NCBI GenBank assembly: GCA_015488775.1
Contig: WFNF01000041.1
Location: 1 to 64,000 of the forward strand
Source of the DNA: Helicobacteraceae bacterium
Lineage (GTDB): Bacteria > Campylobacterota > Campylobacteria > Campylobacterales > Sulfurimonadaceae
Reading direction: 5' to 3'
DNA length: 64,000 nucleotides
The notes beneath the pieces are model-generated. The model was given only the letters and a program-made list of their open reading frames with translations. It searched no databases and was not told the origin of the DNA. Numbering within the stretch: position 1 is the first letter of the stretch; every line of letters starts with the position of its first letter. The translations under genes and the position numbers were made by a program. Of the stretch, positions 1-64,000 are shown piece after piece.

Positions 1-1592
1 AAAGTTGGAGCAACAGTATCAGCAACACTTTCATCAACATCAATAATAGTTATAGTAATGTTTTGATCAGTACTATTATTTGAAGCATCAGTAGCTTTAG
101 CTGTAAAAGTGTAAGAGTTCTTAGTTTCAAAGTCAGGTGCAACTTTAAAAGTAACTACACCACCAAGAAGATTAAAACTTGTTGCATCTGTTCCAGATAT
201 GCTGTAGGTTATAGTAGATTCATCATCTATTGCTTCAAGGGTAAGCGCATCAGTTTGATTTTCATTAACACTTATTTTTGATGTTGATTTAAATTTTGGT
301 GCAGTAGTATCAGGAATATTTTCATCTACATCAACTATATTTATAACTATAGTCTCTGTAACAATGTTATTAGATGAATCTTTAGCTGTAGCAGTAAATG
401 TATATAATTTTTTAGTTTCATAGTCTGGTGCAAGTTTAAATGTTACAACTCCACTACTACCATCAATAATAAATTGACTAGAATCATTTTCACTTATTGA
501 ATATAAAACTATTGATTGTTCATCATGAGCAACAAGAGTAAGTGCAGATTTCTGATTTTCATTTACATCAACTATTGAGTTTGATGTAAATTTTGGAGCA
601 GTGGTGTCTGCTGAGGACTCATCTATATCTTTTATTTTGATAGTAATATTTTGTGTTGCAATATTGTTAGCACTATCTATCGCACTTGCTTTTATAGTGT
701 AAATATTTTTTTTCTCATAATCTGGAGCAAGTTTAAAAGTGATAACTCCACTAACTCCATCTATATTAAATAATGATGAATCTTTTCCAGATATAGAATA
801 AGATATAGTAGATTGATTGTCAGTAGCTTTTAGAGCTAAAGCACTGATTTGATTTTCATTAACCTCAATTGTATTTGTTGAGGTAAATACTGGAGCTTCA
901 GTGTCTGCTACACTCTCATCTACATCTTTAATAAGAACTTTAATCGTTTGTTGAGCACTATTCCCAGCCTTATCACTAGCTGTGGCTATAAAAGAGTATA
1001 CTTTTTTTGTTTCATAATCAGGTGCAATTTTAAAGAAAATCTCACCACTTAAACTATCAAGTGAAAAGTTGAAAGCATCACCATCAGATATAGAGTACTT
1101 TATTGATGAATTATTGTCTGTTGCTTTTAGCGTTGCTACATAAAGTGTATTTTCTCTAATACTAAAGCTAGTATTTGATTCAAAAACTGGTGCTATAGTA
1201 TCAAATGGGTTGGTAACTGTAACTACTACAGTATCTGATAAACTTCTTTTTCTACCATCACTAACAACAAGCTCAATAACATACTTACCCTCAATATCTG
1301 GAGTAAAACTTGGATTGGAACTATTACTACCTGATAAAATAACCTTACTTTGTATCGGTTTTTTTATAATAGACCAATTGTAAAATAAAACTTGTGAATC
1401 AGGATCTTTGCTAAGACTACCATTCAATACTACTTTTTCGTGTATAGATACTTGTAAATCTTTCCCTGCATTTGAAAAAGGACTATTGTTTACAATTTGT
1501 ATTGTAGTACTCTCACCACTGTTTTCACACGATGCAGTAAACAATAAAAGAAAACTTGCGAGGAGGAGATGATAAATTTTTTCATTTTTCAT
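1..1592 (-). CDS. Cadherin-repeat surface lipoprotein, partial (3' end beyond window)
   Basis: Reading the minus strand from the ATG at 1592 gives an open frame of about 530 codons with no stop to position 1, so the gene is cut by the left edge. The N-terminus is a lipoprotein signal ending LLLFTASC (lipobox Cys 22). Next comes a PKD-like beta-sandwich (about residues 35-125, with YNWSIIKKP and GKYVIELVVSDG), then four complete cadherin-like repeats and the start of a fifth. Each repeat is about 98 residues, opens with AP-F-S and ENQ, and carries Y-I-S-G/D-D and DYE-K--Y-F-A-A-D; the DNA period is about 295 bp. A ribosome site (AAGGAA) lies near 1600-1606. Cadherin and PKD modules in bacteria usually mediate calcium-dependent surface adhesion; that role is inferred. 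The same cadherin type occurs in the 2838-aa protein at 15564-24080. Confidence 0.85.
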   Translation of the reverse strand, partial: MKNEKIYHLLLASFLLLFTASCENSGESTTIQIVNNSPFSNAGKDLQVSIHEKVVLNGSLSKDPDSQVLFYNWSIIKKPIQSKVILSGSNSSNPSFTPDIEGKYVIELVVSDGRKRSLSDTVVVTVTNPFDTIAPVFESNTSFSIRENTLYVATLKATDNNSSIKYSISDGDAFNFSLDSLSGEIFFKIAPDYETKKVYSFIATASDKAGNSAQQTIKVLIKDVDESVADTEAPVFTSTNTIEVNENQISALALKATDNQSTISYSISGKDSSLFNIDGVSGVITFKLAPDYEKKNIYTIKASAIDSANNIATQNITIKIKDIDESSADTTAPKFTSNSIVDVNENQKSALTLVAHDEQSIVLYSISENDSSQFIIDGSSGVVTFKLAPDYETKKLYTFTATAKDSSNNIVTETIVINIVDVDENIPDTTAPKFKSTSKISVNENQTDALTLEAIDDESTITYSISGTDATSFNLLGGVVTFKVAPDFETKNSYTFTAKATDASNNSTDQNITITIIDVDESVADTVAPT

Positions 1593-1609
1593 TTTTATTT
1601 CCTTTTATA

Positions 1610-1626
1610 ATATCCACTATGGATAT
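1610..1626. promoter_or_regulatory. Inverted repeat upstream of the cadherin lipoprotein
   Basis: ATATCCA-CTA-TGGATAT is a perfect 7-bp-arm repeat with a 3-nt centre, 18 bp before the lipoprotein start. It could be an operator or a short leader hairpin. The rest of the 289-bp gap up to 1881 holds only AT-rich sequence and the -10 box of the next gene. Confidence 0.35.
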
Positions 1627-1851
1627 TTAAATATATGTGATAATATTACTTTGTGATATTGTAACATATATTTACTACATCGATAAGGTAAATCAGATTA
1701 GTATGTGACATTATAAACATATTTAGAGATTTTATTTTTATACAAGTATTTATGTCGCTTAAGTTTCTTGTTACTGAACCAAAAATACTAATATTTTTTA
1801 TTTTATAAAATGATTTAATTTATTAAAAAATAAAAAAAGTTTGTATTTAGT

Positions 1852-1857
1852 TATAAT
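1852..1857 (+). promoter_or_regulatory. Candidate -10 box for the small basic protein gene
   Basis: A consensus TATAAT lies 24 bp before the ATG at 1882. No clear -35 box is present; only A/T runs precede it, which is common in Campylobacterota sigma70 promoters. Confidence 0.5.
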
Positions 1858-1881
1858 ATCAAAAAAATTAGGATACTTTAT

Positions 1882-2106
1882 ATGAGTAGAGCAAACACTT
1901 CAAGTATAGATTCAGGTAACTCTGAAAAGTTGGCATATTTAGCTACACAAAGAAAAAATGATAGTCTTGGTGAAGATGGTGTTTTTACGAAACAAACTGA
2001 TCAAAAGATTAATGCTAGAAAAGCTACAAATGTTGCAAAAAACAAGGCATTAGCTAAGAAAAAAGCGAAAATGGCAAAAGCAAGTAAAAAGAAAAATAAA
2101 AAGTAG
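1882..2106 (+). CDS. Small lysine-rich basic protein, unknown function
   Basis: This 74-residue protein was not recognised as a named family. The first 40 residues are polar and the last 30 are almost entirely Lys/Ala (AKNKALAKKKAKMAKASKKKNKK pattern, residues 52-74), with no Cys, Trp or membrane segment. Such a tail would bind nucleic acid or another polyanion, or be natively unfolded; this is inference. A TATAAT 24 bp upstream and an AGGA ribosome site about 9 bp before the ATG support expression. It precedes two small membrane-protein genes on the same strand but is separated from them by 50 bp. Confidence 0.6.
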   Translation: MSRANTSSIDSGNSEKLAYLATQRKNDSLGEDGVFTKQTDQKINARKATNVAKNKALAKKKAKMAKASKKKNKK

Positions 2107-2156
2107 TTTTTAATAATACTTTTAATATAGAAAATTAAAATAAGGTATAATAATTA

Positions 2157-2420
2157 ATGGGAAAATTAGCAGCACTACAAAAGAGTATAGATCAAGTTGC
2201 TGATAAAGTTAGACATTTACGTTATATTTTAATTTTGCTAATGTCTAGCATTATAGGTGTAGTATTTGGTGTGTCTCAAAAGAGTATTGCTGAAAATATA
2301 TTAACAAATACTCTTTTAATACTGGGTACAATGATTTTTGTATTAATAGGTATTATGATTAAAAAAGAAGAAGATAAAAGAAATAAACTCATTAAAGAAT
2401 TAGAGACTACAAAGGATTAA
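2157..2420 (+). CDS. Small two-helix inner-membrane protein
   Basis: This 87-residue protein has a short amphipathic N-terminus (about residues 1-22), two predicted membrane helices (about 23-42, YILILLMSSIIGVVFGVS; and 50-68, TLLILGTMIFVLIGIMI) and a charged cytoplasmic tail rich in Lys/Glu. The family was not recognised. An AAGG ribosome site precedes the ATG. Its stop lies 2 bp before the start of the 30-residue membrane protein at 2423, so the two are probably co-translated. Confidence 0.65.
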   Translation: MGKLAALQKSIDQVADKVRHLRYILILLMSSIIGVVFGVSQKSIAENILTNTLLILGTMIFVLIGIMIKKEEDKRNKLIKELETTKD

Positions 2421-2422
2421 TT

Positions 2423-2515
2423 ATGAGCATTCCAGTAATAATTGCATTGATAGGCATATTTGGAACAATATTATATTTATTATATTCAGATTATAAACAA
2501 ATAGAGAACTTGTAA
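2423..2515 (+). CDS. 30-residue single-helix membrane microprotein
   Basis: Starting 2 bp after the stop of the two-helix membrane gene, an ATG with a good ribosome site (AAAGGA, 6-bp spacing, inside the previous gene's end) opens a 30-codon frame: MSIPVIIALIGIFGTILYLL followed by a short polar tail, YSDYKQIENL. Residues 3-20 form one continuous hydrophobic helix and the rest is charged or polar, a typical small membrane subunit or regulator. Frame, ribosome site and coupling are seen; expression is inferred. Confidence 0.55.
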   Translation: MSIPVIIALIGIFGTILYLLYSDYKQIENL

Positions 2516-2729
2516 TTACAAGTTTGTGTAAATTTAAGTGATAGTATAGTTTTAGATAGAAATGACACCTTGGAAAGGTGCCAAAAGTTTTACATAAAAA
2601 ATGAGTTAACCTACATTAGTTAATCAAAAGTCAGTTTTACAAAGACGTATTTGTAAATCTAGTAAAGTTTTTATAAAAGTTTTTAAGAATTTTTTGTGTG
2701 GATTGTTTTCTTGAAAGTTTTTTAATAAG
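2516..2729. other. Intergenic region with a small hairpin
   Basis: No gene is seen here. The only structure is CACCTT-GGA-AAGGTG at 2566-2580, a 6-bp stem with no T-run behind it. It may mark the end of the small-membrane-protein operon. Confidence 0.3.
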
Positions 2730-2805
2730 TGGTGGCCTGTCTCGGAATCGAACCAAGGACACAGTGATTTTCAGTCACTTGCTCTACCGACTGAGCTAAC
2801 AGGCC
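2730..2805 (-). tRNA. tRNA-Phe (GAA)
   Basis: The reverse complement folds as a full cloverleaf: acceptor GGCCTGT pairs with ACAGGCC, D-arm GCTC-AGTCGGTA-GAGC, anticodon stem AGTGA/TCACT with loop CTGAAAA (anticodon GAA, Phe), and a T-loop with GGTTCGATTCC. The discriminator is A and the 3' CCA is encoded. It lies downstream of mraY on the same strand. Confidence 0.95.
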
Positions 2806-2891
2806 TTCTTAATTTCTTAAGAGGGTGGAATTATATACACTAGTTCCTTACATAAAGCTTAAAGTAAAAAGAAATGTTGTAATTCTTTTTA

Positions 2892-3950
2892 CTATCTGAT
2901 TTTTAGAGATATAAGTGCAATTATGTTTGATAAAAAAGAGATTATCCAAAATCTTACAATTATTTTATTTTCTGCCCAGTTTTTCATTTCAAAGTGGTGG
3001 TGTATGGGTGCCATAAGAAAAACTCTTTTTTTTCTAAGTTTGAAAGATCCAACTTGAAGTATGACTGAAACTGTTTCTATTACAAAGATGCTACCAATTA
3101 AAACAAGTAATACCTCACTTTTTGCGATAATCGCTAAGTATGCTATAAACGCTCCTAGAGTTAGTGAGCCACTATCTCCCATAAAAACTTCAGCAGGATG
3201 TGCATTAAACCATAGAAAGGCTGCTAAGGCACCTACAACAGCACTAGAAACAACAGCAACCTCACCAATTGGTAAATTTGGCAAGAGTAGGTAGCTACTA
3301 GCAACCGAATTACCAATAACATATATAATAACACTAAGGGTCATAATTGAAAACATTGAGGGAACTGTTGCTAAACCATCAAGTCCATCAGTTAGGTTTA
3401 CAGCATTAGAAGTTGCGATAATTACAAATATCCAAAATATAAACGCACTCCATCCCATATCGAAAACTGGATTTTTTAAAAATGGTAAATAAAACTCAGT
3501 ATTAAAACCAGCTACAAAAATCAAAAAGCCTATGATTATAGATGAAAAAACGATTTGAAATATAAGCTTAGCTCTTGGGGATAACCCAGCAAGGTTTTCA
3601 TTTTTACGAACCTTCGCATAATCATCAATAAATCCTATGATTGCAAATAATACAAGTGTTAAAATTGCACCAAGTGCGTACATAGATTCAAACTTTATGG
3701 TTAAAAGGGAAGCAACAATACTTGAAACTATAAAAACAATACCACCCATTGTTGGAGTCTTTGCTTTCTCTTTATGTGCTGGAACCCACTCGTTTATAGG
3801 CTGAACACTTGAACTTCTTTGAGCCCATCTAATAAACTTAGGCATTAACAACATTGTTAAAGTTAAAGATATAAAGAAGGAAAAGCCCGCTCTAACAGTG
3901 ATATATTGGAAAAGATTGAGGTCAAATACCTCGTAAAAATAATAGAGCAA
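2892..3950 (-). CDS. mraY: Phospho-N-acetylmuramoyl-pentapeptide-transferase
   Basis: MraY moves phospho-MurNAc-pentapeptide from UDP onto undecaprenyl phosphate, forming lipid I, the first membrane step of peptidoglycan synthesis. The 352 residues are the normal family length, with about ten membrane helices. Family signatures are intact: Asp-Asp at 109-110 (GFIDDYAKV), NAVNLTDGLDGL at 182-193, HPAEVFMGDSGS at 251-262 and the APIHHHFE motif at 314-321. The start is TTG, with AAGG 8 bp before it; no ATG fits. murD, often next to mraY in relatives, is not adjacent here: the following gene is tRNA-Phe. gpmI diverges from the same 84-bp intergenic region. Confidence 0.97.
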   Translation of the reverse strand: MLYYFYEVFDLNLFQYITVRAGFSFFISLTLTMLLMPKFIRWAQRSSSVQPINEWVPAHKEKAKTPTMGGIVFIVSSIVASLLTIKFESMYALGAILTLVLFAIIGFIDDYAKVRKNENLAGLSPRAKLIFQIVFSSIIIGFLIFVAGFNTEFYLPFLKNPVFDMGWSAFIFWIFVIIATSNAVNLTDGLDGLATVPSMFSIMTLSVIIYVIGNSVASSYLLLPNLPIGEVAVVSSAVVGALAAFLWFNAHPAEVFMGDSGSLTLGAFIAYLAIIAKSEVLLVLIGSIFVIETVSVILQVGSFKLRKKRVFLMAPIHHHFEMKNWAENKIIVRFWIISFLSNIIALISLKIR

Positions 3951-3994
3951 TATGCTAACCTTAATAATTAATATTTCATTTTGCAGTATTTTAA

Positions 3995-4000
3995 TATAAT
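3995..4000 (+). promoter_or_regulatory. Candidate -10 box for gpmI
   Basis: TATAAT lies 34 bp before the TTG start of gpmI in the mraY-gpmI divergent gap. No good -35 box is visible. Confidence 0.45.
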
Positions 4001-4034
4001 TCCACCTAAATTTTATTAAAAGTAGGTAGAAAAC

Positions 4035-5510
4035 TTGTCTAAAAAAGCTATATTGGTAATTACAGATGGTATTGGGTATTGTGCAAGAGAAGAGTATAAC
4101 GCTTTTTCTATGGCTACAAAACCAACTTATGATGCACTTTTTGAAAAAACTCCAAACTCTTTAATTGATACTTCTGGTTTAAGTGTTGGTTTACCAGATG
4201 CTCAAATGGGTAACTCTGAGGTTGGTCACATGAGCATAGGAAGTGGAAGAGTACTTTACCAAGATTTAGTAAAAATCTCTTTAGCTATTAAAGAGGACAC
4301 TTTAAAAGATAATGAAGTTTTAAAAGCCACTTTGAGTAAAAGTAAAACTTTACACCTTATGGGTCTTTTAAGTGATGGTGGAGTTCACTCACACATAGAT
4401 CACATGATTGCCTTAGCTCATATAGCTGAGGAAGAGGGCAAAACTGTTTGGTTACATCTTATAACTGATGGTCGTGATGTAGCTCCAAGTTCTGCAAAAC
4501 TTTATGTTCATCATCTTGATCCCTACCTAAGTGACAATATAAAAATAGCAACAATAGGTGGAAGATTTTACACAATGGATAGAGATAACCGTTGGGATAG
4601 AGTTAAAAAAGGTTACGATGCTATAGTAAATGCTAAACCAGCTTGTGATCAAAGTGTTGATGATTATATAGAGAACTCTTATGCTAAAGATGAGTTAGAT
4701 GAGTTTATTGAGCCTTGTAGCTTTTATGGCTATGATGGGATGAAAGATGGTGACTCTCTTATAACTTTTAATTTTAGAAGCGATAGAGTTAGAGAGATAG
4801 TAACAGCCTTAGGTTCAAAAGATTTTGATAGTTTTGAAACAAAAGATATAAATCTTAATATTGCAACTATAACCCAGTACGATAAATCTTTTCCTTACCC
4901 TGTAATGTTCAGTAAAGATACTCCAAAAAACACTTTAGCTGAGGTTATATCAAACGCTGGTTTAAGACAACTTCACACAGCTGAAACAGAAAAATATGCT
5001 CATGTTACATTTTTCTTAAATGGTGGTTTAGATGAGCCATTTTTAAACGAAACTAGAATCTTAGTACCAAGCCCAGATGTTAAAACTTACGATGAAAAAC
5101 CACAAATGAGTGCAGTAGAAGTTTGTGATGGAGTTTTAGGTGCTATGGATGATGAGTATGATTTTATAGTTGTAAACTTTGCAAATGGCGATATGGTCGG
5201 ACACACAGGAAACATAGAAGCTGCAAAAATAGCAGTAGAAACTGTAGATACTCAACTTGGACGCATTATGAAAAAAGCTAAAGAGCAAGACTACTCTTTA
5301 GTTATTACATCTGATCATGGTAACTGTGAAGAGATGAAAGATGAAAATGGTAATGTTTTAACAAACCACACAGTTGGAAAAGTATGGTGTTTTGTTGAAG
5401 CTGATGGTGTTACAAGTGTAAAAAGTGGAGCACTTAACAACATAGCACCAACAGTTTTAAAACTTATGGATATTGAGATACCATCTGAGATGGATGAAGC
5501 ACTTATTTAA
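4035..5510 (+). CDS. gpmI: 2,3-bisphosphoglycerate-independent phosphoglycerate mutase
   Basis: This enzyme interconverts 3- and 2-phosphoglycerate in glycolysis and gluconeogenesis, using two Mn ions and a phospho-serine intermediate (alkaline-phosphatase superfamily). The 491 residues include the metal Asp 11 (TDGIG), the phosphorylated Ser 61 in GNSEVGHM, the substrate motifs GRDV, RDNRWDR and FRSDRVRE, and the C-terminal metal sites GDMVGHTG and TSDHGNCEEM. The start is TTG with an AGGT-type ribosome site. It is divergent from mraY, an arrangement seen in other Campylobacterota. It is separated by 170 bp from the giant lipoprotein gene, so probably monocistronic. Confidence 0.97.
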   Translation: MSKKAILVITDGIGYCAREEYNAFSMATKPTYDALFEKTPNSLIDTSGLSVGLPDAQMGNSEVGHMSIGSGRVLYQDLVKISLAIKEDTLKDNEVLKATLSKSKTLHLMGLLSDGGVHSHIDHMIALAHIAEEEGKTVWLHLITDGRDVAPSSAKLYVHHLDPYLSDNIKIATIGGRFYTMDRDNRWDRVKKGYDAIVNAKPACDQSVDDYIENSYAKDELDEFIEPCSFYGYDGMKDGDSLITFNFRSDRVREIVTALGSKDFDSFETKDINLNIATITQYDKSFPYPVMFSKDTPKNTLAEVISNAGLRQLHTAETEKYAHVTFFLNGGLDEPFLNETRILVPSPDVKTYDEKPQMSAVEVCDGVLGAMDDEYDFIVVNFANGDMVGHTGNIEAAKIAVETVDTQLGRIMKKAKEQDYSLVITSDHGNCEEMKDENGNVLTNHTVGKVWCFVEADGVTSVKSGALNNIAPTVLKLMDIEIPSEMDEALI

Positions 5511-5680
5511 ACCTTTAGGTTTAGGTAGGTTTACTCTTTGTAACAACTTACTTTTTAAAAACCTATCTTCTAACTAAATCACACATTTTTTTACAAAAGT
5601 TTCAGAAAAGAACTTCTATAGAACTTTTTTATTATATTCTAAGGGATAAAATAAAGGGTTTTCCTTAAAAAAGGTCTATT

Positions 5681-8600
5681 ATGAGTTCCACCTCTTACTT
5701 AAAATCTTTGATCAAACTAATATCTGTAATGCTTTTTGTAGTTTTATTTTTTAGCTCTTGTAGTGATGATAAAAAAGAGAACAAAACACCTCCAAACAAT
5801 ACATCTAAAAGCGTATCATTTAACCTTAATGGTAAGGTTCAAAAGGGTAGTTTTACTGATGGGGTTATTGTTGCCACTAAGTTAAATGGTGATGCTTCAT
5901 TGGATGAGAAACATAGTGTAAAAGCTAAGATTGATGATAAGGGTGAATATAAGCTAAATATATCTTGGAGTGGGCTTACTTACTTTAGTGCATCAGGGCA
6001 TTACTTTGATGAGTATAAAAATATAAACTCTAGCCAAGAGATAGAGCTAAGTGCTATAGATGAGCTTAGTTCAAACTCAAAAATAAACCTCAACCTTTTT
6101 ACAACTTTACAAGCAAGTCGTATAGAGGAACTTTTAAAGTTAAAAAAAGATTATAAAGAAGCTTTAAAAATAACAAAAGATGAGTTACAAAAAGTTTTTT
6201 CACTCTCTAAAGATGTAAAAGCTAAAGATTTGGATATGTTTGATTTCTCTTCATCTATTAAAGAGTCAAATAAAAATCTTTTACTTTTATCTGCAACTTT
6301 TTTAAAAATAACACAAGACAAAGAGCTAAAAGCATCATCTGCTAGAGGTATTTCACTTAAAAAAGGTGGAGTAAGTTCAATACAAAGATTTGTTTCAGAC
6401 TTTTCTAAAGATGGAAAAGTTGATGAGGTTTTTAAAGATGAATGGGAGGAGATGATAGCAGATGACCCTGTTGAAACTATTAAAAAAGTTGAATCAAATC
6501 TTAAAATAAAGCTGGAGTATGTTGCACCTGTAGCTTCATGGTCAAAACGCTTAGAGTTAAGTGTATCTCCTGCTCAATACATATTTGATGGCTCTAAACT
6601 AAAACAGATAGTTTATGATATAACAGTTCCTCTAAGTAACTATATAGATAGATCTAAGTTTTATAAACTAAGTTATACTACAAAAAATGGCACAGCTCTA
6701 AGTGGAAATGATTATAAAGCATCTAGTGGTGAACTTAGTTTTACTTATCTTAAAAACACAGCAAAAATCACAATAGATGTATTGTCTCAAAGCGATAGTG
6801 CAAAACATTTTAGTCTTAATTTTAATGGAATAACTCCTGGATTGAGCATAACTAATGATACTCTTGATGTTGAGATATTGGAAAAAACAATTAAAGCTAA
6901 TTCAAATCCAAAACTTACCTCTTTAGTTCTAAATAGCATAAAAGTTGATGGGGTAAAATCTGCACTTTCTCAATCTTCAGATATAGTTTTTAGTGGATCA
7001 AACTCTAGTGATGTTGAGCTTGGTGTCAGTTTATCCTCCAAATCTCAACAATCTACACAGTATTTTGCAGATATATATCTTAGTGCAGATGGACAAACAC
7101 CACTTTTTATAGATAAAGTTTTTGTTGCACCATTAGGTGATGTTGGTTCGCGTATATTTTATCAAAATGTTAAGTTCTCATTTGCTTTAGATAGTAGAGT
7201 AAAAAACTTTATAGCATACGCAAAGTCCAAATCTAAAAAAGTTAAGCTTTTAGCGAAGGTTGATGTTTTAGATAATGCTTTAATTGAGATATCATCAAGG
7301 GAGCTACCAAAATTTGCAAAAGTATCTAATGAGTTAAATAAAAAAGTAACTCTTTCAACTTTTACATATATACAAGCTATGGATAGCAGCTGTTTAAGCC
7401 CAAGTAGTGATGTCAATTTTGATCAAAGTAGTTTTTATGCCTTGGTAGATATGTATGGGATGTTTCACACCTCTTATCTTAGTTCAGATATAGGTGTAAA
7501 TTACGATAATGTTTGTGTTAAACTTACTTACAATTCACACTCAAATGAGTATCTTATATCTCATCAAAATGGTTTTGGTTCACTTGATACAAATATAGAA
7601 GTTGATGTTAATGGTTATGATGTAAGTTTTGAGGGGGTTAAACTTTATAAAGATACAATACAAAGTGTTAAAAACCTTATTTCTTTACCAAAACACCACA
7701 CTTTACATTTTATGAATCAAGATGGGAGTATCTCACCAAGAGGGGAAAGAAAGCTTGCATTTTTAGCTAAAAGCTACTCTTTAAATGATGATTTAAGTGG
7801 TGTTGATTTAGAGGGTGATGTTATAGATAATAGATATTTACACGCTAAAGACTTGCCTTTTTACCTAAGTGTGAGTAGTGCTAAACTAGACTCAAAAGGT
7901 TTACATCTTAAAAGTGATAACACAATATACGCCTTTGCTTATGCAAATATAGGTACAAATAATGCTCAAAGATTTTCAAAGCCACTAAGCTCAACTTATA
8001 TTTTTGACTTAGATGAAAATGGTATAGATAGTGATGATCTTATAAATTTTGATGCAACTACTGCTACAAGTCAATTTCCAAAACTAACAACAGATATACC
8101 AAGCTTTAGTATAAAACTAAAAAACAGTAAGATAGTACAAACAACTACAACGCAAAATGAAAAGTACAAGATTAAGTACGCTCAACATTGTGTTTCAGAT
8201 GTATGTAGTGGTGGTAAAAAATATGCTCAGTTATCGTTAAATACAGACACAACAACCCTTTTTAGTGATGGCTCTAGTATAAGTGAAAATCCTGAGCAAA
8301 AATTAAATATATCTTGGGGTGAAAAAGACTCTAATGCAGTTTTTAGTAGAAAAAATGATAAAGGTGTAAGTATCTATACTCCTGGTTTTGTTTTAGCAAC
8401 AAATAGTGCAGAAAAAGTTGGTGAGTATCTATACGGTAGTGTAAAAAAAGCTACAAACACTTTAGTTCACTACCCAAGTAGTTCAAAAGATGCAAAAAGT
8501 GGAAAGTACTTATACTCTGGAGTAAATGTTGGCTCACTAGAGGCTTCAAAACTGCAATCAAGCACAACACCAAATATGAGTGTTATAGTTGGAGATAACC

Positions 8601-11600
8601 AAAGGTTAGATATTAGAAATACTAAAGATACAAAGTATTATTTAAGATATAGTGGTGTTACTGGTGTTTTTAACTCTATGGATGATAGCTTAAGTAGTAA
8701 GATTTATGGTTACGACCTTAACTTAGATAACTTCTCATTTAGACAAGTATCTAACACTATAGATACTTACTCTAAAATCAATGGTTCATTACATGTTGGT
8801 GGTCTTGGCGATTTTGATGTTGCTTTTAAAAGTTTAGCTCTTGATTGTGCTGGAAACCTAAACCAAGCACAGATAAATACTGATCAAGAAAACATAATTT
8901 TAGATACTTGGAAAATTAGATCTGTTTTAACAGATATGGAGTTTAAAAATGCTCAAAGCGATATTTGTAGTGATGAAAGAGAGTTGTACCTAGGGCATCT
9001 TCTTAAACTTATGGCTTTTAAAGATAGCATACAAATTGGTACTTTTTGGCAAGTTGATGGTACACCTAGAGATACTCTAGTTAATGCTAATACAGATAAT
9101 CAACTAGATGGAAACAAAAGTAAAGATGGTGAGTTAGACAATGATGGTTACGATATAGCTTTAAAAACTTTAGATTTTAATTATGAAAAAAATGGTGGAG
9201 ATCCTCTAGGATGGATAGAATCTGATGCAATTTTAGGTTTGCCATTTTGGGGCGGACAAGATATAAGTTTAAGAGCAACAAACAAAACACCTTTTTCAAG
9301 AGATTTTACTGTTGTTGCATCAAAAGATGAACTTTATGATGATGTTAATCGTACCCGTTTAAACACAAATGAGGAGCTTGCAAGTGATATTAAAAAGAAT
9401 TATTCTCAAAAAATTATAAAAGATATCTTTAATGTTATAGACTTTAGTTTGCCTGCTTACTACAACAACTCAAAAGATGTAACACCTGAGTTTACAGGTA
9501 GAGTTTATAAAAAAGATTTATATGTTTTAAAAGTGAATGCAAATATTGACAAAATCACACCTAAAGATACTAAGGTTAGTTTTGGTGCAAGCGCTAGTAT
9601 AGACCCAATTTTAGAACTTGATTTACATATAGATCCAAATGATCCAAAAAGCTTAAAAAATATAGATAAAAAACTTGCAAAAATCCCTGGTGTTGGTGAA
9701 AAAGTTTTAGAAAACTCTTTAGGAAAGATTTTCCCAAATTTTAAAAAGTTTAATAAATATGTAGATGACAGTTTTAGCGTTGGTTTAGCCGTTCCACTGT
9801 TTATAAGTTTAAAAAGTTTAGAGCTTTTAGATGAGAAAGATCCTTATGAAATTGCGGCAGATGCAATGGTTTATATTTACAATACATCACCAATATTCAT
9901 ACAAAAGTTTAAAGATGAAATTTATGTAAAGATGATGAATATTTTAGATGAAGAGATAGCAAGTTCAGCAGATAGAAGTAGGGAGATGCTTAAAAGAGTA
10001 GAACTTTATGACAAACTAGTTATCTACACTCAAAAAAGTATAGACAAGTTGAGAGGGATGAAAGATCTTACTGCAGATAGCAGAGTTATTTATAAAATTA
10101 GAAATGATTTTTATAAGTACGCATTGGGTTCATCTGATGTTAATTGTTCTTGGGACAATATTATGAATCGTCAAAGTGAATACAAACCTATTGGTACTAT
10201 GCTTGATTATGCAGATACAGTTAAAAATTATGATTATAACTCACAAATAGATATATTAGCTGGAATAACTAAGGGTACAGATTTTTCTGATCATCTAAAA
10301 AGTGTACAAGAATCTTTAAATGATATAGAGTTTAAAAAGTTAAATGAATCTCGTGAAAAAGCAAAATACTGGGTTGATAATGAGTTTTGTAGTTTAGTGA
10401 GATACGATATGGATCATTTTGATGATTTTAATAATACACTAAAAAAGATAGATGATGCAAAAGATAAAATTCTAGGTAGATTAGTGGTTTTTAATGAATT
10501 ATTAGTGGATTCAGAAACAACAAACTTGATGCTTAAATTAAGAACAATGAATGAAGATGTAAATATAACTGAACTAAGAGATAAATTAAGAAAACTATTT
10601 GTTGATAAGTATGCACCAGAGCTAGATAGTATGTTAGCTACAGCTAAAAAGATGAATATCAGTACAGCAGATGAGCTTAGAGCTTTAAGTGTTTATGCAT
10701 TTTTACAACTTAAGTCCATTAAAAAGTTAGATAAAAAAATGAAAGATTATTTTAGACCTTTTATGCAAAAAGTTCGTAAATTTGTTTTATCTATTGTAGG
10801 TGTTCATGATTCTATTTTACAAAAAGCTTTAAAGAAGATAAGTGAAAAAACCTCAAAAGCTTTTGAAAAAGCTAATGCAAGTTTAGAAAAACTACCAATA
10901 CATGCAGCAGATATAGATGGATATGCTCTTTTAGGTAGAGATGATATAAAAAGAATACACCTTAGTGCAGGTTTTAAATTTAGATCAGATAAAAATGAGA
11001 CTGATGAAAAAAATACAGATGATAGTACAGATGATAGCTCAACAAACTCTGGCAGTGGTGGTAGTTTTGGAGCATCTGCTAGAGTGATTAGAAGAGGCTC
11101 TGGCGGTAGTTTTGGTGGAGGAAGTTCATCAAACGATGATTCTACTAGTGATAAGCAGGCAAATAGTTCAGCAGATAAAAAGGCTATGGACTTTACTGCA
11201 AACCTAGATATTATTAACGAAGCTTACGAGGGGAGTGCTGGTTGTGTAGGTGAGGGTGCTCAAAGTAATGTTAAGGCTTCAATATCAACTGAGAGTGTAA
11301 AGATAAAGTTACTTAAAAAAGAGTTAATGATTGATTATCTTGAGTTGGGTGTAGCATTAAATAAGATTGATATTCCAGATTTGGGGATATCTTCACCTTT
11401 AGGTGTTGCTGAGCCATATATCCATCATGCTCTTGTTGTTAAGGGTCTTTTTGGTGCAATCATATCAAATAAAGGTATGGAGTTTAAAGGTTTTAAACTT
11501 TTTAATATGGGTTTAGCTATAGGTTTAGGTGGAAATGAGGAGTTTATAGGTGCAAAAGTTAGTGCCATTAAGTCAAATACTCAGCTTGGGATAAACTTTT

Positions 11601-12085
11601 TAGTTGGAGATGTTTGTAATCAAAAAATTATAGAATCTTTAATGCCACCTAAAATATATGAGTTTTCTAAGGCTAAAAAAGATCAATTTAACGGTTATAT
11701 GCTTTATGGTGAGTGTCAAATGCCAATATACGGGAGTATTGGTGGAAGAGTTCAGCTTGGTACATGGTCACTTGATGGTCCACCTGAGGTTAAGGGTGCT
11801 CTTCTTGGTGCTGGACTGTTTGGTAGCTTTAAAGTGTACCAAATCATAGGAAATATGCAACTTCTAGGTGAGGGAGTTGGTGCTGATACACATTACGCAG
11901 GCGATGGTTGGATAGCTTCAGGATATGGTTTAGGTTGTGAACCTGCTGCTTGGCATGTTGTTGAAGATTCAAGAGCAGATGATGATAAGTGTAAAACTAT
12001 AGATATTGAGTTTAAGATGAATCATTCTGAAAAAGAGGGTTGGAAAGCAAAATTTGAAAAACCAACATTCCATTTAAAAGGGTAG
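5681..12085 (+). CDS. Giant exported lipoprotein, first gene of a three-gene exoprotein operon
   Basis: The 2134-residue product starts with a lipoprotein signal (VVLFFSSC, Cys 27). Residues about 45-200 match a pattern common in bacterial surface lipoproteins: GKVQKGSFTDG, an ISWSGLTYFSASGHYFDE stretch, then NLNLFTTLQASRIEELL. A Calx-beta-like segment follows at about 327-383 (NGTALSGNDYKASSGELSF). Residues about 400-1350 are beta-rich with no recognised family, and 1406-1740 are highly charged and mostly helical. A Gly/Ser linker at about 1790-1815 contains the repeated GSGGSFG. The C-terminal 270 residues are Gly-rich and beta-predicted, ending near a Cys-containing stretch. The ATG has AAAGG 7-8 bp upstream. 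The next gene begins directly after the stop. Function is unknown; a cell-surface scaffold or adhesin anchor is a guess. Confidence 0.85.
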   Translation: MSSTSYLKSLIKLISVMLFVVLFFSSCSDDKKENKTPPNNTSKSVSFNLNGKVQKGSFTDGVIVATKLNGDASLDEKHSVKAKIDDKGEYKLNISWSGLTYFSASGHYFDEYKNINSSQEIELSAIDELSSNSKINLNLFTTLQASRIEELLKLKKDYKEALKITKDELQKVFSLSKDVKAKDLDMFDFSSSIKESNKNLLLLSATFLKITQDKELKASSARGISLKKGGVSSIQRFVSDFSKDGKVDEVFKDEWEEMIADDPVETIKKVESNLKIKLEYVAPVASWSKRLELSVSPAQYIFDGSKLKQIVYDITVPLSNYIDRSKFYKLSYTTKNGTALSGNDYKASSGELSFTYLKNTAKITIDVLSQSDSAKHFSLNFNGITPGLSITNDTLDVEILEKTIKANSNPKLTSLVLNSIKVDGVKSALSQSSDIVFSGSNSSDVELGVSLSSKSQQSTQYFADIYLSADGQTPLFIDKVFVAPLGDVGSRIFYQNVKFSFALDSRVKNFIAYAKSKSKKVKLLAKVDVLDNALIEISSRELPKFAKVSNELNKKVTLSTFTYIQAMDSSCLSPSSDVNFDQSSFYALVDMYGMFHTSYLSSDIGVNYDNVCVKLTYNSHSNEYLISHQNGFGSLDTNIEVDVNGYDVSFEGVKLYKDTIQSVKNLISLPKHHTLHFMNQDGSISPRGERKLAFLAKSYSLNDDLSGVDLEGDVIDNRYLHAKDLPFYLSVSSAKLDSKGLHLKSDNTIYAFAYANIGTNNAQRFSKPLSSTYIFDLDENGIDSDDLINFDATTATSQFPKLTTDIPSFSIKLKNSKIVQTTTTQNEKYKIKYAQHCVSDVCSGGKKYAQLSLNTDTTTLFSDGSSISENPEQKLNISWGEKDSNAVFSRKNDKGVSIYTPGFVLATNSAEKVGEYLYGSVKKATNTLVHYPSSSKDAKSGKYLYSGVNVGSLEASKLQSSTTPNMSVIVGDNQRLDIRNTKDTKYYLRYSGVTGVFNSMDDSLSSKIYGYDLNLDNFSFRQVSNTIDTYSKINGSLHVGGLGDFDVAFKSLALDCAGNLNQAQINTDQENIILDTWKIRSVLTDMEFKNAQSDICSDERELYLGHLLKLMAFKDSIQIGTFWQVDGTPRDTLVNANTDNQLDGNKSKDGELDNDGYDIALKTLDFNYEKNGGDPLGWIESDAILGLPFWGGQDISLRATNKTPFSRDFTVVASKDELYDDVNRTRLNTNEELASDIKKNYSQKIIKDIFNVIDFSLPAYYNNSKDVTPEFTGRVYKKDLYVLKVNANIDKITPKDTKVSFGASASIDPILELDLHIDPNDPKSLKNIDKKLAKIPGVGEKVLENSLGKIFPNFKKFNKYVDDSFSVGLAVPLFISLKSLELLDEKDPYEIAADAMVYIYNTSPIFIQKFKDEIYVKMMNILDEEIASSADRSREMLKRVELYDKLVIYTQKSIDKLRGMKDLTADSRVIYKIRNDFYKYALGSSDVNCSWDNIMNRQSEYKPIGTMLDYADTVKNYDYNSQIDILAGITKGTDFSDHLKSVQESLNDIEFKKLNESREKAKYWVDNEFCSLVRYDMDHFDDFNNTLKKIDDAKDKILGRLVVFNELLVDSETTNLMLKLRTMNEDVNITELRDKLRKLFVDKYAPELDSMLATAKKMNISTADELRALSVYAFLQLKSIKKLDKKMKDYFRPFMQKVRKFVLSIVGVHDSILQKALKKISEKTSKAFEKANASLEKLPIHAADIDGYALLGRDDIKRIHLSAGFKFRSDKNETDEKNTDDSTDDSSTNSGSGGSFGASARVIRRGSGGSFGGGSSSNDDSTSDKQANSSADKKAMDFTANLDIINEAYEGSAGCVGEGAQSNVKASISTESVKIKLLKKELMIDYLELGVALNKIDIPDLGISSPLGVAEPYIHHALVVKGLFGAIISNKGMEFKGFKLFNMGLAIGLGGNEEFIGAKVSAIKSNTQLGINFLVGDVCNQKIIESLMPPKIYEFSKAKKDQFNGYMLYGECQMPIYGSIGGRVQLGTWSLDGPPEVKGALLGAGLFGSFKVYQIIGNMQLLGEGVGADTHYAGDGWIASGYGLGCEPAAWHVVEDSRADDDKCKTIDIEFKMNHSEKEGWKAKFEKPTFHLKG

Positions 12086-15000
12086 ATGATGAAAAAAAAT
12101 GTATTAATACTTATAATAATCTTTTTAGGGCTTGGTTTAAACCTATTTGCTTCTAATGATAGAATGTTTTACTTTATGGGTAAAGAGGATAGATTAGGCT
12201 CTATCTCTAAACTTTCATCTGATCAAAGAGGTATATATCTAAAGTGGAATCTTGTTGAGGGTAGCTTACCCTTAGATATAGTAAAAATCAAATTATTAAG
12301 ATTAGATAGCGATGGCGATAAAACACTATTAGATATATCTAGTGATGCTAAAATGGATACTAATGCTATATCAAAACTATTTAAAAAGTCTAGTTCACAA
12401 AGGGATTTATACTCAATAATAGATTTTATAGATAAAAATGATGATGGTACTTGTGCAGGTGCAAATTTGGGTAATTTTGCCCAAAAGATATATGATTGTC
12501 TAGATGATAAAGCTTTTAGTGAAGCAGCACAGAGGATTAACTTTCATTTTGCTATGGCTAAGTATAGAGCTTATATAGATACAAGTTACAACAAAACTTT
12601 AAGCAGCGTAAAATATAGACTCCTAGGTTTTGATGTAAGTGGGAGTAAACATATAGTACTTGGTGAGGCAGATGTTAAACTAAATACAACTCCAAAGGCT
12701 TTAGTAGCAAAAGATTTTAAACAAACAAGAGCATCAAAATGTAACGACAACAACTACGCTTTAGATGATTTTAGAGTAGCGTTAAATTGGAATGATGGCT
12801 CAAACAATGGTAATGAGGAGTTTATAAACTCTATCATGGGCATAGGGTATGATTTGTATTATTCAAGCTCTACTCTAAGTGAAAATGAAGCTCAAAACAT
12901 AGATATAAGAGCCTTAGCTAAAAACAAAAACCATAACTCAAATGGTGAGGTTGATTTATCATCATATAAACTAAAAAAAGCTAGTAAAATCACGCTTTTA
13001 TATCCTCCATATTATGAGAGTATGAAAAGTTTAAAAGAGCGTGGTTTTAAGCCAGGGGATAGTTTTTATTATTTTCTAGTCTCAAAAGATTTTACTGGAA
13101 ATTATGGTAAAACAACTTATGTTAAAGTTACCATACCCGACCTATTAGCACCACTTCCACCTAGTGATATAGTAGTTCTTGAAGAGGATACATCAGCATC
13201 TTTAGATAAGGTTGAATATAACGCTGTTATAAAGTTTAACACTGTAAATTTTAAAAATTTTATAAAAAATAATCCAGATTTAAAAGTTTGCTCAAACATC
13301 AGAACCTCTGAATCTAATAGAGTTGATTTTACCTATAAAGATAAAACTTGTAAAGAGAGTTTTAGTGTTAATTTTGATGTTGATAAATATTATGTTTATA
13401 GGTTTGATAACTCAGCAGATGCTTCATCTTTTGAGGATTTAGATCTTGATGGTTACAACGATGCAGATGAGCTAGATGAGCAAAAATGTGATGTTGAGAC
13501 TTATCCTATTGGAGGTCAAAACTTTTTAGTGAAAAAGATAAACCAATCTCAAAGTGAAACTATAAAGTTTAGTGATACAAGTTTACAAAAAGGTAAAAAC
13601 TATTGGTATAGATTTGTTAGTGTAACATCTAGTGCAAGAGCATCAAACATGAGTGCACCAATATCTGCTTTTATCCCAAAAAGAGAGTATCTTGATAGCG
13701 TAGATATGAGTGTTACATATAAAGAGTTAGAGATAATTAAAGAGCATAAAATTCATATAACAACTGTTCTTGCAAAAGATAGCCTCTCTTTAGCTACTAA
13801 GGTTCGTTATGAGTTTCTAGAGGGTGTTTTTGATGCACCTTTCAAAAGTGGTGTAGCTGAGATAACTCAAGAGTTAAAAGATAAACTTTTTAAAGTTCAT
13901 CCTCAAGGTAAGATAAAAGTTAGTTATCTAAATGGGGATAAACTAGTTTTAAGCTCATTTGTAGATGTTAATAGTTTGTTCATTTTTAGAAAAATTGTAG
14001 ATAAAACTGAGACTACAAATGAAGCTCCAAATTTATCATCAGTTATTGTTATACCAAACTATGAGGTAAGTGTGTTGGGCTACAAGATATCTACAATGCC
14101 TAGGTACTTAAACTTGGTAGAGAGTGAAAAAACTCTTGAACCAGGAGATGAAGTGGTTGGGGGATGTGTTGAGTTACACTTTGATAGCGATTTTATTAAT
14201 AGATACAAAAATGAAGCTTGTTTACAAAAATCTTTAAAAATAGGGAACAATAGATATAGCTTGAAAAAAGATTGTAATATAAGTGAGGTTGAAGAGTTAT
14301 GTACTGAAACTTTTAATGGTGAGATGTCATCTGTTGGTGTGAAATTTGTTTTAGATAGTGGTACTACAACTCCTGAAACTTATGTAAACTATATACCTGT
14401 TCGAGTTCTACAGACATTACCATATACCCCTGTATTAAAAGATTTTAAACTAGATTATGCAAATAAACAAGCAAAGGTAAAACTACAAACTTTAATCCAA
14501 AGAATCACTGGTGCTATAGTTGAGTTTAACAAAGAGGGTAGCGATATATCTTATACACAAAACATTGCTCTTCTTGGGAAAACTCAAGAGCTTATAGATC
14601 TTACTCAAAGTGATTTAGATTTTAATGAGGGTGATACTTGGTGTGTAAGAGCTAAAAATATAGGCACAAATGGTGCAATGTCACCTTGGAGTGAAAAGCA
14701 GTGTATAGATATAGCTATAGAGGGTTCACTTTTGGACTCTTTAACTTGGCCAAAAGTTAGTAATAGAGTTAAAAATATCCATCGTGATTTGAATGCTACA
14801 TTTAACCCAATAACGCAAAGAGTTGAGATACTTTTAGATAAAAAGGTAATTTTAAGTGCATCAGATATATCAACTAAGATAGTTACAAAAGCTGATTACT
14901 CAAACCTTATCGCTAAAGATATGGTTTTATCTAGTGCTAAAACCTTAGAGTTAAAAATGATGGTACAGGGTAAATCGCCATTAGATAAAAAGTTAATAAA

Positions 15001-15553
15001 AACTATAAATATTGTTAAGTATTTTGATAATTTTTATCTTCCTAAAAAGGTTTTAACACAAGATGAGGCTAGTCGAGTTAATCTTCTTATTTTTACTTTT
15101 AAAGATAAAACAGGTGCAACACTTGGAGATAGTGTTGAGAAAAAACTAAATAATGTCTTAAAAGTTGTTAAAAAAACTGAACTTAACTCTCTTGCATTAG
15201 TTGAGATACACTCAAAAACTATAAATAGAGATTGTGTTTTAAAACCATTGTTTGATAAATACAGTAACTATGTTGTTTACAGACAAGAGTTAGGCTCTTT
15301 AGGGCAAAGAGATGGAAATTTTGTACAGATATCTCCACTTATACAAAAATCTGTATGTACTAAAACTGGTATAAACTTTAGTAATAATCTTTTTTCATTC
15401 TCAAATAATGAAACCACAAGAGTTGTAAAGTTTGCAGATAGGTACCCTTATGAGGTTGGTTCTAGTTACAGATATATGTTTCTATTTTTTGATCAAAACG
15501 GTGAGCCTGTAAGTTACTCACTTAGTAATCCAGATGTTATTAAAACATACTAA
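12086..15553 (+). CDS. Exported protein with Fn3-like modules, second gene of exoprotein operon
   Basis: The 1155-residue product has a Sec signal peptide (IIIFLGLGLNLFAS, about residues 6-23) and no lipobox. Beta-sandwich modules resembling fibronectin type III recur: residues about 45-75 (GIYLKWNLVEGSLP), about 430-530 with a calcium-loop insert DLDLDGYNDADELDE and closing KNYWYRFVSVTSSARASN, and about 830-875 (GDTWCVRAKNIGTNG). Paired Cys residues are spaced through the modules and could form disulfides outside the cytoplasm. Two ATGs in tandem (12086, 12089) share the AAAAGGG site; either may be used. It abuts the 2134-aa lipoprotein gene and is followed after 10 bp by the 2838-aa gene, so the three are co-transcribed and probably act together. 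Function unknown. Confidence 0.8.
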   Translation: MMKKNVLILIIIFLGLGLNLFASNDRMFYFMGKEDRLGSISKLSSDQRGIYLKWNLVEGSLPLDIVKIKLLRLDSDGDKTLLDISSDAKMDTNAISKLFKKSSSQRDLYSIIDFIDKNDDGTCAGANLGNFAQKIYDCLDDKAFSEAAQRINFHFAMAKYRAYIDTSYNKTLSSVKYRLLGFDVSGSKHIVLGEADVKLNTTPKALVAKDFKQTRASKCNDNNYALDDFRVALNWNDGSNNGNEEFINSIMGIGYDLYYSSSTLSENEAQNIDIRALAKNKNHNSNGEVDLSSYKLKKASKITLLYPPYYESMKSLKERGFKPGDSFYYFLVSKDFTGNYGKTTYVKVTIPDLLAPLPPSDIVVLEEDTSASLDKVEYNAVIKFNTVNFKNFIKNNPDLKVCSNIRTSESNRVDFTYKDKTCKESFSVNFDVDKYYVYRFDNSADASSFEDLDLDGYNDADELDEQKCDVETYPIGGQNFLVKKINQSQSETIKFSDTSLQKGKNYWYRFVSVTSSARASNMSAPISAFIPKREYLDSVDMSVTYKELEIIKEHKIHITTVLAKDSLSLATKVRYEFLEGVFDAPFKSGVAEITQELKDKLFKVHPQGKIKVSYLNGDKLVLSSFVDVNSLFIFRKIVDKTETTNEAPNLSSVIVIPNYEVSVLGYKISTMPRYLNLVESEKTLEPGDEVVGGCVELHFDSDFINRYKNEACLQKSLKIGNNRYSLKKDCNISEVEELCTETFNGEMSSVGVKFVLDSGTTTPETYVNYIPVRVLQTLPYTPVLKDFKLDYANKQAKVKLQTLIQRITGAIVEFNKEGSDISYTQNIALLGKTQELIDLTQSDLDFNEGDTWCVRAKNIGTNGAMSPWSEKQCIDIAIEGSLLDSLTWPKVSNRVKNIHRDLNATFNPITQRVEILLDKKVILSASDISTKIVTKADYSNLIAKDMVLSSAKTLELKMMVQGKSPLDKKLIKTINIVKYFDNFYLPKKVLTQDEASRVNLLIFTFKDKTGATLGDSVEKKLNNVLKVVKKTELNSLALVEIHSKTINRDCVLKPLFDKYSNYVVYRQELGSLGQRDGNFVQISPLIQKSVCTKTGINFSNNLFSFSNNETTRVVKFADRYPYEVGSSYRYMFLFFDQNGEPVSYSLSNPDVIKTY

Positions 15554-15563
15554 GGGGTATAAG

Positions 15564-18500
15564 ATGAGATACTTAATAAAAACAATAACTATTTTAGCTT
15601 TTTTTGTCCTTACACTTAATGCACAAGATAACTCTTTTGTAAGTGATAGAGCAAATGTGTGGGTGCTTAAGGGGTCATCTATAAGATCGTTTCACGCACC
15701 AATGTTGTGGAGTAAAAATGCAGATGTAGTCTCTGGTAATGTTTTAGTTGACTCTGTAAATTTAAGTGATGGTGCACTAGATAGTACACAAGTCATAGTA
15801 AATCATTTTTTAAGCTCATACCCAACTTTAAATGGTGTAGATTATCCAGCTTTATCTCTTGTTGGTTTAGATAAAGCATCATGGAGCATTTTAGATAGTT
15901 TAAATGACACTAAGTTAGATGTAACCCCAGATGGCGGAGTTTTTGATAATACAATTAAGATTAATATACATCTTAATGCAACAAGTGAAGTTTCAAAGGG
16001 TATAGAGTATCAGCTAGATAGTGGTGCTGTGCAAACTAAAACACTATCTATTGTACCTGAACAAAATAGTAGTGTTTCATTTTATTTGAGTAAAAGTGGT
16101 GTACATACTTTAAAATATAGATTTGTTGGTGAGTCTTTTAAATCTTTATCTTTTACTATAAATAACTCAAATCTTATGCGTGATAGTGATGATGATGGTA
16201 TCCCAGACAATATAGAAGTTGAGTTAGGTTTTGATCCTTTAGATGTAAGTGTAGATGGTAACGGTTTTTCAAAATTTGATATCTTAATTCGAGGTGAAGA
16301 TATAAACGATAGCGATAATGATGGTTGGAGTAATTTTGATGAGATATACCTTCGCTCTACAAACCCTTATGATGCTAACTATAAACCAAGTGTTGATTCT
16401 ATTTATGGTGTTGAATATAACTTAAGTGTTGATAGTACTTTTTTAGATGCACCTTATGATAGAGTAAGTGTTACAAACCTTATCTCAGATACATTTTATG
16501 ATTCAAAAGAGGTTTTAAATTTAGCACTTACAAGTGATTATTATAATATGGCAATTAGTGATGTTATAGATGAAAATCTTAGTGATGCTTTAGATAGTGG
16601 GGTTATACCAAGATTAAGAATAAATGGCTCAATACCATCTATTTTTAGAGTTAAACAGGGCAAGGATTACAACACAACAGTTTTAAAATCTTTTATACCA
16701 TCAAAAGATGATTTGAGTGTCAAAACTTATTATCAAAGTCTATTAGATAGTGGAGTTAGTGATATTGGCTCTGCAGATTTTATATCTGGATTTATTAGTT
16801 ATATGAAAGATAATCTAGTCCAAAATAAAAAAATAGTTTTAGATAATAACTCTAGTTTAATAGTTGGCTACTTAGAAGCTAACTTACAACTCTCAAGCTC
16901 AAAAGATAAACTTTTACTTATAAACCCTGAAAGTTCAGATGATTATTTTGATTATGTTAGTAGAGATGTAAATAAACTTGTAGAGGACTTGGTATCTATT
17001 TTTGATAAATTTCCACTTGAAACAAACGGTTTAGCTTTAGCACAAAAAGCTAATGAAAACAGTTCAGAGTTTAATCTAGCAGAGTTTTTGCAAACTAAAC
17101 TTTTAGATGTTGATAGATACAAAATCGCGCTAATGAAAGAGATATCTTTTGATCAAAGTCAAAGTAATATATCAGATGAGATATATTACTTTTTAGCAGA
17201 TAGTGATGGTGATGGTATATCTAACATGGATGAGGTTTTAGCAAGTAGTAGTCCTATAGATGTAGATAGTGATGATGATGGTTACAATGATGATGTAGAT
17301 ATATGTGTACAGAGTGTAGGTTTAAGCTGTTTAAGTAAAAACTCCAATGACTCTGATTTAGATGGAGTTACAGATAGTATAGATAACTGTCCATTTAATC
17401 CAAATCTTGATCAAAACGATAGTAATAATGATGGTATAGGTGATGTGTGTGCACAAAAAGGTTTAGCACTTCTTTCGCCATATTATAATATTGAACTACC
17501 AAAGGGTAGTAAGTTTGATTTTGAAGCGAAAAGGTTAGATGGTGGTAGTGAGATATATTGGTTTGTTGATGGTGTAATTGTATCTTCACAAAGCTCTGAA
17601 AATATGAGTAGATATTTTAATGATATTGGTACTTTTAATGTATGTGCATCAAAAAGTTTAACTTTAAACTCTTTGAACTCAAGTTGTGTAGATATAAAAA
17701 TTTTAGATTACAATCAAAACTCTTTAGTTAATCTTTATGCTATAGATACACAAGAACAAAATACTGACAATCCTAGAGTTATTTTATCTTTAGAGTTAAG
17801 TAAAGAGTTATCTCAAGATAAAACATACACTTACACTACACAAAGTTCTAGTGCTATAGCTGGTGAGGATTTTATTGCAACAAGTGGTGAGATAAATCTT
17901 AAAAAAGGGGATAAAAGATACTTTTTTAGTGTAGAGGTTAAAGCAGATACTATTTATGAGCCAGATGAATACTTTTATGTAGCACTTTTTGATAGCTCAA
18001 ACAATCAAATCACCCGTAAAAAGATTACTATATATAATGATGATTTAGTTGCAGACAATAATAACAGTTCATCAAATAACTTTAGTGATAAATTTTTCTT
18101 CTCTTTTGATGATGGTGTGCATGGTGAAGAACCTTGGTATCTTGATCAAAACTCACAATCAAGTGCTCATATCCTTTATGATATGGTTGAAAATGGTGAT
18201 TCTTCACCTAAGCACTTTACACAGATGCAAGATAATATCTTTTTTGTTGCAAAAGATCTAAATGGTATCTTAGGTTTATATCTAACTGACACAAGTGCAA
18301 AAACACCAACTCTTATAGAAAGTTTTACTAGTGCAAACTCCATAGATGAGTTAAATGTTGTAGATAACAAATTGTATTTTTTAGTTCATGAAGATGGTGT
18401 TGTTGATCAACTATATGTAAGTGATGGTTTAAGTGCAAGTTTTGTTACAAATATAGCTGATGATTATGTTTTTAACTCATCTCAAAAACACAAGCTTTTA

Positions 18501-21500
18501 GTAAGTGGACTTAAAATATATATTATATCTCAAAGCAAGGTTGGAGCAGATATCTTAGAAGATATATATCTTTACGATACAAGAGACTCTACTTATACAC
18601 TTTTTAAAGATATGCCAGATACTACAAAGGCTTTAGATAATTTAATCTCAACAAGTGATGGATTCTATTTCTCATTTGGCTCTAGTGAAGTTTGGTATAG
18701 TGATAAAGAAGATGCACAACTATTTGTAGATATCAATAACTCAAGTAAAATTTTAAATATTAAAAAAGTGGATAATATGGTTTATGTTTTATCTTCAAAA
18801 GTAGATGGAACTTATCTTTTATATACTAAAAATATACAAAGTGGTGAGGTTAAAACTCTTGAGTATAGTGAAGCTGTAGAGCTATACACTACATCACAAA
18901 AAGCTTACTTGGTTAAAAACTCAATATCTGTATATGATATAAACTCTAGTACACCTTTTGAGCTTTTTAGTGTTGCACAAACACAAAATATAGATGAAGT
19001 TTCTATACTCAATGATGCTCTATTCCTTACTACAAATAGTGGTGTTTATAACTCTAGTGGTACAGAAATATTAAGTTTAAGTTCTACTGGAAATATAAAA
19101 CTTTTTAGCAATAACTTGCACGATTATATTTTTGCACAAGTTAACGATAGCTCTTTACAAAATGGCAATACTTACTCTATAGAGATGATAGATACAAGAG
19201 ATAACTCTAAACATTCTATAGTTCAAAATGATGTTGCACCATATTTTACAAGTGCAGATACATTTTATATAGATGAAAATGTAAGATATATTGAAGCTAT
19301 TACAACAGATGATATAAATAGTACTCTAAGCCTTGGAAGTGGTGGTGATGAGAGTTTTGTTAGTTTAAATAATGGTGTTTTAGAGTTACTTCAAAATAGT
19401 GATTATGAAACAAAACAAAATTATAGTGTAGAGCTTATTGCTGAAGATATAAATGGACATCAAAGTACACAACTTATAAGTGTTATAGTTAGGGATTTAG
19501 ATGAAATCGCACCAGTATTTACAAGTGCAAATACATTTACCATGGATGAAAACCAAAAATATGTAGGTTTAATAACAACAGATGATATAAATAGTACTTT
19601 AGCTTTAAGTGGTGTTGATGCCTCTTTATTTAGTCTAGTTGATGGAAATCTAAGTTTACACTTTAACGCAGATTATGAGAGCAAATCATCTTACTCTATA
19701 GTAGTAACTGCTACAGATAAAGTTGGAAATAGTTCTACTCAAAATATAAATATAAGTGTAAATGATTTATATGAAACGAGTTTAATAGAGGGAAAAATCT
19801 TTTTCGCTTTTGATGATGGAATACATGGAGAGGAACCTTGGTATTGTGATGTTAATGACTCAAACAATACCCATATGCTTAAAGATATAGATGTTGGTAT
19901 AGGATCAAGTTATCCAGATAGTTTTATAAATGTTGGTAAAGATGATGTTTATTTTACAACAATTAACAGTGATAGAAATATCTCACTATATATTACAAAA
20001 GGTAGTGATGCCACAACAAGTAAAGTTGGAGTTATAGTTGGAGATTATATAGCTGATAGTGTTGATGTTAATGGAACTTTATATTTTGTAGTTCACTCAT
20101 ATACTAATGAAGTTGTAGATAAACTTTATAAAAGTGATGGTGTAAATATCACATACTTAACAGATATAGCGAATGATTTTTTAGCTGATTATTATGATGT
20201 TAAAAAGATGACACTTATAGATGGTAAACTTTATATTATTCATCAATCTTTAGATGGAGTAAATAGAGATGAAGATATATATACTTTTGATATTGCAACT
20301 CAAACATACTCACTATTTAAAGATATGCCAAGTGATGCTAATGGTATAAATTTTTTAAGTGTTGATGCTAATGGGTTTTATTTTATATATAGCAATAAAA
20401 TATACTTTAGTGATAAAACAGCTTTGGGTACTGTAGTTGAAACAACTTTAACTAATACTTCTGAAATTGAAGAGATGGTGATTGCAAATGGTGTTTTATA
20501 TATTAACGCTCGTAGTTCGTCTGGTGACTTAATATATTATGTTTATGATACAGTATCTAAACAATTAACTGAAGAAAATTACTTTATTAGTAGTGACTAT
20601 ATAGAGTTATTTGTAGTAGATGACACTGCATATATGAACTATAATGGTGATGAGATATTTAGTTTAAATGGCACAAGTAAAACATCTGTATTTACAATTT
20701 CAGATGGTGATTATATTGATCAGATATTTACAACAAAAGATAAGTTTTATTTCACTACATTTACATCTTTATTTGATAACTTAGGAACAGAAGTGTTGTA
20801 CTTTGAATATTATGCAGATGTGAGTTTTGTAAAAGGAACTATAGATAACAAATTTTTAGTTGTAACTGATGAATATGATGGTTTAGGAAATAAAATAAAC
20901 TTTATTAATGGGGTTAATTTTAATATTGTAGCAAATGTTACTATTGGTGCAGAGTTTACATCTACTAACTATACTTTTGTAGATGAAAACACTTTAGATA
21001 TTATCCAAGTTACAACTGATGATCCAAATGCAAATATCTATCTAACACAAGATAGTGCTTCAATGTTTGACTTAGCACCTGATGGAACTTTAAGTTTTAA
21101 AGTTGCTCCAGATTATGAAAATGGAGATAGTTTTTATATGGTGTATCTGTATGCTATAGCGTCAAACTCTGCTGTAACATACCAAGATTTTGAAGTTAGT
21201 ATTAATAATGTTGCTGAAGTTGTTCCAAGCATAAACCCATTTAGTGGCACAGTTGATGAAAACCTTAGTATCTCAAGTGTTGTTGGTAGTGTTAGCATAA
21301 CCCATATGGGAGATGATACTCCAATAGACTCTATGAGTTTAAGTGGGATTGGTTCAGATGATTTCACTATAAATCCATCTGGAGTTATAAGTGTTGCAAA
21401 AGCATTAGATTATGAGACAAAAGATGAGTATAACCTAAGTGTTGTTGCACATAATGCTGCTGGTGATAGTGCAAGTGTGGCAGTTAATATAGCTATAAAT

Positions 21501-24080
21501 GATGTTGTTGAAAGAGATGCTTTATTAACTCAAATAGCAAGGGTTATCCCTAATGATTATAATGAAAACAAATATTTTGGCTCAAGCATTGATATTGATG
21601 GGGAGTATGTTGTTGTTGGGGATAGTTATGAATCTTATGTTTATATATTTAAAAGAGATGGTAACGATACTTTAACTGAGGTATCTAAATTTAGAGCAAG
21701 TAACACTGTAAGTTCAGATCTGTTTGGAGATAGTGTTGTTATAAAAGGTACAACTATCATAGTAAGTGCCCCTCAACATACAAGCTCTACTAATGCAGAG
21801 GGATCTGCTTATATCTTTGCTTTTGATAGAGCAAGTGGCAGTGTTACTCAAACTCAGACTCTTAGCATTGTTACAAATGAGTATGCCTTATTTTCAAAAG
21901 GTATAGCTTTTGATGGGGAGTATCTATTTTTAGGAGTACCATCAGATAGTAGTGGTGGTAAGGTATATTTTTACACTTATGATGCAGCTACACATCAAGC
22001 TTCAAGTGTAAGTAACTTCACATCTTCAAGCCTTAGTGTTGGAGATAAGTTTGGTTATAGTATAGCTTTAGATCATAAAAATCTTATTATCTCAGCTTAC
22101 AACAAAGATGTTAACTCTAAAACAAAAGCTGGTGAAGCGTATCTATTTAGAGTGGCTGATGATAACCTAAGTGTTACTCAAAAAGCTATTATTCACTCTA
22201 GTGATTATGATAATTATGACAAATTTTCACAAGCTGTAAGTATGAGTGGCTCTTATGTAGTTTTAGGATCACCTTACGATGATGATACAGATATTAGCAC
22301 AGGTAGTGCATATCTATTTAAAATAGCAGATGACAATAATTCTATAAACTTTATCTCAAAAATAGTAGCAACAGATCCAAATAAACTAGATGTATTTGGA
22401 TATAGCTTAGATATGGATGAGAACAGAGTTGTTATAGGGACTCAAAATGGTGAAAGTGCTTATGTTTATGATATAAATAGTAGTGATGATTCATTAAACT
22501 TGGTTCAAAAACTTAAATCAAATATAGACTATGATGGCTCTGTATTTGGTAGTAAGGTTAGTATAGATAACTCTACTATAGCTATTGGTGCTAGTGGTGA
22601 AAGTAAAGAGTATAAAAATGGTGGTAGTGCTTATATTTTTGATGATATAGTTTTAAATAAAATTTATGAATATAGTGCAGATGATTCTGTAGATATATAT
22701 GAAAATTTTGACTCTTTAGTTTATAGAGTAGATGTAGGTAGTAGAAATCAACCTATAACTTACTCTTTAGATGGAGATGATGCGTCTAAGTTTTCACTAA
22801 ATGAAAACAATATTAGTCTAGTTTCAAGTCTAAATTATGAATCTCCAAGTGATTTGAATGGGGATAATATATACGATATATCTATAGTTGCTGAGGATTT
22901 TAAAGGTTATACATATACAAAAGCTATGAGTATAAATATACTTGATGAGTATCTTAAACAAAACGATCAAACAAACTCAAATGAGTTAAACTCAGATGCA
23001 CTTGGTTATAGTGTAGATATAAGTGGTGATATAGTAGTTGCTGGTATCCCTTTCTCTGATCAAAATTTCTCAAATGGTGGTCTTGTAAAAATCTATGTTC
23101 ATAACCCAGATAAACTTGATTATTTAGGTAGTTTAAGTTCAAGTGATGTTAGTGCAGATGACAACTTTGGTAAAGCAGTTGCAATACTTGGGGATTATAT
23201 AATTGTTGGAGCACCAGGTGCTGTTCCTCGTGGAGCTATATATGTATATAAACGAAATGGCTACTTAACTCCAACACTTTTAACAAAATTTACACCAAGT
23301 GATACTGGAGATACAGGTTTTGGTAATACGATTAGCATAAGTTCAAGTGTTGATTTTCCAAATAAATACTACTTTGTTGTTGGCTCAACATCAAGTAGTT
23401 TTGAGGCTTTTTCTATAGATATTACTAATGATTCTATATCTAGAATCCTAAGAGTTGAAGATCCTTATGCCTTAGATTATACTGACAATAGTTTCGCATC
23501 AGTTATTAGCATAAACAACAATAGAATCTTAGTATCTGCTCCAGATAGATCAGTTATAATATCTGGTACAACATATACAAATGCTGGTGTTGTATATAAG
23601 TATGACATAGGAAAACTTGGAACAGGTGTTCAAGAGACAATAAAACTTGCAAATGCAAATAGTAATGATCATTTTGGTAGCTCTTTAGCTATAACTCAAG
23701 ATTATATAGCTATAGGTGCTAGTGGTAGGGATAGTGTTGATGTATATGAAGATATAGGTTTAAGTTTAACCCATAAATACACCCTAACACCAAATGACGC
23801 AAGCAATATATCTTATGGCTCTAGTGTAGCTCTAAATAACACAATGTTACTAGTTGGAGCAAAAAGTGATGATAAAAAAGTTCATAATGGTGGAAGTGTA
23901 TATGTGTACTCTTTAGATGCACAAATGGATGCAACTTTGAAACAAAAGATATCATCAAGCAACTCAAGTGCATACATGGGAAGCTCTATATCACTTGACG
24001 CATCTGAAACAATCATAGGCTCACCTGGCTTTAATCAAAGTAGAGGAAGAGTTGATTTGTTTAGTAGAGATACTAACTAG
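15564..24080 (+). CDS. Giant modular exoprotein: TSP3, Calx-beta, ELWxxDGT, cadherin and FG-GAP repeats
   Basis: The ATG at 15564, with AAGGGG 6 bp upstream, is chosen over an in-frame start at 15534 because it opens directly into a signal peptide (MRYLIKTITILAFFVLTLNA); the product is 2838 aa. In order: thrombospondin-type-3 calcium loops at about 202-265 and 543-628 (DSDDDGIPD, DSDLDGVTDSIDNCP); a Calx-beta domain at about 730-822; an ELWxxDGT-type propeller region at about 843-1218 (DDGVHGEEPWYLD); two cadherin-like repeats (about 1224-1402); a second ELWxxDGT-type region (1410-1788, DDGIHGEEPWYCD); two more cadherin-like repeats (1794-1982); an FG-GAP propeller region (1990-2365); a degenerate cadherin unit (2369-2465); and a second FG-GAP region to the end. 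No T1SS or T9SS tail was recognised. It is probably a calcium-stabilised surface adhesin or matrix protein. Confidence 0.88.
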   Translation: MRYLIKTITILAFFVLTLNAQDNSFVSDRANVWVLKGSSIRSFHAPMLWSKNADVVSGNVLVDSVNLSDGALDSTQVIVNHFLSSYPTLNGVDYPALSLVGLDKASWSILDSLNDTKLDVTPDGGVFDNTIKINIHLNATSEVSKGIEYQLDSGAVQTKTLSIVPEQNSSVSFYLSKSGVHTLKYRFVGESFKSLSFTINNSNLMRDSDDDGIPDNIEVELGFDPLDVSVDGNGFSKFDILIRGEDINDSDNDGWSNFDEIYLRSTNPYDANYKPSVDSIYGVEYNLSVDSTFLDAPYDRVSVTNLISDTFYDSKEVLNLALTSDYYNMAISDVIDENLSDALDSGVIPRLRINGSIPSIFRVKQGKDYNTTVLKSFIPSKDDLSVKTYYQSLLDSGVSDIGSADFISGFISYMKDNLVQNKKIVLDNNSSLIVGYLEANLQLSSSKDKLLLINPESSDDYFDYVSRDVNKLVEDLVSIFDKFPLETNGLALAQKANENSSEFNLAEFLQTKLLDVDRYKIALMKEISFDQSQSNISDEIYYFLADSDGDGISNMDEVLASSSPIDVDSDDDGYNDDVDICVQSVGLSCLSKNSNDSDLDGVTDSIDNCPFNPNLDQNDSNNDGIGDVCAQKGLALLSPYYNIELPKGSKFDFEAKRLDGGSEIYWFVDGVIVSSQSSENMSRYFNDIGTFNVCASKSLTLNSLNSSCVDIKILDYNQNSLVNLYAIDTQEQNTDNPRVILSLELSKELSQDKTYTYTTQSSSAIAGEDFIATSGEINLKKGDKRYFFSVEVKADTIYEPDEYFYVALFDSSNNQITRKKITIYNDDLVADNNNSSSNNFSDKFFFSFDDGVHGEEPWYLDQNSQSSAHILYDMVENGDSSPKHFTQMQDNIFFVAKDLNGILGLYLTDTSAKTPTLIESFTSANSIDELNVVDNKLYFLVHEDGVVDQLYVSDGLSASFVTNIADDYVFNSSQKHKLLVSGLKIYIISQSKVGADILEDIYLYDTRDSTYTLFKDMPDTTKALDNLISTSDGFYFSFGSSEVWYSDKEDAQLFVDINNSSKILNIKKVDNMVYVLSSKVDGTYLLYTKNIQSGEVKTLEYSEAVELYTTSQKAYLVKNSISVYDINSSTPFELFSVAQTQNIDEVSILNDALFLTTNSGVYNSSGTEILSLSSTGNIKLFSNNLHDYIFAQVNDSSLQNGNTYSIEMIDTRDNSKHSIVQNDVAPYFTSADTFYIDENVRYIEAITTDDINSTLSLGSGGDESFVSLNNGVLELLQNSDYETKQNYSVELIAEDINGHQSTQLISVIVRDLDEIAPVFTSANTFTMDENQKYVGLITTDDINSTLALSGVDASLFSLVDGNLSLHFNADYESKSSYSIVVTATDKVGNSSTQNINISVNDLYETSLIEGKIFFAFDDGIHGEEPWYCDVNDSNNTHMLKDIDVGIGSSYPDSFINVGKDDVYFTTINSDRNISLYITKGSDATTSKVGVIVGDYIADSVDVNGTLYFVVHSYTNEVVDKLYKSDGVNITYLTDIANDFLADYYDVKKMTLIDGKLYIIHQSLDGVNRDEDIYTFDIATQTYSLFKDMPSDANGINFLSVDANGFYFIYSNKIYFSDKTALGTVVETTLTNTSEIEEMVIANGVLYINARSSSGDLIYYVYDTVSKQLTEENYFISSDYIELFVVDDTAYMNYNGDEIFSLNGTSKTSVFTISDGDYIDQIFTTKDKFYFTTFTSLFDNLGTEVLYFEYYADVSFVKGTIDNKFLVVTDEYDGLGNKINFINGVNFNIVANVTIGAEFTSTNYTFVDENTLDIIQVTTDDPNANIYLTQDSASMFDLAPDGTLSFKVAPDYENGDSFYMVYLYAIASNSAVTYQDFEVSINNVAEVVPSINPFSGTVDENLSISSVVGSVSITHMGDDTPIDSMSLSGIGSDDFTINPSGVISVAKALDYETKDEYNLSVVAHNAAGDSASVAVNIAINDVVERDALLTQIARVIPNDYNENKYFGSSIDIDGEYVVVGDSYESYVYIFKRDGNDTLTEVSKFRASNTVSSDLFGDSVVIKGTTIIVSAPQHTSSTNAEGSAYIFAFDRASGSVTQTQTLSIVTNEYALFSKGIAFDGEYLFLGVPSDSSGGKVYFYTYDAATHQASSVSNFTSSSLSVGDKFGYSIALDHKNLIISAYNKDVNSKTKAGEAYLFRVADDNLSVTQKAIIHSSDYDNYDKFSQAVSMSGSYVVLGSPYDDDTDISTGSAYLFKIADDNNSINFISKIVATDPNKLDVFGYSLDMDENRVVIGTQNGESAYVYDINSSDDSLNLVQKLKSNIDYDGSVFGSKVSIDNSTIAIGASGESKEYKNGGSAYIFDDIVLNKIYEYSADDSVDIYENFDSLVYRVDVGSRNQPITYSLDGDDASKFSLNENNISLVSSLNYESPSDLNGDNIYDISIVAEDFKGYTYTKAMSINILDEYLKQNDQTNSNELNSDALGYSVDISGDIVVAGIPFSDQNFSNGGLVKIYVHNPDKLDYLGSLSSSDVSADDNFGKAVAILGDYIIVGAPGAVPRGAIYVYKRNGYLTPTLLTKFTPSDTGDTGFGNTISISSSVDFPNKYYFVVGSTSSSFEAFSIDITNDSISRILRVEDPYALDYTDNSFASVISINNNRILVSAPDRSVIISGTTYTNAGVVYKYDIGKLGTGVQETIKLANANSNDHFGSSLAITQDYIAIGASGRDSVDVYEDIGLSLTHKYTLTPNDASNISYGSSVALNNTMLLVGAKSDDKKVHNGGSVYVYSLDAQMDATLKQKISSSNSSAYMGSSISLDASETIIGSPGFNQSRGRVDLFSRDTN

Positions 24081-24095
24081 ATAGACTAAAGTAAG

Positions 24096-24121
24096 CATTC
24101 CCAATATGTATATTGGGAATG
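24096..24121 (+). terminator. Perfect hairpin ending the exoprotein operon
   Basis: CATTCCCAATA-TGTA-TATTGGGAATG forms an 11-bp perfect stem with a 4-nt loop 15 bp after the stop of the 2838-aa gene. The T-rich stretch comes only about 15-20 nt later, so termination may be imperfect or the hairpin may protect the 3' end of the mRNA. Confidence 0.6.
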
Positions 24122-24190
24122 AGCAACCTTAAACAATTTTGTATTTTTTTTAAAATTCATCTTATCTATTAAGTATATATTTTAATAACT

Positions 24191-24214
24191 ATTGTAATAT
24201 ATATAAGTTACAAT
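24191..24214. promoter_or_regulatory. Inverted repeat in the toxin-antitoxin promoter
   Basis: ATTGTAA and TTACAAT arms are separated by 10 bp of TA-rich sequence, about 29 bp before the antitoxin start. Antitoxins of type II modules usually bind such palindromes to repress their own operon; use here is inferred from position. Confidence 0.45.
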
Positions 24215-24242
24215 ACATATAGATTAAAACAAAGGATATAAA

Positions 24243-24488
24243 ATGTTAAGTTATGGAGTAACAGATATTCAAACTAAACCATCTCTTATCAAAGCTATGG
24301 ACATAGGTGAGATAGTAGATAAACGAAAACATATTACACTTGGATATTATATATCTGCTAAATACGAAAGCTATATTCGACCAGTTATTGATAAAATAGA
24401 TAAAGATGAAAAACTTGCTAAACTTAAAAAACTAAAAGCACATCAAGATTTAGAATTTGTAGAAGTTGGGGTAGATGATGGACTTTAA
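24243..24488 (+). CDS. Type II antitoxin, Phd/YefM-like
   Basis: This 81-residue protein lies directly before a MazF/PemK-type toxin gene and overlaps it by 14 bp, the usual order of a type II module. Residues about 6-45 (VTDIQTKPSLIKAMDIGEIVDKRK, then a G-YYIS strand) fit the compact DNA-binding N-terminus of Phd/YefM-like antitoxins; the charged C-terminus (KIDKDEKLAKLKKLK) would wrap the toxin. Family assignment is weak by sequence and rests mainly on context. It has an AAAGGATATAAA ribosome site. The inverted repeat at 24191-24214 may be its own operator. Confidence 0.65.
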   Translation: MLSYGVTDIQTKPSLIKAMDIGEIVDKRKHITLGYYISAKYESYIRPVIDKIDKDEKLAKLKKLKAHQDLEFVEVGVDDGL

Positions 24489-24813
24489 GAGAGGTGATAT
24501 CGTTACAGTAAATCTTAATCCTAAGAAAGGTCATGAGGTTGGAAAGATTAGACATGCTGTGATTATATCAAATGATGATGAGAATGATATCTTAGATACT
24601 GTAATACTAATGCCCTTATCAACTGATTTACTTGATGATATGGATCCATATCGTATGAGAATATCTAAAAGGGGTAACCTTAATCAAGACTCTGATATTT
24701 TAATCAATCAGGTACGAACACTCTCTAAACAGAGGGTTGGTAAAAAGATAGCAGATATCACGAACTCTGAATATACTCTAGTGATTGCATCACTTTGTAA
24801 AAACTTCGTATAG
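24475..24813 (+). CDS. MazF/PemK-family endoribonuclease toxin
   Basis: The 112 residues match the MazF/PemK fold: N-terminal FKRGDIVTVNLNPKKGHEVGK, the strand RHAVIISND, the MPLST segment and a C-terminal RTLSKQRVGKKIADI. Proteins of this family cut mRNA and arrest growth until neutralised by the partner antitoxin. The usual Pro after the active-site Arg (R-P-A) is His here; the Arg is kept. Two ATGs at 24475 and 24478 are possible starts, both inside the end of the antitoxin gene, which implies translational coupling. The length is normal, so the toxin looks intact. Confidence 0.85.
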   Translation: MMDFKRGDIVTVNLNPKKGHEVGKIRHAVIISNDDENDILDTVILMPLSTDLLDDMDPYRMRISKRGNLNQDSDILINQVRTLSKQRVGKKIADITNSEYTLVIASLCKNFV

Positions 24814-25044
24814 TAAGAGAGTATAATATTTCGCAAAACATTTAAAATCCTATCAATTTAACACTATGGCAACTCAAAAATATTTTTTGGCTATAGATTT
24901 TCATATTTTAGATAATTTTGACTAACATTCCATATTTTGGTATAAACAAATTGTTTCATTGGATTTATCTAGTCAATATAGGTATTAAAAGCTTAAGTTA
25001 GCTCTTTTTAGATAAAATTTCATTAGAAAATAAAAAGGGTATAG
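24814..25044. other. Intergenic region between the toxin gene and fabG
   Basis: The 231 bp are AT-rich and hold no supported gene; the only ATG frame is 19 codons without a ribosome site. GATAAAAT at about 25012-25019 may be the -10 region of fabG. Confidence 0.3.
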
Positions 25045-25791
25045 ATGAAATTTACAGGAAAAAATGTTTTAGTTACTGGTGGTAGTCGTGGTATAGGAGC
25101 GGAAATTGCAAAAGTTTTAGCATCTTATGGTCTTAAAGTATGGATTAACTATAGAAGTGGTGAGGCTGAAGCTTTAAAAGTTCAAGATGCTATCTTAGAT
25201 GCTGGTGGAGAGGCTGAGGTTATCGGTTTTGATGTTAGTGATGATAGTGCTTTTGTTGCTGCAATGAAAGAGATAGCAAGTAAAGATGGTGAGATATCTT
25301 ACCTTGTAAATAACGCTGGAATTACTAACGATAAACTAGCACTTAGAATGAAAAATGAAGATTTTATGTCTGTTATAAACGCAAATCTTACTTCAGTTTT
25401 TACTGGTTGTAGAGAGTTTATGAAGATACAAAGAAAGAAAAAGTTTGGAAGTGTTGTAAATATTAGCTCAATAGTTGGAGAAACTGGTAATGCTGGTCAA
25501 GCTAACTATGCGGCTTCAAAAGGTGGTGTTATTGCTATGACTAAATCATTTGCACTTGAAGCAGCAACTAGTGGTATCCGTTATAACTCTTTAACTCCAG
25601 GTTTTATTGCAACAGATATGACAAATGAGTTAAGTGATGAGATTAAAGAGAGTTTTACTTCAAATATACCAATGAAGCGTTTTGGTAATCCAAGTGAGAT
25701 TGCAGAAGCTACAGCATTTTTACTTTCAGATAGTTCATCATATATAACTGGTGAAACACTAAAAGTAAATGGTGGTCTAAATATGGCTTAA
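25045..25791 (+). CDS. fabG: 3-oxoacyl-[acyl-carrier-protein] reductase
   Basis: FabG reduces 3-ketoacyl-ACP to 3-hydroxyacyl-ACP with NADPH in type II fatty-acid synthesis. The 248 residues are a standard short-chain dehydrogenase: cofactor glycine motif TGGSRGIG at 11-18, NNAG at 89-92, catalytic Asn 114, Ser 142, Tyr 155 and Lys 159 (YAASK), and the C-terminal LKVNGGLNMA typical of FabG. AAAGGG lies 7 bp before the ATG. acpP and fabF, which often follow fabG in relatives, are absent: the next gene is a convergent PAS protein, so fabG is apparently on its own here. Confidence 0.95.
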   Translation: MKFTGKNVLVTGGSRGIGAEIAKVLASYGLKVWINYRSGEAEALKVQDAILDAGGEAEVIGFDVSDDSAFVAAMKEIASKDGEISYLVNNAGITNDKLALRMKNEDFMSVINANLTSVFTGCREFMKIQRKKKFGSVVNISSIVGETGNAGQANYAASKGGVIAMTKSFALEAATSGIRYNSLTPGFIATDMTNELSDEIKESFTSNIPMKRFGNPSEIAEATAFLLSDSSSYITGETLKVNGGLNMA

Positions 25792-25824
25792 GGTTTATCC
25801 TTAAGCTCTAAGTTTATTTAAAGT

Positions 25825-26388
25825 TTATGAAAATACTTTTTTCATAGCTTTAAAAAAGAATGCAAAGATACCTTTATTACCGATGAGTTTATCTATATAC
25901 TCATCATAAGTCATATTTTGATCTTCTAAAAATCCAACTAAGTATTTTGAAGAACCCTCAACACCACTTTGTGACTCTATCTCTAGTAACTTTTCATATA
26001 GAGGTGTAATCTCTTTTATCATTTTATCTGTCGCAGCTTTTCTAAAAGCTCTATGTGAGTTTACTTTGTTTGTAAGTGGATCAATCTTTGATTCAAACTC
26101 TGTAATTACCCAATAATACTTACCACATTTAGATAGATTTTTTACAAGAGCAAAGATGCTTTCATGTTTAGCCAATCTTTCCCACATCAACTTAAATATA
26201 ACTTTTGGCATATCTGGGTGTCTAATCATATTATGGGGTTGACCTATAAGTTCACTCTCTTTATATCCACTAATCTCTACAAAGTAATCATTTCCATATT
26301 CAATAATTCCTTTTTCATCTGTTCTTGAGACTATATATTTACTCTCATCTAACACTATCTTTTCATCTATTGGTGTTGGCTTTAACAT
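25825..26388 (-). CDS. PAS-domain sensor protein, Aer/CetB-like
   Basis: The 187 residues carry one PAS domain (about 15-125) with the aerotaxis-type signature ISGYKESELIGQPHNMIRHPDMPK, FKLMWERL and KCGKYYWVITEFESKID. In Aer and Campylobacter CetB this PAS fold holds FAD and reports the redox state to a chemoreceptor. The last 60 residues form a short helical tail; there is no membrane segment, HAMP or methyl-accepting domain, so it would need a separate partner as CetB does. Whether it binds FAD cannot be seen. An AGGAAGAAG ribosome site precedes the ATG. It is convergent with fabG. Confidence 0.85.
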   Translation of the reverse strand: MLKPTPIDEKIVLDESKYIVSRTDEKGIIEYGNDYFVEISGYKESELIGQPHNMIRHPDMPKVIFKLMWERLAKHESIFALVKNLSKCGKYYWVITEFESKIDPLTNKVNSHRAFRKAATDKMIKEITPLYEKLLEIESQSGVEGSSKYLVGFLEDQNMTYDEYIDKLIGNKGIFAFFFKAMKKVFS

Positions 26389-26560
26389 CTTCTTCCTTTT
26401 GCTATGTATTGGAATTTACAATTTTATTTAACTAATTATAGTAAATTTTAGTTTAATATTAAGAATTTTATAAAAAAATTATCTAAATTAAATACTATAA
26501 AAGGAATAAAGTAAATTAAATATATTATTATTAAATATAAATTAACGCAAGGGGTGTCTT

Positions 26561-27034
26561 ATGTCAACAAAATTATTAAGTGAACATTTGAAAAACTTAT
26601 CTAAATGTATTCATAATGAAACAAATAAAGTGAGATTATTAAACAGTAGTTTAGTTATAGATTCTGATCAAATAAAGTTAAATTCTGAACAAAGTAATTT
26701 TAATGATTGGTTAAATAATGATGGGGAGTATATTCATCAACATCTACATGGAAGTTTTTTTAATGATATAAAGCTTTTGCATGATTCATGGCATGATATA
26801 TATACTAAGGTATATAAACTTTTATATGAAGATAACAGAGGGTTTTTTAGCAATAAACATCTTCCAAAAGATTTAAACTCTCAAGAGCAAACTAAATTGG
26901 GATTTTATTATGATGATTTAAAAGAGATAAGTATAACACTACAGCATAAAATTGAGATACTAAATCTACGTATTTCATCTAGTCAAGAGATGGATGATGA
27001 TGACATAAATGATCTTAGCTTATTGGGTGCATAA
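26561..27034 (+). CDS. Soluble helical protein resembling a CZB zinc-binding domain
   Basis: The 157-residue protein has no signal or membrane segment and looks all-helical. Residues about 45-90 (FNDWLNNDGEYI, then LLHDSWHDIYTKVYKLL) resemble the CZB (chemoreceptor zinc-binding) domain: the Trp-Leu following the usual Cys-x-Phe-Gly-Lys, and the HxxxH pair (HDSWH). The zinc Cys of CZB is not present at the expected place (Asn instead), so metal binding is uncertain; Cys 16 and His 18 in the N-terminus might substitute. The assignment is tentative. The start has a strong AAGGGG ribosome site. It lies next to the divergent PAS sensor, which fits a signalling role. Confidence 0.5.
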   Translation: MSTKLLSEHLKNLSKCIHNETNKVRLLNSSLVIDSDQIKLNSEQSNFNDWLNNDGEYIHQHLHGSFFNDIKLLHDSWHDIYTKVYKLLYEDNRGFFSNKHLPKDLNSQEQTKLGFYYDDLKEISITLQHKIEILNLRISSSQEMDDDDINDLSLLGA

Positions 27035-27105
27035 TTATAAAATAATAGTTTTTTAGATAAAATTATCATAAAGATATTTTTAAAATATTTTATATTGGAT
27101 TTTAT

Positions 27106-27582
27106 TTGAAATATATTGTTGCACTTGTCTTTGTATTGCTTTTTAACTCTTGCTCTAAGTTGGAGGTTATAAAGTCAAATACCTACCTTATTACTATAAA
27201 AACTGATAAAATTAAATTTAATGATTATGGTTTTGTAAAACACACTTCTAAAAGTGTTATTTTAGAGCTATATGAAGCAGGTATGTTACTTAAACAAATA
27301 AAAGTTTATGATGATGAGATATGTGTTGAAGAGGGTTGTGTATCACAGCAAAGATTTTATAAAGAGTTTTTTAACTCAAAAGATTACCCTGACCAGATTT
27401 TAAATAATATTATTAATCATCATGAGATACTTGATGGATTAGATCGTGTGCAAACAGCAGATGGATTTGAGCAAATAATTAAAAATGATAAATATAACCT
27501 AATATATAAAGTATCTAAAAATAGTGTTTACTTTAAAGATAGAAAAAGAAAAAATTTAATTAAAATCAAGGTGGTTCAATAA
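27106..27582 (+). CDS. Small lipoprotein preceding nfo
   Basis: The 158 residues begin with a lipoprotein signal, [16 protein letters not shown] (lipobox Cys 16). The body is mixed alpha/beta with a Cys pair ([11 protein letters not shown], about residues 68-78) that could form a disulfide, and it ends in a basic strand. The family was not recognised. The start is TTG with GGAT 5 bp upstream. The stop overlaps the nfo start by 1 nt (TAATG), so it heads a translationally coupled chain with nfo, the FadL-type porin and the acyl-CoA ligase. Confidence 0.7.
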
Positions 27583-28475
27583 TGAAATATATAGGCGCAC
27601 ATACATCTGCAAGTGGTGGTGTTTTCAATGCAGTTGAAAACGCATCTAAAATAGGAGCAAAAGCCTTTGCTCTTTTTACTAAAAATCAAAAAAGATGGGA
27701 CGCTAAGGCATTGGATGCAAAAACTATAGATAAATGGTTTAAGGCTTTAGAAACGCACAATATGAGTGCTAAACAGATTTTACCTCACGATAGTTATCTT
27801 ATAAATCTTGGTCATCCTGAACTTGAAAAACTTGAAAAAAGTAGGATGGCATTTATAGATGAACTTCAAAGATGTGAAATACTTGGACTCGATAGACTAA
27901 ACTTTCATCCTGGATCTCATCTTGAAAAGTTAAATAAAAAGCAAAAAGAAGATTTAGATCTTATAGAAAAAATTGAAAAAAAATCTTTAGATGTAGTGGT
28001 TGAATCTATAAATATTGCCTTAGATAAAACATCAGGAGTAAGTGCAGTTATAGAAAACACAGCAGGTCAGGGAAGTAACTTAGGATATAAATTTGAGCAT
28101 CTAGGTTACATTATAAATGGTGTTGAAGATAAAAGTAGAGTAGGTGTTTGTATAGACACTTGTCATATGTTTACAGCGGGTTATGATATAAGAACTAAAG
28201 AGACTTATGAAAAAACTATGGAAGAATTTGATAAAATAGTGGGCTTTAAATATCTTAAGGGTATGCATATCAATGATTCTAAACCACCACTTGGTTCAAG
28301 AGTAGATAGACACCACTCTTTAGGGCTTGGTGAGATAGGGCTTGATGCTTTTAAATTTATTATGAATGATAAAAGAATTGATGAGGTTCCAATGGTTTTA
28401 GAAACAATAGATGAAACTATATGGGATAAAGAGATTGAGTTACTATACTCAATGATAGAAACTAAGGATAACTAA
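27582..28475 (+). CDS. nfo: Endonuclease IV (AP endonuclease)
   Basis: Nfo cuts DNA 5' to abasic sites and trims 3' blocking groups in base-excision repair; it is a TIM barrel with three zinc ions. The 297 residues hold the family motifs: GAHTSASGG near the N-terminus, [58 protein letters not shown] and LETID, which supply the zinc-binding His, Asp and Glu residues. It overlaps the genes on both sides by 1 nt. Coupling to a lipoprotein and a porin is not explained by its function. Confidence 0.96.
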
Positions 28476-29512
28476 TGAAAAAAATCGTACTAACATCACT
28501 AATTGTAACATCAGCACTTATGGCTGATTCATATACTAAGTCATACACATCTGTAAGCTCTAACGCCTTAAGTGGAGCTAATGTTGCTAATGTTAGAGGT
28601 GCAGATGCATCTTACTACAATCCTGCTGCTTCTTCACTAATGGATGATGGAATAATGTTAGAGGCTGATCTAAATATGGCTTTTGATATGGGCAGAACAC
28701 TTGATACAACTAACACTAAAAGTTCTCAATATTATCTTCCATCTATACACTTTGTTGCCCCTAAGATATACGATATGAGATTTACAATGAGTTTTGTATC
28801 TCCATCAAATAACTCTATAAACTCAAAAAGCAATGCTTCACTTCAAGATGAGATTTTTACTTATGAGCTTAATCCATCTTTATCTTACTTAGTTCTTGAT
28901 AACTTAAGTATAGCAGCAGGTCTTTCAGCTTACTATTCAAGTTTAACTACAAATAATGTTGTTGGTGCTGAGGGTTATGACTTTGGTTATAATCTAGCTT
29001 TAGAGTATATTCCACTTACAGAGTTAAAACTTGCTACAACATACAAATCAGCAGTGGCATACAATGTTGATCAAACTGTAAAAGATGCAATTGGTAATGA
29101 TAAAACTTTAATAGATACTAGGTTTAAACCAGCACTTTTTAATCTTGCAGCATCTTACGATGTAGTTGAAAACGCTTCTTTAGAGTTAGTTTACGAAAGA
29201 GGGTTTTATTTAGCTAAAAATGATCTTGAAGATTCAAATGCTATAAAGTTTGGTGCTTCTTATTATAAAGATAAATATGACATTATGTTTGGATTATCTT
29301 ACACAACAGGTTCAACTGTATCAGATAATTTTTATGCAATTGACAATGACAGAGTATCTCTAAGTTTAGGTGGAAAGTATGAATTTTTACGTGGTTTAGA
29401 TTTTGGAGCAGCTTTTTCTTACTCTAAGGCTTTAGAGGGTGAGTTTAAAACTCTTACATATGCAGGAAGTGATATCATAGGTTTCAATATGGGTGTGGAG
29501 TATAAGTTTTAA
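28475..29512 (+). CDS. FadL/OmpP1-type outer-membrane transporter
   Basis: The 345 residues open with a signal peptide ([19 protein letters not shown]) and the FadL family N-terminus, ALSGANVANVRGADASYYNPAASSLM, where NPAA is the family signature near the plug. The rest is a run of alternating amphipathic strands ending in NMGVEYKF, with the terminal Phe of outer-membrane barrels. FadL proteins pass long-chain fatty acids or other hydrophobic compounds such as aromatics. The next gene, overlapping by 1 nt, is an acyl-CoA ligase, so a fatty-acid or related hydrophobic acid is the likely substrate. Confidence 0.88.
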   Translation: MKKIVLTSLIVTSALMADSYTKSYTSVSSNALSGANVANVRGADASYYNPAASSLMDDGIMLEADLNMAFDMGRTLDTTNTKSSQYYLPSIHFVAPKIYDMRFTMSFVSPSNNSINSKSNASLQDEIFTYELNPSLSYLVLDNLSIAAGLSAYYSSLTTNNVVGAEGYDFGYNLALEYIPLTELKLATTYKSAVAYNVDQTVKDAIGNDKTLIDTRFKPALFNLAASYDVVENASLELVYERGFYLAKNDLEDSNAIKFGASYYKDKYDIMFGLSYTTGSTVSDNFYAIDNDRVSLSLGGKYEFLRGLDFGAAFSYSKALEGEFKTLTYAGSDIIGFNMGVEYKF

Positions 29513-31056
29513 TGAATACTTATAGGAATTTTTATGATATTGTAAGGTCAAATGCACAAAAAAAGCCAAAATCTGTAGTACTTTTTATAGATGATGAGAA
29601 AGTAAAAAATATTGATCTTTTGCAATCAGTAGATAAATTTGCTGCATATTTAGAACATATTGGTGTAAAAGAATCAAATAAAGTAGCTATAGTAGCTTCA
29701 AACTCTTTTGAGTTTGTTATAACAATATTTGCAGTTTCAAAAATTGGTGCTGTTTTAGTTCCTGTTAACAATATGTTAAAAGCTAAAGAGATAGAATTTA
29801 TTTTAGATGATTGTGGAGCTGTAGCACTTGTTGGAAGTGGTAAATTTAAAAAAGAGTTAGCTCTTGTTCAAAAAAATACAAATGTTAAAAATACTATCTG
29901 GATAGACAGTGATGTAGAAGAAAATGAAACAAATATAAAGTTTGAAAACACTTTAGATATTGAAAAAACTTCAACACAAGTGGAAAGAAAACTTGAAGAT
30001 TTAGCACTTATATTTTACACATCAGGCACAACAGGTAATCCAAAAGGTGCCATGATTTCAAATAAAAATATTTTATCAAACCTAGAACAAATTACAAAAA
30101 GATTACAAGTTACAAGTAAAGACAGGTTTATAACATTTTTACCAATGTTTCATGCTTTTACTTTTACTTGTACTGTAATGGAACCTATCTATGCATCTGC
30201 TTCTACTGTTATAATCAAAAACCTTATGCCTTTTAAAAACATCATTAAGCAGTCTTTACTTAAAAGAGTAACTGTATTTTTAGGTGTACCAGATATATAT
30301 AATGCATTAGTTCGTGCAAAACTACCTTGGTACTTTTTATGGTTTAATAGTTTGAGAATTTTTATTAGTGGTGGATCTGCTTTAAATGAAGATACATACG
30401 ATAAATTTAGAAAAGTTTTCCCAAGAGCACTTATGACAGAGGGTTATGGTCTTAGTGAAACAAGTCCTGTTGCTTGTGTTAATCCACTAGATAAACAAAA
30501 ATTGATGTCAGTTGGACTTCCTTTAGATACTTATGAGTTTAAAATAGTTGATTCAGAACTAGTGGAAGTTCCTTTAGGTCAAGATGGTGAGATTATCATT
30601 AAGGGTGATTGTGTAATGATGGGTTACCTAAATAATGAACAAGCAAGCAAAGACTCAATCATAAATGGCTGGTTTAGAACAGGTGATATTGGTAAAATGG
30701 ATGAAGATGGATATGTTTACGTTGTTGATCGTATTAAAGATTTAATTATCTCTAAGGGAATCAATGTTTATCCACGTCAAATTGAAGAAGAGATAAACCA
30801 ATATCCTGAAGTTAAAGCAAGCGCTGTTGTTGGTCAAAAAGATTCTAATTCAGGTGAGATACCTATTGCTTTTGTTGAGTTAGAAGAGGGTGAAAATAGT
30901 TTAGATGAGGCGGAACTTAAAAAACGTCTAAAAGCCAACTTAGCTAATTTTAAAATACCAAAACATATACATTTCATAGATGAATTACCAAAAAATGCAA
31001 CTGGTAAAGTTTTAAAGCGTGTATTAAAAGAACAAATAAGAAATGGCGAAATTTAA
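29512..31056 (+). CDS. AMP-dependent acyl-CoA synthetase (long-chain fatty-acid-CoA ligase type)
   Basis: The 514 residues belong to the ANL adenylating family: the ATP loop YTSGTTGNPKGAM at about 166-178, TEGYGLSETSPV (A5), GWFRTGDIG (A7), RIKDLIISKGINVYP hinge (A8) and the catalytic Lys in PKNATGKVLKR (A10) are all present. It activates a carboxylic acid as acyl-AMP and then acyl-CoA. Coupling to the FadL-type porin gene (1-nt overlap) suggests vectorial uptake and trapping of fatty acids, as in the FadL-FadD pair. No beta-oxidation gene is nearby, so the acyl-CoA may feed membrane lipid synthesis. Substrate length is not shown by sequence. Confidence 0.9.
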   Translation: MNTYRNFYDIVRSNAQKKPKSVVLFIDDEKVKNIDLLQSVDKFAAYLEHIGVKESNKVAIVASNSFEFVITIFAVSKIGAVLVPVNNMLKAKEIEFILDDCGAVALVGSGKFKKELALVQKNTNVKNTIWIDSDVEENETNIKFENTLDIEKTSTQVERKLEDLALIFYTSGTTGNPKGAMISNKNILSNLEQITKRLQVTSKDRFITFLPMFHAFTFTCTVMEPIYASASTVIIKNLMPFKNIIKQSLLKRVTVFLGVPDIYNALVRAKLPWYFLWFNSLRIFISGGSALNEDTYDKFRKVFPRALMTEGYGLSETSPVACVNPLDKQKLMSVGLPLDTYEFKIVDSELVEVPLGQDGEIIIKGDCVMMGYLNNEQASKDSIINGWFRTGDIGKMDEDGYVYVVDRIKDLIISKGINVYPRQIEEEINQYPEVKASAVVGQKDSNSGEIPIAFVELEEGENSLDEAELKKRLKANLANFKIPKHIHFIDELPKNATGKVLKRVLKEQIRNGEI

Positions 31057-31064
31057 GGAAATAA

Positions 31065-32795
31065 TTGAAATATTTAATAGAATTTGTTGAAGCAGATAAT
31101 TTAAAAAAGACTCAACTTTTTGAGTTGATAAAATGTAGTGAATATGAAGCAAAACTTTTGCAATATATAACTATAAAGTTTTTAGGTGGAGAAGAGGAAG
31201 TTGTTTGTATAGAAGCACTTCAAGCCTTAGATGGAGATAAGGGTTATACTTATCTTGAACACTTGGATTGTGCTAAAACATTACTAGAACTTGGTTGGCT
31301 TACTATACAAAGTTTTATCCCTTTAAAGGTTATGGAACTTTCTAAGTTAGAACTTTTAAATTCGGCTCTTTCCCTTTCGCCATCATTTTTAAGACTTTTA
31401 GAAGAGGGTTCTGGTGATGTAGATCTTCCAGATTTAAAACCTTATACTGATCAGTTAGAGTATCTTCAAGATCAATTTTTTAGAGTTGAACTTTACCAAA
31501 AAATGAGTTCTATTCGTGTTAATGTTCATGAACAATCTTTGGGGATTAATCGTATTTTAACAAAGTTAGAACATCTTGAAAAAAGGATAAACGAGAGGCT
31601 TGAAAAAACAGAAGAAGATCTAGTTTTAGAAAAATTTTTTAAATCTCAAAAATTAGAGGAGAAAGAGGAGATAATCTTTTTAGCTCTTTTAAAAGAGGAG
31701 TATAACTCTACTGAATCCAACTTTAGAGAGATGACAACTTTAATAGACCTGATTAGTTTTGATGAGTATGACCGTATAAAAAATCGCTCACTTTTAGAAG
31801 ATGGTGCTACATTACTTGCAAATGAACTTATAGACTATGATGAGATACTAAACCCTTTTGGTGGGATATCTCGCTCTTTTTATATTGTTGATGAAGTTTT
31901 ACAATCTATAATCCATCCTCAAAAAAAGAAAAAAGTTAGAAAATTAAAGTTAGATATGCTTATAAAAGAGCAAGATATATTTCAACTTGTTGATCCTCAA
32001 ACATCTTTAGAAGATGTTGTTTTAAATGCAAAAACAGAGGAGACTCTTAAAACTCTGATCAAACAGTTAGATAAAGATGTTATGAACCGTTTAGTAAAAT
32101 GGGGCATTAAAGATAAAAAAAGTGGACTTGCAGCTAGAATAATCTTTTATGGACACCCAGGAACTGGAAAAACCTTAACTGCTTACTCTTTGTCTAAATC
32201 ACTTAAAAAACAAGTTTTATCTTTTGATTGTTCAAAGATTTTATCTATGTATGTTGGAGAGAGTGAAAAAAATGTTAGAAAAATATTTGATACATATTAT
32301 GATTTAGCTCAAAAGGCTAAAACTGAACCTGTTTTACTTCTAAACGAAGCTGATCAGTTTTTAAGTTCAAGAGGTTCAAACGCTTCAAGTGCTGATCAGA
32401 TGCATAACCAAATGCAAAATATATTTTTAGAGCAGATAGAAAAATTTGATGGTATTTTAATAGCAACAACAAATTTACTAGAAAATATTGATATAGCTTT
32501 TTCAAGAAGATTTAACTATAAAATAGAGTTTAAAAAACCAAACAAAGAGCAAAGAGTTAAGTTATGGAATCTAGAGTTACCAAAGCAAGCAGACTTTGAA
32601 AAAGGTTTTGATATAGATAAACTTAGTGAATACTCACTTACAGGTGGGCAAATAGCACTTATTGTAAAAAATACAGCTTATGATGTTGCAATTAGAGATG
32701 ATGAAATTTTTACAACTAAAGATTTTGTTGATGAGATTGAGAAAGAGAAAAAAGGAAACTTTGATTCTGAAACTTCAATGGGCTTTTTAAAATAA
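31065..32795 (+). CDS. AAA-family ATPase, CDC48-like single-domain
   Basis: The 576 residues have a long N-terminal part (about 1-330) that is mostly helical and charged, then one AAA module: Walker A GHPGTGKT at about 362-370, pore-type loop with MYVGESEKNVRK, Walker B-like LLLNEAD at about 422-428 (Asn where classical AAA proteins have Asp), and SRRFNYKIEF, which contains the arginine fingers. Asn-Glu in Walker B is usual in this subfamily. Related ATPases occur widely in Campylobacterota. The start is TTG with TAAGGAA 6 bp upstream, 8 bp after the ligase stop, so it belongs to the same transcript. Substrate unknown. Confidence 0.85.
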   Translation: MKYLIEFVEADNLKKTQLFELIKCSEYEAKLLQYITIKFLGGEEEVVCIEALQALDGDKGYTYLEHLDCAKTLLELGWLTIQSFIPLKVMELSKLELLNSALSLSPSFLRLLEEGSGDVDLPDLKPYTDQLEYLQDQFFRVELYQKMSSIRVNVHEQSLGINRILTKLEHLEKRINERLEKTEEDLVLEKFFKSQKLEEKEEIIFLALLKEEYNSTESNFREMTTLIDLISFDEYDRIKNRSLLEDGATLLANELIDYDEILNPFGGISRSFYIVDEVLQSIIHPQKKKKVRKLKLDMLIKEQDIFQLVDPQTSLEDVVLNAKTEETLKTLIKQLDKDVMNRLVKWGIKDKKSGLAARIIFYGHPGTGKTLTAYSLSKSLKKQVLSFDCSKILSMYVGESEKNVRKIFDTYYDLAQKAKTEPVLLLNEADQFLSSRGSNASSADQMHNQMQNIFLEQIEKFDGILIATTNLLENIDIAFSRRFNYKIEFKKPNKEQRVKLWNLELPKQADFEKGFDIDKLSEYSLTGGQIALIVKNTAYDVAIRDDEIFTTKDFVDEIEKEKKGNFDSETSMGFLK

Positions 32796-32846
32796 CTTTT
32801 TAAATTTTACACAAAATCAACACAAAATACCTCTATAGTAGGGTTA

Positions 32847-32862
32847 TGCAAAAAGATTTGCA
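32847..32862 (+). promoter_or_regulatory. Short hairpin in the leader of the small membrane-protein gene
   Basis: TGCAAA-AAGA-TTTGCA is a perfect 6-bp stem 28 bp before the ATG at 32891. It may be an operator or leader hairpin. Confidence 0.3.
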
Positions 32863-32890
32863 TTATTTACTAATTATAGAAGGATTTACA

Positions 32891-33217
32891 ATGAAATATA
32901 TTTTATTTGGTTTTAGTATGAGTGTTTTACTTTTTATTTATGGTCTGGGGCTAATTATATTAGGCTATATAGGTATAGAAACTTATTTTGATGCTACATG
33001 GGTAGCTATAGCTTTTTTAATCTTGGCATTTTTTGTTAGGTTTACCTTACCTTTAATGTTTGGTGCAATATATGGTTTAATGGTGACTTTTGGGTTAAAT
33101 ATTTGGTTCTCTATATTAATCGTTGCTCCATCAATAGTTTTTATACTACCATCAATAGTATTATATGTTTTAAACAGGGTAAATACATATAATAAGAGAA
33201 TAACTATATACAATTAA
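32891..33217 (+). CDS. Small inner-membrane protein, three predicted helices
   Basis: The ATG at 32891 is chosen because AGAAGGAT ends 6-7 bp before it and because the product then starts with a membrane helix (MKYILFGFSMSVLLFIYGLGLIILGYIG); an in-frame ATG at 32846 lacks a ribosome site and lies across a hairpin. The 108 residues are nearly all hydrophobic with three predicted helices (about 3-27, 37-65, 70-95) and a basic tail NRVNTYNKR, probably cytoplasmic. The family was not recognised. Confidence 0.6.
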   Translation: MKYILFGFSMSVLLFIYGLGLIILGYIGIETYFDATWVAIAFLILAFFVRFTLPLMFGAIYGLMVTFGLNIWFSILIVAPSIVFILPSIVLYVLNRVNTYNKRITIYN

Positions 33218-33342
33218 TACTAAGTGTAAATAACTTTTAAATCTAAAATTACTTTTGTGCTATTAAGATACTTGTGATAAAATTAATAATTCATAGGTAC
33301 TATAGTTTTTTAGTACTATTATCAATGATTTAGGAGTGTTTA

Positions 33343-34089
33343 GTGAATCTAAAAACATTTTTTACAGAATATGGTGAACATGTTGCTGGTTATGAGGTAA
33401 CAGTTATAAATGAAAGAGAAGCAAAAGCTGCTGCTGGAATGCTTTTTATGTTGGGTATGATGGTTATTTTTATAGGTATTGGTTATAACCATGTTATAGT
33501 TGCTAGGGTTTATCTTGCGTTTTTATTTATAGACTTTACTGCTAGGATTATAAGTCCTAAGTATTCCCCATCTTTGCTTTTAGGTAAGTTTGTAGTTAGA
33601 AACCAAAAACCAGATTATGTTGGTGGTATGCAAAAGCGTTTTGCGTGGAGTCTTGGTTGGCTTATATCTTTACCAATGTTATATTGGTTTGTTTTACATT
33701 GGGATATAACTTTTTATAAAGTTCTTATCTGTGTTTTATGTTTAACTTTGATGTTTCTAGAGGGTGCATTTTCTATATGTGTTGGTTGTATAATATATAA
33801 ATTTATCACAAGAGAAGACCCAAAATATTGCCCTGGTGGTGTGTGTGAGATAAGACAAAAAGATCCAATTCAAAAGTTCAATCCTATACAAGGTGCAATA
33901 GCTATAATTACTTTTACTGCACTTATAGTTGGTGTTTATCTTTTCCTTGCAAAAACAGAATCTAAAACATTTTTTGGTGAGTTTTTGCATGAAGCTGTTT
34001 TAACAAAGACACAACTTAAAACTGAAAAAGATTTAAAATTTCAAGCAGAAGAAGCAGCATTTGACAGTGATGACGATGATGATTTTTAA
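33343..34089 (+). CDS. DUF4395-family membrane protein
   Basis: The 248 residues match DUF4395: N-terminal VINEREAKAAAGMLFMLG, VYLAFLFIDFTARIISPKYSPSLLLGK, FAWSLGWLISLPML and LEGAFSICVGCIIYKFI, with about five membrane helices and the conserved CVGC pair. A Cys-containing loop (YCPGGVCEI) follows the CVGC helix, which could bind a metal or carry redox chemistry; this is inference. The C-terminus is acidic (DSDDDDDF). The start is GTG with AGGAG 6 bp before it. Function of DUF4395 is unknown. A hairpin terminator follows at 34150. Confidence 0.85.
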   Translation: MNLKTFFTEYGEHVAGYEVTVINEREAKAAAGMLFMLGMMVIFIGIGYNHVIVARVYLAFLFIDFTARIISPKYSPSLLLGKFVVRNQKPDYVGGMQKRFAWSLGWLISLPMLYWFVLHWDITFYKVLICVLCLTLMFLEGAFSICVGCIIYKFITREDPKYCPGGVCEIRQKDPIQKFNPIQGAIAIITFTALIVGVYLFLAKTESKTFFGEFLHEAVLTKTQLKTEKDLKFQAEEAAFDSDDDDDF

Positions 34090-34149
34090 ATTTTATTTAC
34101 TTTTTTCTAAGTAAACTTCTTTCCCATTTTTCAAGTAACTACCTAGTAT

Positions 34150-34173
34150 GTAAGTACAATGGTACTTACTTTT
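34150..34173 (+). terminator. Rho-independent terminator after the DUF4395 gene
   Basis: GTAAGTAC-AATG-GTACTTAC makes an 8-bp stem with a 4-nt loop followed directly by TTTTAT, 60 bp after the stop. Confidence 0.7.
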
Positions 34174-34251
34174 ATATTCTCTTAGCTATACTATAAAATC
34201 ATTTAACACAAAAATGACATAAATTATTATATATTTTATAGGACTAACAAC

Positions 34252-35859
34252 ATGAAATTTTTACATAAAACTCTTCTTTCCTCTTTTTCGTTATTTGCTT
34301 TTGTAGCTTGTAGTAGTGACACACAATCTACAGGTAAAACATCTTTAAATGAAAAGTCTAAAGATAGATACAATGTACATAAATTTAGTGCTAATGCTTT
34401 TAATAGATTTGATCAAGATACTTTTAAAAACTCAACTTGTACACCTTTAGATATAAAAATTCCAGTTGGTATATTTGCCTCTCCAAATGGAGATGAAAAT
34501 GCTAGTGGTACTCAAGATGATCCTTTAGACTTACAAACTGCTCTTAACAACAATGGTAAAGTTAGTAATGGAGAAACTTTGTGGTTGATGGAGGGGGTTT
34601 ACAAGGGAACTTTTGTTAGTGAGCTTAGAGGAGGTGAAAACTCACCTATAAGTGTAAAACCTGTTCCTGGTAAGTATGTTATGATTGACACTACAGATGC
34701 TAAGTCTGGTTCTGGTTTACTTATAAATGGTTCTTGGACTAATTACTATGGCATTGAGGTAACAAGTTATGATGGTGGAAGAGTTTCTACTATAGATAAC
34801 TCCTCTAATCCATCTGATATAACTTTAAATGGTGGTGTAAGTATTATAGGTTCAACCAATAAAGTTATTAACTTTGTATCTCACGATAATGCAGGTGGTA
34901 TAGATGCTTGGAGTAAAAGAAAAGATGGTTTTACTGGTGTAGATACTGAAACTTATGGAAGTATTATTTATAATAATGGTTGGAGTGCACAACCAGCAGA
35001 TGGCTCTTATGGGCGTGGTCATGGTCACGCTATATATACTCAAAATTTTGATGGGATTAAAAAAATTACAAATAATGTTATCTTTTATGGTTTTGGGACA
35101 GGGATTCATGCTTATCAGACTGGTAAGGTTGAGCAAAATGGTGTGCTTAGAGGCTTAGAGAATTTTGATATAGAAGATAACACTTGGTTTTTAACAGGTG
35201 CTTCAGATATAAGAAAAGGGATGAAAAAGTATGATTGTTTGGTTGGTGGTTTTCAGCCAGTAAAAAATCTTGTACTAAAAAACAACCAAGGATACTCAGA
35301 CATAGGTAAAACTGTTATAGGTTTTTACTCTAACTATAAAGGGGAAGATTTTTTCAATGTTGATGCTTTGCTTGAAGATAACTATCTTGTTCAACACTTA
35401 GCACTAAGAGATAATTGGAATAAAGGTGCTATAAAAATTAAAAATACAACTGTTTATCATGGTATATCTGGGGATAAAACTTATCTTGATGACTTAGGTG
35501 GAAACGATCTAAACAGTTCTGAACCACAAACTGGAAAGAAAATCTTTTATATTAAAAATGCTTACGATCCTAGACGTGGACGTATAACAATTTTTAATTA
35601 TGATAGAGATAAAAAAGTATCTGTAGATATGTCAAAGATAATGAAAGTTGGATCAGCATTTAGGGTACATTCTGTTTTTGATCTTTACGGTGATCCTATT
35701 GTTAGTGGAGTATATAAGGGTGGTGATGTTGTGATACCAATGGGAACAGTAAACCCACCTCAACCATATGGTTTAGACGGTGCAATAAATGCAGGTGAGG
35801 GTGATGATCCTTATGAACTTTTTGGTGTTTTTATAATAACTCACGCTGGGTGTCAGTAA
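34252..35859 (+). CDS. Exported right-handed beta-helix lipoprotein, copy 1
   Basis: The 535 residues begin with a lipoprotein signal (LFAFVAC, Cys 20). Residues about 75-125 hold the entry motif of pectate-lyase-like beta-helices (GTQDDPLDLQTALNN, GETLWLMEGVYKGTF), and repeated rungs rich in N-N and G-I-I follow to about residue 400 (IYNNGW, ITNNVIFYGFGTGIHAY, IEDNTWFLTGAS). The end is a small beta domain (DPRRGRITIFNYD, THAGCQ) with a conserved final Cys. This fold is common in polysaccharide lyases, epimerases and surface adhesins; no catalytic set can be named. The next gene, 4 bp on, is a paralogue, so this is a tandem duplication. Confidence 0.8.
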   Translation: MKFLHKTLLSSFSLFAFVACSSDTQSTGKTSLNEKSKDRYNVHKFSANAFNRFDQDTFKNSTCTPLDIKIPVGIFASPNGDENASGTQDDPLDLQTALNNNGKVSNGETLWLMEGVYKGTFVSELRGGENSPISVKPVPGKYVMIDTTDAKSGSGLLINGSWTNYYGIEVTSYDGGRVSTIDNSSNPSDITLNGGVSIIGSTNKVINFVSHDNAGGIDAWSKRKDGFTGVDTETYGSIIYNNGWSAQPADGSYGRGHGHAIYTQNFDGIKKITNNVIFYGFGTGIHAYQTGKVEQNGVLRGLENFDIEDNTWFLTGASDIRKGMKKYDCLVGGFQPVKNLVLKNNQGYSDIGKTVIGFYSNYKGEDFFNVDALLEDNYLVQHLALRDNWNKGAIKIKNTTVYHGISGDKTYLDDLGGNDLNSSEPQTGKKIFYIKNAYDPRRGRITIFNYDRDKKVSVDMSKIMKVGSAFRVHSVFDLYGDPIVSGVYKGGDVVIPMGTVNPPQPYGLDGAINAGEGDDPYELFGVFIITHAGCQ

Positions 35860-35863
35860 GCAT

Positions 35864-37366
35864 ATGAAACCTTTATATACTTTTACAAGTAGTTTATCTT
35901 TAGTACTTTTTTTAGCTTGTAGTGCTGAAACTAGTTCAACAAAAACAAAGCCTTTACTTACAAATAAAGATATAAAAATTTCTCAAAAAGCTTTCAATAA
36001 GTTTGATCAAAACACATTTTCAGAATCTACTTGTAAAAACTTAGATTTTGAAACTCCAATTGGTGTTTTTGTATCTGTAGATGGTAAAAGCACTGCTAAA
36101 GGTACTCAAGATGACCCTATAGATTTGGCTACTGCCTTATCTTCTAGTTCGCCTGCTAGACCTGGAGAGACTATATGGATAAAAGAGGGTGTATATAAGG
36201 GAAGTTTTAACTCTGAAGTGAGTGGAGTTTCTGGACATCCTGTTTCTATAAAACCTTTACTTGGTCAAAGAGTTATTATAGACTCATACAATAGTGGTAT
36301 AAATAGCGCTGGTATAAGAGTAAATGGACAATGGAGTGATTTTTATAACATAGAGTGTACTTCTAGTGATACAAACAGAGGTAGCACTAAGGAGCGATAT
36401 CCAGATGTAAAAGCTAAGTCAGGTATAGCAGTTTTTGGAGCACATACAAATATTTTTAACTGCCTAACTTACGATAATATAGGTGGAGGAATAGACTTTT
36501 GGAAAACAGCAATTGACTCTACCTTACATGGAAATATTATCTATAATAATGGTTTTGCACACTCAGGTCGTGGTGCTGCACATGGTGTTTATACTCAAAA
36601 TACTACAGGTTATAAACATATAACAAACAACATAATATTTTTTGGCTTTCAAACTGGTCTTCACCCATATAGTACAGGTAAAGCTCCTATAAACAATTTT
36701 ACAATAGAAAATAATGTTTGGTTTTTAGCTGGTGCATCAGATCCAAGAGATTCTCAACAAAAAACAAATCTAATTATATACACAAAATCAGGCGTAAAAA
36801 ACTTACTTATTAAAAATAATAAAGGCTATTCTCAAGTAAACAGAGGCTCAAGTATAACCTCTGATGATATATCTGGAACTGCTACTTTGATAGATAATTA
36901 TTTAGTTGAGAGATTAGAGGTTTATGACCTATGGGATAAGTTTGAACTTAAAGGCAATACTATCTATGGTAACATTGATCAAAAGCCAGATAATATTATA
37001 GATGATATCTCAGACAATACTTTTGAAACATCAAGACCAACATCAGGCAATAAAGTTTTTGTAGATGCAAATGTTATTGATCCAAGAAGAGGTAGAATAG
37101 TTATATATAACTATGATAATGCATCTAGTGTTGATGTAGATTTGAGTTCTATACTAAAAAAAGGGGAAGCATATAGAGTCCATAGTGTTATGGGACTTTT
37201 TCAAGAAGCTTTAGTAAAAGGTGTATATGATGGTTTAGATGTAAATATTCCCATGGGAACTATAGAGCCACCTCAACCAAATGGAAACCCTAACGGCATA
37301 GATGAAAATGATGGACCAAAAAAAAGATTTGGTACATTTATAGTTACTCATGGTGGATGTAGATAG
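35864..37366 (+). CDS. Exported right-handed beta-helix lipoprotein, copy 2
   Basis: This 500-residue paralogue of the preceding protein has its own lipoprotein signal (LVLFLAC, Cys 19). It keeps the same order: GTQDDPIDLATAL, GETIWIKEGVYKGSF, beta-helix rungs (NIIYNNGFAHSGRG, ITNNIIFFGFQTGLHPYSTGK, IENNVWFLAGASDPR), DPRRGRIVIYNYD, MGTIEPPQPNG and a final THGGCR. The two copies are clearly diverged (only blocks of identity remain), so the duplication is not recent. The start lies 4 bp after the first gene's stop with only a weak GGGTG ribosome site, which suggests translational coupling. Confidence 0.8.
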   Translation: MKPLYTFTSSLSLVLFLACSAETSSTKTKPLLTNKDIKISQKAFNKFDQNTFSESTCKNLDFETPIGVFVSVDGKSTAKGTQDDPIDLATALSSSSPARPGETIWIKEGVYKGSFNSEVSGVSGHPVSIKPLLGQRVIIDSYNSGINSAGIRVNGQWSDFYNIECTSSDTNRGSTKERYPDVKAKSGIAVFGAHTNIFNCLTYDNIGGGIDFWKTAIDSTLHGNIIYNNGFAHSGRGAAHGVYTQNTTGYKHITNNIIFFGFQTGLHPYSTGKAPINNFTIENNVWFLAGASDPRDSQQKTNLIIYTKSGVKNLLIKNNKGYSQVNRGSSITSDDISGTATLIDNYLVERLEVYDLWDKFELKGNTIYGNIDQKPDNIIDDISDNTFETSRPTSGNKVFVDANVIDPRRGRIVIYNYDNASSVDVDLSSILKKGEAYRVHSVMGLFQEALVKGVYDGLDVNIPMGTIEPPQPNGNPNGIDENDGPKKRFGTFIVTHGGCR

Positions 37367-37623
37367 GTATGTACTCCATAGTTAGATATTGACTTATTAG
37401 TACCTAGTAGTTTTGCTTATACTCATCATATGATTTTTTATTGATACTCTTTGAGCACTCCTCTTGTTCGCTAAGGGCTACATAGTGAGTCACCATTGAA
37501 AAACTATTATGGGTATGAGAATAGGGCTAGTTCTTACTTATAAGTTTAGCTATGAAGAAGTAATAAATAGAGTATAGTTTATAAAATGATACAAAATTTA
37601 AAAAATCTAAACTAAGGTACACA
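37367..37623. other. Intergenic region of mixed composition
   Basis: The 257 bp between the beta-helix genes and the next secreted protein hold no convincing gene, tRNA or terminator. The stretch around 37440-37540 is richer in G and C than its surroundings and may be a remnant of an inserted sequence, but nothing recognisable is left. Confidence 0.3.
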
Positions 37624-38298
37624 ATGAAAATTTCACTCTTGCTAATGCTACTAAGTAGTATACTTTTTGCAGCAAATGATTTTAAGTCTGTCAAAGCAGA
37701 TGGGCTTACTGTAAAAAAAGTATATAATCTTTTACATCCCAATATTAAAAAGTGGAAAGAAAAACTAGCAGAACAAACCTGTTGTACCTATAAGTTTGAG
37801 TGTAACGAGTTGATAAGGTTTACTTCAAATCATTCAAACTACATACTTCTTACCTATAATGAATTGAACCATCCAGATGAAAGTTCAAATTACGGCAAAT
37901 ATTATCATGGTGGATGGATGCTTATTAAAGATTCAGAAGTAATCTACAAAAGTCAAGAATCAGCCTATTTATCTGATTTTACATTTTACGAGCATAATAA
38001 CACCATCTTTATTGATCAAGAGTCATCGAGTTCGTATCACGGTGAAGGACAATCTAGACTACTTATTTATAAACTGAAAGATGGGGCATTAACTACTATG
38101 GCTGAATTAGATATGGGCAATATATCAGCAAATTGTTATGATGAGTTAAAAGTTAAAATTACCAGAAAAGATTTAAATGGTGATGGCCTAGCTGACATAA
38201 AATTTGTAAAAACACAGCTAAACAATGAGTACATTGATGGTACATGTGAGAGTGTAGGAAGTGAAATAGTAGAGCAAGGTTCTATAATTTACAAATAA
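37624..38298 (+). CDS. Secreted protein with a calcium-loop motif, unknown function
   Basis: The 224 residues start with a clear Sec signal (MKISLLLMLLSSILFAAND). The mature part contains six Cys residues, including an adjacent Cys-Cys, likely disulfide-bonded, and a DxNxDG loop near the end (KDLNGDGLADIKFVK, about residues 182-196) like those of EF-hand or FG-GAP calcium sites. The family was not recognised. The ATG has AAGG 8 bp upstream. The gene stands alone in the accessory region. Confidence 0.65.
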   Translation: MKISLLLMLLSSILFAANDFKSVKADGLTVKKVYNLLHPNIKKWKEKLAEQTCCTYKFECNELIRFTSNHSNYILLTYNELNHPDESSNYGKYYHGGWMLIKDSEVIYKSQESAYLSDFTFYEHNNTIFIDQESSSSYHGEGQSRLLIYKLKDGALTTMAELDMGNISANCYDELKVKITRKDLNGDGLADIKFVKTQLNNEYIDGTCESVGSEIVEQGSIIYK

Positions 38299-38514
38299 CA
38301 ATGATGACACGAAATGGTTCTATGACACTTCCTTATTCTTATATCCTTCACTACAATATTCCTCTACTAAATTTTTTATTAAGCATTATAGTTTATCACA
38401 CTTAATATTTAACTCTAAGAGGATGTACAGTAAAATAAATAATGTGCATATAGCTATAATCCCAAATTATATGTCTATTAGGCAATTTTGTAAATTAAAT
38501 ATTTGGATACTTAA
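38299..38514. other. Intergenic region without a supported gene
   Basis: The 216 bp contain one 34-codon ATG frame from 38301 with no ribosome site or recognisable product. Nothing else is seen. Confidence 0.3.
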
Positions 38515-38760
38515 ATGATAGATTGTTTTAAATGTAAAAAACAAATTTCTAATGAAGCTCGAATCTGTCCCCAATGTGGCCAAGCACAATTTTATTCTAG
38601 CATTTTTATCAATGTTATAATTTTGTTCATAGTATCGTTTGTATTTGTAGATGTCATTATGCATGTTTTAGATATAACATCAGCTCAGGTGGATATATAT
38701 GCAGGGATAATTGCCTCAGTGTTGAGTGTGTTTGTTTATAAAAAAAGAAAAACTGAGTAA
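38515..38760 (+). CDS. Zinc-ribbon membrane protein
   Basis: The 81 residues start with a zinc ribbon made of two Cys pairs (CFKCKK at 4-9 and CPQCGQ at 18-23), followed by two hydrophobic helices (about 28-50 and 60-76) and a basic KKRKTE tail. Small zinc-ribbon plus membrane proteins of this type are common, with no assigned function. The ribosome site is weak (TTGGATA). It lies in the accessory region and converges on the DUF302 gene. Confidence 0.65.
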   Translation: MIDCFKCKKQISNEARICPQCGQAQFYSSIFINVIILFIVSFVFVDVIMHVLDITSAQVDIYAGIIASVLSVFVYKKRKTE

Positions 38761-38791
38761 ATTAGATATTTGCTTTTTGAGATAAAGATTC

Positions 38792-39748
38792 TTACTTAAG
38801 CAATTTATCTAATATATCAATAATGACTTTATCATAATTTTTCAAAACCTCTATCGTCTTTTCATTTTCTAAGCCTAAAAGATTGATCCACTTTTCATAT
38901 CTCATCATCCCAACATAAAGTTTTTTGTTTTTAATATACATATACACCTTTGAAGGAAAGAGAGTAAAAAGTTCTGGATTGTTTTGAGAAATAGTATAAG
39001 CAGACTTGAAATTAACAATATCATAAACCCAATATGCATCATAATCAAGTGCTATGTTATAATCATTACATGCTTCTTTGTAGTCATAATAGCCAGCTAT
39101 GATATATTTATTGTACTCCAAATGAGATTCAAAATTTTCCTGAAATTCATCTTTAAAATCTTCTATATTTCCACTAATGTCATGCACATAAAAAATCATA
39201 CTGTTTTCTTCTATAGATGAGTACGTGATAGTTTTACTAGAAGAATCTTCTTTTAAAACACTTTTCATCTTAATATCAAGTGGCTTAAACAGAGAATGAA
39301 TTATCTGTTTGTCTTTATTATTACTGTTGATATCGGATAATTCTGAGATAAGCTCAGGGCTCATATGTCCTATCCATGTAGTATTGTCTTCATCCTTTGT
39401 CTTGTATATAAGCACATTAAATGGAATAAACATTCCAAGTTTCGGATATTTCTCTACAAGCTTAGCTATATTTGCATTAGTAGTTGATACATTAAAAACA
39501 CTCAAAGAATCTAGATTAGTAGAACCGTAAACTTGTTTAAAGGCCTTGTCGAGGTTTTCATGTGGATCCCATATTTCAAGTCCATGTTTTTGTAATAAAA
39601 TAAGCTTTTGTTTATAAACTTTTTCATAGTTTCCTTTCGTGCCAGTAAATACTAGTGCATTTTTTGTTGAGCAAGCAGAAAATAATATAGTTATTGTTAG
39701 AAGTAAAGTTTTTAAGAGCTTAGTTTTGCCAGCTATATATTCGTTCAT
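38792..39748 (-). CDS. Lipoprotein with two DUF302-like domains
   Basis: The 318 residues carry a lipoprotein signal (LTITILFSAC, Cys 26). Residues about 40-140 match DUF302 (SLSVFNVSTTNANIAKLVEKYPKLGMFIPFNVLIYK, then TWIGHMSPE), and about 195-318 hold a second, more diverged copy (AYWVYDIVNFKSAYTISQNNPELFTLFPSKVYMYIK). DUF302 proteins are small periplasmic or secreted domains of unknown role, sometimes near sulfur and stress genes. The start has AAGGG 6-7 bp upstream, and the left end of a 166-bp inverted-repeat element touches that ribosome site, so the gene's promoter must lie within or beyond the element. Confidence 0.8.
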   Translation of the reverse strand: MNEYIAGKTKLLKTLLLTITILFSACSTKNALVFTGTKGNYEKVYKQKLILLQKHGLEIWDPHENLDKAFKQVYGSTNLDSLSVFNVSTTNANIAKLVEKYPKLGMFIPFNVLIYKTKDEDNTTWIGHMSPELISELSDINSNNKDKQIIHSLFKPLDIKMKSVLKEDSSSKTITYSSIEENSMIFYVHDISGNIEDFKDEFQENFESHLEYNKYIIAGYYDYKEACNDYNIALDYDAYWVYDIVNFKSAYTISQNNPELFTLFPSKVYMYIKNKKLYVGMMRYEKWINLLGLENEKTIEVLKNYDKVIIDILDKLLK

Positions 39749-39760
39749 TTTATGCCCTTA

Positions 39761-39926
39761 AACCCAAATTATGCAGTAGGGAAGAACAAGTAGCGTCTAT
39801 GCTTGTGCATAAGGGGCGTTTAGAAAATTTTTGCGCCTACCTTATTGGTAGGTCAATAATTTTATGAATGTGCCTTGTGTACAATGATAGATGCTTTCTT
39901 AAGTTTTCTACTGCATAATTTGGGTT
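39761..39926 (+). mobile_element. Miniature inverted-repeat element, copy 1 (166 bp)
   Basis: The ends are AACCCAAATTATGCAGTAG and its exact reverse complement, a 19-bp terminal inverted repeat. Both sides carry TTAA at the border, a possible target duplication. Inside, CCTACC-TTATT-GGTAGG (39836-39852) forms a hairpin. No frame of useful length is present, so it cannot move itself. It is about 96% identical by eye to copy 2 at 42914, in the same orientation and of the same length. Confidence 0.8.
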
Positions 39927-40116
39927 AAATCTCTATCGAAAAAATTCCAATTATTATACTCTTGCTAACTTAACTTTCATATTTAAATCCAAGTAAATTT
40001 TGAGCTGTGCTCTGTTAGAAGTAAAGAGGCTATATGCTATTTCAGGTTGCATCTATATAATGTACTTCATAATATAAACAGTCTTGAAAGAGATATTATG
40101 CCAAAAAAGGAGATTG

Positions 40117-42801
40117 ATGTTGCATTCCTATACTAGTAATTTTATAAAAATAATGATCTTATACCTATTTTCTTGCTCGGTGCTTTTTGGCTTTAGCCTA
40201 GAAAAAGAAGCTGCCCTTCAAAAAGTAAGTCAATCCCCATGGAACTTACAAGTTCTGCCTGAAAAATTTCATGATGATTTTGACATAGTGATGAAAGCTG
40301 TCACTCAGAATGCTCATACATTGGAGTATGCAAGTAAGCGGCTCAAAAACAACAAAACTATTTTACTCGCAGCTGTTAAAGAAAACTCTACCACCTTGCA
40401 GTATGCAAGTGAAGCACTAAAAAATGATGAACAATTAGTCCTTATTGTAGTTAAAGCTTATGGAGGCAACCTTAAATATGTCTCTAAATCTATGCGTGAC
40501 AATAAAAAAGTTGTGATGGCTGCGCTTGGTGGGGAAAGAAACAGTTTTGATAATGAAGCACTGAAGTATGTCAGCAAGCGTTTACAAGATGATAAAGAAG
40601 TGGTGCTACAAGCAGTTAAGTATTCAGGCGTAGAGTTACAGTATGCATCCTCAATACTTAAAGATGATGAGGAGGTGGTAACTGAGGCCACTAAAGGTGA
40701 AGATGTTTACTACTTAAACACACGATATTTCAAATATGCCAGCAAAAGAGTAAGAGGCAATAAAAAAATTGTTTTACAACTTATGAGTAGCAAGGATACT
40801 GGTATAAAATCTAAGATGCTTGAGTTCTTTTCAGATAAACTCAGAGATGATAAAGAAGTTGTTCGTGCTGCACTAGATTACTATGGTCATTCTGAATTTA
40901 TGTATGCCTCTTCGCTACTTAAAAATGATAGAGCTTATGTAAAAAAGTTACTTGAAGCAGGGTATGACATATATCCTTACTTACCAAAGCACTTTGGCGA
41001 CGATAGAGAACTAATGAAGATTGCTATCAGCCATTATGCTGTCGCTTTGCAGTATGCAAGTAAAGCCTTACTCGATGATAAAGAGTTGGTAATAATATCT
41101 ATTAAAAATTTTTCACATCATGATAGTTATTTTAGTTCTTACCGTTACAAAAACCTATCACAACGACTTCAAAAAGACAGAGAAATCTACTTACTTAGAC
41201 TAAACCATGGTGTTGCAGATATAGAAGATGCTGGAGCCAAGATTCAAAATGATTATGGCATGGCATATGATTCTATACGAAGTAGTTCAACTGACTTTTG
41301 TGAGCTTTCAAAAACACTAAAAGACAACAAAACATTAGCACTTATGGCAGTCAAAAAAAATGCTTATGTTATTCAATGTGCTTCAAAGCGTCTGCAAAAT
41401 GATGAAGATATTGTAAAAGCAGCGTTACAACAATATCCAGATACTTTTCAGTATGTTGGCGAATCATTTAAAGAGGATAAAAAACTTGTCCTAAAATTAA
41501 TGTCTCGTAGTGACAAAATTTTTAAATTTGCTGCAAAAAATTTACAAGATGATGAAGAAGTCTTAGACGTAGCCATTAAAAAAGATCCATATAATTACTG
41601 CTATGCTGGTGATCGCATCAGAAAAGATAAGAAAATAGCCTTTAAAGTAGTTGGTATGAGGGGTGGACTTTTAGAGTGTGTTGATAAAGTACTTAAAGAT
41701 GATAAAGAACTTGTAATCTTAGCTCAAAAGAGTAACCCCTCTGCTCTTATCTTTGCATCAACGCGTTTCTTAGATGACTATGATTTAGTGAAAAAAGCAT
41801 TAGATAGTCCTGATTTTTCATTAAAATATGCCTCTTTGCGTTTACAACAAAAGCATGAATTTATTAATCTTGCTTATACTTTAAACAATTATTATACTAT
41901 GGTTCCTTTTAATGGTTCTCATTTTTGGTATGCAAATCCTAAACTCACTCATAATAAAGAGTTTTTAACTTATGTCCTAACTAAAAATCCAAGCGATATT
42001 CGTTTTGCAAAAATTGATATAAAAGAGCCACCTTTACTTAATAAAAAAACTAGAAACCAGCCAAAGAACATACAACGCAAAGACAATGAAGTAGCCTTTG
42101 ATGCATCTAGCGTTGTTAAAGCTAAAAAATTGTTATTTCCAAATACACAGGAGGCGATACAAAAAGACTATTATAAGCATCTTGTAGGTTCACAGGTATA
42201 CAATAAAGGGGCTATGAGTACACATATTAAGTTTAAAAAATATCAATCCAAAATAGCATATTTTCAATATAATGAAAACAAAAAAGCCTTAATGGCCTTT
42301 GTAGAAGCCAAGAAAGAAACTCATGTAAACAATTTTGCAATAGGACTTAAAGCAAATCGTTTTATAGAAGTAGTAGGCGAGTTTGATGGTAAATTACACA
42401 GTTATATGGATGATATAAATATAATATATGAAAGAGAAGAGTATAGCATTGATAAAAGTATCACTTTGCAACAATACCAGAGGCTTCAAACACATCGTGT
42501 AAAACTAAAAATATATAAGCGCAAAGATAAAGGTTCTTATAAAATGAAAATGATGATGGGTGAGCCTATGCTTGAAGCTAATAAGGCTAAAGAGTTTGGT
42601 GTAAAAAGTGATTTTATCACTGAGATAATACTCAAAGGGGATAAAGAAGAGCTCTTGCGTTTTCATCTAAGCCCATATGTGATTCATAAACCTATAATAA
42701 AGCTATCTTTTAAAACGAAACGAGACATTAAAAAGTTTACCTTAGAGTTTCACTCTCTTGGTGGACGTATTTACACGAAACAGTATTCAATTAAGCAATA
42801 A
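40117..42801 (+). CDS. Exported DUF4116-repeat protein with a SoxZ-like C-terminus
   Basis: The ATG at 40117 has AAGGAG 4 bp upstream and opens into a signal peptide (FIKIMILYLFSCSVLFGFS); a TTG at 40084 in the same frame has no ribosome site. The product is 894 residues. From about 40 to 620 it is a solenoid of some fifteen DUF4116-type helical repeats of 23-50 residues, with the pattern D-EVV--AVK---LQYAS--L--D. After a linker, residues about 690-790 are beta-rich, and about 791-893 resemble SoxZ (RVKLKIYKRKDKGSYK, FITEIILKGDKE, HLSPYVIHKPIIKLSFK). The gene lies between two direct copies of a 166-bp element and its codon use looks less A/T-biased than its neighbours, which suggests transfer. 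Role unknown. Confidence 0.8.
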   Translation: MLHSYTSNFIKIMILYLFSCSVLFGFSLEKEAALQKVSQSPWNLQVLPEKFHDDFDIVMKAVTQNAHTLEYASKRLKNNKTILLAAVKENSTTLQYASEALKNDEQLVLIVVKAYGGNLKYVSKSMRDNKKVVMAALGGERNSFDNEALKYVSKRLQDDKEVVLQAVKYSGVELQYASSILKDDEEVVTEATKGEDVYYLNTRYFKYASKRVRGNKKIVLQLMSSKDTGIKSKMLEFFSDKLRDDKEVVRAALDYYGHSEFMYASSLLKNDRAYVKKLLEAGYDIYPYLPKHFGDDRELMKIAISHYAVALQYASKALLDDKELVIISIKNFSHHDSYFSSYRYKNLSQRLQKDREIYLLRLNHGVADIEDAGAKIQNDYGMAYDSIRSSSTDFCELSKTLKDNKTLALMAVKKNAYVIQCASKRLQNDEDIVKAALQQYPDTFQYVGESFKEDKKLVLKLMSRSDKIFKFAAKNLQDDEEVLDVAIKKDPYNYCYAGDRIRKDKKIAFKVVGMRGGLLECVDKVLKDDKELVILAQKSNPSALIFASTRFLDDYDLVKKALDSPDFSLKYASLRLQQKHEFINLAYTLNNYYTMVPFNGSHFWYANPKLTHNKEFLTYVLTKNPSDIRFAKIDIKEPPLLNKKTRNQPKNIQRKDNEVAFDASSVVKAKKLLFPNTQEAIQKDYYKHLVGSQVYNKGAMSTHIKFKKYQSKIAYFQYNENKKALMAFVEAKKETHVNNFAIGLKANRFIEVVGEFDGKLHSYMDDINIIYEREEYSIDKSITLQQYQRLQTHRVKLKIYKRKDKGSYKMKMMMGEPMLEANKAKEFGVKSDFITEIILKGDKEELLRFHLSPYVIHKPIIKLSFKTKRDIKKFTLEFHSLGGRIYTKQYSIKQ

Positions 42802-42913
42802 AATATAATCTGAGTCAGAATTACAGTTTTAATGATTTTTTAGTTTTTCAGGGCTGAGTAATTATAGTGCTTTTTAGAATTTATCTACCCACCCTTACAG
42901 CAAGATTTAGTTT

Positions 42914-43079
42914 AACCCAAATTATGCAGTAGGGAACAACAAGTAGCGTCTATGCTTGTGCATAAGGGGCGTTTAGAAAATCTTTGCGCCTACCTTATTG
43001 GTAGGTCAATGATTTTATGAATGTGCCTTGTGTGCAATGATAGATGCTTTCTTTAGTTTTCTATTGCATAATTTGGGTT
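42914..43079 (+). mobile_element. Miniature inverted-repeat element, copy 2 (166 bp)
   Basis: Same length and orientation as copy 1 at 39761, with about six substitutions; one lies in the right terminal repeat (CTATTGC instead of CTACTGC). TTAA adjoins both ends. The internal hairpin CCTACC/GGTAGG is kept. It lies between the DUF4116 gene and the rpsL promoter. The remaining parts of the 481-bp gap (42802-42913 and 43080-43282) hold no gene, only the rpsL promoter and leader. Confidence 0.8.
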
Positions 43080-43194
43080 TAACATCCAGTGGCATAACTT
43101 ATAAAAAGTGAGAGTGAGATTAGTACTATAATTTTGTAGATTGTTAATTTATATTCCATAATTGTAATATTAAGTTTACTTTATCTAAATTACA

Positions 43195-43223
43195 TTTACA
43201 TTTTAATAATTTTTAGCTATAAT
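43195..43223 (+). promoter_or_regulatory. Sigma70 promoter of rpsL-rpsG-fusA
   Basis: TTTACA (43195-43200) and TATAAT (43218-43223) are separated by exactly 17 bp, the best promoter match in the window. A short leader hairpin, ATTACTCCC-TTGA-GGGTAAT (43233-43252), follows before the rpsL ribosome site AAAGGA. Confidence 0.8.
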
Positions 43224-43282
43224 GTCGCGTTTATTACTCCCTTGAGGGTAATCTACTGGAACTTATTTTACAAAGGAATACT

Positions 43283-43657
43283 ATGCCTACAATCAATCAA
43301 TTGATTCGTAAAGAGCGTAAACGTGTGATTAAAAAATCAAAATCACCAGCTCTTGATTCATGCCCACAACGTCGTGGAGTATGTACTCGTGTTTATACAA
43401 CTACACCTAAAAAGCCTAACTCGGCTTTAAGAAAAGTTGCTAAAGTTCGTTTAACTTCTGGATTTGAAGTTATTTCGTACATCGGTGGAGAGGGACATAA
43501 CCTTCAAGAACACTCAATCGTACTTGTACGTGGTGGTCGTATTAAAGATTTACCTGGTGTTAAATACCATATCGTTCGTGGTGCACTAGATACAGCTGGT
43601 GTTGCTAACAGAACTGTTGCTCGTTCTAAATATGGAACAAAGAGACCTAAAAAGTAA
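43283..43657 (+). CDS. rpsL: 30S ribosomal protein S12
   Basis: S12 lies at the decoding centre of the small subunit. The 124 residues are full length and highly conserved ([47 protein letters not shown]). Lys 43 and Lys 88, where changes give streptomycin resistance in other bacteria, are both unchanged. AAAGGA lies 6 bp before the ATG. It heads the rpsL-rpsG-fusA operon from its own strong promoter; rpoC, which often lies upstream in relatives, is not here. Confidence 0.99.
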
Positions 43658-43704
43658 AATAAAACACAGAAACACTAAGTTTTTGAGTAAATTATTATAA
43701 TTGA

Positions 43705-44184
<480 letters not shown>

Positions 44185-44227
44185 TCATTAAGTAATCATA
44201 TTTCTGTACCATTAGGTGCAGAAAATT

Positions 44228-44298
44228 GTAGATGGGTAAAGCAGAAAACGGAAATAAAATTTAGGTTTTATTTTCGATTTCTGTTAATCCCCATTTAC
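44228..44298 (+). promoter_or_regulatory. Long stem-loop between rpsG and fusA
   Basis: Outer arm GTAGATGGG (44228-44236) pairs with CCCATTTAC (44290-44298). After a short internal loop, the inner arm CAGAAA plus CGGAAATAAAA (44242-44259) pairs with TTTTATTTTCG plus TTTCTG (44266-44283), interrupted by one A-A mismatch, with loop TTTAGG. No T-run follows. It ends 26 nt before the fusA start and may be an RNase III site, an attenuator or a translational control element. Confidence 0.65.
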
Positions 44299-44324
44299 TA
44301 CAAGATAAAAAAACAGGAAATATA

Positions 44325-46415
44325 ATGGCAAGAAGTCACAAACTTGAAGATGTAAGAAATATCGGTATTGCTGCTCACATTGATGCAGGAAAAACAACTA
44401 CAACAGAACGTATTCTTTTTTATACTGGTGTTGAGCATAAAATAGGTGAAGTACATGATGGTGCTGCAACTATGGACTGGATGGAACAAGAGCAAGAAAG
44501 AGGTATTACAATTACTTCTGCTGCTACTACTTGTGAGTGGAATGGTAAACAAATCAACATTATAGATACTCCGGGCCACGTTGACTTTACTATTGAAGTT
44601 GAACGTTCTATGCGTGTTCTTGATGGTGCTGTTTCTGTTTTCTGTGCTGTTGGTGGTGTTCAACCTCAATCTGAAACAGTTTGGAGACAAAGAAATCGTT
44701 ATAAAGTTCCATCTATTGTTTTTGTTAACAAAATGGATAGAACAGGTGCAGATTTTTACGAAGTTGAAAGCCAAATTCGTGATCGTCTTAAGGGTAATCC
44801 AATGCCTTTTCAACTTCCTATTGGAGCTGAAGCTGAGTTTGAAGGTGTTGTTGACCTAGTTAAGATGAAAGAGATTGTTTGGGATATGGAAGCTGCAATG
44901 GGTTCTGATTACCATGAGCAAGATATTCGTCCTGACCTTCAAGATAAAGCTGATGAATACAGAGAAAAAATGCTTGAAACTCTTTCTGAGATTGATGGTA
45001 ATGAAGAGTTTGCTGAAAAATTCTTAGAGGGTGAAGCATTTTCAGAAGACGAAGTAAAGGCTGCAATTAAGGCTGCTACTTTAGCTATGGAAATTGTTCC
45101 AATGACTCCGGGTACTGCATTTAAAAACAAAGGTGTTCAAACTTTACTTGACGCTGTTGTTGATTACCTACCATCTCCAATTGAAGCTGAAGCTATCCGT
45201 GGTACTATGATGGATAACGAAGAGGAAGAAATAATTGTTGAGTCAACTGATGATGGTGCATTTGCTGCACTAGCATTTAAAATTATGACTGACCCTTTTG
45301 TTGGTGTACTTACTTTTATTCGTGTTTACCGTGGTTCATTAGAATCAGGTTCTTACGTGCATAATACTACAAAAGATAAAAAAGAGCGTGTTGGTCGTAT
45401 CGTTAAGATGCATGCTATCAAACGTGAAGAAGTTAAAGAGATTTATGCTGGTGAAATCGGTGCAGTTGTTGGTCTTAAAGCTACAACTACAGGTGATACT
45501 TTATGTTCTCCAGATGACAAAATCGTACTTGAAAGAATGGATTTCCCAGAACCAGTTATATCTGTTGCAGTTGAGCCAAAAACTAAAGCTGACCAAGAAA
45601 AAATGGGTACTGCATTAAGTAAACTTGCTGCTGAGGATCCATCTTTTAGAGTTAACACTGATGAAGAAACTGGTCAAACTATTATTTCAGGTATGGGTGA
45701 ACTTCACCTTGAAATCCTTGTTGATAGAATGAAACGTGAGTTTAGTGTTGAAGCTGAAGTTGGTGCTCCACAAGTTTCTTACAGAGAATCAATTAAACTT
45801 TCTGTTGATCAAGAGTACAAGTATGCTAAACAATCTGGTGGTCGTGGTCAATTTGGTCATGTTTACCTTACTGTTAAACCAGGTGAAGCTGATACAGGTT
45901 TTGTTTTCCATAACAATATCAAAGGTGGTTCTGTTCCAAGAGAGTATATCCCAGCTGTTGAAAAAGGTTGTGAAGAAGCTATGCAAGCTGGTGTTCTTGC
46001 TGGTTACCCTATGGAAGATATTGATGTTACACTTTATGATGGTTCTTACCATGATGTGGATTCAAATGAGATGGCATTTAAACTTGCTGCTTCTATGGGT
46101 TTCAAAGCTGCATGTCGTAAAGCTAACCCTTCAATCCTTGAGCCTTTAATGAAAGTTGAAGTTGAAGTTCCTGAAGATTACATGGGTGATGTTATTGGTG
46201 ACCTTAACCGTCGTCGTGGTCAAGTAAACAACATGGGTGACCGTTCAGGTAACAAAATTGTTGATGCTTTTGTTCCACTTGCTGAGATGTTTGGTTACTC
46301 AACTGACTTACGTTCTGCTACTCAAGGTCGTGCAACTTACTCTATGGAATTTGATCATTATGAAGAAGTTCCACGTAACGTTTCTGAAGAGATTCAAAAG
46401 AAACGTAACGGTTAA
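44325..46415 (+). CDS. fusA: Elongation factor G
   Basis: EF-G is the GTPase that drives translocation and, with RRF, ribosome recycling. The 696 residues are complete: G1 loop [10 protein letters not shown] at about 17-26, G2 [12 protein letters not shown]3 DTPGHVDF, G4 [10 protein letters not shown], then domains II-V with [11 protein letters not shown] and the C-terminal [17 protein letters not shown]. An AGGAAA ribosome site precedes the ATG. tuf does not follow; the operon ends at the hairpin at 46422. Confidence 0.99.
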
Positions 46416-46421
46416 TCCTCC

Positions 46422-46446
46422 TTATATGACTCTTTGAGTCATATAA
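46422..46446 (+). terminator. Terminator of the rpsL-rpsG-fusA operon
   Basis: TTATATGACTC-TTT-GAGTCATATAA forms a perfect 11-bp stem with a 3-nt loop 7 bp after the fusA stop, followed by ATCTATTTTATTATT. Confidence 0.75.
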
Positions 46447-46515
46447 ATCTATTTTATTATTATTTATTAACACTCTTTATACTATACTGCTAAAAACCTA
46501 TACTAGGCTCACAGA

Positions 46516-47193
46516 TTGAAAAAACTATTATTACTATTATTATTTATATCACTTAATGCACAAAATCCTCAAATATACTCAAGATTAGCAGATAAAATAT
46601 ATGATGAATTACCACATATTAAAGAGCTAAAAAAAGTTGATGCTTTAAAAAATTATATTTATAGAGTTGATGAATATACAAAAAAAGTTGATGACTTAAA
46701 AGTACAGGGATATAAACTTGAAAAAAAAGAATCTTGTAAAATATCTCTAAAAGAGTATCTTTATGCACTTAGGGAACTTTCAAAAGAGAATGACTTTTTT
46801 ATTAGATTAGCAAAAAAAACTTTTGATAATTCATTTCCTGAAAATAACGTTACAACTTTTAAACAGATGTTATTTACAGGCATGGTAGATATAACTCAAA
46901 GTGAAGATGAAGTTGTAAGATTTTATGCTGATAACAAAGACGACAACAATTTAAGCATTTTAGATGATTATATTAAAGACTATAATGCTAAAGTTAATCA
47001 AGAGACTCAAAAACAGTTAGTTGAACATAATAAATACAAATCTTACTACAATTTTGAGGGTGATGAAAAAGTTGATAGGATTCAAAAAGCTGAAAAAAAA
47101 CGTGATGCTGAAAGATTAAAGGCTATTGAAGCAGAGAATAAAAAAGAGAAAGAAGAGGTTGAACAAAAACTTATTAAAGAGTTAAAACACTAA
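46516..47193 (+). CDS. Exported charged helical protein, unknown function
   Basis: The 225 residues start with a Sec signal (MKKLLLLLLFISLNAQN) and the rest is highly charged and helical. The last 60 residues are an almost continuous Lys/Glu helix (IQKAEKKRDAERLKAIEAENKKEKEEVEQKL), likely a coiled coil. The family was not recognised. The start is TTG with a weak TAGG site; TATACT boxes at 46478-46488 may be its -10. It converges with bpt and is separated from it by 11 bp. Confidence 0.65.
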   Translation: MKKLLLLLLFISLNAQNPQIYSRLADKIYDELPHIKELKKVDALKNYIYRVDEYTKKVDDLKVQGYKLEKKESCKISLKEYLYALRELSKENDFFIRLAKKTFDNSFPENNVTTFKQMLFTGMVDITQSEDEVVRFYADNKDDNNLSILDDYIKDYNAKVNQETQKQLVEHNKYKSYYNFEGDEKVDRIQKAEKKRDAERLKAIEAENKKEKEEVEQKLIKELKH

Positions 47194-47204
47194 GGTTTTA
47201 ATTT

Positions 47205-47924
47205 TTAGTACCATTCTACATTTTGATTAACATCAGGTCTCCCCTCTAATGTTTTATATGGCTTAAACTGTGACTTATACGATAGCGATTGGTTTTCTTC
47301 TACATAGTACCCTAAATAAATCCAATGTAATCCTAATTTTTTAGCAAACTCTATTTGTTTATATATACTAAATTTGCCTAAAGAGAGATGTTTGTACTCT
47401 GGATCATAGTAAAAGTAAATAGAACTTATACCCTCATCCAATATATCAATCAAATCAACTGCAATTAGTTTCTCTTCATCATAATATGAAACTTCAAAAC
47501 CAAAATCACAATACCCCTTCACAAAAGAGTTATAATAATGTCTTAAATCAACATCCTCTTGCTCCCAATCTCTATGCTCTTTCATATATCTATGATATAT
47601 ATTAAAAAGCTCTATATGCTCAAGAGAGTGCCTTGGTCTAGTTATTTTAACTTCTAAGTTACTTGCTTTTTTTAGTATGCGTCTTGACGATTTAGATAGT
47701 AAATAATTATCTACATCAATTTTTATACTTTGGCACTCATTACAATCATTGCAAACTGGTCTAAAATACATCTCTCCAAAACGTCTCCATCCACTTTCTA
47801 TTAGTTTAGATGAGTAGTCTTTTGAGACATTCTGTATAACTCTGTAGTGAGTTCTTTGCTCTTTATTATCTAAGTAAGAGCATTTTTCATCGTACATACA
47901 TTCATTAATTTCATGATTATACAT
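47205..47924 (-). CDS. bpt: Aspartate/glutamate leucyltransferase
   Basis: Bpt moves Leu from Leu-tRNA onto proteins with N-terminal Asp or Glu, marking them for ClpS/ClpAP under the N-degron pathway. The 239 residues show the family N-terminus with paired Cys (ECMYDEKCSYL), WRRFGEMYFRPVCNDCNECQSIKI, RILKKASNLEV, and the GNAT-like C-terminal half with SSIYFYYDPEYKHLSLGKFSIYKQIEFAKKLGLHWIYLGYYV. The length is normal. It stands alone, convergent with the charged exported protein. Confidence 0.92.
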   Translation of the reverse strand: MYNHEINECMYDEKCSYLDNKEQRTHYRVIQNVSKDYSSKLIESGWRRFGEMYFRPVCNDCNECQSIKIDVDNYLLSKSSRRILKKASNLEVKITRPRHSLEHIELFNIYHRYMKEHRDWEQEDVDLRHYYNSFVKGYCDFGFEVSYYDEEKLIAVDLIDILDEGISSIYFYYDPEYKHLSLGKFSIYKQIEFAKKLGLHWIYLGYYVEENQSLSYKSQFKPYKTLEGRPDVNQNVEWY

Positions 47925-48009
47925 GCAAACTCCTACTTTTTTGAAATCATAGTTAAATATAGCTAAATTTTTGATATAGTTTTTACTTGAAATAAAATAA
48001 GGAGTGATT

Positions 48010-48324
48010 TTGGAAGTTTTAGTAAAATATAAAAAAATTATAAGTAGAGTTATAGGTATAGTTTTTATGACATTGTCTATTGGATATCTCTTTTGGGATT
48101 ATGCTAACTCGTCTGTGTCTGTAAGTCAAAGTGAGATTATGGCACAAAAAAGAGTTACTATGATGGAAGCTAGAAATGAAGCTAAAAGTAGTGCTAAGAG
48201 TACAGATAAACCATCATTAAGTAATGTAGATTTATATAAACAAAAAACTGATACAAAAATATTATTGATAATAATGGTCTTATTAGGAAGTGTCTCTTTT
48301 CTGTACTCATTCAAAAAATCTTAA
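48010..48324 (+). CDS. Small two-helix membrane protein
   Basis: A TTG at 48010 is the best start because AAGGAG (47999-48004) lies 5 bp before it; a GTG at 48004 in the same frame overlaps that ribosome site. The 104-residue product has two membrane helices (about 11-28, SRVIGIVFMTLSIGYLFW; and 80-98, ILLIIMVLLGSVSFLYSF) flanking a polar 50-residue loop rich in Lys and Ser. The family was not recognised. It lies 46 bp before the J-domain gene on the same strand. Confidence 0.6.
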   Translation: MEVLVKYKKIISRVIGIVFMTLSIGYLFWDYANSSVSVSQSEIMAQKRVTMMEARNEAKSSAKSTDKPSLSNVDLYKQKTDTKILLIIMVLLGSVSFLYSFKKS

Positions 48325-48370
48325 TTGGAACTGTTTTTGCTTAGTTATGTAAAAATAGTGAAGGTTAGAA

Positions 48371-49174
48371 ATGAATATCGTATTACAAAACAACCTAATT
48401 CACATAAAAATGGACTACAAATATCTAGCTAAGTCTTGGATGAAAGACCTTTTTGAAGTTTTTTCAAATGATCTTTTATTTTTACCAAAAGCAATTTTGA
48501 TTTTTGATAATGCTAAACACAATAAAGATAGAGTTAGATTTTTATCGCGTTTAGCTGACTTTTATTCTAGAGAAAAATCTTATGATGGTGACTTTTATTA
48601 TAAAGCATTAAAAGTTTACTCCTCTCAACCAATTAAGATAGAGTTGATCAATGTGCCACAAAGACATAATGTTAGTGTAGAACTATATGCTCACGATAGT
48701 TCAAGTGTAGTAATATCTTTGTTTGCACCTAATACATTTGTTATGGGATATATAAAATCTCAAATGGATATGTATATTATAAATGCTAGTGATACATCAG
48801 TTGTATTAAATGTTGAAAGTATGAAAGCAAAAACTAGACTAGAAAAACTACTTAACAAAAGACATATTTTAAACAACTCTATACAATACTCTTATGATTC
48901 AAACTTTATGCAAAGACTCTATGGTGACTTTGCTGGTTTTGATTTTGAAGATGACGAGGTAGATGAAAAAGTATCTGAGTTTATGCATTACTATACTGTT
49001 TTAGAGTGCCCCGTTGGTGCAAGTAGAGATATATTAAAAGATAGCTATAAAAAATTGGTGAAGATATATCATCCAGATAAGATTTTTAATGATTCACCAG
49101 ACTTAGTTACAAGATACACCCAAAAGTTTCAGTTACTACAAGAAGCTTATACTGCATTGAGAGTTGTTAGTTAG
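48371..49174 (+). CDS. J-domain (DnaJ-like) co-chaperone with a C-terminal J domain
   Basis: The 267 residues end in a J domain (about 205-267): YTVLECPVGASRDILKDSYKKLVKIYHPDK, with the HPD tripeptide that stimulates DnaK ATPase, and the final helix FQLLQEAYTAL. The first 200 residues are alpha/beta without recognised domains and probably select the client; there is no Gly/Phe region, zinc finger or membrane anchor, so this is a specialised rather than a general co-chaperone. A GTTAGAA ribosome site precedes the ATG. The 3' end overlaps the convergent kinase gene by 8 bp. Confidence 0.85.
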   Translation: MNIVLQNNLIHIKMDYKYLAKSWMKDLFEVFSNDLLFLPKAILIFDNAKHNKDRVRFLSRLADFYSREKSYDGDFYYKALKVYSSQPIKIELINVPQRHNVSVELYAHDSSSVVISLFAPNTFVMGYIKSQMDMYIINASDTSVVLNVESMKAKTRLEKLLNKRHILNNSIQYSYDSNFMQRLYGDFAGFDFEDDEVDEKVSEFMHYYTVLECPVGASRDILKDSYKKLVKIYHPDKIFNDSPDLVTRYTQKFQLLQEAYTALRVVS

Positions 49175-50129
49175 CTATAATTAAGCTAAAAACAGCTCCA
49201 TCATCAACATTTTTTACACTAAGTGCTCCACCCATTTTATGGGCTATTTGTGTGCTCATATATAGTCCAATTCCTGTGCCATTTGATTGCTCTTTTGTTG
49301 TAACATTTGGTTTAAATATATCGTTTATAACATTACTTGGTATTCCACCTGCATTATCAGCGATCTCTAAAAATATACCTTCTTTGTTTTTATAAAAATC
49401 AATATTTATAGTTCTATTTTTAGTTTCTTTCTCTATAAAAGCATCTTTGGCATTGTTGATTATGTTTATAACTAGATGTTTGAACTCATTTTCAATACCT
49501 TGTACAACTATCTCTTGATCAGAAAGTATATTTATCTCTATCTGATTTTTCATAAACTCATCTTTTGTTAAGATTAAAACACTTCCAATAGTACGTTTTA
49601 ATCCAAATGTACTTACATCTTTATTTGGTCTAAAAAATGTTCTAAACTCTTTTAGAGTAGACACCATATGCTCAATTTGATTTTGTATATCCTCTACATA
49701 TGTTGAGATATAACCCTTTGAGATGATATTATCATCATAATCACTACTTAAGAGGTCTGTAAGCATACTTATAGCATTTAAAGGTTGTTTCCATTGATGA
49801 GCAACTGCATCCATCATTTCGCCAACTGCTGCCATTTTACTTTGTTGTTCCAACATCTTTAAAGATTGTTCAGACTTTTTTTTCTCTTGGTATATTTGAG
49901 CTTTTTGTCTTTCGTTTTCCTCTTGTAAAATTTCCTCATGTTCTTCACCACGAAGAAGGAGAAGTTTTAACTGCTCTTCAAAGTCAAATTTATTTTTTGT
50001 AGTAAAAGATTTATGTAAAGCATCAGTTAATTCTTTTGCACTCATTTTTTCATAAATGCTGACAGGATTTTTTCTGCGTTTTATAGATGGTGATGATTTG
50101 ATAAAAGGGGAATTGTTTTTATTAAACAT
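49167..50129 (-). CDS. Cytoplasmic sensor histidine kinase
   Basis: The 320 residues have no membrane segment. A charged N-terminal coiled coil (about 40-105) leads to the dimerisation/phosphoacceptor helix with the His in VAHQWKQPLNAISM (about residue 112), then an ATPase domain with N-box NIINNAKDAF, DNAGGI (G1) and GTGIGLYMS (G2). The HQWKQPL form is common in Campylobacterota kinases. No response regulator is adjacent; the nearest is the HD-GYP regulator at 51851, beyond glnA. Signal and partner are unknown. Confidence 0.88.
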   Translation of the reverse strand: MFNKNNSPFIKSSPSIKRRKNPVSIYEKMSAKELTDALHKSFTTKNKFDFEEQLKLLLLRGEEHEEILQEENERQKAQIYQEKKKSEQSLKMLEQQSKMAAVGEMMDAVAHQWKQPLNAISMLTDLLSSDYDDNIISKGYISTYVEDIQNQIEHMVSTLKEFRTFFRPNKDVSTFGLKRTIGSVLILTKDEFMKNQIEINILSDQEIVVQGIENEFKHLVINIINNAKDAFIEKETKNRTINIDFYKNKEGIFLEIADNAGGIPSNVINDIFKPNVTTKEQSNGTGIGLYMSTQIAHKMGGALSVKNVDDGAVFSLIIAN

Positions 50130-50235
50130 ATTAAAAATATATCATATTTGATATAGTGTAAAGTTTAATTGACTGGTTTTTAGTAGATGTTTTTGATTTT
50201 TTTATTAAAAAAGAACTTTTTTTAATAAAACAAAC

Positions 50236-50253
50236 AGATGGAAAGAACCATCT
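50236..50253 (-). terminator. Second hairpin downstream of glnA
   Basis: AGATGG-TTCTTT-CCATCT on the minus strand, followed by GTTTGTTTTATT. It lies just beyond the stop-overlapping glnA terminator and may act as a backup. Confidence 0.5.
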
Positions 50254-50254
50254 A

Positions 50255-50288
50255 TTTATAAAAAAGTGTTAATACCTAGGTATTAACA
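50255..50288 (-). terminator. glnA terminator overlapping the stop codon
   Basis: A 22-bp perfect palindrome (50267-50288) folds as TGTTAATAC-CTAG-GTATTAACA and is followed on the minus strand by CTTTTTTAT. The glnA stop codon (50283-50285) lies inside the stem, so a ribosome at the stop would cover half the hairpin. Confidence 0.75.
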
Positions 50289-51713
50289 TTGGTAAGTTGA
50301 TTTAAATTCGTAAGCAGTTGGACGACCTTCATCAGGATAAATGTCTCTTTCAAATTTATAGTGTTGGTAAGCTTCTATCATCTCATCAGTAAAAACTGGT
50401 TTAAGGAAATCATTATCACCAATTAAGCCCTCTATCGCTTCACGTAAAGTATGTGGCATTTGTGGAATACCTTTTTCACGAATCTCATCAAGAGAAAGTT
50501 CAAATAAATCTTCATCCATTGGACCTACAGGATTAGTTCCCTCTTTGATTCCATCAAGACCAGCAAGCATCATAACAGCAAATGCAAGGTAAGGACATGA
50601 AGTAGAGTCTGGGAATCTCATCTCAATACGCGTAGCCATCTCACCAGCACCATAAGGGATACGACAAGCAGCAGAACGGTTTTGTGAAGAGTAAGTTAAG
50701 ATACTTGGAGCTTCATAACCAGGAATAAGTCTCTTGTATGAGTTAGTTGAAGCATTTGTAAAGGCAGCAACTGCTTTAGCATGTTTAAAGATACCACCAG
50801 CGTAGTTAATAGCCATATCAGAAAGATTACCATAAGCTCCTTCGTTATAGAAAAGGTTTTTACCATTTTTCCATAATGATTGGTGAACGTGCATACCGTT
50901 ACCATTATCACCATAAAGTGGTTTAGGCATAAATGTTGCAGTTTTACCATTAAGGTGAGCAATCATTTTTACTACATATTTGTACTTTTGAACATTATCA
51001 GATGCACCAATGATGTCAGAGAAAACTATACCGATTTCACCTTGACCTTGTGCTACTTCGTGGTGACCAAGAATAACTTCAAGACCAACTTGCTCAAGAA
51101 CTTGCATCATCTCAGCTCTCATATCTACCATAGAATCTGTAGGTTGAACAGGGAAGTATCCACCTTTAGTTCCAGGACGGTGAGCCGTATTGTACATATC
51201 TTTATAGTTAGTGTTTGAGTTCCACTCACCCTCTTCAGTATCTACTCTATAACCTGCTTCATTGATATTGTCAACAAATGTTACATCATCAAAGATAAAA
51301 AATTCGTTTTCAGGACCAAAGTAAGCAGCATCAGCTATACCAATATCTTCAGCATGTTTAAGCGCTTTTTTAGCGATTGAACGAGGACATTTTTCATATA
51401 ACTCACCCTTGTAAATATCAAAAATATCACAAATAAGGATTATTGTTTGATCAGCAGTAAATGGATCAAGAAATGCAGTTTCAACATCTGCTTTAAGTAG
51501 CATATCTGACTTGTTAATTGGTTGCCATGCTTCAATTGATGAACCATCAAATGGAAAACCACCCTCAATGTTACCTTCATTTACAGCGCTCATTCTGTAA
51601 GTTAGGTGATGCCATGCACCTTTGATATCTGTGAAACGTAAGTCAACAAATTCAACTTCATTCTCTTTACAAAATGTAAAAAACTCTTCTGTATTATTAA
51701 CAAATTTACCCAT
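50283..51713 (-). CDS. glnA: Glutamine synthetase type I
   Basis: GlnA makes glutamine from glutamate, ammonia and ATP; it forms a dodecamer. The 476 residues are full length with [11 protein letters not shown] (about 53-63), [13 protein letters not shown] (131-143), [11 protein letters not shown] (217-227), [12 protein letters not shown] (271-282), the flap and [10 protein letters not shown] (345-354). The adenylylation site of enteric enzymes (NLYDLP) reads DLFELS here, with Phe 404 in place of Tyr, so this enzyme cannot be adenylylated there; the same loss is known in Helicobacter pylori. AGGAG precedes the ATG. An inverted repeat covers the promoter. Confidence 0.98.
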
Positions 51714-51758
51714 TTAAACTCTCCTGTAAGGTTTTGATTTTAAAATAAAAATTTAGGT

Positions 51759-51789
51759 AGTATAACTAAGTAAATGTAAATACTTAGTT
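51759..51789 (-). promoter_or_regulatory. glnA promoter with inverted-repeat operator
   Basis: On the minus strand TATACT (51764-51759) is a good -10. Directly upstream, AACTAAGTA and TACTTAGTT (51764-51789) form a perfect 9-bp inverted repeat with an 8-bp spacer, covering the region where a -35 box would be. This position suits a repressor or a class II activator. Confidence 0.6.
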
Positions 51790-51850
51790 TATGAGTGATT
51801 AAAATGTGGGCAATACGATTTTTATGTTTCAAAGATGGACATTTAGGCTC

Positions 51851-52858
51851 TTAACCTCTGTACTTTTCCTCAATCTCTAAAAACTCTCCAAAATTATCCA
51901 TAAGTAAATCTACTATTCGAGGATCAAAATGTTTACCTCTTTTTGATTTAAAAAATGAGAAAACATCATTTAGATGCCAACCTTTTTTGTATCCTCTTGG
52001 TGAGACTAAGGCATCAAACACATCTGCTAAAGCAACTATCCTTGCTATTATGTGTATTTGGTCACCTTTTAGACCTCTTGGGTATCCTGTTCCATCATAC
52101 ATCTCATGGTGTTGATGAGCAACAATTGCCGCTAACTTCATTAGTGGTAAATTAGACTTTTTTAAGATATCGTAGCCATTTTGTGCATGTTGCCTCATAA
52201 TTACAAAATCTTCTTTGCTAAGATTTTTTTCACTTTTAAGTATAGCATCTGGTATAGATACCTTTCCAACATCATGCATAGCTGCAGCAAGTTTTATCAT
52301 TTTTGATCTCTCTGCATCATAGCCCAATAGCTTAGACATTAAACATGAGTATTCTGAAACCCTTTTAACATGATGTTTTGTAACTTCACAATGTTTATCT
52401 GAAAGTTCACTCATCATATATATAAGTTCATTTTGAGTTTTTTCTAACTCCATATCTGTTACAAATTTTAACTTTAAATGGTTTTTCACACGCATCAAAA
52501 GCTCATGTGCAACAAATGGTTTAGATATATAATCAACTCCACCAACGTTATAACATTTTGCTATGCCCTGAGTATCTGTAACAGCAGTTAAAAAAATTAT
52601 TGGTATTTTACTAACTTTACTTTTTGAACGTTTTAAAATTTGTGCAACTTTATAACCATCAAGATTTGGCATCATGACATCTAAAAGTATTAAGTCGATA
52701 TGGGGATTTTTTTGAAGATACTCTAAGGCTTCTTGACCACAAGAAGCAGTAGAAATTTTGTAGCCCTTTTTATCTAGTATATTTTTAACAAGTATAAGGT
52801 TTGTTTTTGTATCATCCACACATAATATATGGAATGTTTTATCTTCAATCTCTTTCAT
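51851..52858 (-). CDS. Response regulator with HD-GYP phosphodiesterase domain
   Basis: The 335 residues have a receiver domain (about 10-125: Asp 15-16, phospho-acceptor Asp 60 in ILLDVMMPNLDG, Thr 91, Lys 113) joined by a helix to an HD-GYP domain (about 150-335) with HD at 195-196 (MHDVGK), HQHHE at 249-252 and GTGYP at 256-260. HD-GYP proteins such as RpfG break down cyclic di-GMP, so phosphorylation would lower the messenger and favour motility. All metal and GYP residues are intact, so activity is expected. Divergent from a chemoreceptor-like gene. Confidence 0.93.
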   Translation of the reverse strand: MKEIEDKTFHILCVDDTKTNLILVKNILDKKGYKISTASCGQEALEYLQKNPHIDLILLDVMMPNLDGYKVAQILKRSKSKVSKIPIIFLTAVTDTQGIAKCYNVGGVDYISKPFVAHELLMRVKNHLKLKFVTDMELEKTQNELIYMMSELSDKHCEVTKHHVKRVSEYSCLMSKLLGYDAERSKMIKLAAAMHDVGKVSIPDAILKSEKNLSKEDFVIMRQHAQNGYDILKKSNLPLMKLAAIVAHQHHEMYDGTGYPRGLKGDQIHIIARIVALADVFDALVSPRGYKKGWHLNDVFSFFKSKRGKHFDPRIVDLLMDNFGEFLEIEEKYRG

Positions 52859-52916
52859 TGCATAAGTATATCCTCTTTTTAGTATTAATTGGTACTAAAA
52901 ATGCTTATTTGGAAGT

Positions 52917-54017
52917 ATGAAAAAACTTTTGTTTATAACTATTACCTTACTCTATTTTATGTTAAATTTTTTTATATATAAAATAGAACCGAATTTTACA
53001 AGTTTTGAGCTAAATAAAAATGATTTAGCTAAATTAAATAATGAGTACAATACATTAAAAGATATAGTAGATACTTCTAGCCTCTTAACGGAGAAAAGAG
53101 TTGAATTACTTTTTTTGATTCAAGCTACTTATGAAAAAATTGTAACCGACATAAACATACAAAATGGTGCAAATGATTTAGAACAGATAAAAAAATCTAG
53201 CTCAAAATTTATCTCAAATCTTCTTGAATCAAATGACGATTACTCTTTGTTAGCAACACATTATGCAAGGTTGAACGAGATATCTGATACTTTACATAAC
53301 ACAAAAGTTGAGCAAAAAGTGAAGTCCAAATTTATTTTGTATTTTGTGAGCTTTTTACTATACCTTAGCTCTCTTGTAAGTTTGTTTTTTGTATTAAAAA
53401 AAGAGATTATAATTGTAGAAAAAAATAAGTTAATTAAAAAAATTGAGATTATATCTGATAAAAATGAAGCTACGATAAGTGAAAATGAAGAGACTTTTTC
53501 TAAAGTTATTGAAAAAAATAGGCTAGAAAATCAGGAAAAAACTATATTGTTAAAAGAGTCTATAGACTCTAATAAAGAGTTAGAAAAAAACTTTAAAAGT
53601 ATCTCTTATAAAAAAGAAATTTTAGAAAACGAGCTTGAAACTATAAAAAATATAAAAGATGAGTTACAAAGTGAGATAAATATTCTTAAAGAGCAACTTA
53701 ACAAAGATTTACAGAATAAAAAGTTAAAAGAGAGCAAGACATTTGAAGTAGATAAAAAAGAGTTAATAGTTGAATTGGTGTCTGAGTTGCAAAATATTGA
53801 TCACTCAGTTGATATCATAAATGATATCTCTGATCAAACATCACTTTTAGCTTTAAATGCTGCTATAGAAGCTGCTCGTGCTGGGGATCACGGAAGAGGC
53901 TTTGCAGTTGTAGCGGATGAAGTTAGAAAGTTATCAGAAAAAACTGTTGTATCATTAAAAGGGATAAAAGCAACCTCTAAAGTTATAAACCAAATCTCAA
54001 GTGAATTATCTCTTTAG
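52917..54017 (+). CDS. Methyl-accepting chemotaxis-like protein lacking most of the return helix
   Basis: The 366 residues have a membrane helix at 4-24, a periplasmic helical sensor of about 110 residues, a second membrane helix (about 141-161), then a long charged coiled coil without a HAMP domain. The chemoreceptor hairpin tip is intact ([18 protein letters not shown], then [17 protein letters not shown], about 306-340), but the protein stops about 25 residues later, where a normal receptor continues for over 100 residues. The stop is genuine in this sequence and the downstream gene is unrelated, on the other strand, overlapping by 4 bp. CheA/CheW contact through the tip remains possible; methylation sites are largely missing. 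Confidence 0.82.
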
Positions 54018-54340
54018 ATAGTTTCAATATCTATAAGTTCAATTCTTGAACAATCTTTTTTAAAAAGTTTTTTAGATGTTGCATCACTCTCTGCTAGTTC
54101 AAGAAGATCAGCAAAATCATCTTTTTCAACCTCTAAAGTTTGTTTCTCTTTAGAAGTTTTAATGTAAAGTTTTACATCTGTTTCATTAGAATCTAAGTCT
54201 ATATTTCTAACACCTTTTGCAAATTCACTTTTTATAGCTTTAGATGTTTTTTCATTTTCTAAAAGCTCTTTTAGAGTAAACTCTATGTTTGTATCGCTAT
54301 CACAAAGTACTTGGTATGTTACTAAGATTTTGCCCTCCAT
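54014..54340 (-). CDS. Small acidic cytoplasmic protein, unknown function
   Basis: The 108 residues ([16 protein letters not shown], then alternating charged helices and strands) contain no membrane or signal segment and no recognised family. The start overlaps the stop of the beta-barrel gene by 1 nt (TAATG), so the two are translated together; its 3' end overlaps the convergent chemoreceptor by 4 bp. Confidence 0.6.
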
Positions 54341-54918
54341 TATTTTACATCCTTCACATATATACGTTTTTTATAAAATTGAGCATCATTAAAAAATATT
54401 TTTATCCCTAAACTTCCAACAACCGAGTTAGCAGGACCTTGGTATTGATTAAAAAACTCTTTAAAGAAAAATCTGAACCTATAGTTAAGATCTAAACTCA
54501 ATTCAACTTTATTAAAAAGTACATAATTTACACCAACTCCAGTGTTTGCATGTAGATTTACATCATACTTACCATCTGTAAATATAGTTGAGAATCCTCC
54601 ACCTGCTTGAACATAAGGATTAAAGTTGTTAATTGAGTTTAAATCAAAAGCGTACCTGCTTAAGAAATCAAATTGGCTTTGATGACCATAGTACGAAGAG
54701 TAGGTATGCATAGTTGAGTAGTTATATGATGCGATAAATGCATACTTATCGCTATATCCATAGCCTATACTAAGGGATGTTCCATTTGCATCAAAGGTTC
54801 TGTATTGTGCAGTTGTATAATCGTGTAGATATATTTTTTCTTTTGTTGCATCTAGTCCCACAAATACATTTGCAAGTAGATTTGTATATAAAAATATTAA
54901 AAATAGTAGTTTTTTCAT
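54340..54918 (-). CDS. Small outer-membrane beta-barrel protein
   Basis: The 192 residues begin with a signal peptide (MKKLLFLIFLYTNLLANVF) and continue with about eight amphipathic strands typical of OmpX/OmpW-like barrels (SLSIGYGYSDKYAFIASYNY, NPYVQAGGGFSTIF, HANTGVGVNYVLF, ELSLDLNYRFRFFF, VVGSLGIKIFF). Unlike a classic barrel, it continues after the last strand with a short tail, YKKRIYVKDVK. Function unknown; structural porin or adhesin are both possible. Coupled to the small acidic protein gene. Confidence 0.75.
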   Translation of the reverse strand: MKKLLFLIFLYTNLLANVFVGLDATKEKIYLHDYTTAQYRTFDANGTSLSIGYGYSDKYAFIASYNYSTMHTYSSYYGHQSQFDFLSRYAFDLNSINNFNPYVQAGGGFSTIFTDGKYDVNLHANTGVGVNYVLFNKVELSLDLNYRFRFFFKEFFNQYQGPANSVVGSLGIKIFFNDAQFYKKRIYVKDVK

Positions 54919-54977
54919 CTGTTTTCCTGTAAAATAATATGGAAGTATAACTAATTAGAAAAAAAAGAGGGATTAAT

Positions 54978-55526
54978 ATGTCGCAAAATACAATTTTATA
55001 TATAGTTGTGGGTTTAATCTTAGCAATTTTACTAGGAATTGGAGTTTACTATCTGCTTAGATATTTAAGAGGTAGTATAAAAATAACTTTAAATAAAAAG
55101 GCTTACGGTGGAGATGAAGAGATTCATGGTTCTTTTGATTTACATGCAAAAAAACCTATAGAGGGTAACTTTTTAGTAGCTAGACTTATCTGTACAAAAA
55201 AAGTTGAATATACAAATCAAGATAATGATTCAAGTAATTCAAGTACTCAAAATAGTACAAGGACTTATGAGGTTTATAGATATGAAAATATGATTGAACA
55301 AGGCTCTTTTTATGATGCAGGTTTTACTAAAACTTATGAGTTTACATTAAAAACACCAGATGCACAAAAATCAAATGCACTTGTAGATATGTTAAGTACA
55401 GCAATGAACTTTTTAAGTGATAAAAGAATCACTTTTAAGTGGCATGTTGAGGTTGTTCTTGATGCTGAGGGTATAGACTTAGCTGATACTCAAAAGGTAT
55501 ATGTGAATTTATCAAGTATAACTTAA
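54978..55526 (+). CDS. Membrane-anchored beta-sandwich protein, arrestin/Spo0M-like
   Basis: The 182 residues have one N-terminal membrane helix (about 6-27) followed by a beta-sandwich: SIKITLNKKAYGGDEEIHGSFDLHAKKPIEG is the pattern seen at the start of arrestin-like and Spo0M-like folds, and FKWHVEVVLDAEGIDL with a final -VYVNL fits the second strand set. This is a fold guess; no function is known. AGAGGG lies 8 bp before the ATG. The stop codon TAA is part of the TTAA that borders the third inverted-repeat element, so the insertion may have set the present C-terminus. Confidence 0.65.
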   Translation: MSQNTILYIVVGLILAILLGIGVYYLLRYLRGSIKITLNKKAYGGDEEIHGSFDLHAKKPIEGNFLVARLICTKKVEYTNQDNDSSNSSTQNSTRTYEVYRYENMIEQGSFYDAGFTKTYEFTLKTPDAQKSNALVDMLSTAMNFLSDKRITFKWHVEVVLDAEGIDLADTQKVYVNLSSIT

Positions 55527-55598
55527 ACCCAAATTTTGTAGTAGAAAACTTGAAATAAGTGCCTATGCTTCTTGTTCTCTACTGCATAATCTGGTTAA
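55523..55598 (-). mobile_element. Miniature inverted-repeat element, copy 3 (internally deleted, 76 bp)
   Basis: The left end AACCCAAATTTTGTAGTAG and right end CTACTGCATAATCTGGTT are diverged forms of the 19-bp terminal repeat, with TTAA at both borders. Subterminal matches (GTAGAAAACTT on the left; reverse complement GAGAACAAG on the right) place it in the opposite orientation to copies 1 and 2. About 90 bp of the interior, including the hairpin, is missing. Confidence 0.65.
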
Positions 55599-55704
55599 AG
55601 TTGCCATATACTTTTTTGATATAAAAAGTGTAAAAAAATGTTTTTAGTTTGATTTTATTGTTTTTATGGTTTAATAAATAGTATAAAATATATTAAGGTA
55701 TAAA

Positions 55705-57312
55705 ATGTTTTCAACAATAAAAGCAAAATTTATTATAAATCTTGTATTAGCACTATTTAGTTTAATTTTATCGGTTATAGCGGCTTATGTTATAGCTAAA
55801 AACTCTGTAGAAGATATAATGAAAAAAGATATAACAACAGTTTCTAAATCTTTATATGAACTCATAGAGTTTGCAGCTGATTTGAAAAAAGATGCTTATA
55901 AAGATAAAAATTTTAAAGATAAAATTCATTCAATAGTTATAGGTAAATCTGGATATGTTTATCTTATAAAAAGTGACGGTACTCTTTTAATTCATCCAAA
56001 AAAAGAGGGCAAAAATCTTAAAAATACAGACTATGGAGCTTATATAACTTCACATAAAGAGGGTGGAGTTTATGAGTACACATCTTCAACTACAGGGCAA
56101 CATAAAATAGCTGCTTTTTCTTACATACCTCAATGGGATGCTTGGGTTGTTCCAGGTGTTAATAAGGCAGATTATTATGAAGATATGCAAAAAGATTTTT
56201 TAATCTATTTTTCTTTAATATCTTTATTTCTTTTAATCTTTTTAACATACGCAAATTATGCTACTGGTAGTAAAATATTAAAAAACATAGTGCATTTAGA
56301 TGAAGTTTCATCCGATCTTTCAAGTGGAGATGGTGACCTAACTGCTAGACTTCCTATTGCAAGTGAAAAAGATGAGATAAGAGAATTATCTGAAAATTTT
56401 AATGCTTTTTTAGAAAAAATCGAAAATACTATTATGGCTATTAAATCTTCAAGTCACTTTCAAACATCTTTAAGCAATAATCTAGCATCTTTGATGGATA
56501 CTTTAAAGTTAAAAACTGATGAGACAGATAAAATTTCAGAGGCAACAAAAAGTAATCTTGATAATGTTGGACAACTTTTAAAAGGAAATGTAAAAGATTC
56601 TAAGCAAATTTTGGAAACTTCAAAAGAGAGTGAAAACCTACTAGAAGAAACAAGCTCTAGTGTAAGTAAAATCCTTGAAAGCATTGATGAAACCTCACAA
56701 AGCAGTAATGACTTAAATGATGATATTAAAAGTATTATTGATGATATAAGTAACTTAAAAGATACAACTGTAATCATAAAAGATATCTCTGATCAGACTA
56801 ACTTACTAGCTTTAAATGCAGCAATAGAAGCTGCGCGCGCTGGTGAGCATGGTAGAGGATTTGCAGTTGTTGCAGAGGAGGTAAGGGCACTTTCTGATAG
56901 AACGAACAAGGCTATTAGCGAGATAGATGCGTCTATCTCCGTTCTTATACAAAACATGCACTCTGCCTCAGATAAAATGGATAAAAACTTCGAGGTGGTT
57001 AACTCTCTTGTAGAAGAGGGCAATAATATACAAGAAAATGTTGAAAAAGTTGAAGCTAGTATAAGTACAAATGTTTCAATAAGTGCAAGTTCTCAAGAGT
57101 CTATGAGCAAAATGGAAAAAACTATAGTTTCCATTATAGAGGAAGTTCAATTTATGAGTGCCTTATCTTTTGAAAACGGTGAGTATATTGATGAGATAGA
57201 TGATATCTCAGCACAAGTAAAATCTACAGATTTACAGATAGATAAATATCTAAATTTCTTTAAAACTTCTACTATTAGTAATCTAAAAGAGTATGAAAAG
57301 AAAAAAATATAG
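55705..57312 (+). CDS. Methyl-accepting chemotaxis protein with a Cache sensor
   Basis: The 535 residues have a membrane helix (about 10-31), a periplasmic single-Cache domain (about 35-165: [38 protein letters not shown]), a second membrane helix (about 170-188), a HAMP linker (about 190-245, DGDLTARLP) and a complete cytoplasmic signalling domain with tip [18 protein letters not shown] (about 360-377) and [17 protein letters not shown]. Cache receptors of this type bind small organic acids or amino acids; the ligand is not shown. It transmits to CheA through CheW. No pentapeptide CheR/CheB tether is present at the C-terminus. Confidence 0.95.
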
Positions 57313-57317
57313 ATTTT

Positions 57318-57341
57318 AAAGAAGATAAAGATATCTTCTTT
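57318..57341. terminator. Bidirectional terminator between convergent genes
   Basis: AAAGAAGATA-AAGA-TATCTTCTTT is a 10-bp perfect stem with a 4-nt loop between the chemoreceptor stop (57312) and the convergent gene's stop at 57341, with T-runs on both strands. Confidence 0.75.
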
Positions 57342-58135
57342 TAGTACCTAACCTTAACCTCATAAGGTTCTTGAATATATTCCCATTTTAAACACTCTTC
57401 GTTAGAGTATTTCATGCCTGATGCCATGTCATCTTCGTCATTTGATTTCATTCCCCATCTTGCACATTTTTTTACAGTTTTGTACTTGGTAATGGTTTTT
57501 GTTCTTACTTTAGTTTTATGGTGCATAGATCTTTTAGATGGGAGCATAAAAACTGAGTTCTTTATTTTTGAGGTAGATATATAAGTAAGTTTAAAATTGT
57601 CTGCACTTATTAGGTAGTAACCTGGTTCAACTTCAAATAAACTGCTCATTAACATTTCAGTGTTTGGAATGATGGTTAAAGTATCTGCCATCTGTTTCAT
57701 CGCTCTAGTTACTTTTTTGTCTTTTGTAACTAAAACATCTGCTCTTTGGATGATGTCATCTTCATCTTTCATCTCAATTACCCATTTTTCAGCTTTAATT
57801 CCAGCAACTCTAGTAGATCCACCACGCTCAACAACATTTATATAAGGTGCTATAGTGTTTTGTGCACCCATCATAGCGCCAAAAGCACCCATCATCATCT
57901 TCATCTGATCAAGGTCAACTATCTCTAAATGCCCGTCATCATAAGATACTATATATGTTTTTTTACCTATAACATAGATATCGCTTTTATCACCATTGTC
58001 ATACATAGTTAAGCGTATGTGTGAACTGTCTTTGTATTGAAACTTTAAAGCCTCTTGCCCATCAGCATCAAATTTTAAAGTTATATCTGCATTTAGACTA
58101 AGTGCAAAAAGCACCAAAAGTAGTAGTTTTTTCAT
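57341..58135 (-). CDS. Periplasmic protein, unknown (weakly DUF4412-like)
   Basis: The 264 residues have a Sec signal (MKKLLLLVLFALSLNADI). The first 190 mature residues form a beta-rich domain with IRLTMYDNGDKSDIYVIGKKTYIVSYDDGHLEIVDLDQM, a Met-rich segment (MKMMMGAFGAMMGA, about 81-94) and RVAGIKAEKWVIE, resembling DUF4412-type proteins that read a bound ligand; this match is weak. The tail is basic and holds two Cys (KKCARWGMKSN, EECLKW). The Met-rich run could bind copper or another soft metal; this is inference. Confidence 0.65.
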   Translation of the reverse strand: MKKLLLLVLFALSLNADITLKFDADGQEALKFQYKDSSHIRLTMYDNGDKSDIYVIGKKTYIVSYDDGHLEIVDLDQMKMMMGAFGAMMGAQNTIAPYINVVERGGSTRVAGIKAEKWVIEMKDEDDIIQRADVLVTKDKKVTRAMKQMADTLTIIPNTEMLMSSLFEVEPGYYLISADNFKLTYISTSKIKNSVFMLPSKRSMHHKTKVRTKTITKYKTVKKCARWGMKSNDEDDMASGMKYSNEECLKWEYIQEPYEVKVRY

Positions 58136-58188
58136 TTTATCCCTTTTTTTGTTTATAATTGTACTTTAATGTTTATAAAATTTAAGTT

Positions 58189-58911
58189 TTATTTATAAAT
58201 ATTGTCAGGTTTGAGTTGTGCTAAAACATCAAAACTCACTGTCATATTTGATACATTTGTACTAGGATTATCTATACTAAAGTTACCAACTAGATGTATA
58301 TCATTATCAACTTTTTGAGCAAGTGTTATCTCTATATCAAAACTTGAAAAATAATCTATGCTAGATATATCTTTAAATGAATGCATAAATAGACCATCAG
58401 CTGTGTAAGTACCAGTTGCAGGAGTGTTAACAGGAAAACTATTTAATACAAAGTTAAGATAACCCTTAACACTAGAACCATTTCTAAATCTTACACCATC
58501 TTCTAAACCAGTATAAGTTAAAATATCTATAGAGTCTGTTCTTATCTCAATCTGTGGATCAAATGAGTGTAGATGATTTGTATCTATTGTTTCACTATAA
58601 GAGTTTACAGAAACATTTGTTTCTATCCCAGCTGAAGTTACACTAATATTGAAATCACCAGTTTTGTTATAAATATATTTATCTTTATTTATCTCATATA
58701 TAAGTGTTTTACCATCTGCACTTATATCATAAGGTGAGTTAGTACCTTTTGTATCATCTTTTTTATTTGTATCTACACTTTTGTTTGTATCATCTGCTTT
58801 TTGTTTATCATCACCTGAAGTGCCTGTTTGTGCTGGTGTTGTTGTACTCTCGCAAGCAAACATGAAACCTACGATTGCTAAGCCTAGCATTACTTTAAAT
58901 AACTTTTTCAT
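58189..58911 (-). CDS. Lipoprotein preceded by the 11-bp tandem repeat
   Basis: The 240 residues start with a lipoprotein signal (AIVGFMFAC, Cys 20), then a low-complexity Thr/Asp/Lys linker (about 21-57) and a beta-rich domain of about 180 residues with no recognised family. A strong GTAGGAGA ribosome site lies 6-7 bp before the ATG. Two direct ACATTGCAAAA units lie 44-65 bp upstream of the start, just where a regulator would contact RNA polymerase; the same pair occurs at the adjacent kinase/regulator locus, so this lipoprotein is a likely target of that system. It might be an effector or a co-sensor. Confidence 0.75.
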   Translation of the reverse strand: MKKLFKVMLGLAIVGFMFACESTTTPAQTGTSGDDKQKADDTNKSVDTNKKDDTKGTNSPYDISADGKTLIYEINKDKYIYNKTGDFNISVTSAGIETNVSVNSYSETIDTNHLHSFDPQIEIRTDSIDILTYTGLEDGVRFRNGSSVKGYLNFVLNSFPVNTPATGTYTADGLFMHSFKDISSIDYFSSFDIEITLAQKVDNDIHLVGNFSIDNPSTNVSNMTVSFDVLAQLKPDNIYK

Positions 58912-58954
58912 TATTTATCTCCTACTAATAAATTTAAATAAGTATGCCAAAAAA

Positions 58955-58976
58955 ACATTGCAAAAACATTGCAAAA
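58955..58976. promoter_or_regulatory. Tandem 11-bp regulator site in front of the lipoprotein gene
   Basis: Two exact, abutting copies of ACATTGCAAAA (58955-58965, 58966-58976), period 11 bp or one helical turn, the spacing used by OmpR-type response regulators. It overlaps the foot of the kinase terminator. Confidence 0.6.
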
Positions 58977-59006
58977 TTAAATCAGACGTTTTGTCTGATT
59001 TAATTT
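58974..59006 (-). terminator. Terminator of the histidine kinase gene
   Basis: AAATTAAATCAGAC-GTTTT-GTCTGATTTAATTT is a 14-bp perfect stem with a 5-nt loop, 4 bp after the kinase stop; on the minus strand it is followed by TTTTGC. Confidence 0.8.
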
Positions 59007-59010
59007 TAGA

Positions 59011-60807
59011 CTATATATCTATAGATAGTATGTACTCACAAGACTCTTCTGTATGCATAACAATTTGTGCATTTAACTGATCAACAGCTAGAGTTTTTAT
59101 TAGGGAGATACCAAGTGCATCATCTCTTATATTGTTTATATCAAAACCATCACCTGAATCTTTATATGAGAGTACATAAGTACCTTTTACATGGTTTAGA
59201 TATATTTTGATTAAGTTGTTTTTATCTTTTAAAGCGTACTTTATGGAGTTTGATATCATCTCATTTACTATAATACCGATGTAAACAGCCTCTCTTAGAG
59301 GTATAAACGCATATATATCTAGTTCAAATTTACACTCTTTTTCTATAAGTAGTGTTTCTTCAAACTCCTCTACAAGTTCACTTATATACTCATCCATGTC
59401 AACAAGCTCTAAATCACCTTTTTGGTATAGTATCTCATGTGTTTTTGAAATCGCACGGATTCTCCCCTCTAAATCATCAAAACTTTTTGACTCCTCTAAA
59501 CATTTTGATTTTACTTTTTGCATCCTTATAAGAGATATGATGAGTTGTAAGTTGTTTTTAGTTCTATGGTGTAACTCTTTGAAAAGTGTTTGTTTCGAGT
59601 CAAGTGCATGTTGTAACTCTTTTGTTTTTAACTCTATCTCTTTTTTGATTTTTGATTCAGAGTTTTGAAGTGTACTCATAAGTAGTTGATCACTTTTTTT
59701 CTTTTCACTTTGAAGTATGATATACCTATCTGTAAAAGCTAGAGATAAGATAAGTGCTTCTATCGCAGTTAAGTACAAGATAAGGTTTGGCATTTTGTAC
59801 ATTACACTTATAAGCCCAAGAGCATCCATTATAATGGTTGTGTACCCAACTACAAGCATCAACCATGCAAGAGCGTAAAATCTAGCTTGTTTGTAACCTT
59901 TTAGATAAACATAAACCCCAGTAAAGGTGTTGAAAAAAACAAATAGTAAGCCAGTTAATAAACCAGCTTCACTTAGATAAAACCAAGGTGTACCAAAAAG
60001 TGGAACTTCAATTATAGCTAGTGCAATAAAAACTTTATACACCACATCTAAGCGTGGAAAGTTTTTTTGTGTATGTAAAAATCTTCTAGCATAAAGAGAA
60101 GCAGAGAGGTACATTAAACCTATTTGCATAATCCAAGTTGAGTGGAAAAAATCAACTACACTAGGTGGAAAAAATAGAGCTATTATACTTACATAAGATG
60201 CTTGTTGAAGTAGCACTGCTGCAATATAAATCACATAATAAAGGTATGATTTATCTTTTGTGTAAAAGTAAATCAATACATTATAAAACATTAAAGATAT
60301 GATAAAACCAAAAACAAAAATAATTTTAATAATATTTGATATGCTTTTATCTATAAAATTGATAGAATTTTTTAGATGAAGTGAAAATCTTGAAGTTGTT
60401 TTGTGGTTTGTAATTTTAAGATAATAATCTTGAGTTTTTTTAATCTCTAAAACATAGGTTGGATCTAAAGTACTTTGAGAAAGATTTGGGCTTCTAAGTC
60501 TTGTAGTAATTATTTTACCATCTTCATTGTATAAAACAACATTTTCAAAAATTAGATTTTCCATCTCAAGATATCTGTGTATGGTGTTGTTTGTATCATT
60601 TATTAAAGGTATTTTAACCCAGATGTCACCTTTTTTTACTATGCCTAAGTTTGTATATGTTGTGTTTATCTCTTGAAATTTATCTATATTTTTGATGGTA
60701 TTAAAATCTGAAGAGTTTAAATCAATATAGATTTGTGTTTTAGGGTTTATATTTTCATTAGCTAAAAGCGAGGTGATCATAATTAAGATTAAAATAAATA
60801 TTTTCAT
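59011..60807 (-). CDS. 7TMR-DISM sensor histidine kinase
   Basis: The frame is open up to 60873, but the ATG at 60807 is preferred because it opens a signal peptide (MKIFILILIMITSLLAN) and leaves the 11-bp repeat upstream; no good ribosome site marks any start. The 598-residue product has a periplasmic 7TMR-DISMED2-like domain (about 25-165), seven membrane helices (about 165-365), a coiled coil, a HisKA_2-type phosphoacceptor (ELHHRTKNNLQLIISLIRMQ, about 410-430) and an ATPase domain (VNEMISNSIKYAL, SGDGFD, ALGISLI). 7TMR-DISM domains are thought to sense carbohydrates or other small ligands. It is divergent from an OmpR-type regulator, its evident partner. Confidence 0.9.
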   Translation of the reverse strand: MKIFILILIMITSLLANENINPKTQIYIDLNSSDFNTIKNIDKFQEINTTYTNLGIVKKGDIWVKIPLINDTNNTIHRYLEMENLIFENVVLYNEDGKIITTRLRSPNLSQSTLDPTYVLEIKKTQDYYLKITNHKTTSRFSLHLKNSINFIDKSISNIIKIIFVFGFIISLMFYNVLIYFYTKDKSYLYYVIYIAAVLLQQASYVSIIALFFPPSVVDFFHSTWIMQIGLMYLSASLYARRFLHTQKNFPRLDVVYKVFIALAIIEVPLFGTPWFYLSEAGLLTGLLFVFFNTFTGVYVYLKGYKQARFYALAWLMLVVGYTTIIMDALGLISVMYKMPNLILYLTAIEALILSLAFTDRYIILQSEKKKSDQLLMSTLQNSESKIKKEIELKTKELQHALDSKQTLFKELHHRTKNNLQLIISLIRMQKVKSKCLEESKSFDDLEGRIRAISKTHEILYQKGDLELVDMDEYISELVEEFEETLLIEKECKFELDIYAFIPLREAVYIGIIVNEMISNSIKYALKDKNNLIKIYLNHVKGTYVLSYKDSGDGFDINNIRDDALGISLIKTLAVDQLNAQIVMHTEESCEYILSIDI

Positions 60808-60827
60808 AAGTTTAGTATACATATAAA

Positions 60828-60849
60828 ACATTGCAAAAACATTGCATAA
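60828..60849. promoter_or_regulatory. Tandem 11-bp regulator site between kinase and response regulator
   Basis: ACATTGCAAAA (60828-60838) is followed directly by ACATTGCATAA (60839-60849), one mismatch from a perfect pair. It is the same site, in the same orientation, as at 58955 and lies 21 bp upstream of the preferred kinase start, suggesting autoregulation. Confidence 0.6.
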
Positions 60850-60898
60850 TTTACTATTAAGGATAAAAATCATAAACTTGTTTATATATACACAATAC

Positions 60899-60926
60899 GG
60901 GCACCTTTAAAAACTTAGAGGTGCCC
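60899..60926 (+). promoter_or_regulatory. Leader hairpin of the response regulator gene
   Basis: GGGCACCT and AGGTGCCC form a perfect 8-bp GC-rich stem, extendable by two pairs, with an inner loop of about 8 nt. It ends 18 bp before the ATG at 60945. There is no T-run, so a 5' stabilising or translational role is more likely than termination. Confidence 0.5.
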
Positions 60927-60944
60927 ATATTATTAAGTTGGAAA

Positions 60945-61619
60945 ATGAAAAATATTTTGATAGTTGAAGATGAATCTTTAGTAGCATTAGAGTTAAAAGG
61001 CACCTTAGAAGCTATGGGCTATAAAGTTATAGGTATTGCTAGTGACTCAAGTAAGGCTTTAGATTTAGTTAGTAGCAATAGTGTTGATGTTGTACTTATG
61101 GATATTTATATAAAAGGTTCACTAGATGGGATTCAAACCGCAAGACTTATAAAAGAGATGGATAAAGATATCCCTATTATTTACACTTCAGCTTTGAGTG
61201 ATGAGGAAACTATACAAAGAGCTGTAGAAACTGATCCAGCTTCTTACCAAATCAAACCAATAAATCCAAAAGAGTTGCAAGTTGCTATAACTATAGCTAC
61301 AAAAAAGTATGTACCAAAACCATTTTTAAATAGTGGTGAGATTAAAATAGATAATAGTTTTATTTTTAATACAAACACAAATGAGCTTTTTAATAATGGT
61401 GTTTATGTAAAACTAACAAAAAAAGAGTCAGATCTTTTATCTTTACTGATCAGAAGTAAAAATTCTACAGTTTCATTTTATGAGATGGAGAGTGTCCTTT
61501 GGCCACTTAAATCGCCAAATGAAAATACAAGAAGAGCCTTAGTAAGTAGGCTAAGAGCAAAACTAAACCATAAGTTTATAAAAACTCACTCCTCTTTAGG
61601 TTATATGATAGAGATTTAA
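60945..61619 (+). CDS. OmpR-type response regulator
   Basis: The ATG at 60945 starts at the first beta strand of the receiver (MKNILIVEDE); a GTG at 60921 in the same frame lies inside a hairpin. The 224 residues hold a receiver domain (Glu 8-Asp 9, phospho-acceptor Asp 53 in LMDIYIKGSLDG, Ser 82, Lys 104) and an OmpR-type winged helix (about 130-224: LTKKESDLLSLLIR, TRRALVSRLRAKL, TKH-like THSSLGYMIEI). It is divergent from the 7TMR-DISM kinase. Family members bind tandem direct repeats of about 10-11 bp, which matches the ACATTGCAAAA pairs nearby. Confidence 0.93.
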   Translation: MKNILIVEDESLVALELKGTLEAMGYKVIGIASDSSKALDLVSSNSVDVVLMDIYIKGSLDGIQTARLIKEMDKDIPIIYTSALSDEETIQRAVETDPASYQIKPINPKELQVAITIATKKYVPKPFLNSGEIKIDNSFIFNTNTNELFNNGVYVKLTKKESDLLSLLIRSKNSTVSFYEMESVLWPLKSPNENTRRALVSRLRAKLNHKFIKTHSSLGYMIEI

Positions 61620-61625
61620 TCCAAA

Positions 61626-64000
61626 TTATTTAAAATCAAAACTCATAGTATCTGAAGCGTTTGATATATTTGTAATATCTAAAAAGTTTGTTTTGTTTGG
61701 GTTGTAGTATAGATTTGTTCTTTTCCCATAGTTGGAGTAAGAATTTCCTGAATCTATAACATTATCTCTTGCTTCCACCAAGTCAACAAGACGATTGTTT
61801 TTATCTGAATTTTCTGTGTTGTCACCTGTCTCTTTTAGGGTGTTTATATGCCAGATAGCCATGCCTCCAGCCCAAGTTTTAGCCTCTAAATTCCATAAAC
61901 CTTTGTTATAACTGTTTGTATCTATATTTTCTAGTAGGTAGTACTCACTAGAGTTTATATCTACTTTTACTATATTGTAGTTTTTACTTGTATTTCCATA
62001 TAACTGATAGTTTGTTATGGAGTTACTTAGTAGTTCAGGTTTTATAAATTTTGATTTTACCTTAGAGTAAGCACACATATGTGCAGGTGAACTTCCTATA
62101 TCTTTATCGTAACCTGTATAGTTCCACGAGCCACCACTCATTAGACCAAAAGAGCCGATACCACTTGTTGTAGAAGTGGTGTCATACAAGTCAGGTAGTA
62201 AAAATGCTGAGTGACCAAGCTCATGAGCTATAATACCAATAGTTGCGTCATGATCACCGTGACGCTCACCAAACATTGCGTAGCGACCATCCTCTTGGTA
62301 TCTTACAAGATTTACTCCATCATAGGTTAAGCCAAATTGTAAAGAGTAAGCGTGAGCCCAGATTGAGTTTACTTGACTAGGATCTACAGAGGCTTCTTGA
62401 CCAGCTACTAAAAAAACTATCTGTAACTCTTTATAATTTATATAATTATCACCATTTTTATCATATATGCTATAGTCAATATATGGATTTGCTGTACCCA
62501 TAGCATCGCCAACTAAGTTTAAAAGTGCTGTACCATTTAAATTACCTCTTGTATCTGGATGATTATAGTTTATTTTTACATCTATAATTCCATCATTAAC
62601 ATCACCATAGCTTTCATTTGCCTCTACAAATTTAAAAGTATCGTTAGATATCTCACTATAGTAGTTGTTTAAATATCCAGAATCATAAGAGAAAAACTTT
62701 GTATGCCAAGTTGCATCATCACTAACATAGCCTACATTCTTAAACTCAACTCTAATAATTAAAAGTGCTTGTACTCTTTGAGGCATAACTTTTACTTTTA
62801 TATCTTTTTGCAAAGTGTTTGTATCTATAGTAACACTAAGGTTTAGTGTTACCTCTTTAGTTCCAACATCTAAACTAGGTCTTATGATGGTACCATCATT
62901 TGAGATATATTGTGGGTTGGAACTTGTCCAAGTTAGTGTTGAACCCCCATAAACAGTAGATAGATTTAAGTCAGATACTATGTGTGTAGATAGATTGTTC
63001 TCATTTTTTATAGTATCAAAATCTATAATATCTAAAATCTCTTGTACTCTACTAAGAGATGTTTTCTTTTTTACTATAAAGGTAAAACTTTTTGTTTCAG
63101 AGTAAGAGTTATAGCTTATACTTGCATTTAAAGTTACACTTGTGTCAGTAAGATTGTAATCTTTTTGGATTACACTACCATATGTATCTATTGAGTTTGT
63201 ATCTGAACTTGTCCAAGTTATATTTAGCTTATCTATGCTTTTACTAAGGTTTAAATCTTTTGTTACATTGTTTTTATCTATATTATCAAGTAGTATAGAG
63301 CCAAAAGTTAACTTTTGCAAAGCATTTTTAACTATTTGGGTATCTGTAATATCTGCTTCTAAAACCTTATATGTAAAACTTTTTGTAGTTGTAGCTAAGT
63401 TGTAAGATAGAGTCGCCGTAAGTGTTATAGCTACATCTCCATCGCCATATACATTTCTACTTACTTTTCCATCTGAATTTATATGTGTAAAATCGCTACT
63501 ACTCCAAGTTATATTTACATCTTTTATATTTTTACTTAGGTTTAGGTCTGAGGTTATAGATAAATTATCTGTATTATTTAAAAGTGTATTTTTAATAGTT
63601 ATAAGATTTAAAACTTCATCAACTCTTTGGTAATCAGTTGGTTCATCTTCAAGAACTGTATATTGAAAAATTTTTGTTTTTGAAAATGTTCCATGTTTTA
63701 GTGTCGCTGTAAGTGAAATATTAGCATTACCTAAGCCATATAAAACCATTGTTACCACACCAGAGTTAGATATTATAGTTTTATTATCGCTACTCCAACT
63801 TACATTCACATTATCTATAATATTTGTTAGGTATAGATTAGAGTTGATGTTAAACTGATCTATGTTGCTAAGTAAGGTTTGAACAACATTCAGTTTATTA
63901 AAAGCTATTGTAACTAACTCCTCATCACTAGGTGTTGTATCTTTTGGGGTGTCTGGTTTATTGTCTTGATTTGAGTCTGTAATACCATCTTCATTTGTGG
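61626..64000 (-). CDS. M6-type metalloprotease with Ig-like repeats, partial (5' end beyond window)
   Basis: The frame stays open from the stop at 61626 to the right edge with no true start, so the N-terminus is missing; a GTG at 63809 is only an internal Val codon. At least 791 residues are visible. First is an acidic linker (TPKDTTPSDEE), then four tandem repeats of about 85 residues with the pattern DLNLS----NITWTSSD, matching atrophied bacterial Ig domains, then a catalytic domain with HELGHSAFLLPDLYD (HELGH at 62211-62225), the zinc motif of M6 (immune inhibitor A-like) peptidases, plus a calcium loop DKNGDNYINYKEL. A secreted or surface protease is likely. Its stop lies 7 bp from the convergent regulator's stop. 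Confidence 0.88.
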   Translation of the reverse strand, partial: TNEDGITDSNQDNKPDTPKDTTPSDEELVTIAFNKLNVVQTLLSNIDQFNINSNLYLTNIIDNVNVSWSSDNKTIISNSGVVTMVLYGLGNANISLTATLKHGTFSKTKIFQYTVLEDEPTDYQRVDEVLNLITIKNTLLNNTDNLSITSDLNLSKNIKDVNITWSSSDFTHINSDGKVSRNVYGDGDVAITLTATLSYNLATTTKSFTYKVLEADITDTQIVKNALQKLTFGSILLDNIDKNNVTKDLNLSKSIDKLNITWTSSDTNSIDTYGSVIQKDYNLTDTSVTLNASISYNSYSETKSFTFIVKKKTSLSRVQEILDIIDFDTIKNENNLSTHIVSDLNLSTVYGGSTLTWTSSNPQYISNDGTIIRPSLDVGTKEVTLNLSVTIDTNTLQKDIKVKVMPQRVQALLIIRVEFKNVGYVSDDATWHTKFFSYDSGYLNNYYSEISNDTFKFVEANESYGDVNDGIIDVKINYNHPDTRGNLNGTALLNLVGDAMGTANPYIDYSIYDKNGDNYINYKELQIVFLVAGQEASVDPSQVNSIWAHAYSLQFGLTYDGVNLVRYQEDGRYAMFGERHGDHDATIGIIAHELGHSAFLLPDLYDTTSTTSGIGSFGLMSGGSWNYTGYDKDIGSSPAHMCAYSKVKSKFIKPELLSNSITNYQLYGNTSKNYNIVKVDINSSEYYLLENIDTNSYNKGLWNLEAKTWAGGMAIWHINTLKETGDNTENSDKNNRLVDLVEARDNVIDSGNSYSNYGKRTNLYYNPNKTNFLDITNISNASDTMSFDFK

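Follow-up and report, generated by a model that had tools for sequence, protein, structure and literature searches.

PhyK is the HWE/HisKA_2 kinase of the general stress response in Alphaproteobacteria, and known 7TMR-DISM receptors of the SagS and RetS type are hybrid kinases that serve other pathways. The pho box, a well-described operator, consists of two 7-bp direct repeats within 22 bp and substitutes for the −35 element (PMC4971064). Campylobacter promoters show a periodic A/T pattern and have no clear −35 (PMC3656092). Here we compare with these systems a kinase-regulator pair found in the window, that is, the whole 64,000-nucleotide stretch of DNA analysed (Table 1). Our analysis makes it likely that nine promoters, mostly of surface lipoprotein genes, are activated by an OmpR/PhoB-type regulator paired with a 7TMR-DISM/HisKA_2 kinase, and that a 22-bp direct-repeat box acts as operator.

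Table 1. Features of the kinase-regulator locus, in window coordinates
Feature	Coordinates	Strand	Remarks
264-aa exported protein, behind the 240-aa lipoprotein gene, no known family	57341..58135	-	
Predicted lipoprotein of 240 aa, first gene downstream of box 1; lipobox at FAC, without known domain	58189..58911	-	
−10-like hexamer CATACT, 8 nt after box 1	58941..58946	-	
Putative regulator box 1, TTTTGCAATGTTTTTGCAATGT	58955..58976	-	Predicted promoter of the 240-aa lipoprotein gene; 43 bits
Intrinsic-terminator-like hairpin ending the kinase transcript, abuts box 1	58972..59008	-	
Sensor kinase, 7TMR-DISMED2 + 7TMR-DISM_7TM + HisKA_2/HWE-type core	59011..60807	-	Domain profiles
−10-like hexamer TATACT, 8 nt after box 2	60814..60819	-	
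Putative regulator box 2, TTATGCAATGTTTTTGCAATGT	60828..60849	-	Predicted kinase promoter, faces away from the regulator gene; 40.5 bits
Response regulator, receiver + OmpR/PhoB-type winged helix (Trans_reg_C), 224 aa	60945..61619	+	

The kinase exceeded the cut-offs for the 7TMR-DISM seven-transmembrane domain (114.8 bits) and the DISMED domain (31.1 bits), which identifies it as a 7TMR-DISM receptor; these domains suggest a ligand outside the cytoplasm. Its core matched HisKA_2 (73.8 bits) and was also above the cut-off for HWE_HK. The HHR.KNN motif, in which H412/H413, K416, N417 and N418 are invariant, agrees with a HisKA_2 dimerisation/phosphoacceptor domain. The regulator matched Response_reg (76.8 bits), with the phospho-acceptor D53 invariant in 8 homologues, and its winged helix matched Trans_reg_C (44.3 bits against a cut-off of 26.2). 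Over its full length it also matched the solved regulators DrrD, KdpE, MtrA and others. The genome contains 41 matches to the regulator, so response-regulator paralogues are many. Homologues of the kinase and regulator adjoin one another in relatives, and from this adjacency in several genomes we infer phosphotransfer from the kinase to the neighbouring regulator.

The initial annotation had reported a two-unit direct repeat with an 11-bp period at two places in the window, and both copies were recovered (boxes 1 and 2; Table 1). Read along the window, they are tandem pairs of ACATTGCAWAA. The two 11-mers of box 1 are identical, and the second unit of box 2 differs by a single A-to-T change. 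In the reading direction of the minus-strand genes, it becomes TTWTGCAATGT-TTTTGCAATGT. Apart from these two pairs, the 64-kb window contains no perfect 11-bp tandem made of four-letter units. Single ACATTGCAWAA half-sites were not enriched in the window (12 vs 7.9 expected, ≤1 mismatch), and the signal is therefore the pair.

We scanned the whole A/T-rich genome (2.7 Mb, 170 contigs, 95% complete) and found nine copies of the 22-mer at ≤3 mismatches, compared to 0 copies of a reversed-pattern control. A first-order Markov model gave expectations per 2.7 Mb of 1e-5 exact, 6e-4 one-mismatch and 0.23 three-mismatch copies; the chance expectation of the box is far below one per genome. Read toward the gene, each of the nine boxes is TTTTGCAATGT-TTTTGCAATGT or a near copy, with an 8-bp half-site, TTGCAATG, recurring at a period of 11 bp. 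A sequence-only model built from the nine boxes, with columns that include the −10, scored them at 36–43 bits and the next candidate at 13 bits. These scores close the set at nine in the assembled part of the genome, and the model scan of this genome yielded no further degenerate boxes above noise. The locus had initially been read as a self-contained regulon. This reading did not hold, as seven of the nine boxes lie elsewhere in the genome, before other, mostly lipoprotein, genes.

All nine boxes were followed shortly downstream by a same-strand gene. The genome scan was also used to check whether the motif is common away from promoters, and no copy lay off a promoter position. A −10-like hexamer stood exactly 8 nt after the 22-mer at every site (TATACT at four sites; CATACT, AATACT, TAGAAT, TATAAT and TACACT at one each). 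The nine sites thus have the architecture of pho-box-like class II promoters, in which a direct-repeat box replaces the −35 at a fixed distance from the −10. Sites in relatives were searched with the geometry of box, gap and −10 built in. Evidence on spacing that is free of this bias comes from the set in this genome, which was found by the repeat alone, and from hits of the model trained on it in the nearest relative (G012), although these partly presuppose the spacing because the model includes −10 columns.

At box 1, the terminator-like hairpin runs into the box, so the 240-aa lipoprotein gene is probably a separate transcription unit with its own promoter. At box 2, the −10-like hexamer stops 6 nt short of the kinase ATG (60807), which suggests that transcription starts at or beside the ATG and that the kinase mRNA is leaderless. 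Because the regulator gene is on the plus strand, divergent from the kinase gene, box 2 is directed toward the kinase gene, not toward the regulator gene. The proposal that the regulator controls its own kinase and the adjacent lipoprotein gene agrees with a box at a promoter-like position before both; it does not extend to the regulator gene's own promoter, toward which no box was found. A strong hairpin of 12 pairs (6 G-C) at 60899-60926 lies between box 2 and the regulator ATG. It is presumed to fall in the 5' leader of the regulator mRNA, where it might be an attenuator, or a terminator of upstream transcription.

The fixed spacing argues for activation. The same regulator could instead use the boxes as a repressor, blocking RNA polymerase at the −35 until a signal frees it, and we regard this as unlikely. 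The box does overlap the promoter region, and many Campylobacterota promoters need no −35 and might fire without an activator (PMC3656092). However, a repressor has no need of fixed spacing, whereas the distance to the −10 is invariant in the nine sites and recurs in relatives, as contact with sigma requires. The head-to-tail tandem and its distance also match the activating pho box (PMC4971064). From these features we infer activation rather than repression. An ECF sigma promoter was considered on general grounds and rejected, since the upstream element reads as a 22-bp dimer site and the −10 belongs to the sigma-70 type.

The nine box genes comprise seven predicted lipoproteins (5 called by a strict lipobox rule and 2 by eye), one exported outer-membrane-type protein of about 460 aa, and the kinase; lipoprotein calls throughout follow a pattern rule. 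Besides the 240-aa protein, the box-driven lipoproteins measure 1411, 497, 309, 1257, 189 and at least 434 aa. Domains among the targets are Big_9/PKD, Lcl_C, FG-GAP, and collagen with DUF7151 and Kelch, and the targets are presumably exposed at the cell surface. Across all genomes, 29 of 40 box genes carried a strict lipobox, compared to 5 of 42 window ORFs (P = 2e-8, Fisher). None of the other lipoprotein genes in the window has a box; the regulon therefore takes in only some of such genes.

We observed that the nearest relative pairs a lipoprotein gene with a homologue of the 264-aa protein (46% identical) in the same way; the lipoprotein at the equivalent place there had no significant similarity to the 240-aa lipoprotein. 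The exported family of the 264-aa protein stands beside the kinase-regulator pair in four genomes (the window; L264, L273, L276). No family was found for it in Pfam, in NCBIfam or by profile against the PDB. Its AlphaFold model (pLDDT 83) had LolA/MucB-type proteins as best Foldseek matches (E about 0.01 or worse, TM about 0.2), a weak indication that it may resemble LolA-type lipoprotein carriers in fold. At the other end of the locus, a convergent gene (L016, 1627-4164; window 61626 to past the end) encodes an 845-aa M6-type protease lipoprotein with a HELGH zinc-protease-type motif and atrophied Ig domains. It has no box in the 240 nt upstream.

The closest regulators in named relatives belong to Sulfurimonas sp., Sulfurovum sp. 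and 'Helicobacteraceae' metagenome assemblies, which suggests a place for this genome within or close to Sulfurimonadaceae. We surveyed 228 genomes of the family, and the count given here covers 209 of them, with the 19 others left out. Among the matches listed, exact boxes occurred in at least nine genomes (this one included), all of them within the 14 of the 209 that have a close regulator homologue (hypergeometric P about 1e-12, an optimistic value because the genomes are kin by descent). Where a relative has a close homologue of the regulator, it carries either the same box or a variant with GCAACG, and in most the box lies just behind the regulator stop codon, ahead of a lipoprotein gene. 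What usually recurs in relatives is therefore a box or variant next to the kinase-regulator pair, upstream of a lipoprotein gene. A box before the kinase gene was seen at no other locus compared than the one in this genome.

In the nearest relative, the model trained on this genome alone found 12 boxes, the lowest at 24 bits vs 16 for the next candidate. These precede mainly lipoproteins of similar kinds; a Kelch/DUF7151 lipoprotein is a box target in both genomes. Lipoproteins of the 'QKG[AP]F' type, a linked group, account for ten box genes in eight genomes. Outside the family, the box (≤1 mismatch) was found in only seven of about 270 genomes of the order. In two of these seven (L290, L295), retrieved by a search for the box only, it adjoins a regulator of the same type, and the L290 box precedes a QKGPF lipoprotein.

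The type of box followed the regulator. One regulator clade (97/99 support) is accompanied by half-sites of the form TTGCAATG (GCAATG boxes), and the remaining box-bearing regulators by TTGCAACG-like half-sites (GCAACG boxes). The recognition helix and wing differ in parallel (TRRAL...HS[LIF]GY vs mostly TRR[SG]L...[EQY]GY); the switch of box type is a single change on the regulator tree, so its match with regulator residues is one event without an independent replicate. The initial annotation had tied the repeat to the adjacent OmpR-type regulator, and co-occurrence and co-divergence across genomes make it very probable that this regulator has its site in the box.

Several further loci were noted. 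A diverged candidate box, TTTAGCACATTTTTAGCACA, with unchanged −10 spacing, precedes a lipoprotein gene at L119 6959 (-), in a genome with a more distantly related regulator. No conserved box of the GCAAYG pattern was found near Sulfurovum-type regulators. A second box type, TTGCAACANACTTGCAACACTAAA, with a −10 at equal distance, occurs at L243-L256, L261 and L262 (G101, G124, G125, G225, G052, G109 and others), with up to about 10 or more copies per genome ahead of response-regulator, PAS-domain and chemotaxis-type genes; these boxes are probably the regulon of a different OmpR-type regulator. The nine promoters do not belong to the regulon of the TTGCAACANACTTGCAACA boxes of other genomes, whose targets are response-regulator, PAS and chemotaxis-type genes, as the targets here are mainly lipoproteins.

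Contig C27 of the same genome carries a paralogous kinase-regulator pair (L049, 1221-4480) with a regulator 46% identical to the one studied and a lipoprotein gene next to it. A second regulon of this paralogue, with box AAACA-N-TTTTAGGACG, was tried and rejected when a genome search returned only its own locus and one three-mismatch match. We consider it quite improbable that the nine boxes belong to another DNA-binding protein, such as this paralogue, with the kinase-regulator pair merely one of its targets. Any of the many paralogues in the genome could share the box, and the one on C27 also stands ahead of a lipoprotein gene; however, the C27 locus has no TTGCAATG box and only a weak, different candidate, AAACACTTTTAGGACG-N9-TATGAT. 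In several genera the box co-occurs with and adjoins homologues of the regulator studied here, and the regulator tree predicts the type of box.

It is more improbable still that the repeats are left over from a dispersed repeat, or from a mobile promoter cassette copied ahead of genes, with no dedicated regulator. The 22-mer is near-identical at nine scattered places, but a comparison of the flanks at these sites found nothing common beyond the −10 and some T-richness, and no shared flank or target-site duplication was seen. In relatives, the geometry stays constant across boxes that differ in linker bases and half-sites, and copies track the presence of the regulator between genomes. Chance assembly of short A/T-rich repeats in an A/T-rich genome, where half-sites alone are not enriched, has a negligible probability and is refuted by the genome scan, which found nine copies, all promoter-positioned, against an expectation of 0.23 (≤3 mismatches).

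The preferred reading is activation by the adjacent regulator. In the proposed circuit, the membrane kinase would sense a signal at the cell envelope and phosphorylate the OmpR/PhoB-type regulator, two protomers of which would occupy the two 8-bp half-sites head to tail with an 11-bp period. Because the box is at the −35 place, a fixed 8 nt from the −10, the bound dimer would recruit sigma-70 RNA polymerase as a PhoB-like class II activator. Campylobacter promoters have no clear −35 (PMC3656092), so the activator would supply the upstream contact in such promoters. Nine promoters would be switched on, including that of the kinase, giving positive feedback; since the kinase promoters of the compared relatives have no box, this feedback may be peculiar to this genome.

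Many Campylobacterota two-component systems have no known target. The analysis proposes an exact operator, and a defined set of nine promoters as regulon, for a hitherto uncharacterised kinase-regulator pair in a free-living member of the group. On this prediction, a single signal would coordinate a coat of surface lipoproteins of the Kelch, collagen, PKD and Ig types. The box, the fixed gap and the −10 provide a simple target finder for any relative, and the shift of the box with the regulator clade offers a natural case of regulator/operator co-divergence. A broader idea, which we hold only tentatively and think rather doubtful, is that Campylobacterota have a family of such kinase-regulator pairs, each with a diverged box and lipoprotein set. 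Paralogous insulated switches (e.g. C41, C27) would then change the lipoprotein coat according to the surface signal, and the co-transcribed carrier-like protein may aid loading of the coat.

The predicted regulon is new, none such being described in the literature searched, and of a known type. The pho box of E. coli and Pseudomonas is alike in having two 7–8-bp direct repeats, an 11-bp period, A/T-rich linkers and a length of 22 bp, and in replacing the −35 near the −10 (PMC4971064). PhoB, which binds it, is a receiver and winged-helix regulator of the same architecture as the one here. Unlike in the Pho system, the half-site is TTGCAATG rather than the pho-box repeat, the kinase is of 7TMR-DISM/HisKA_2 type rather than PhoR-like, and the targets are lipoproteins rather than phosphate genes; the regulator scores 67.3 bits against a PhoB equivalog cut-off of 296.2, which places it outside Pho. 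The kinase core matches HisKA_2 and HWE_HK and aligns with PhyK, but it scores 76 bits where the PhyK cut-off is 750, and it is paired with a DNA-binding regulator of OmpR/PhoB type instead of an anti-anti-sigma regulator. With receptors of the SagS and RetS type the kinase shares the same membrane domain and its extracytoplasmic DISMED domain. The Cpx and BfmRS envelope stress systems are likewise two-component systems tied to lipoproteins (PMC6538781, PMC11784087). They respond to faults in lipoprotein trafficking or biogenesis, whereas the genes predicted to be controlled here are themselves mainly lipoprotein genes.
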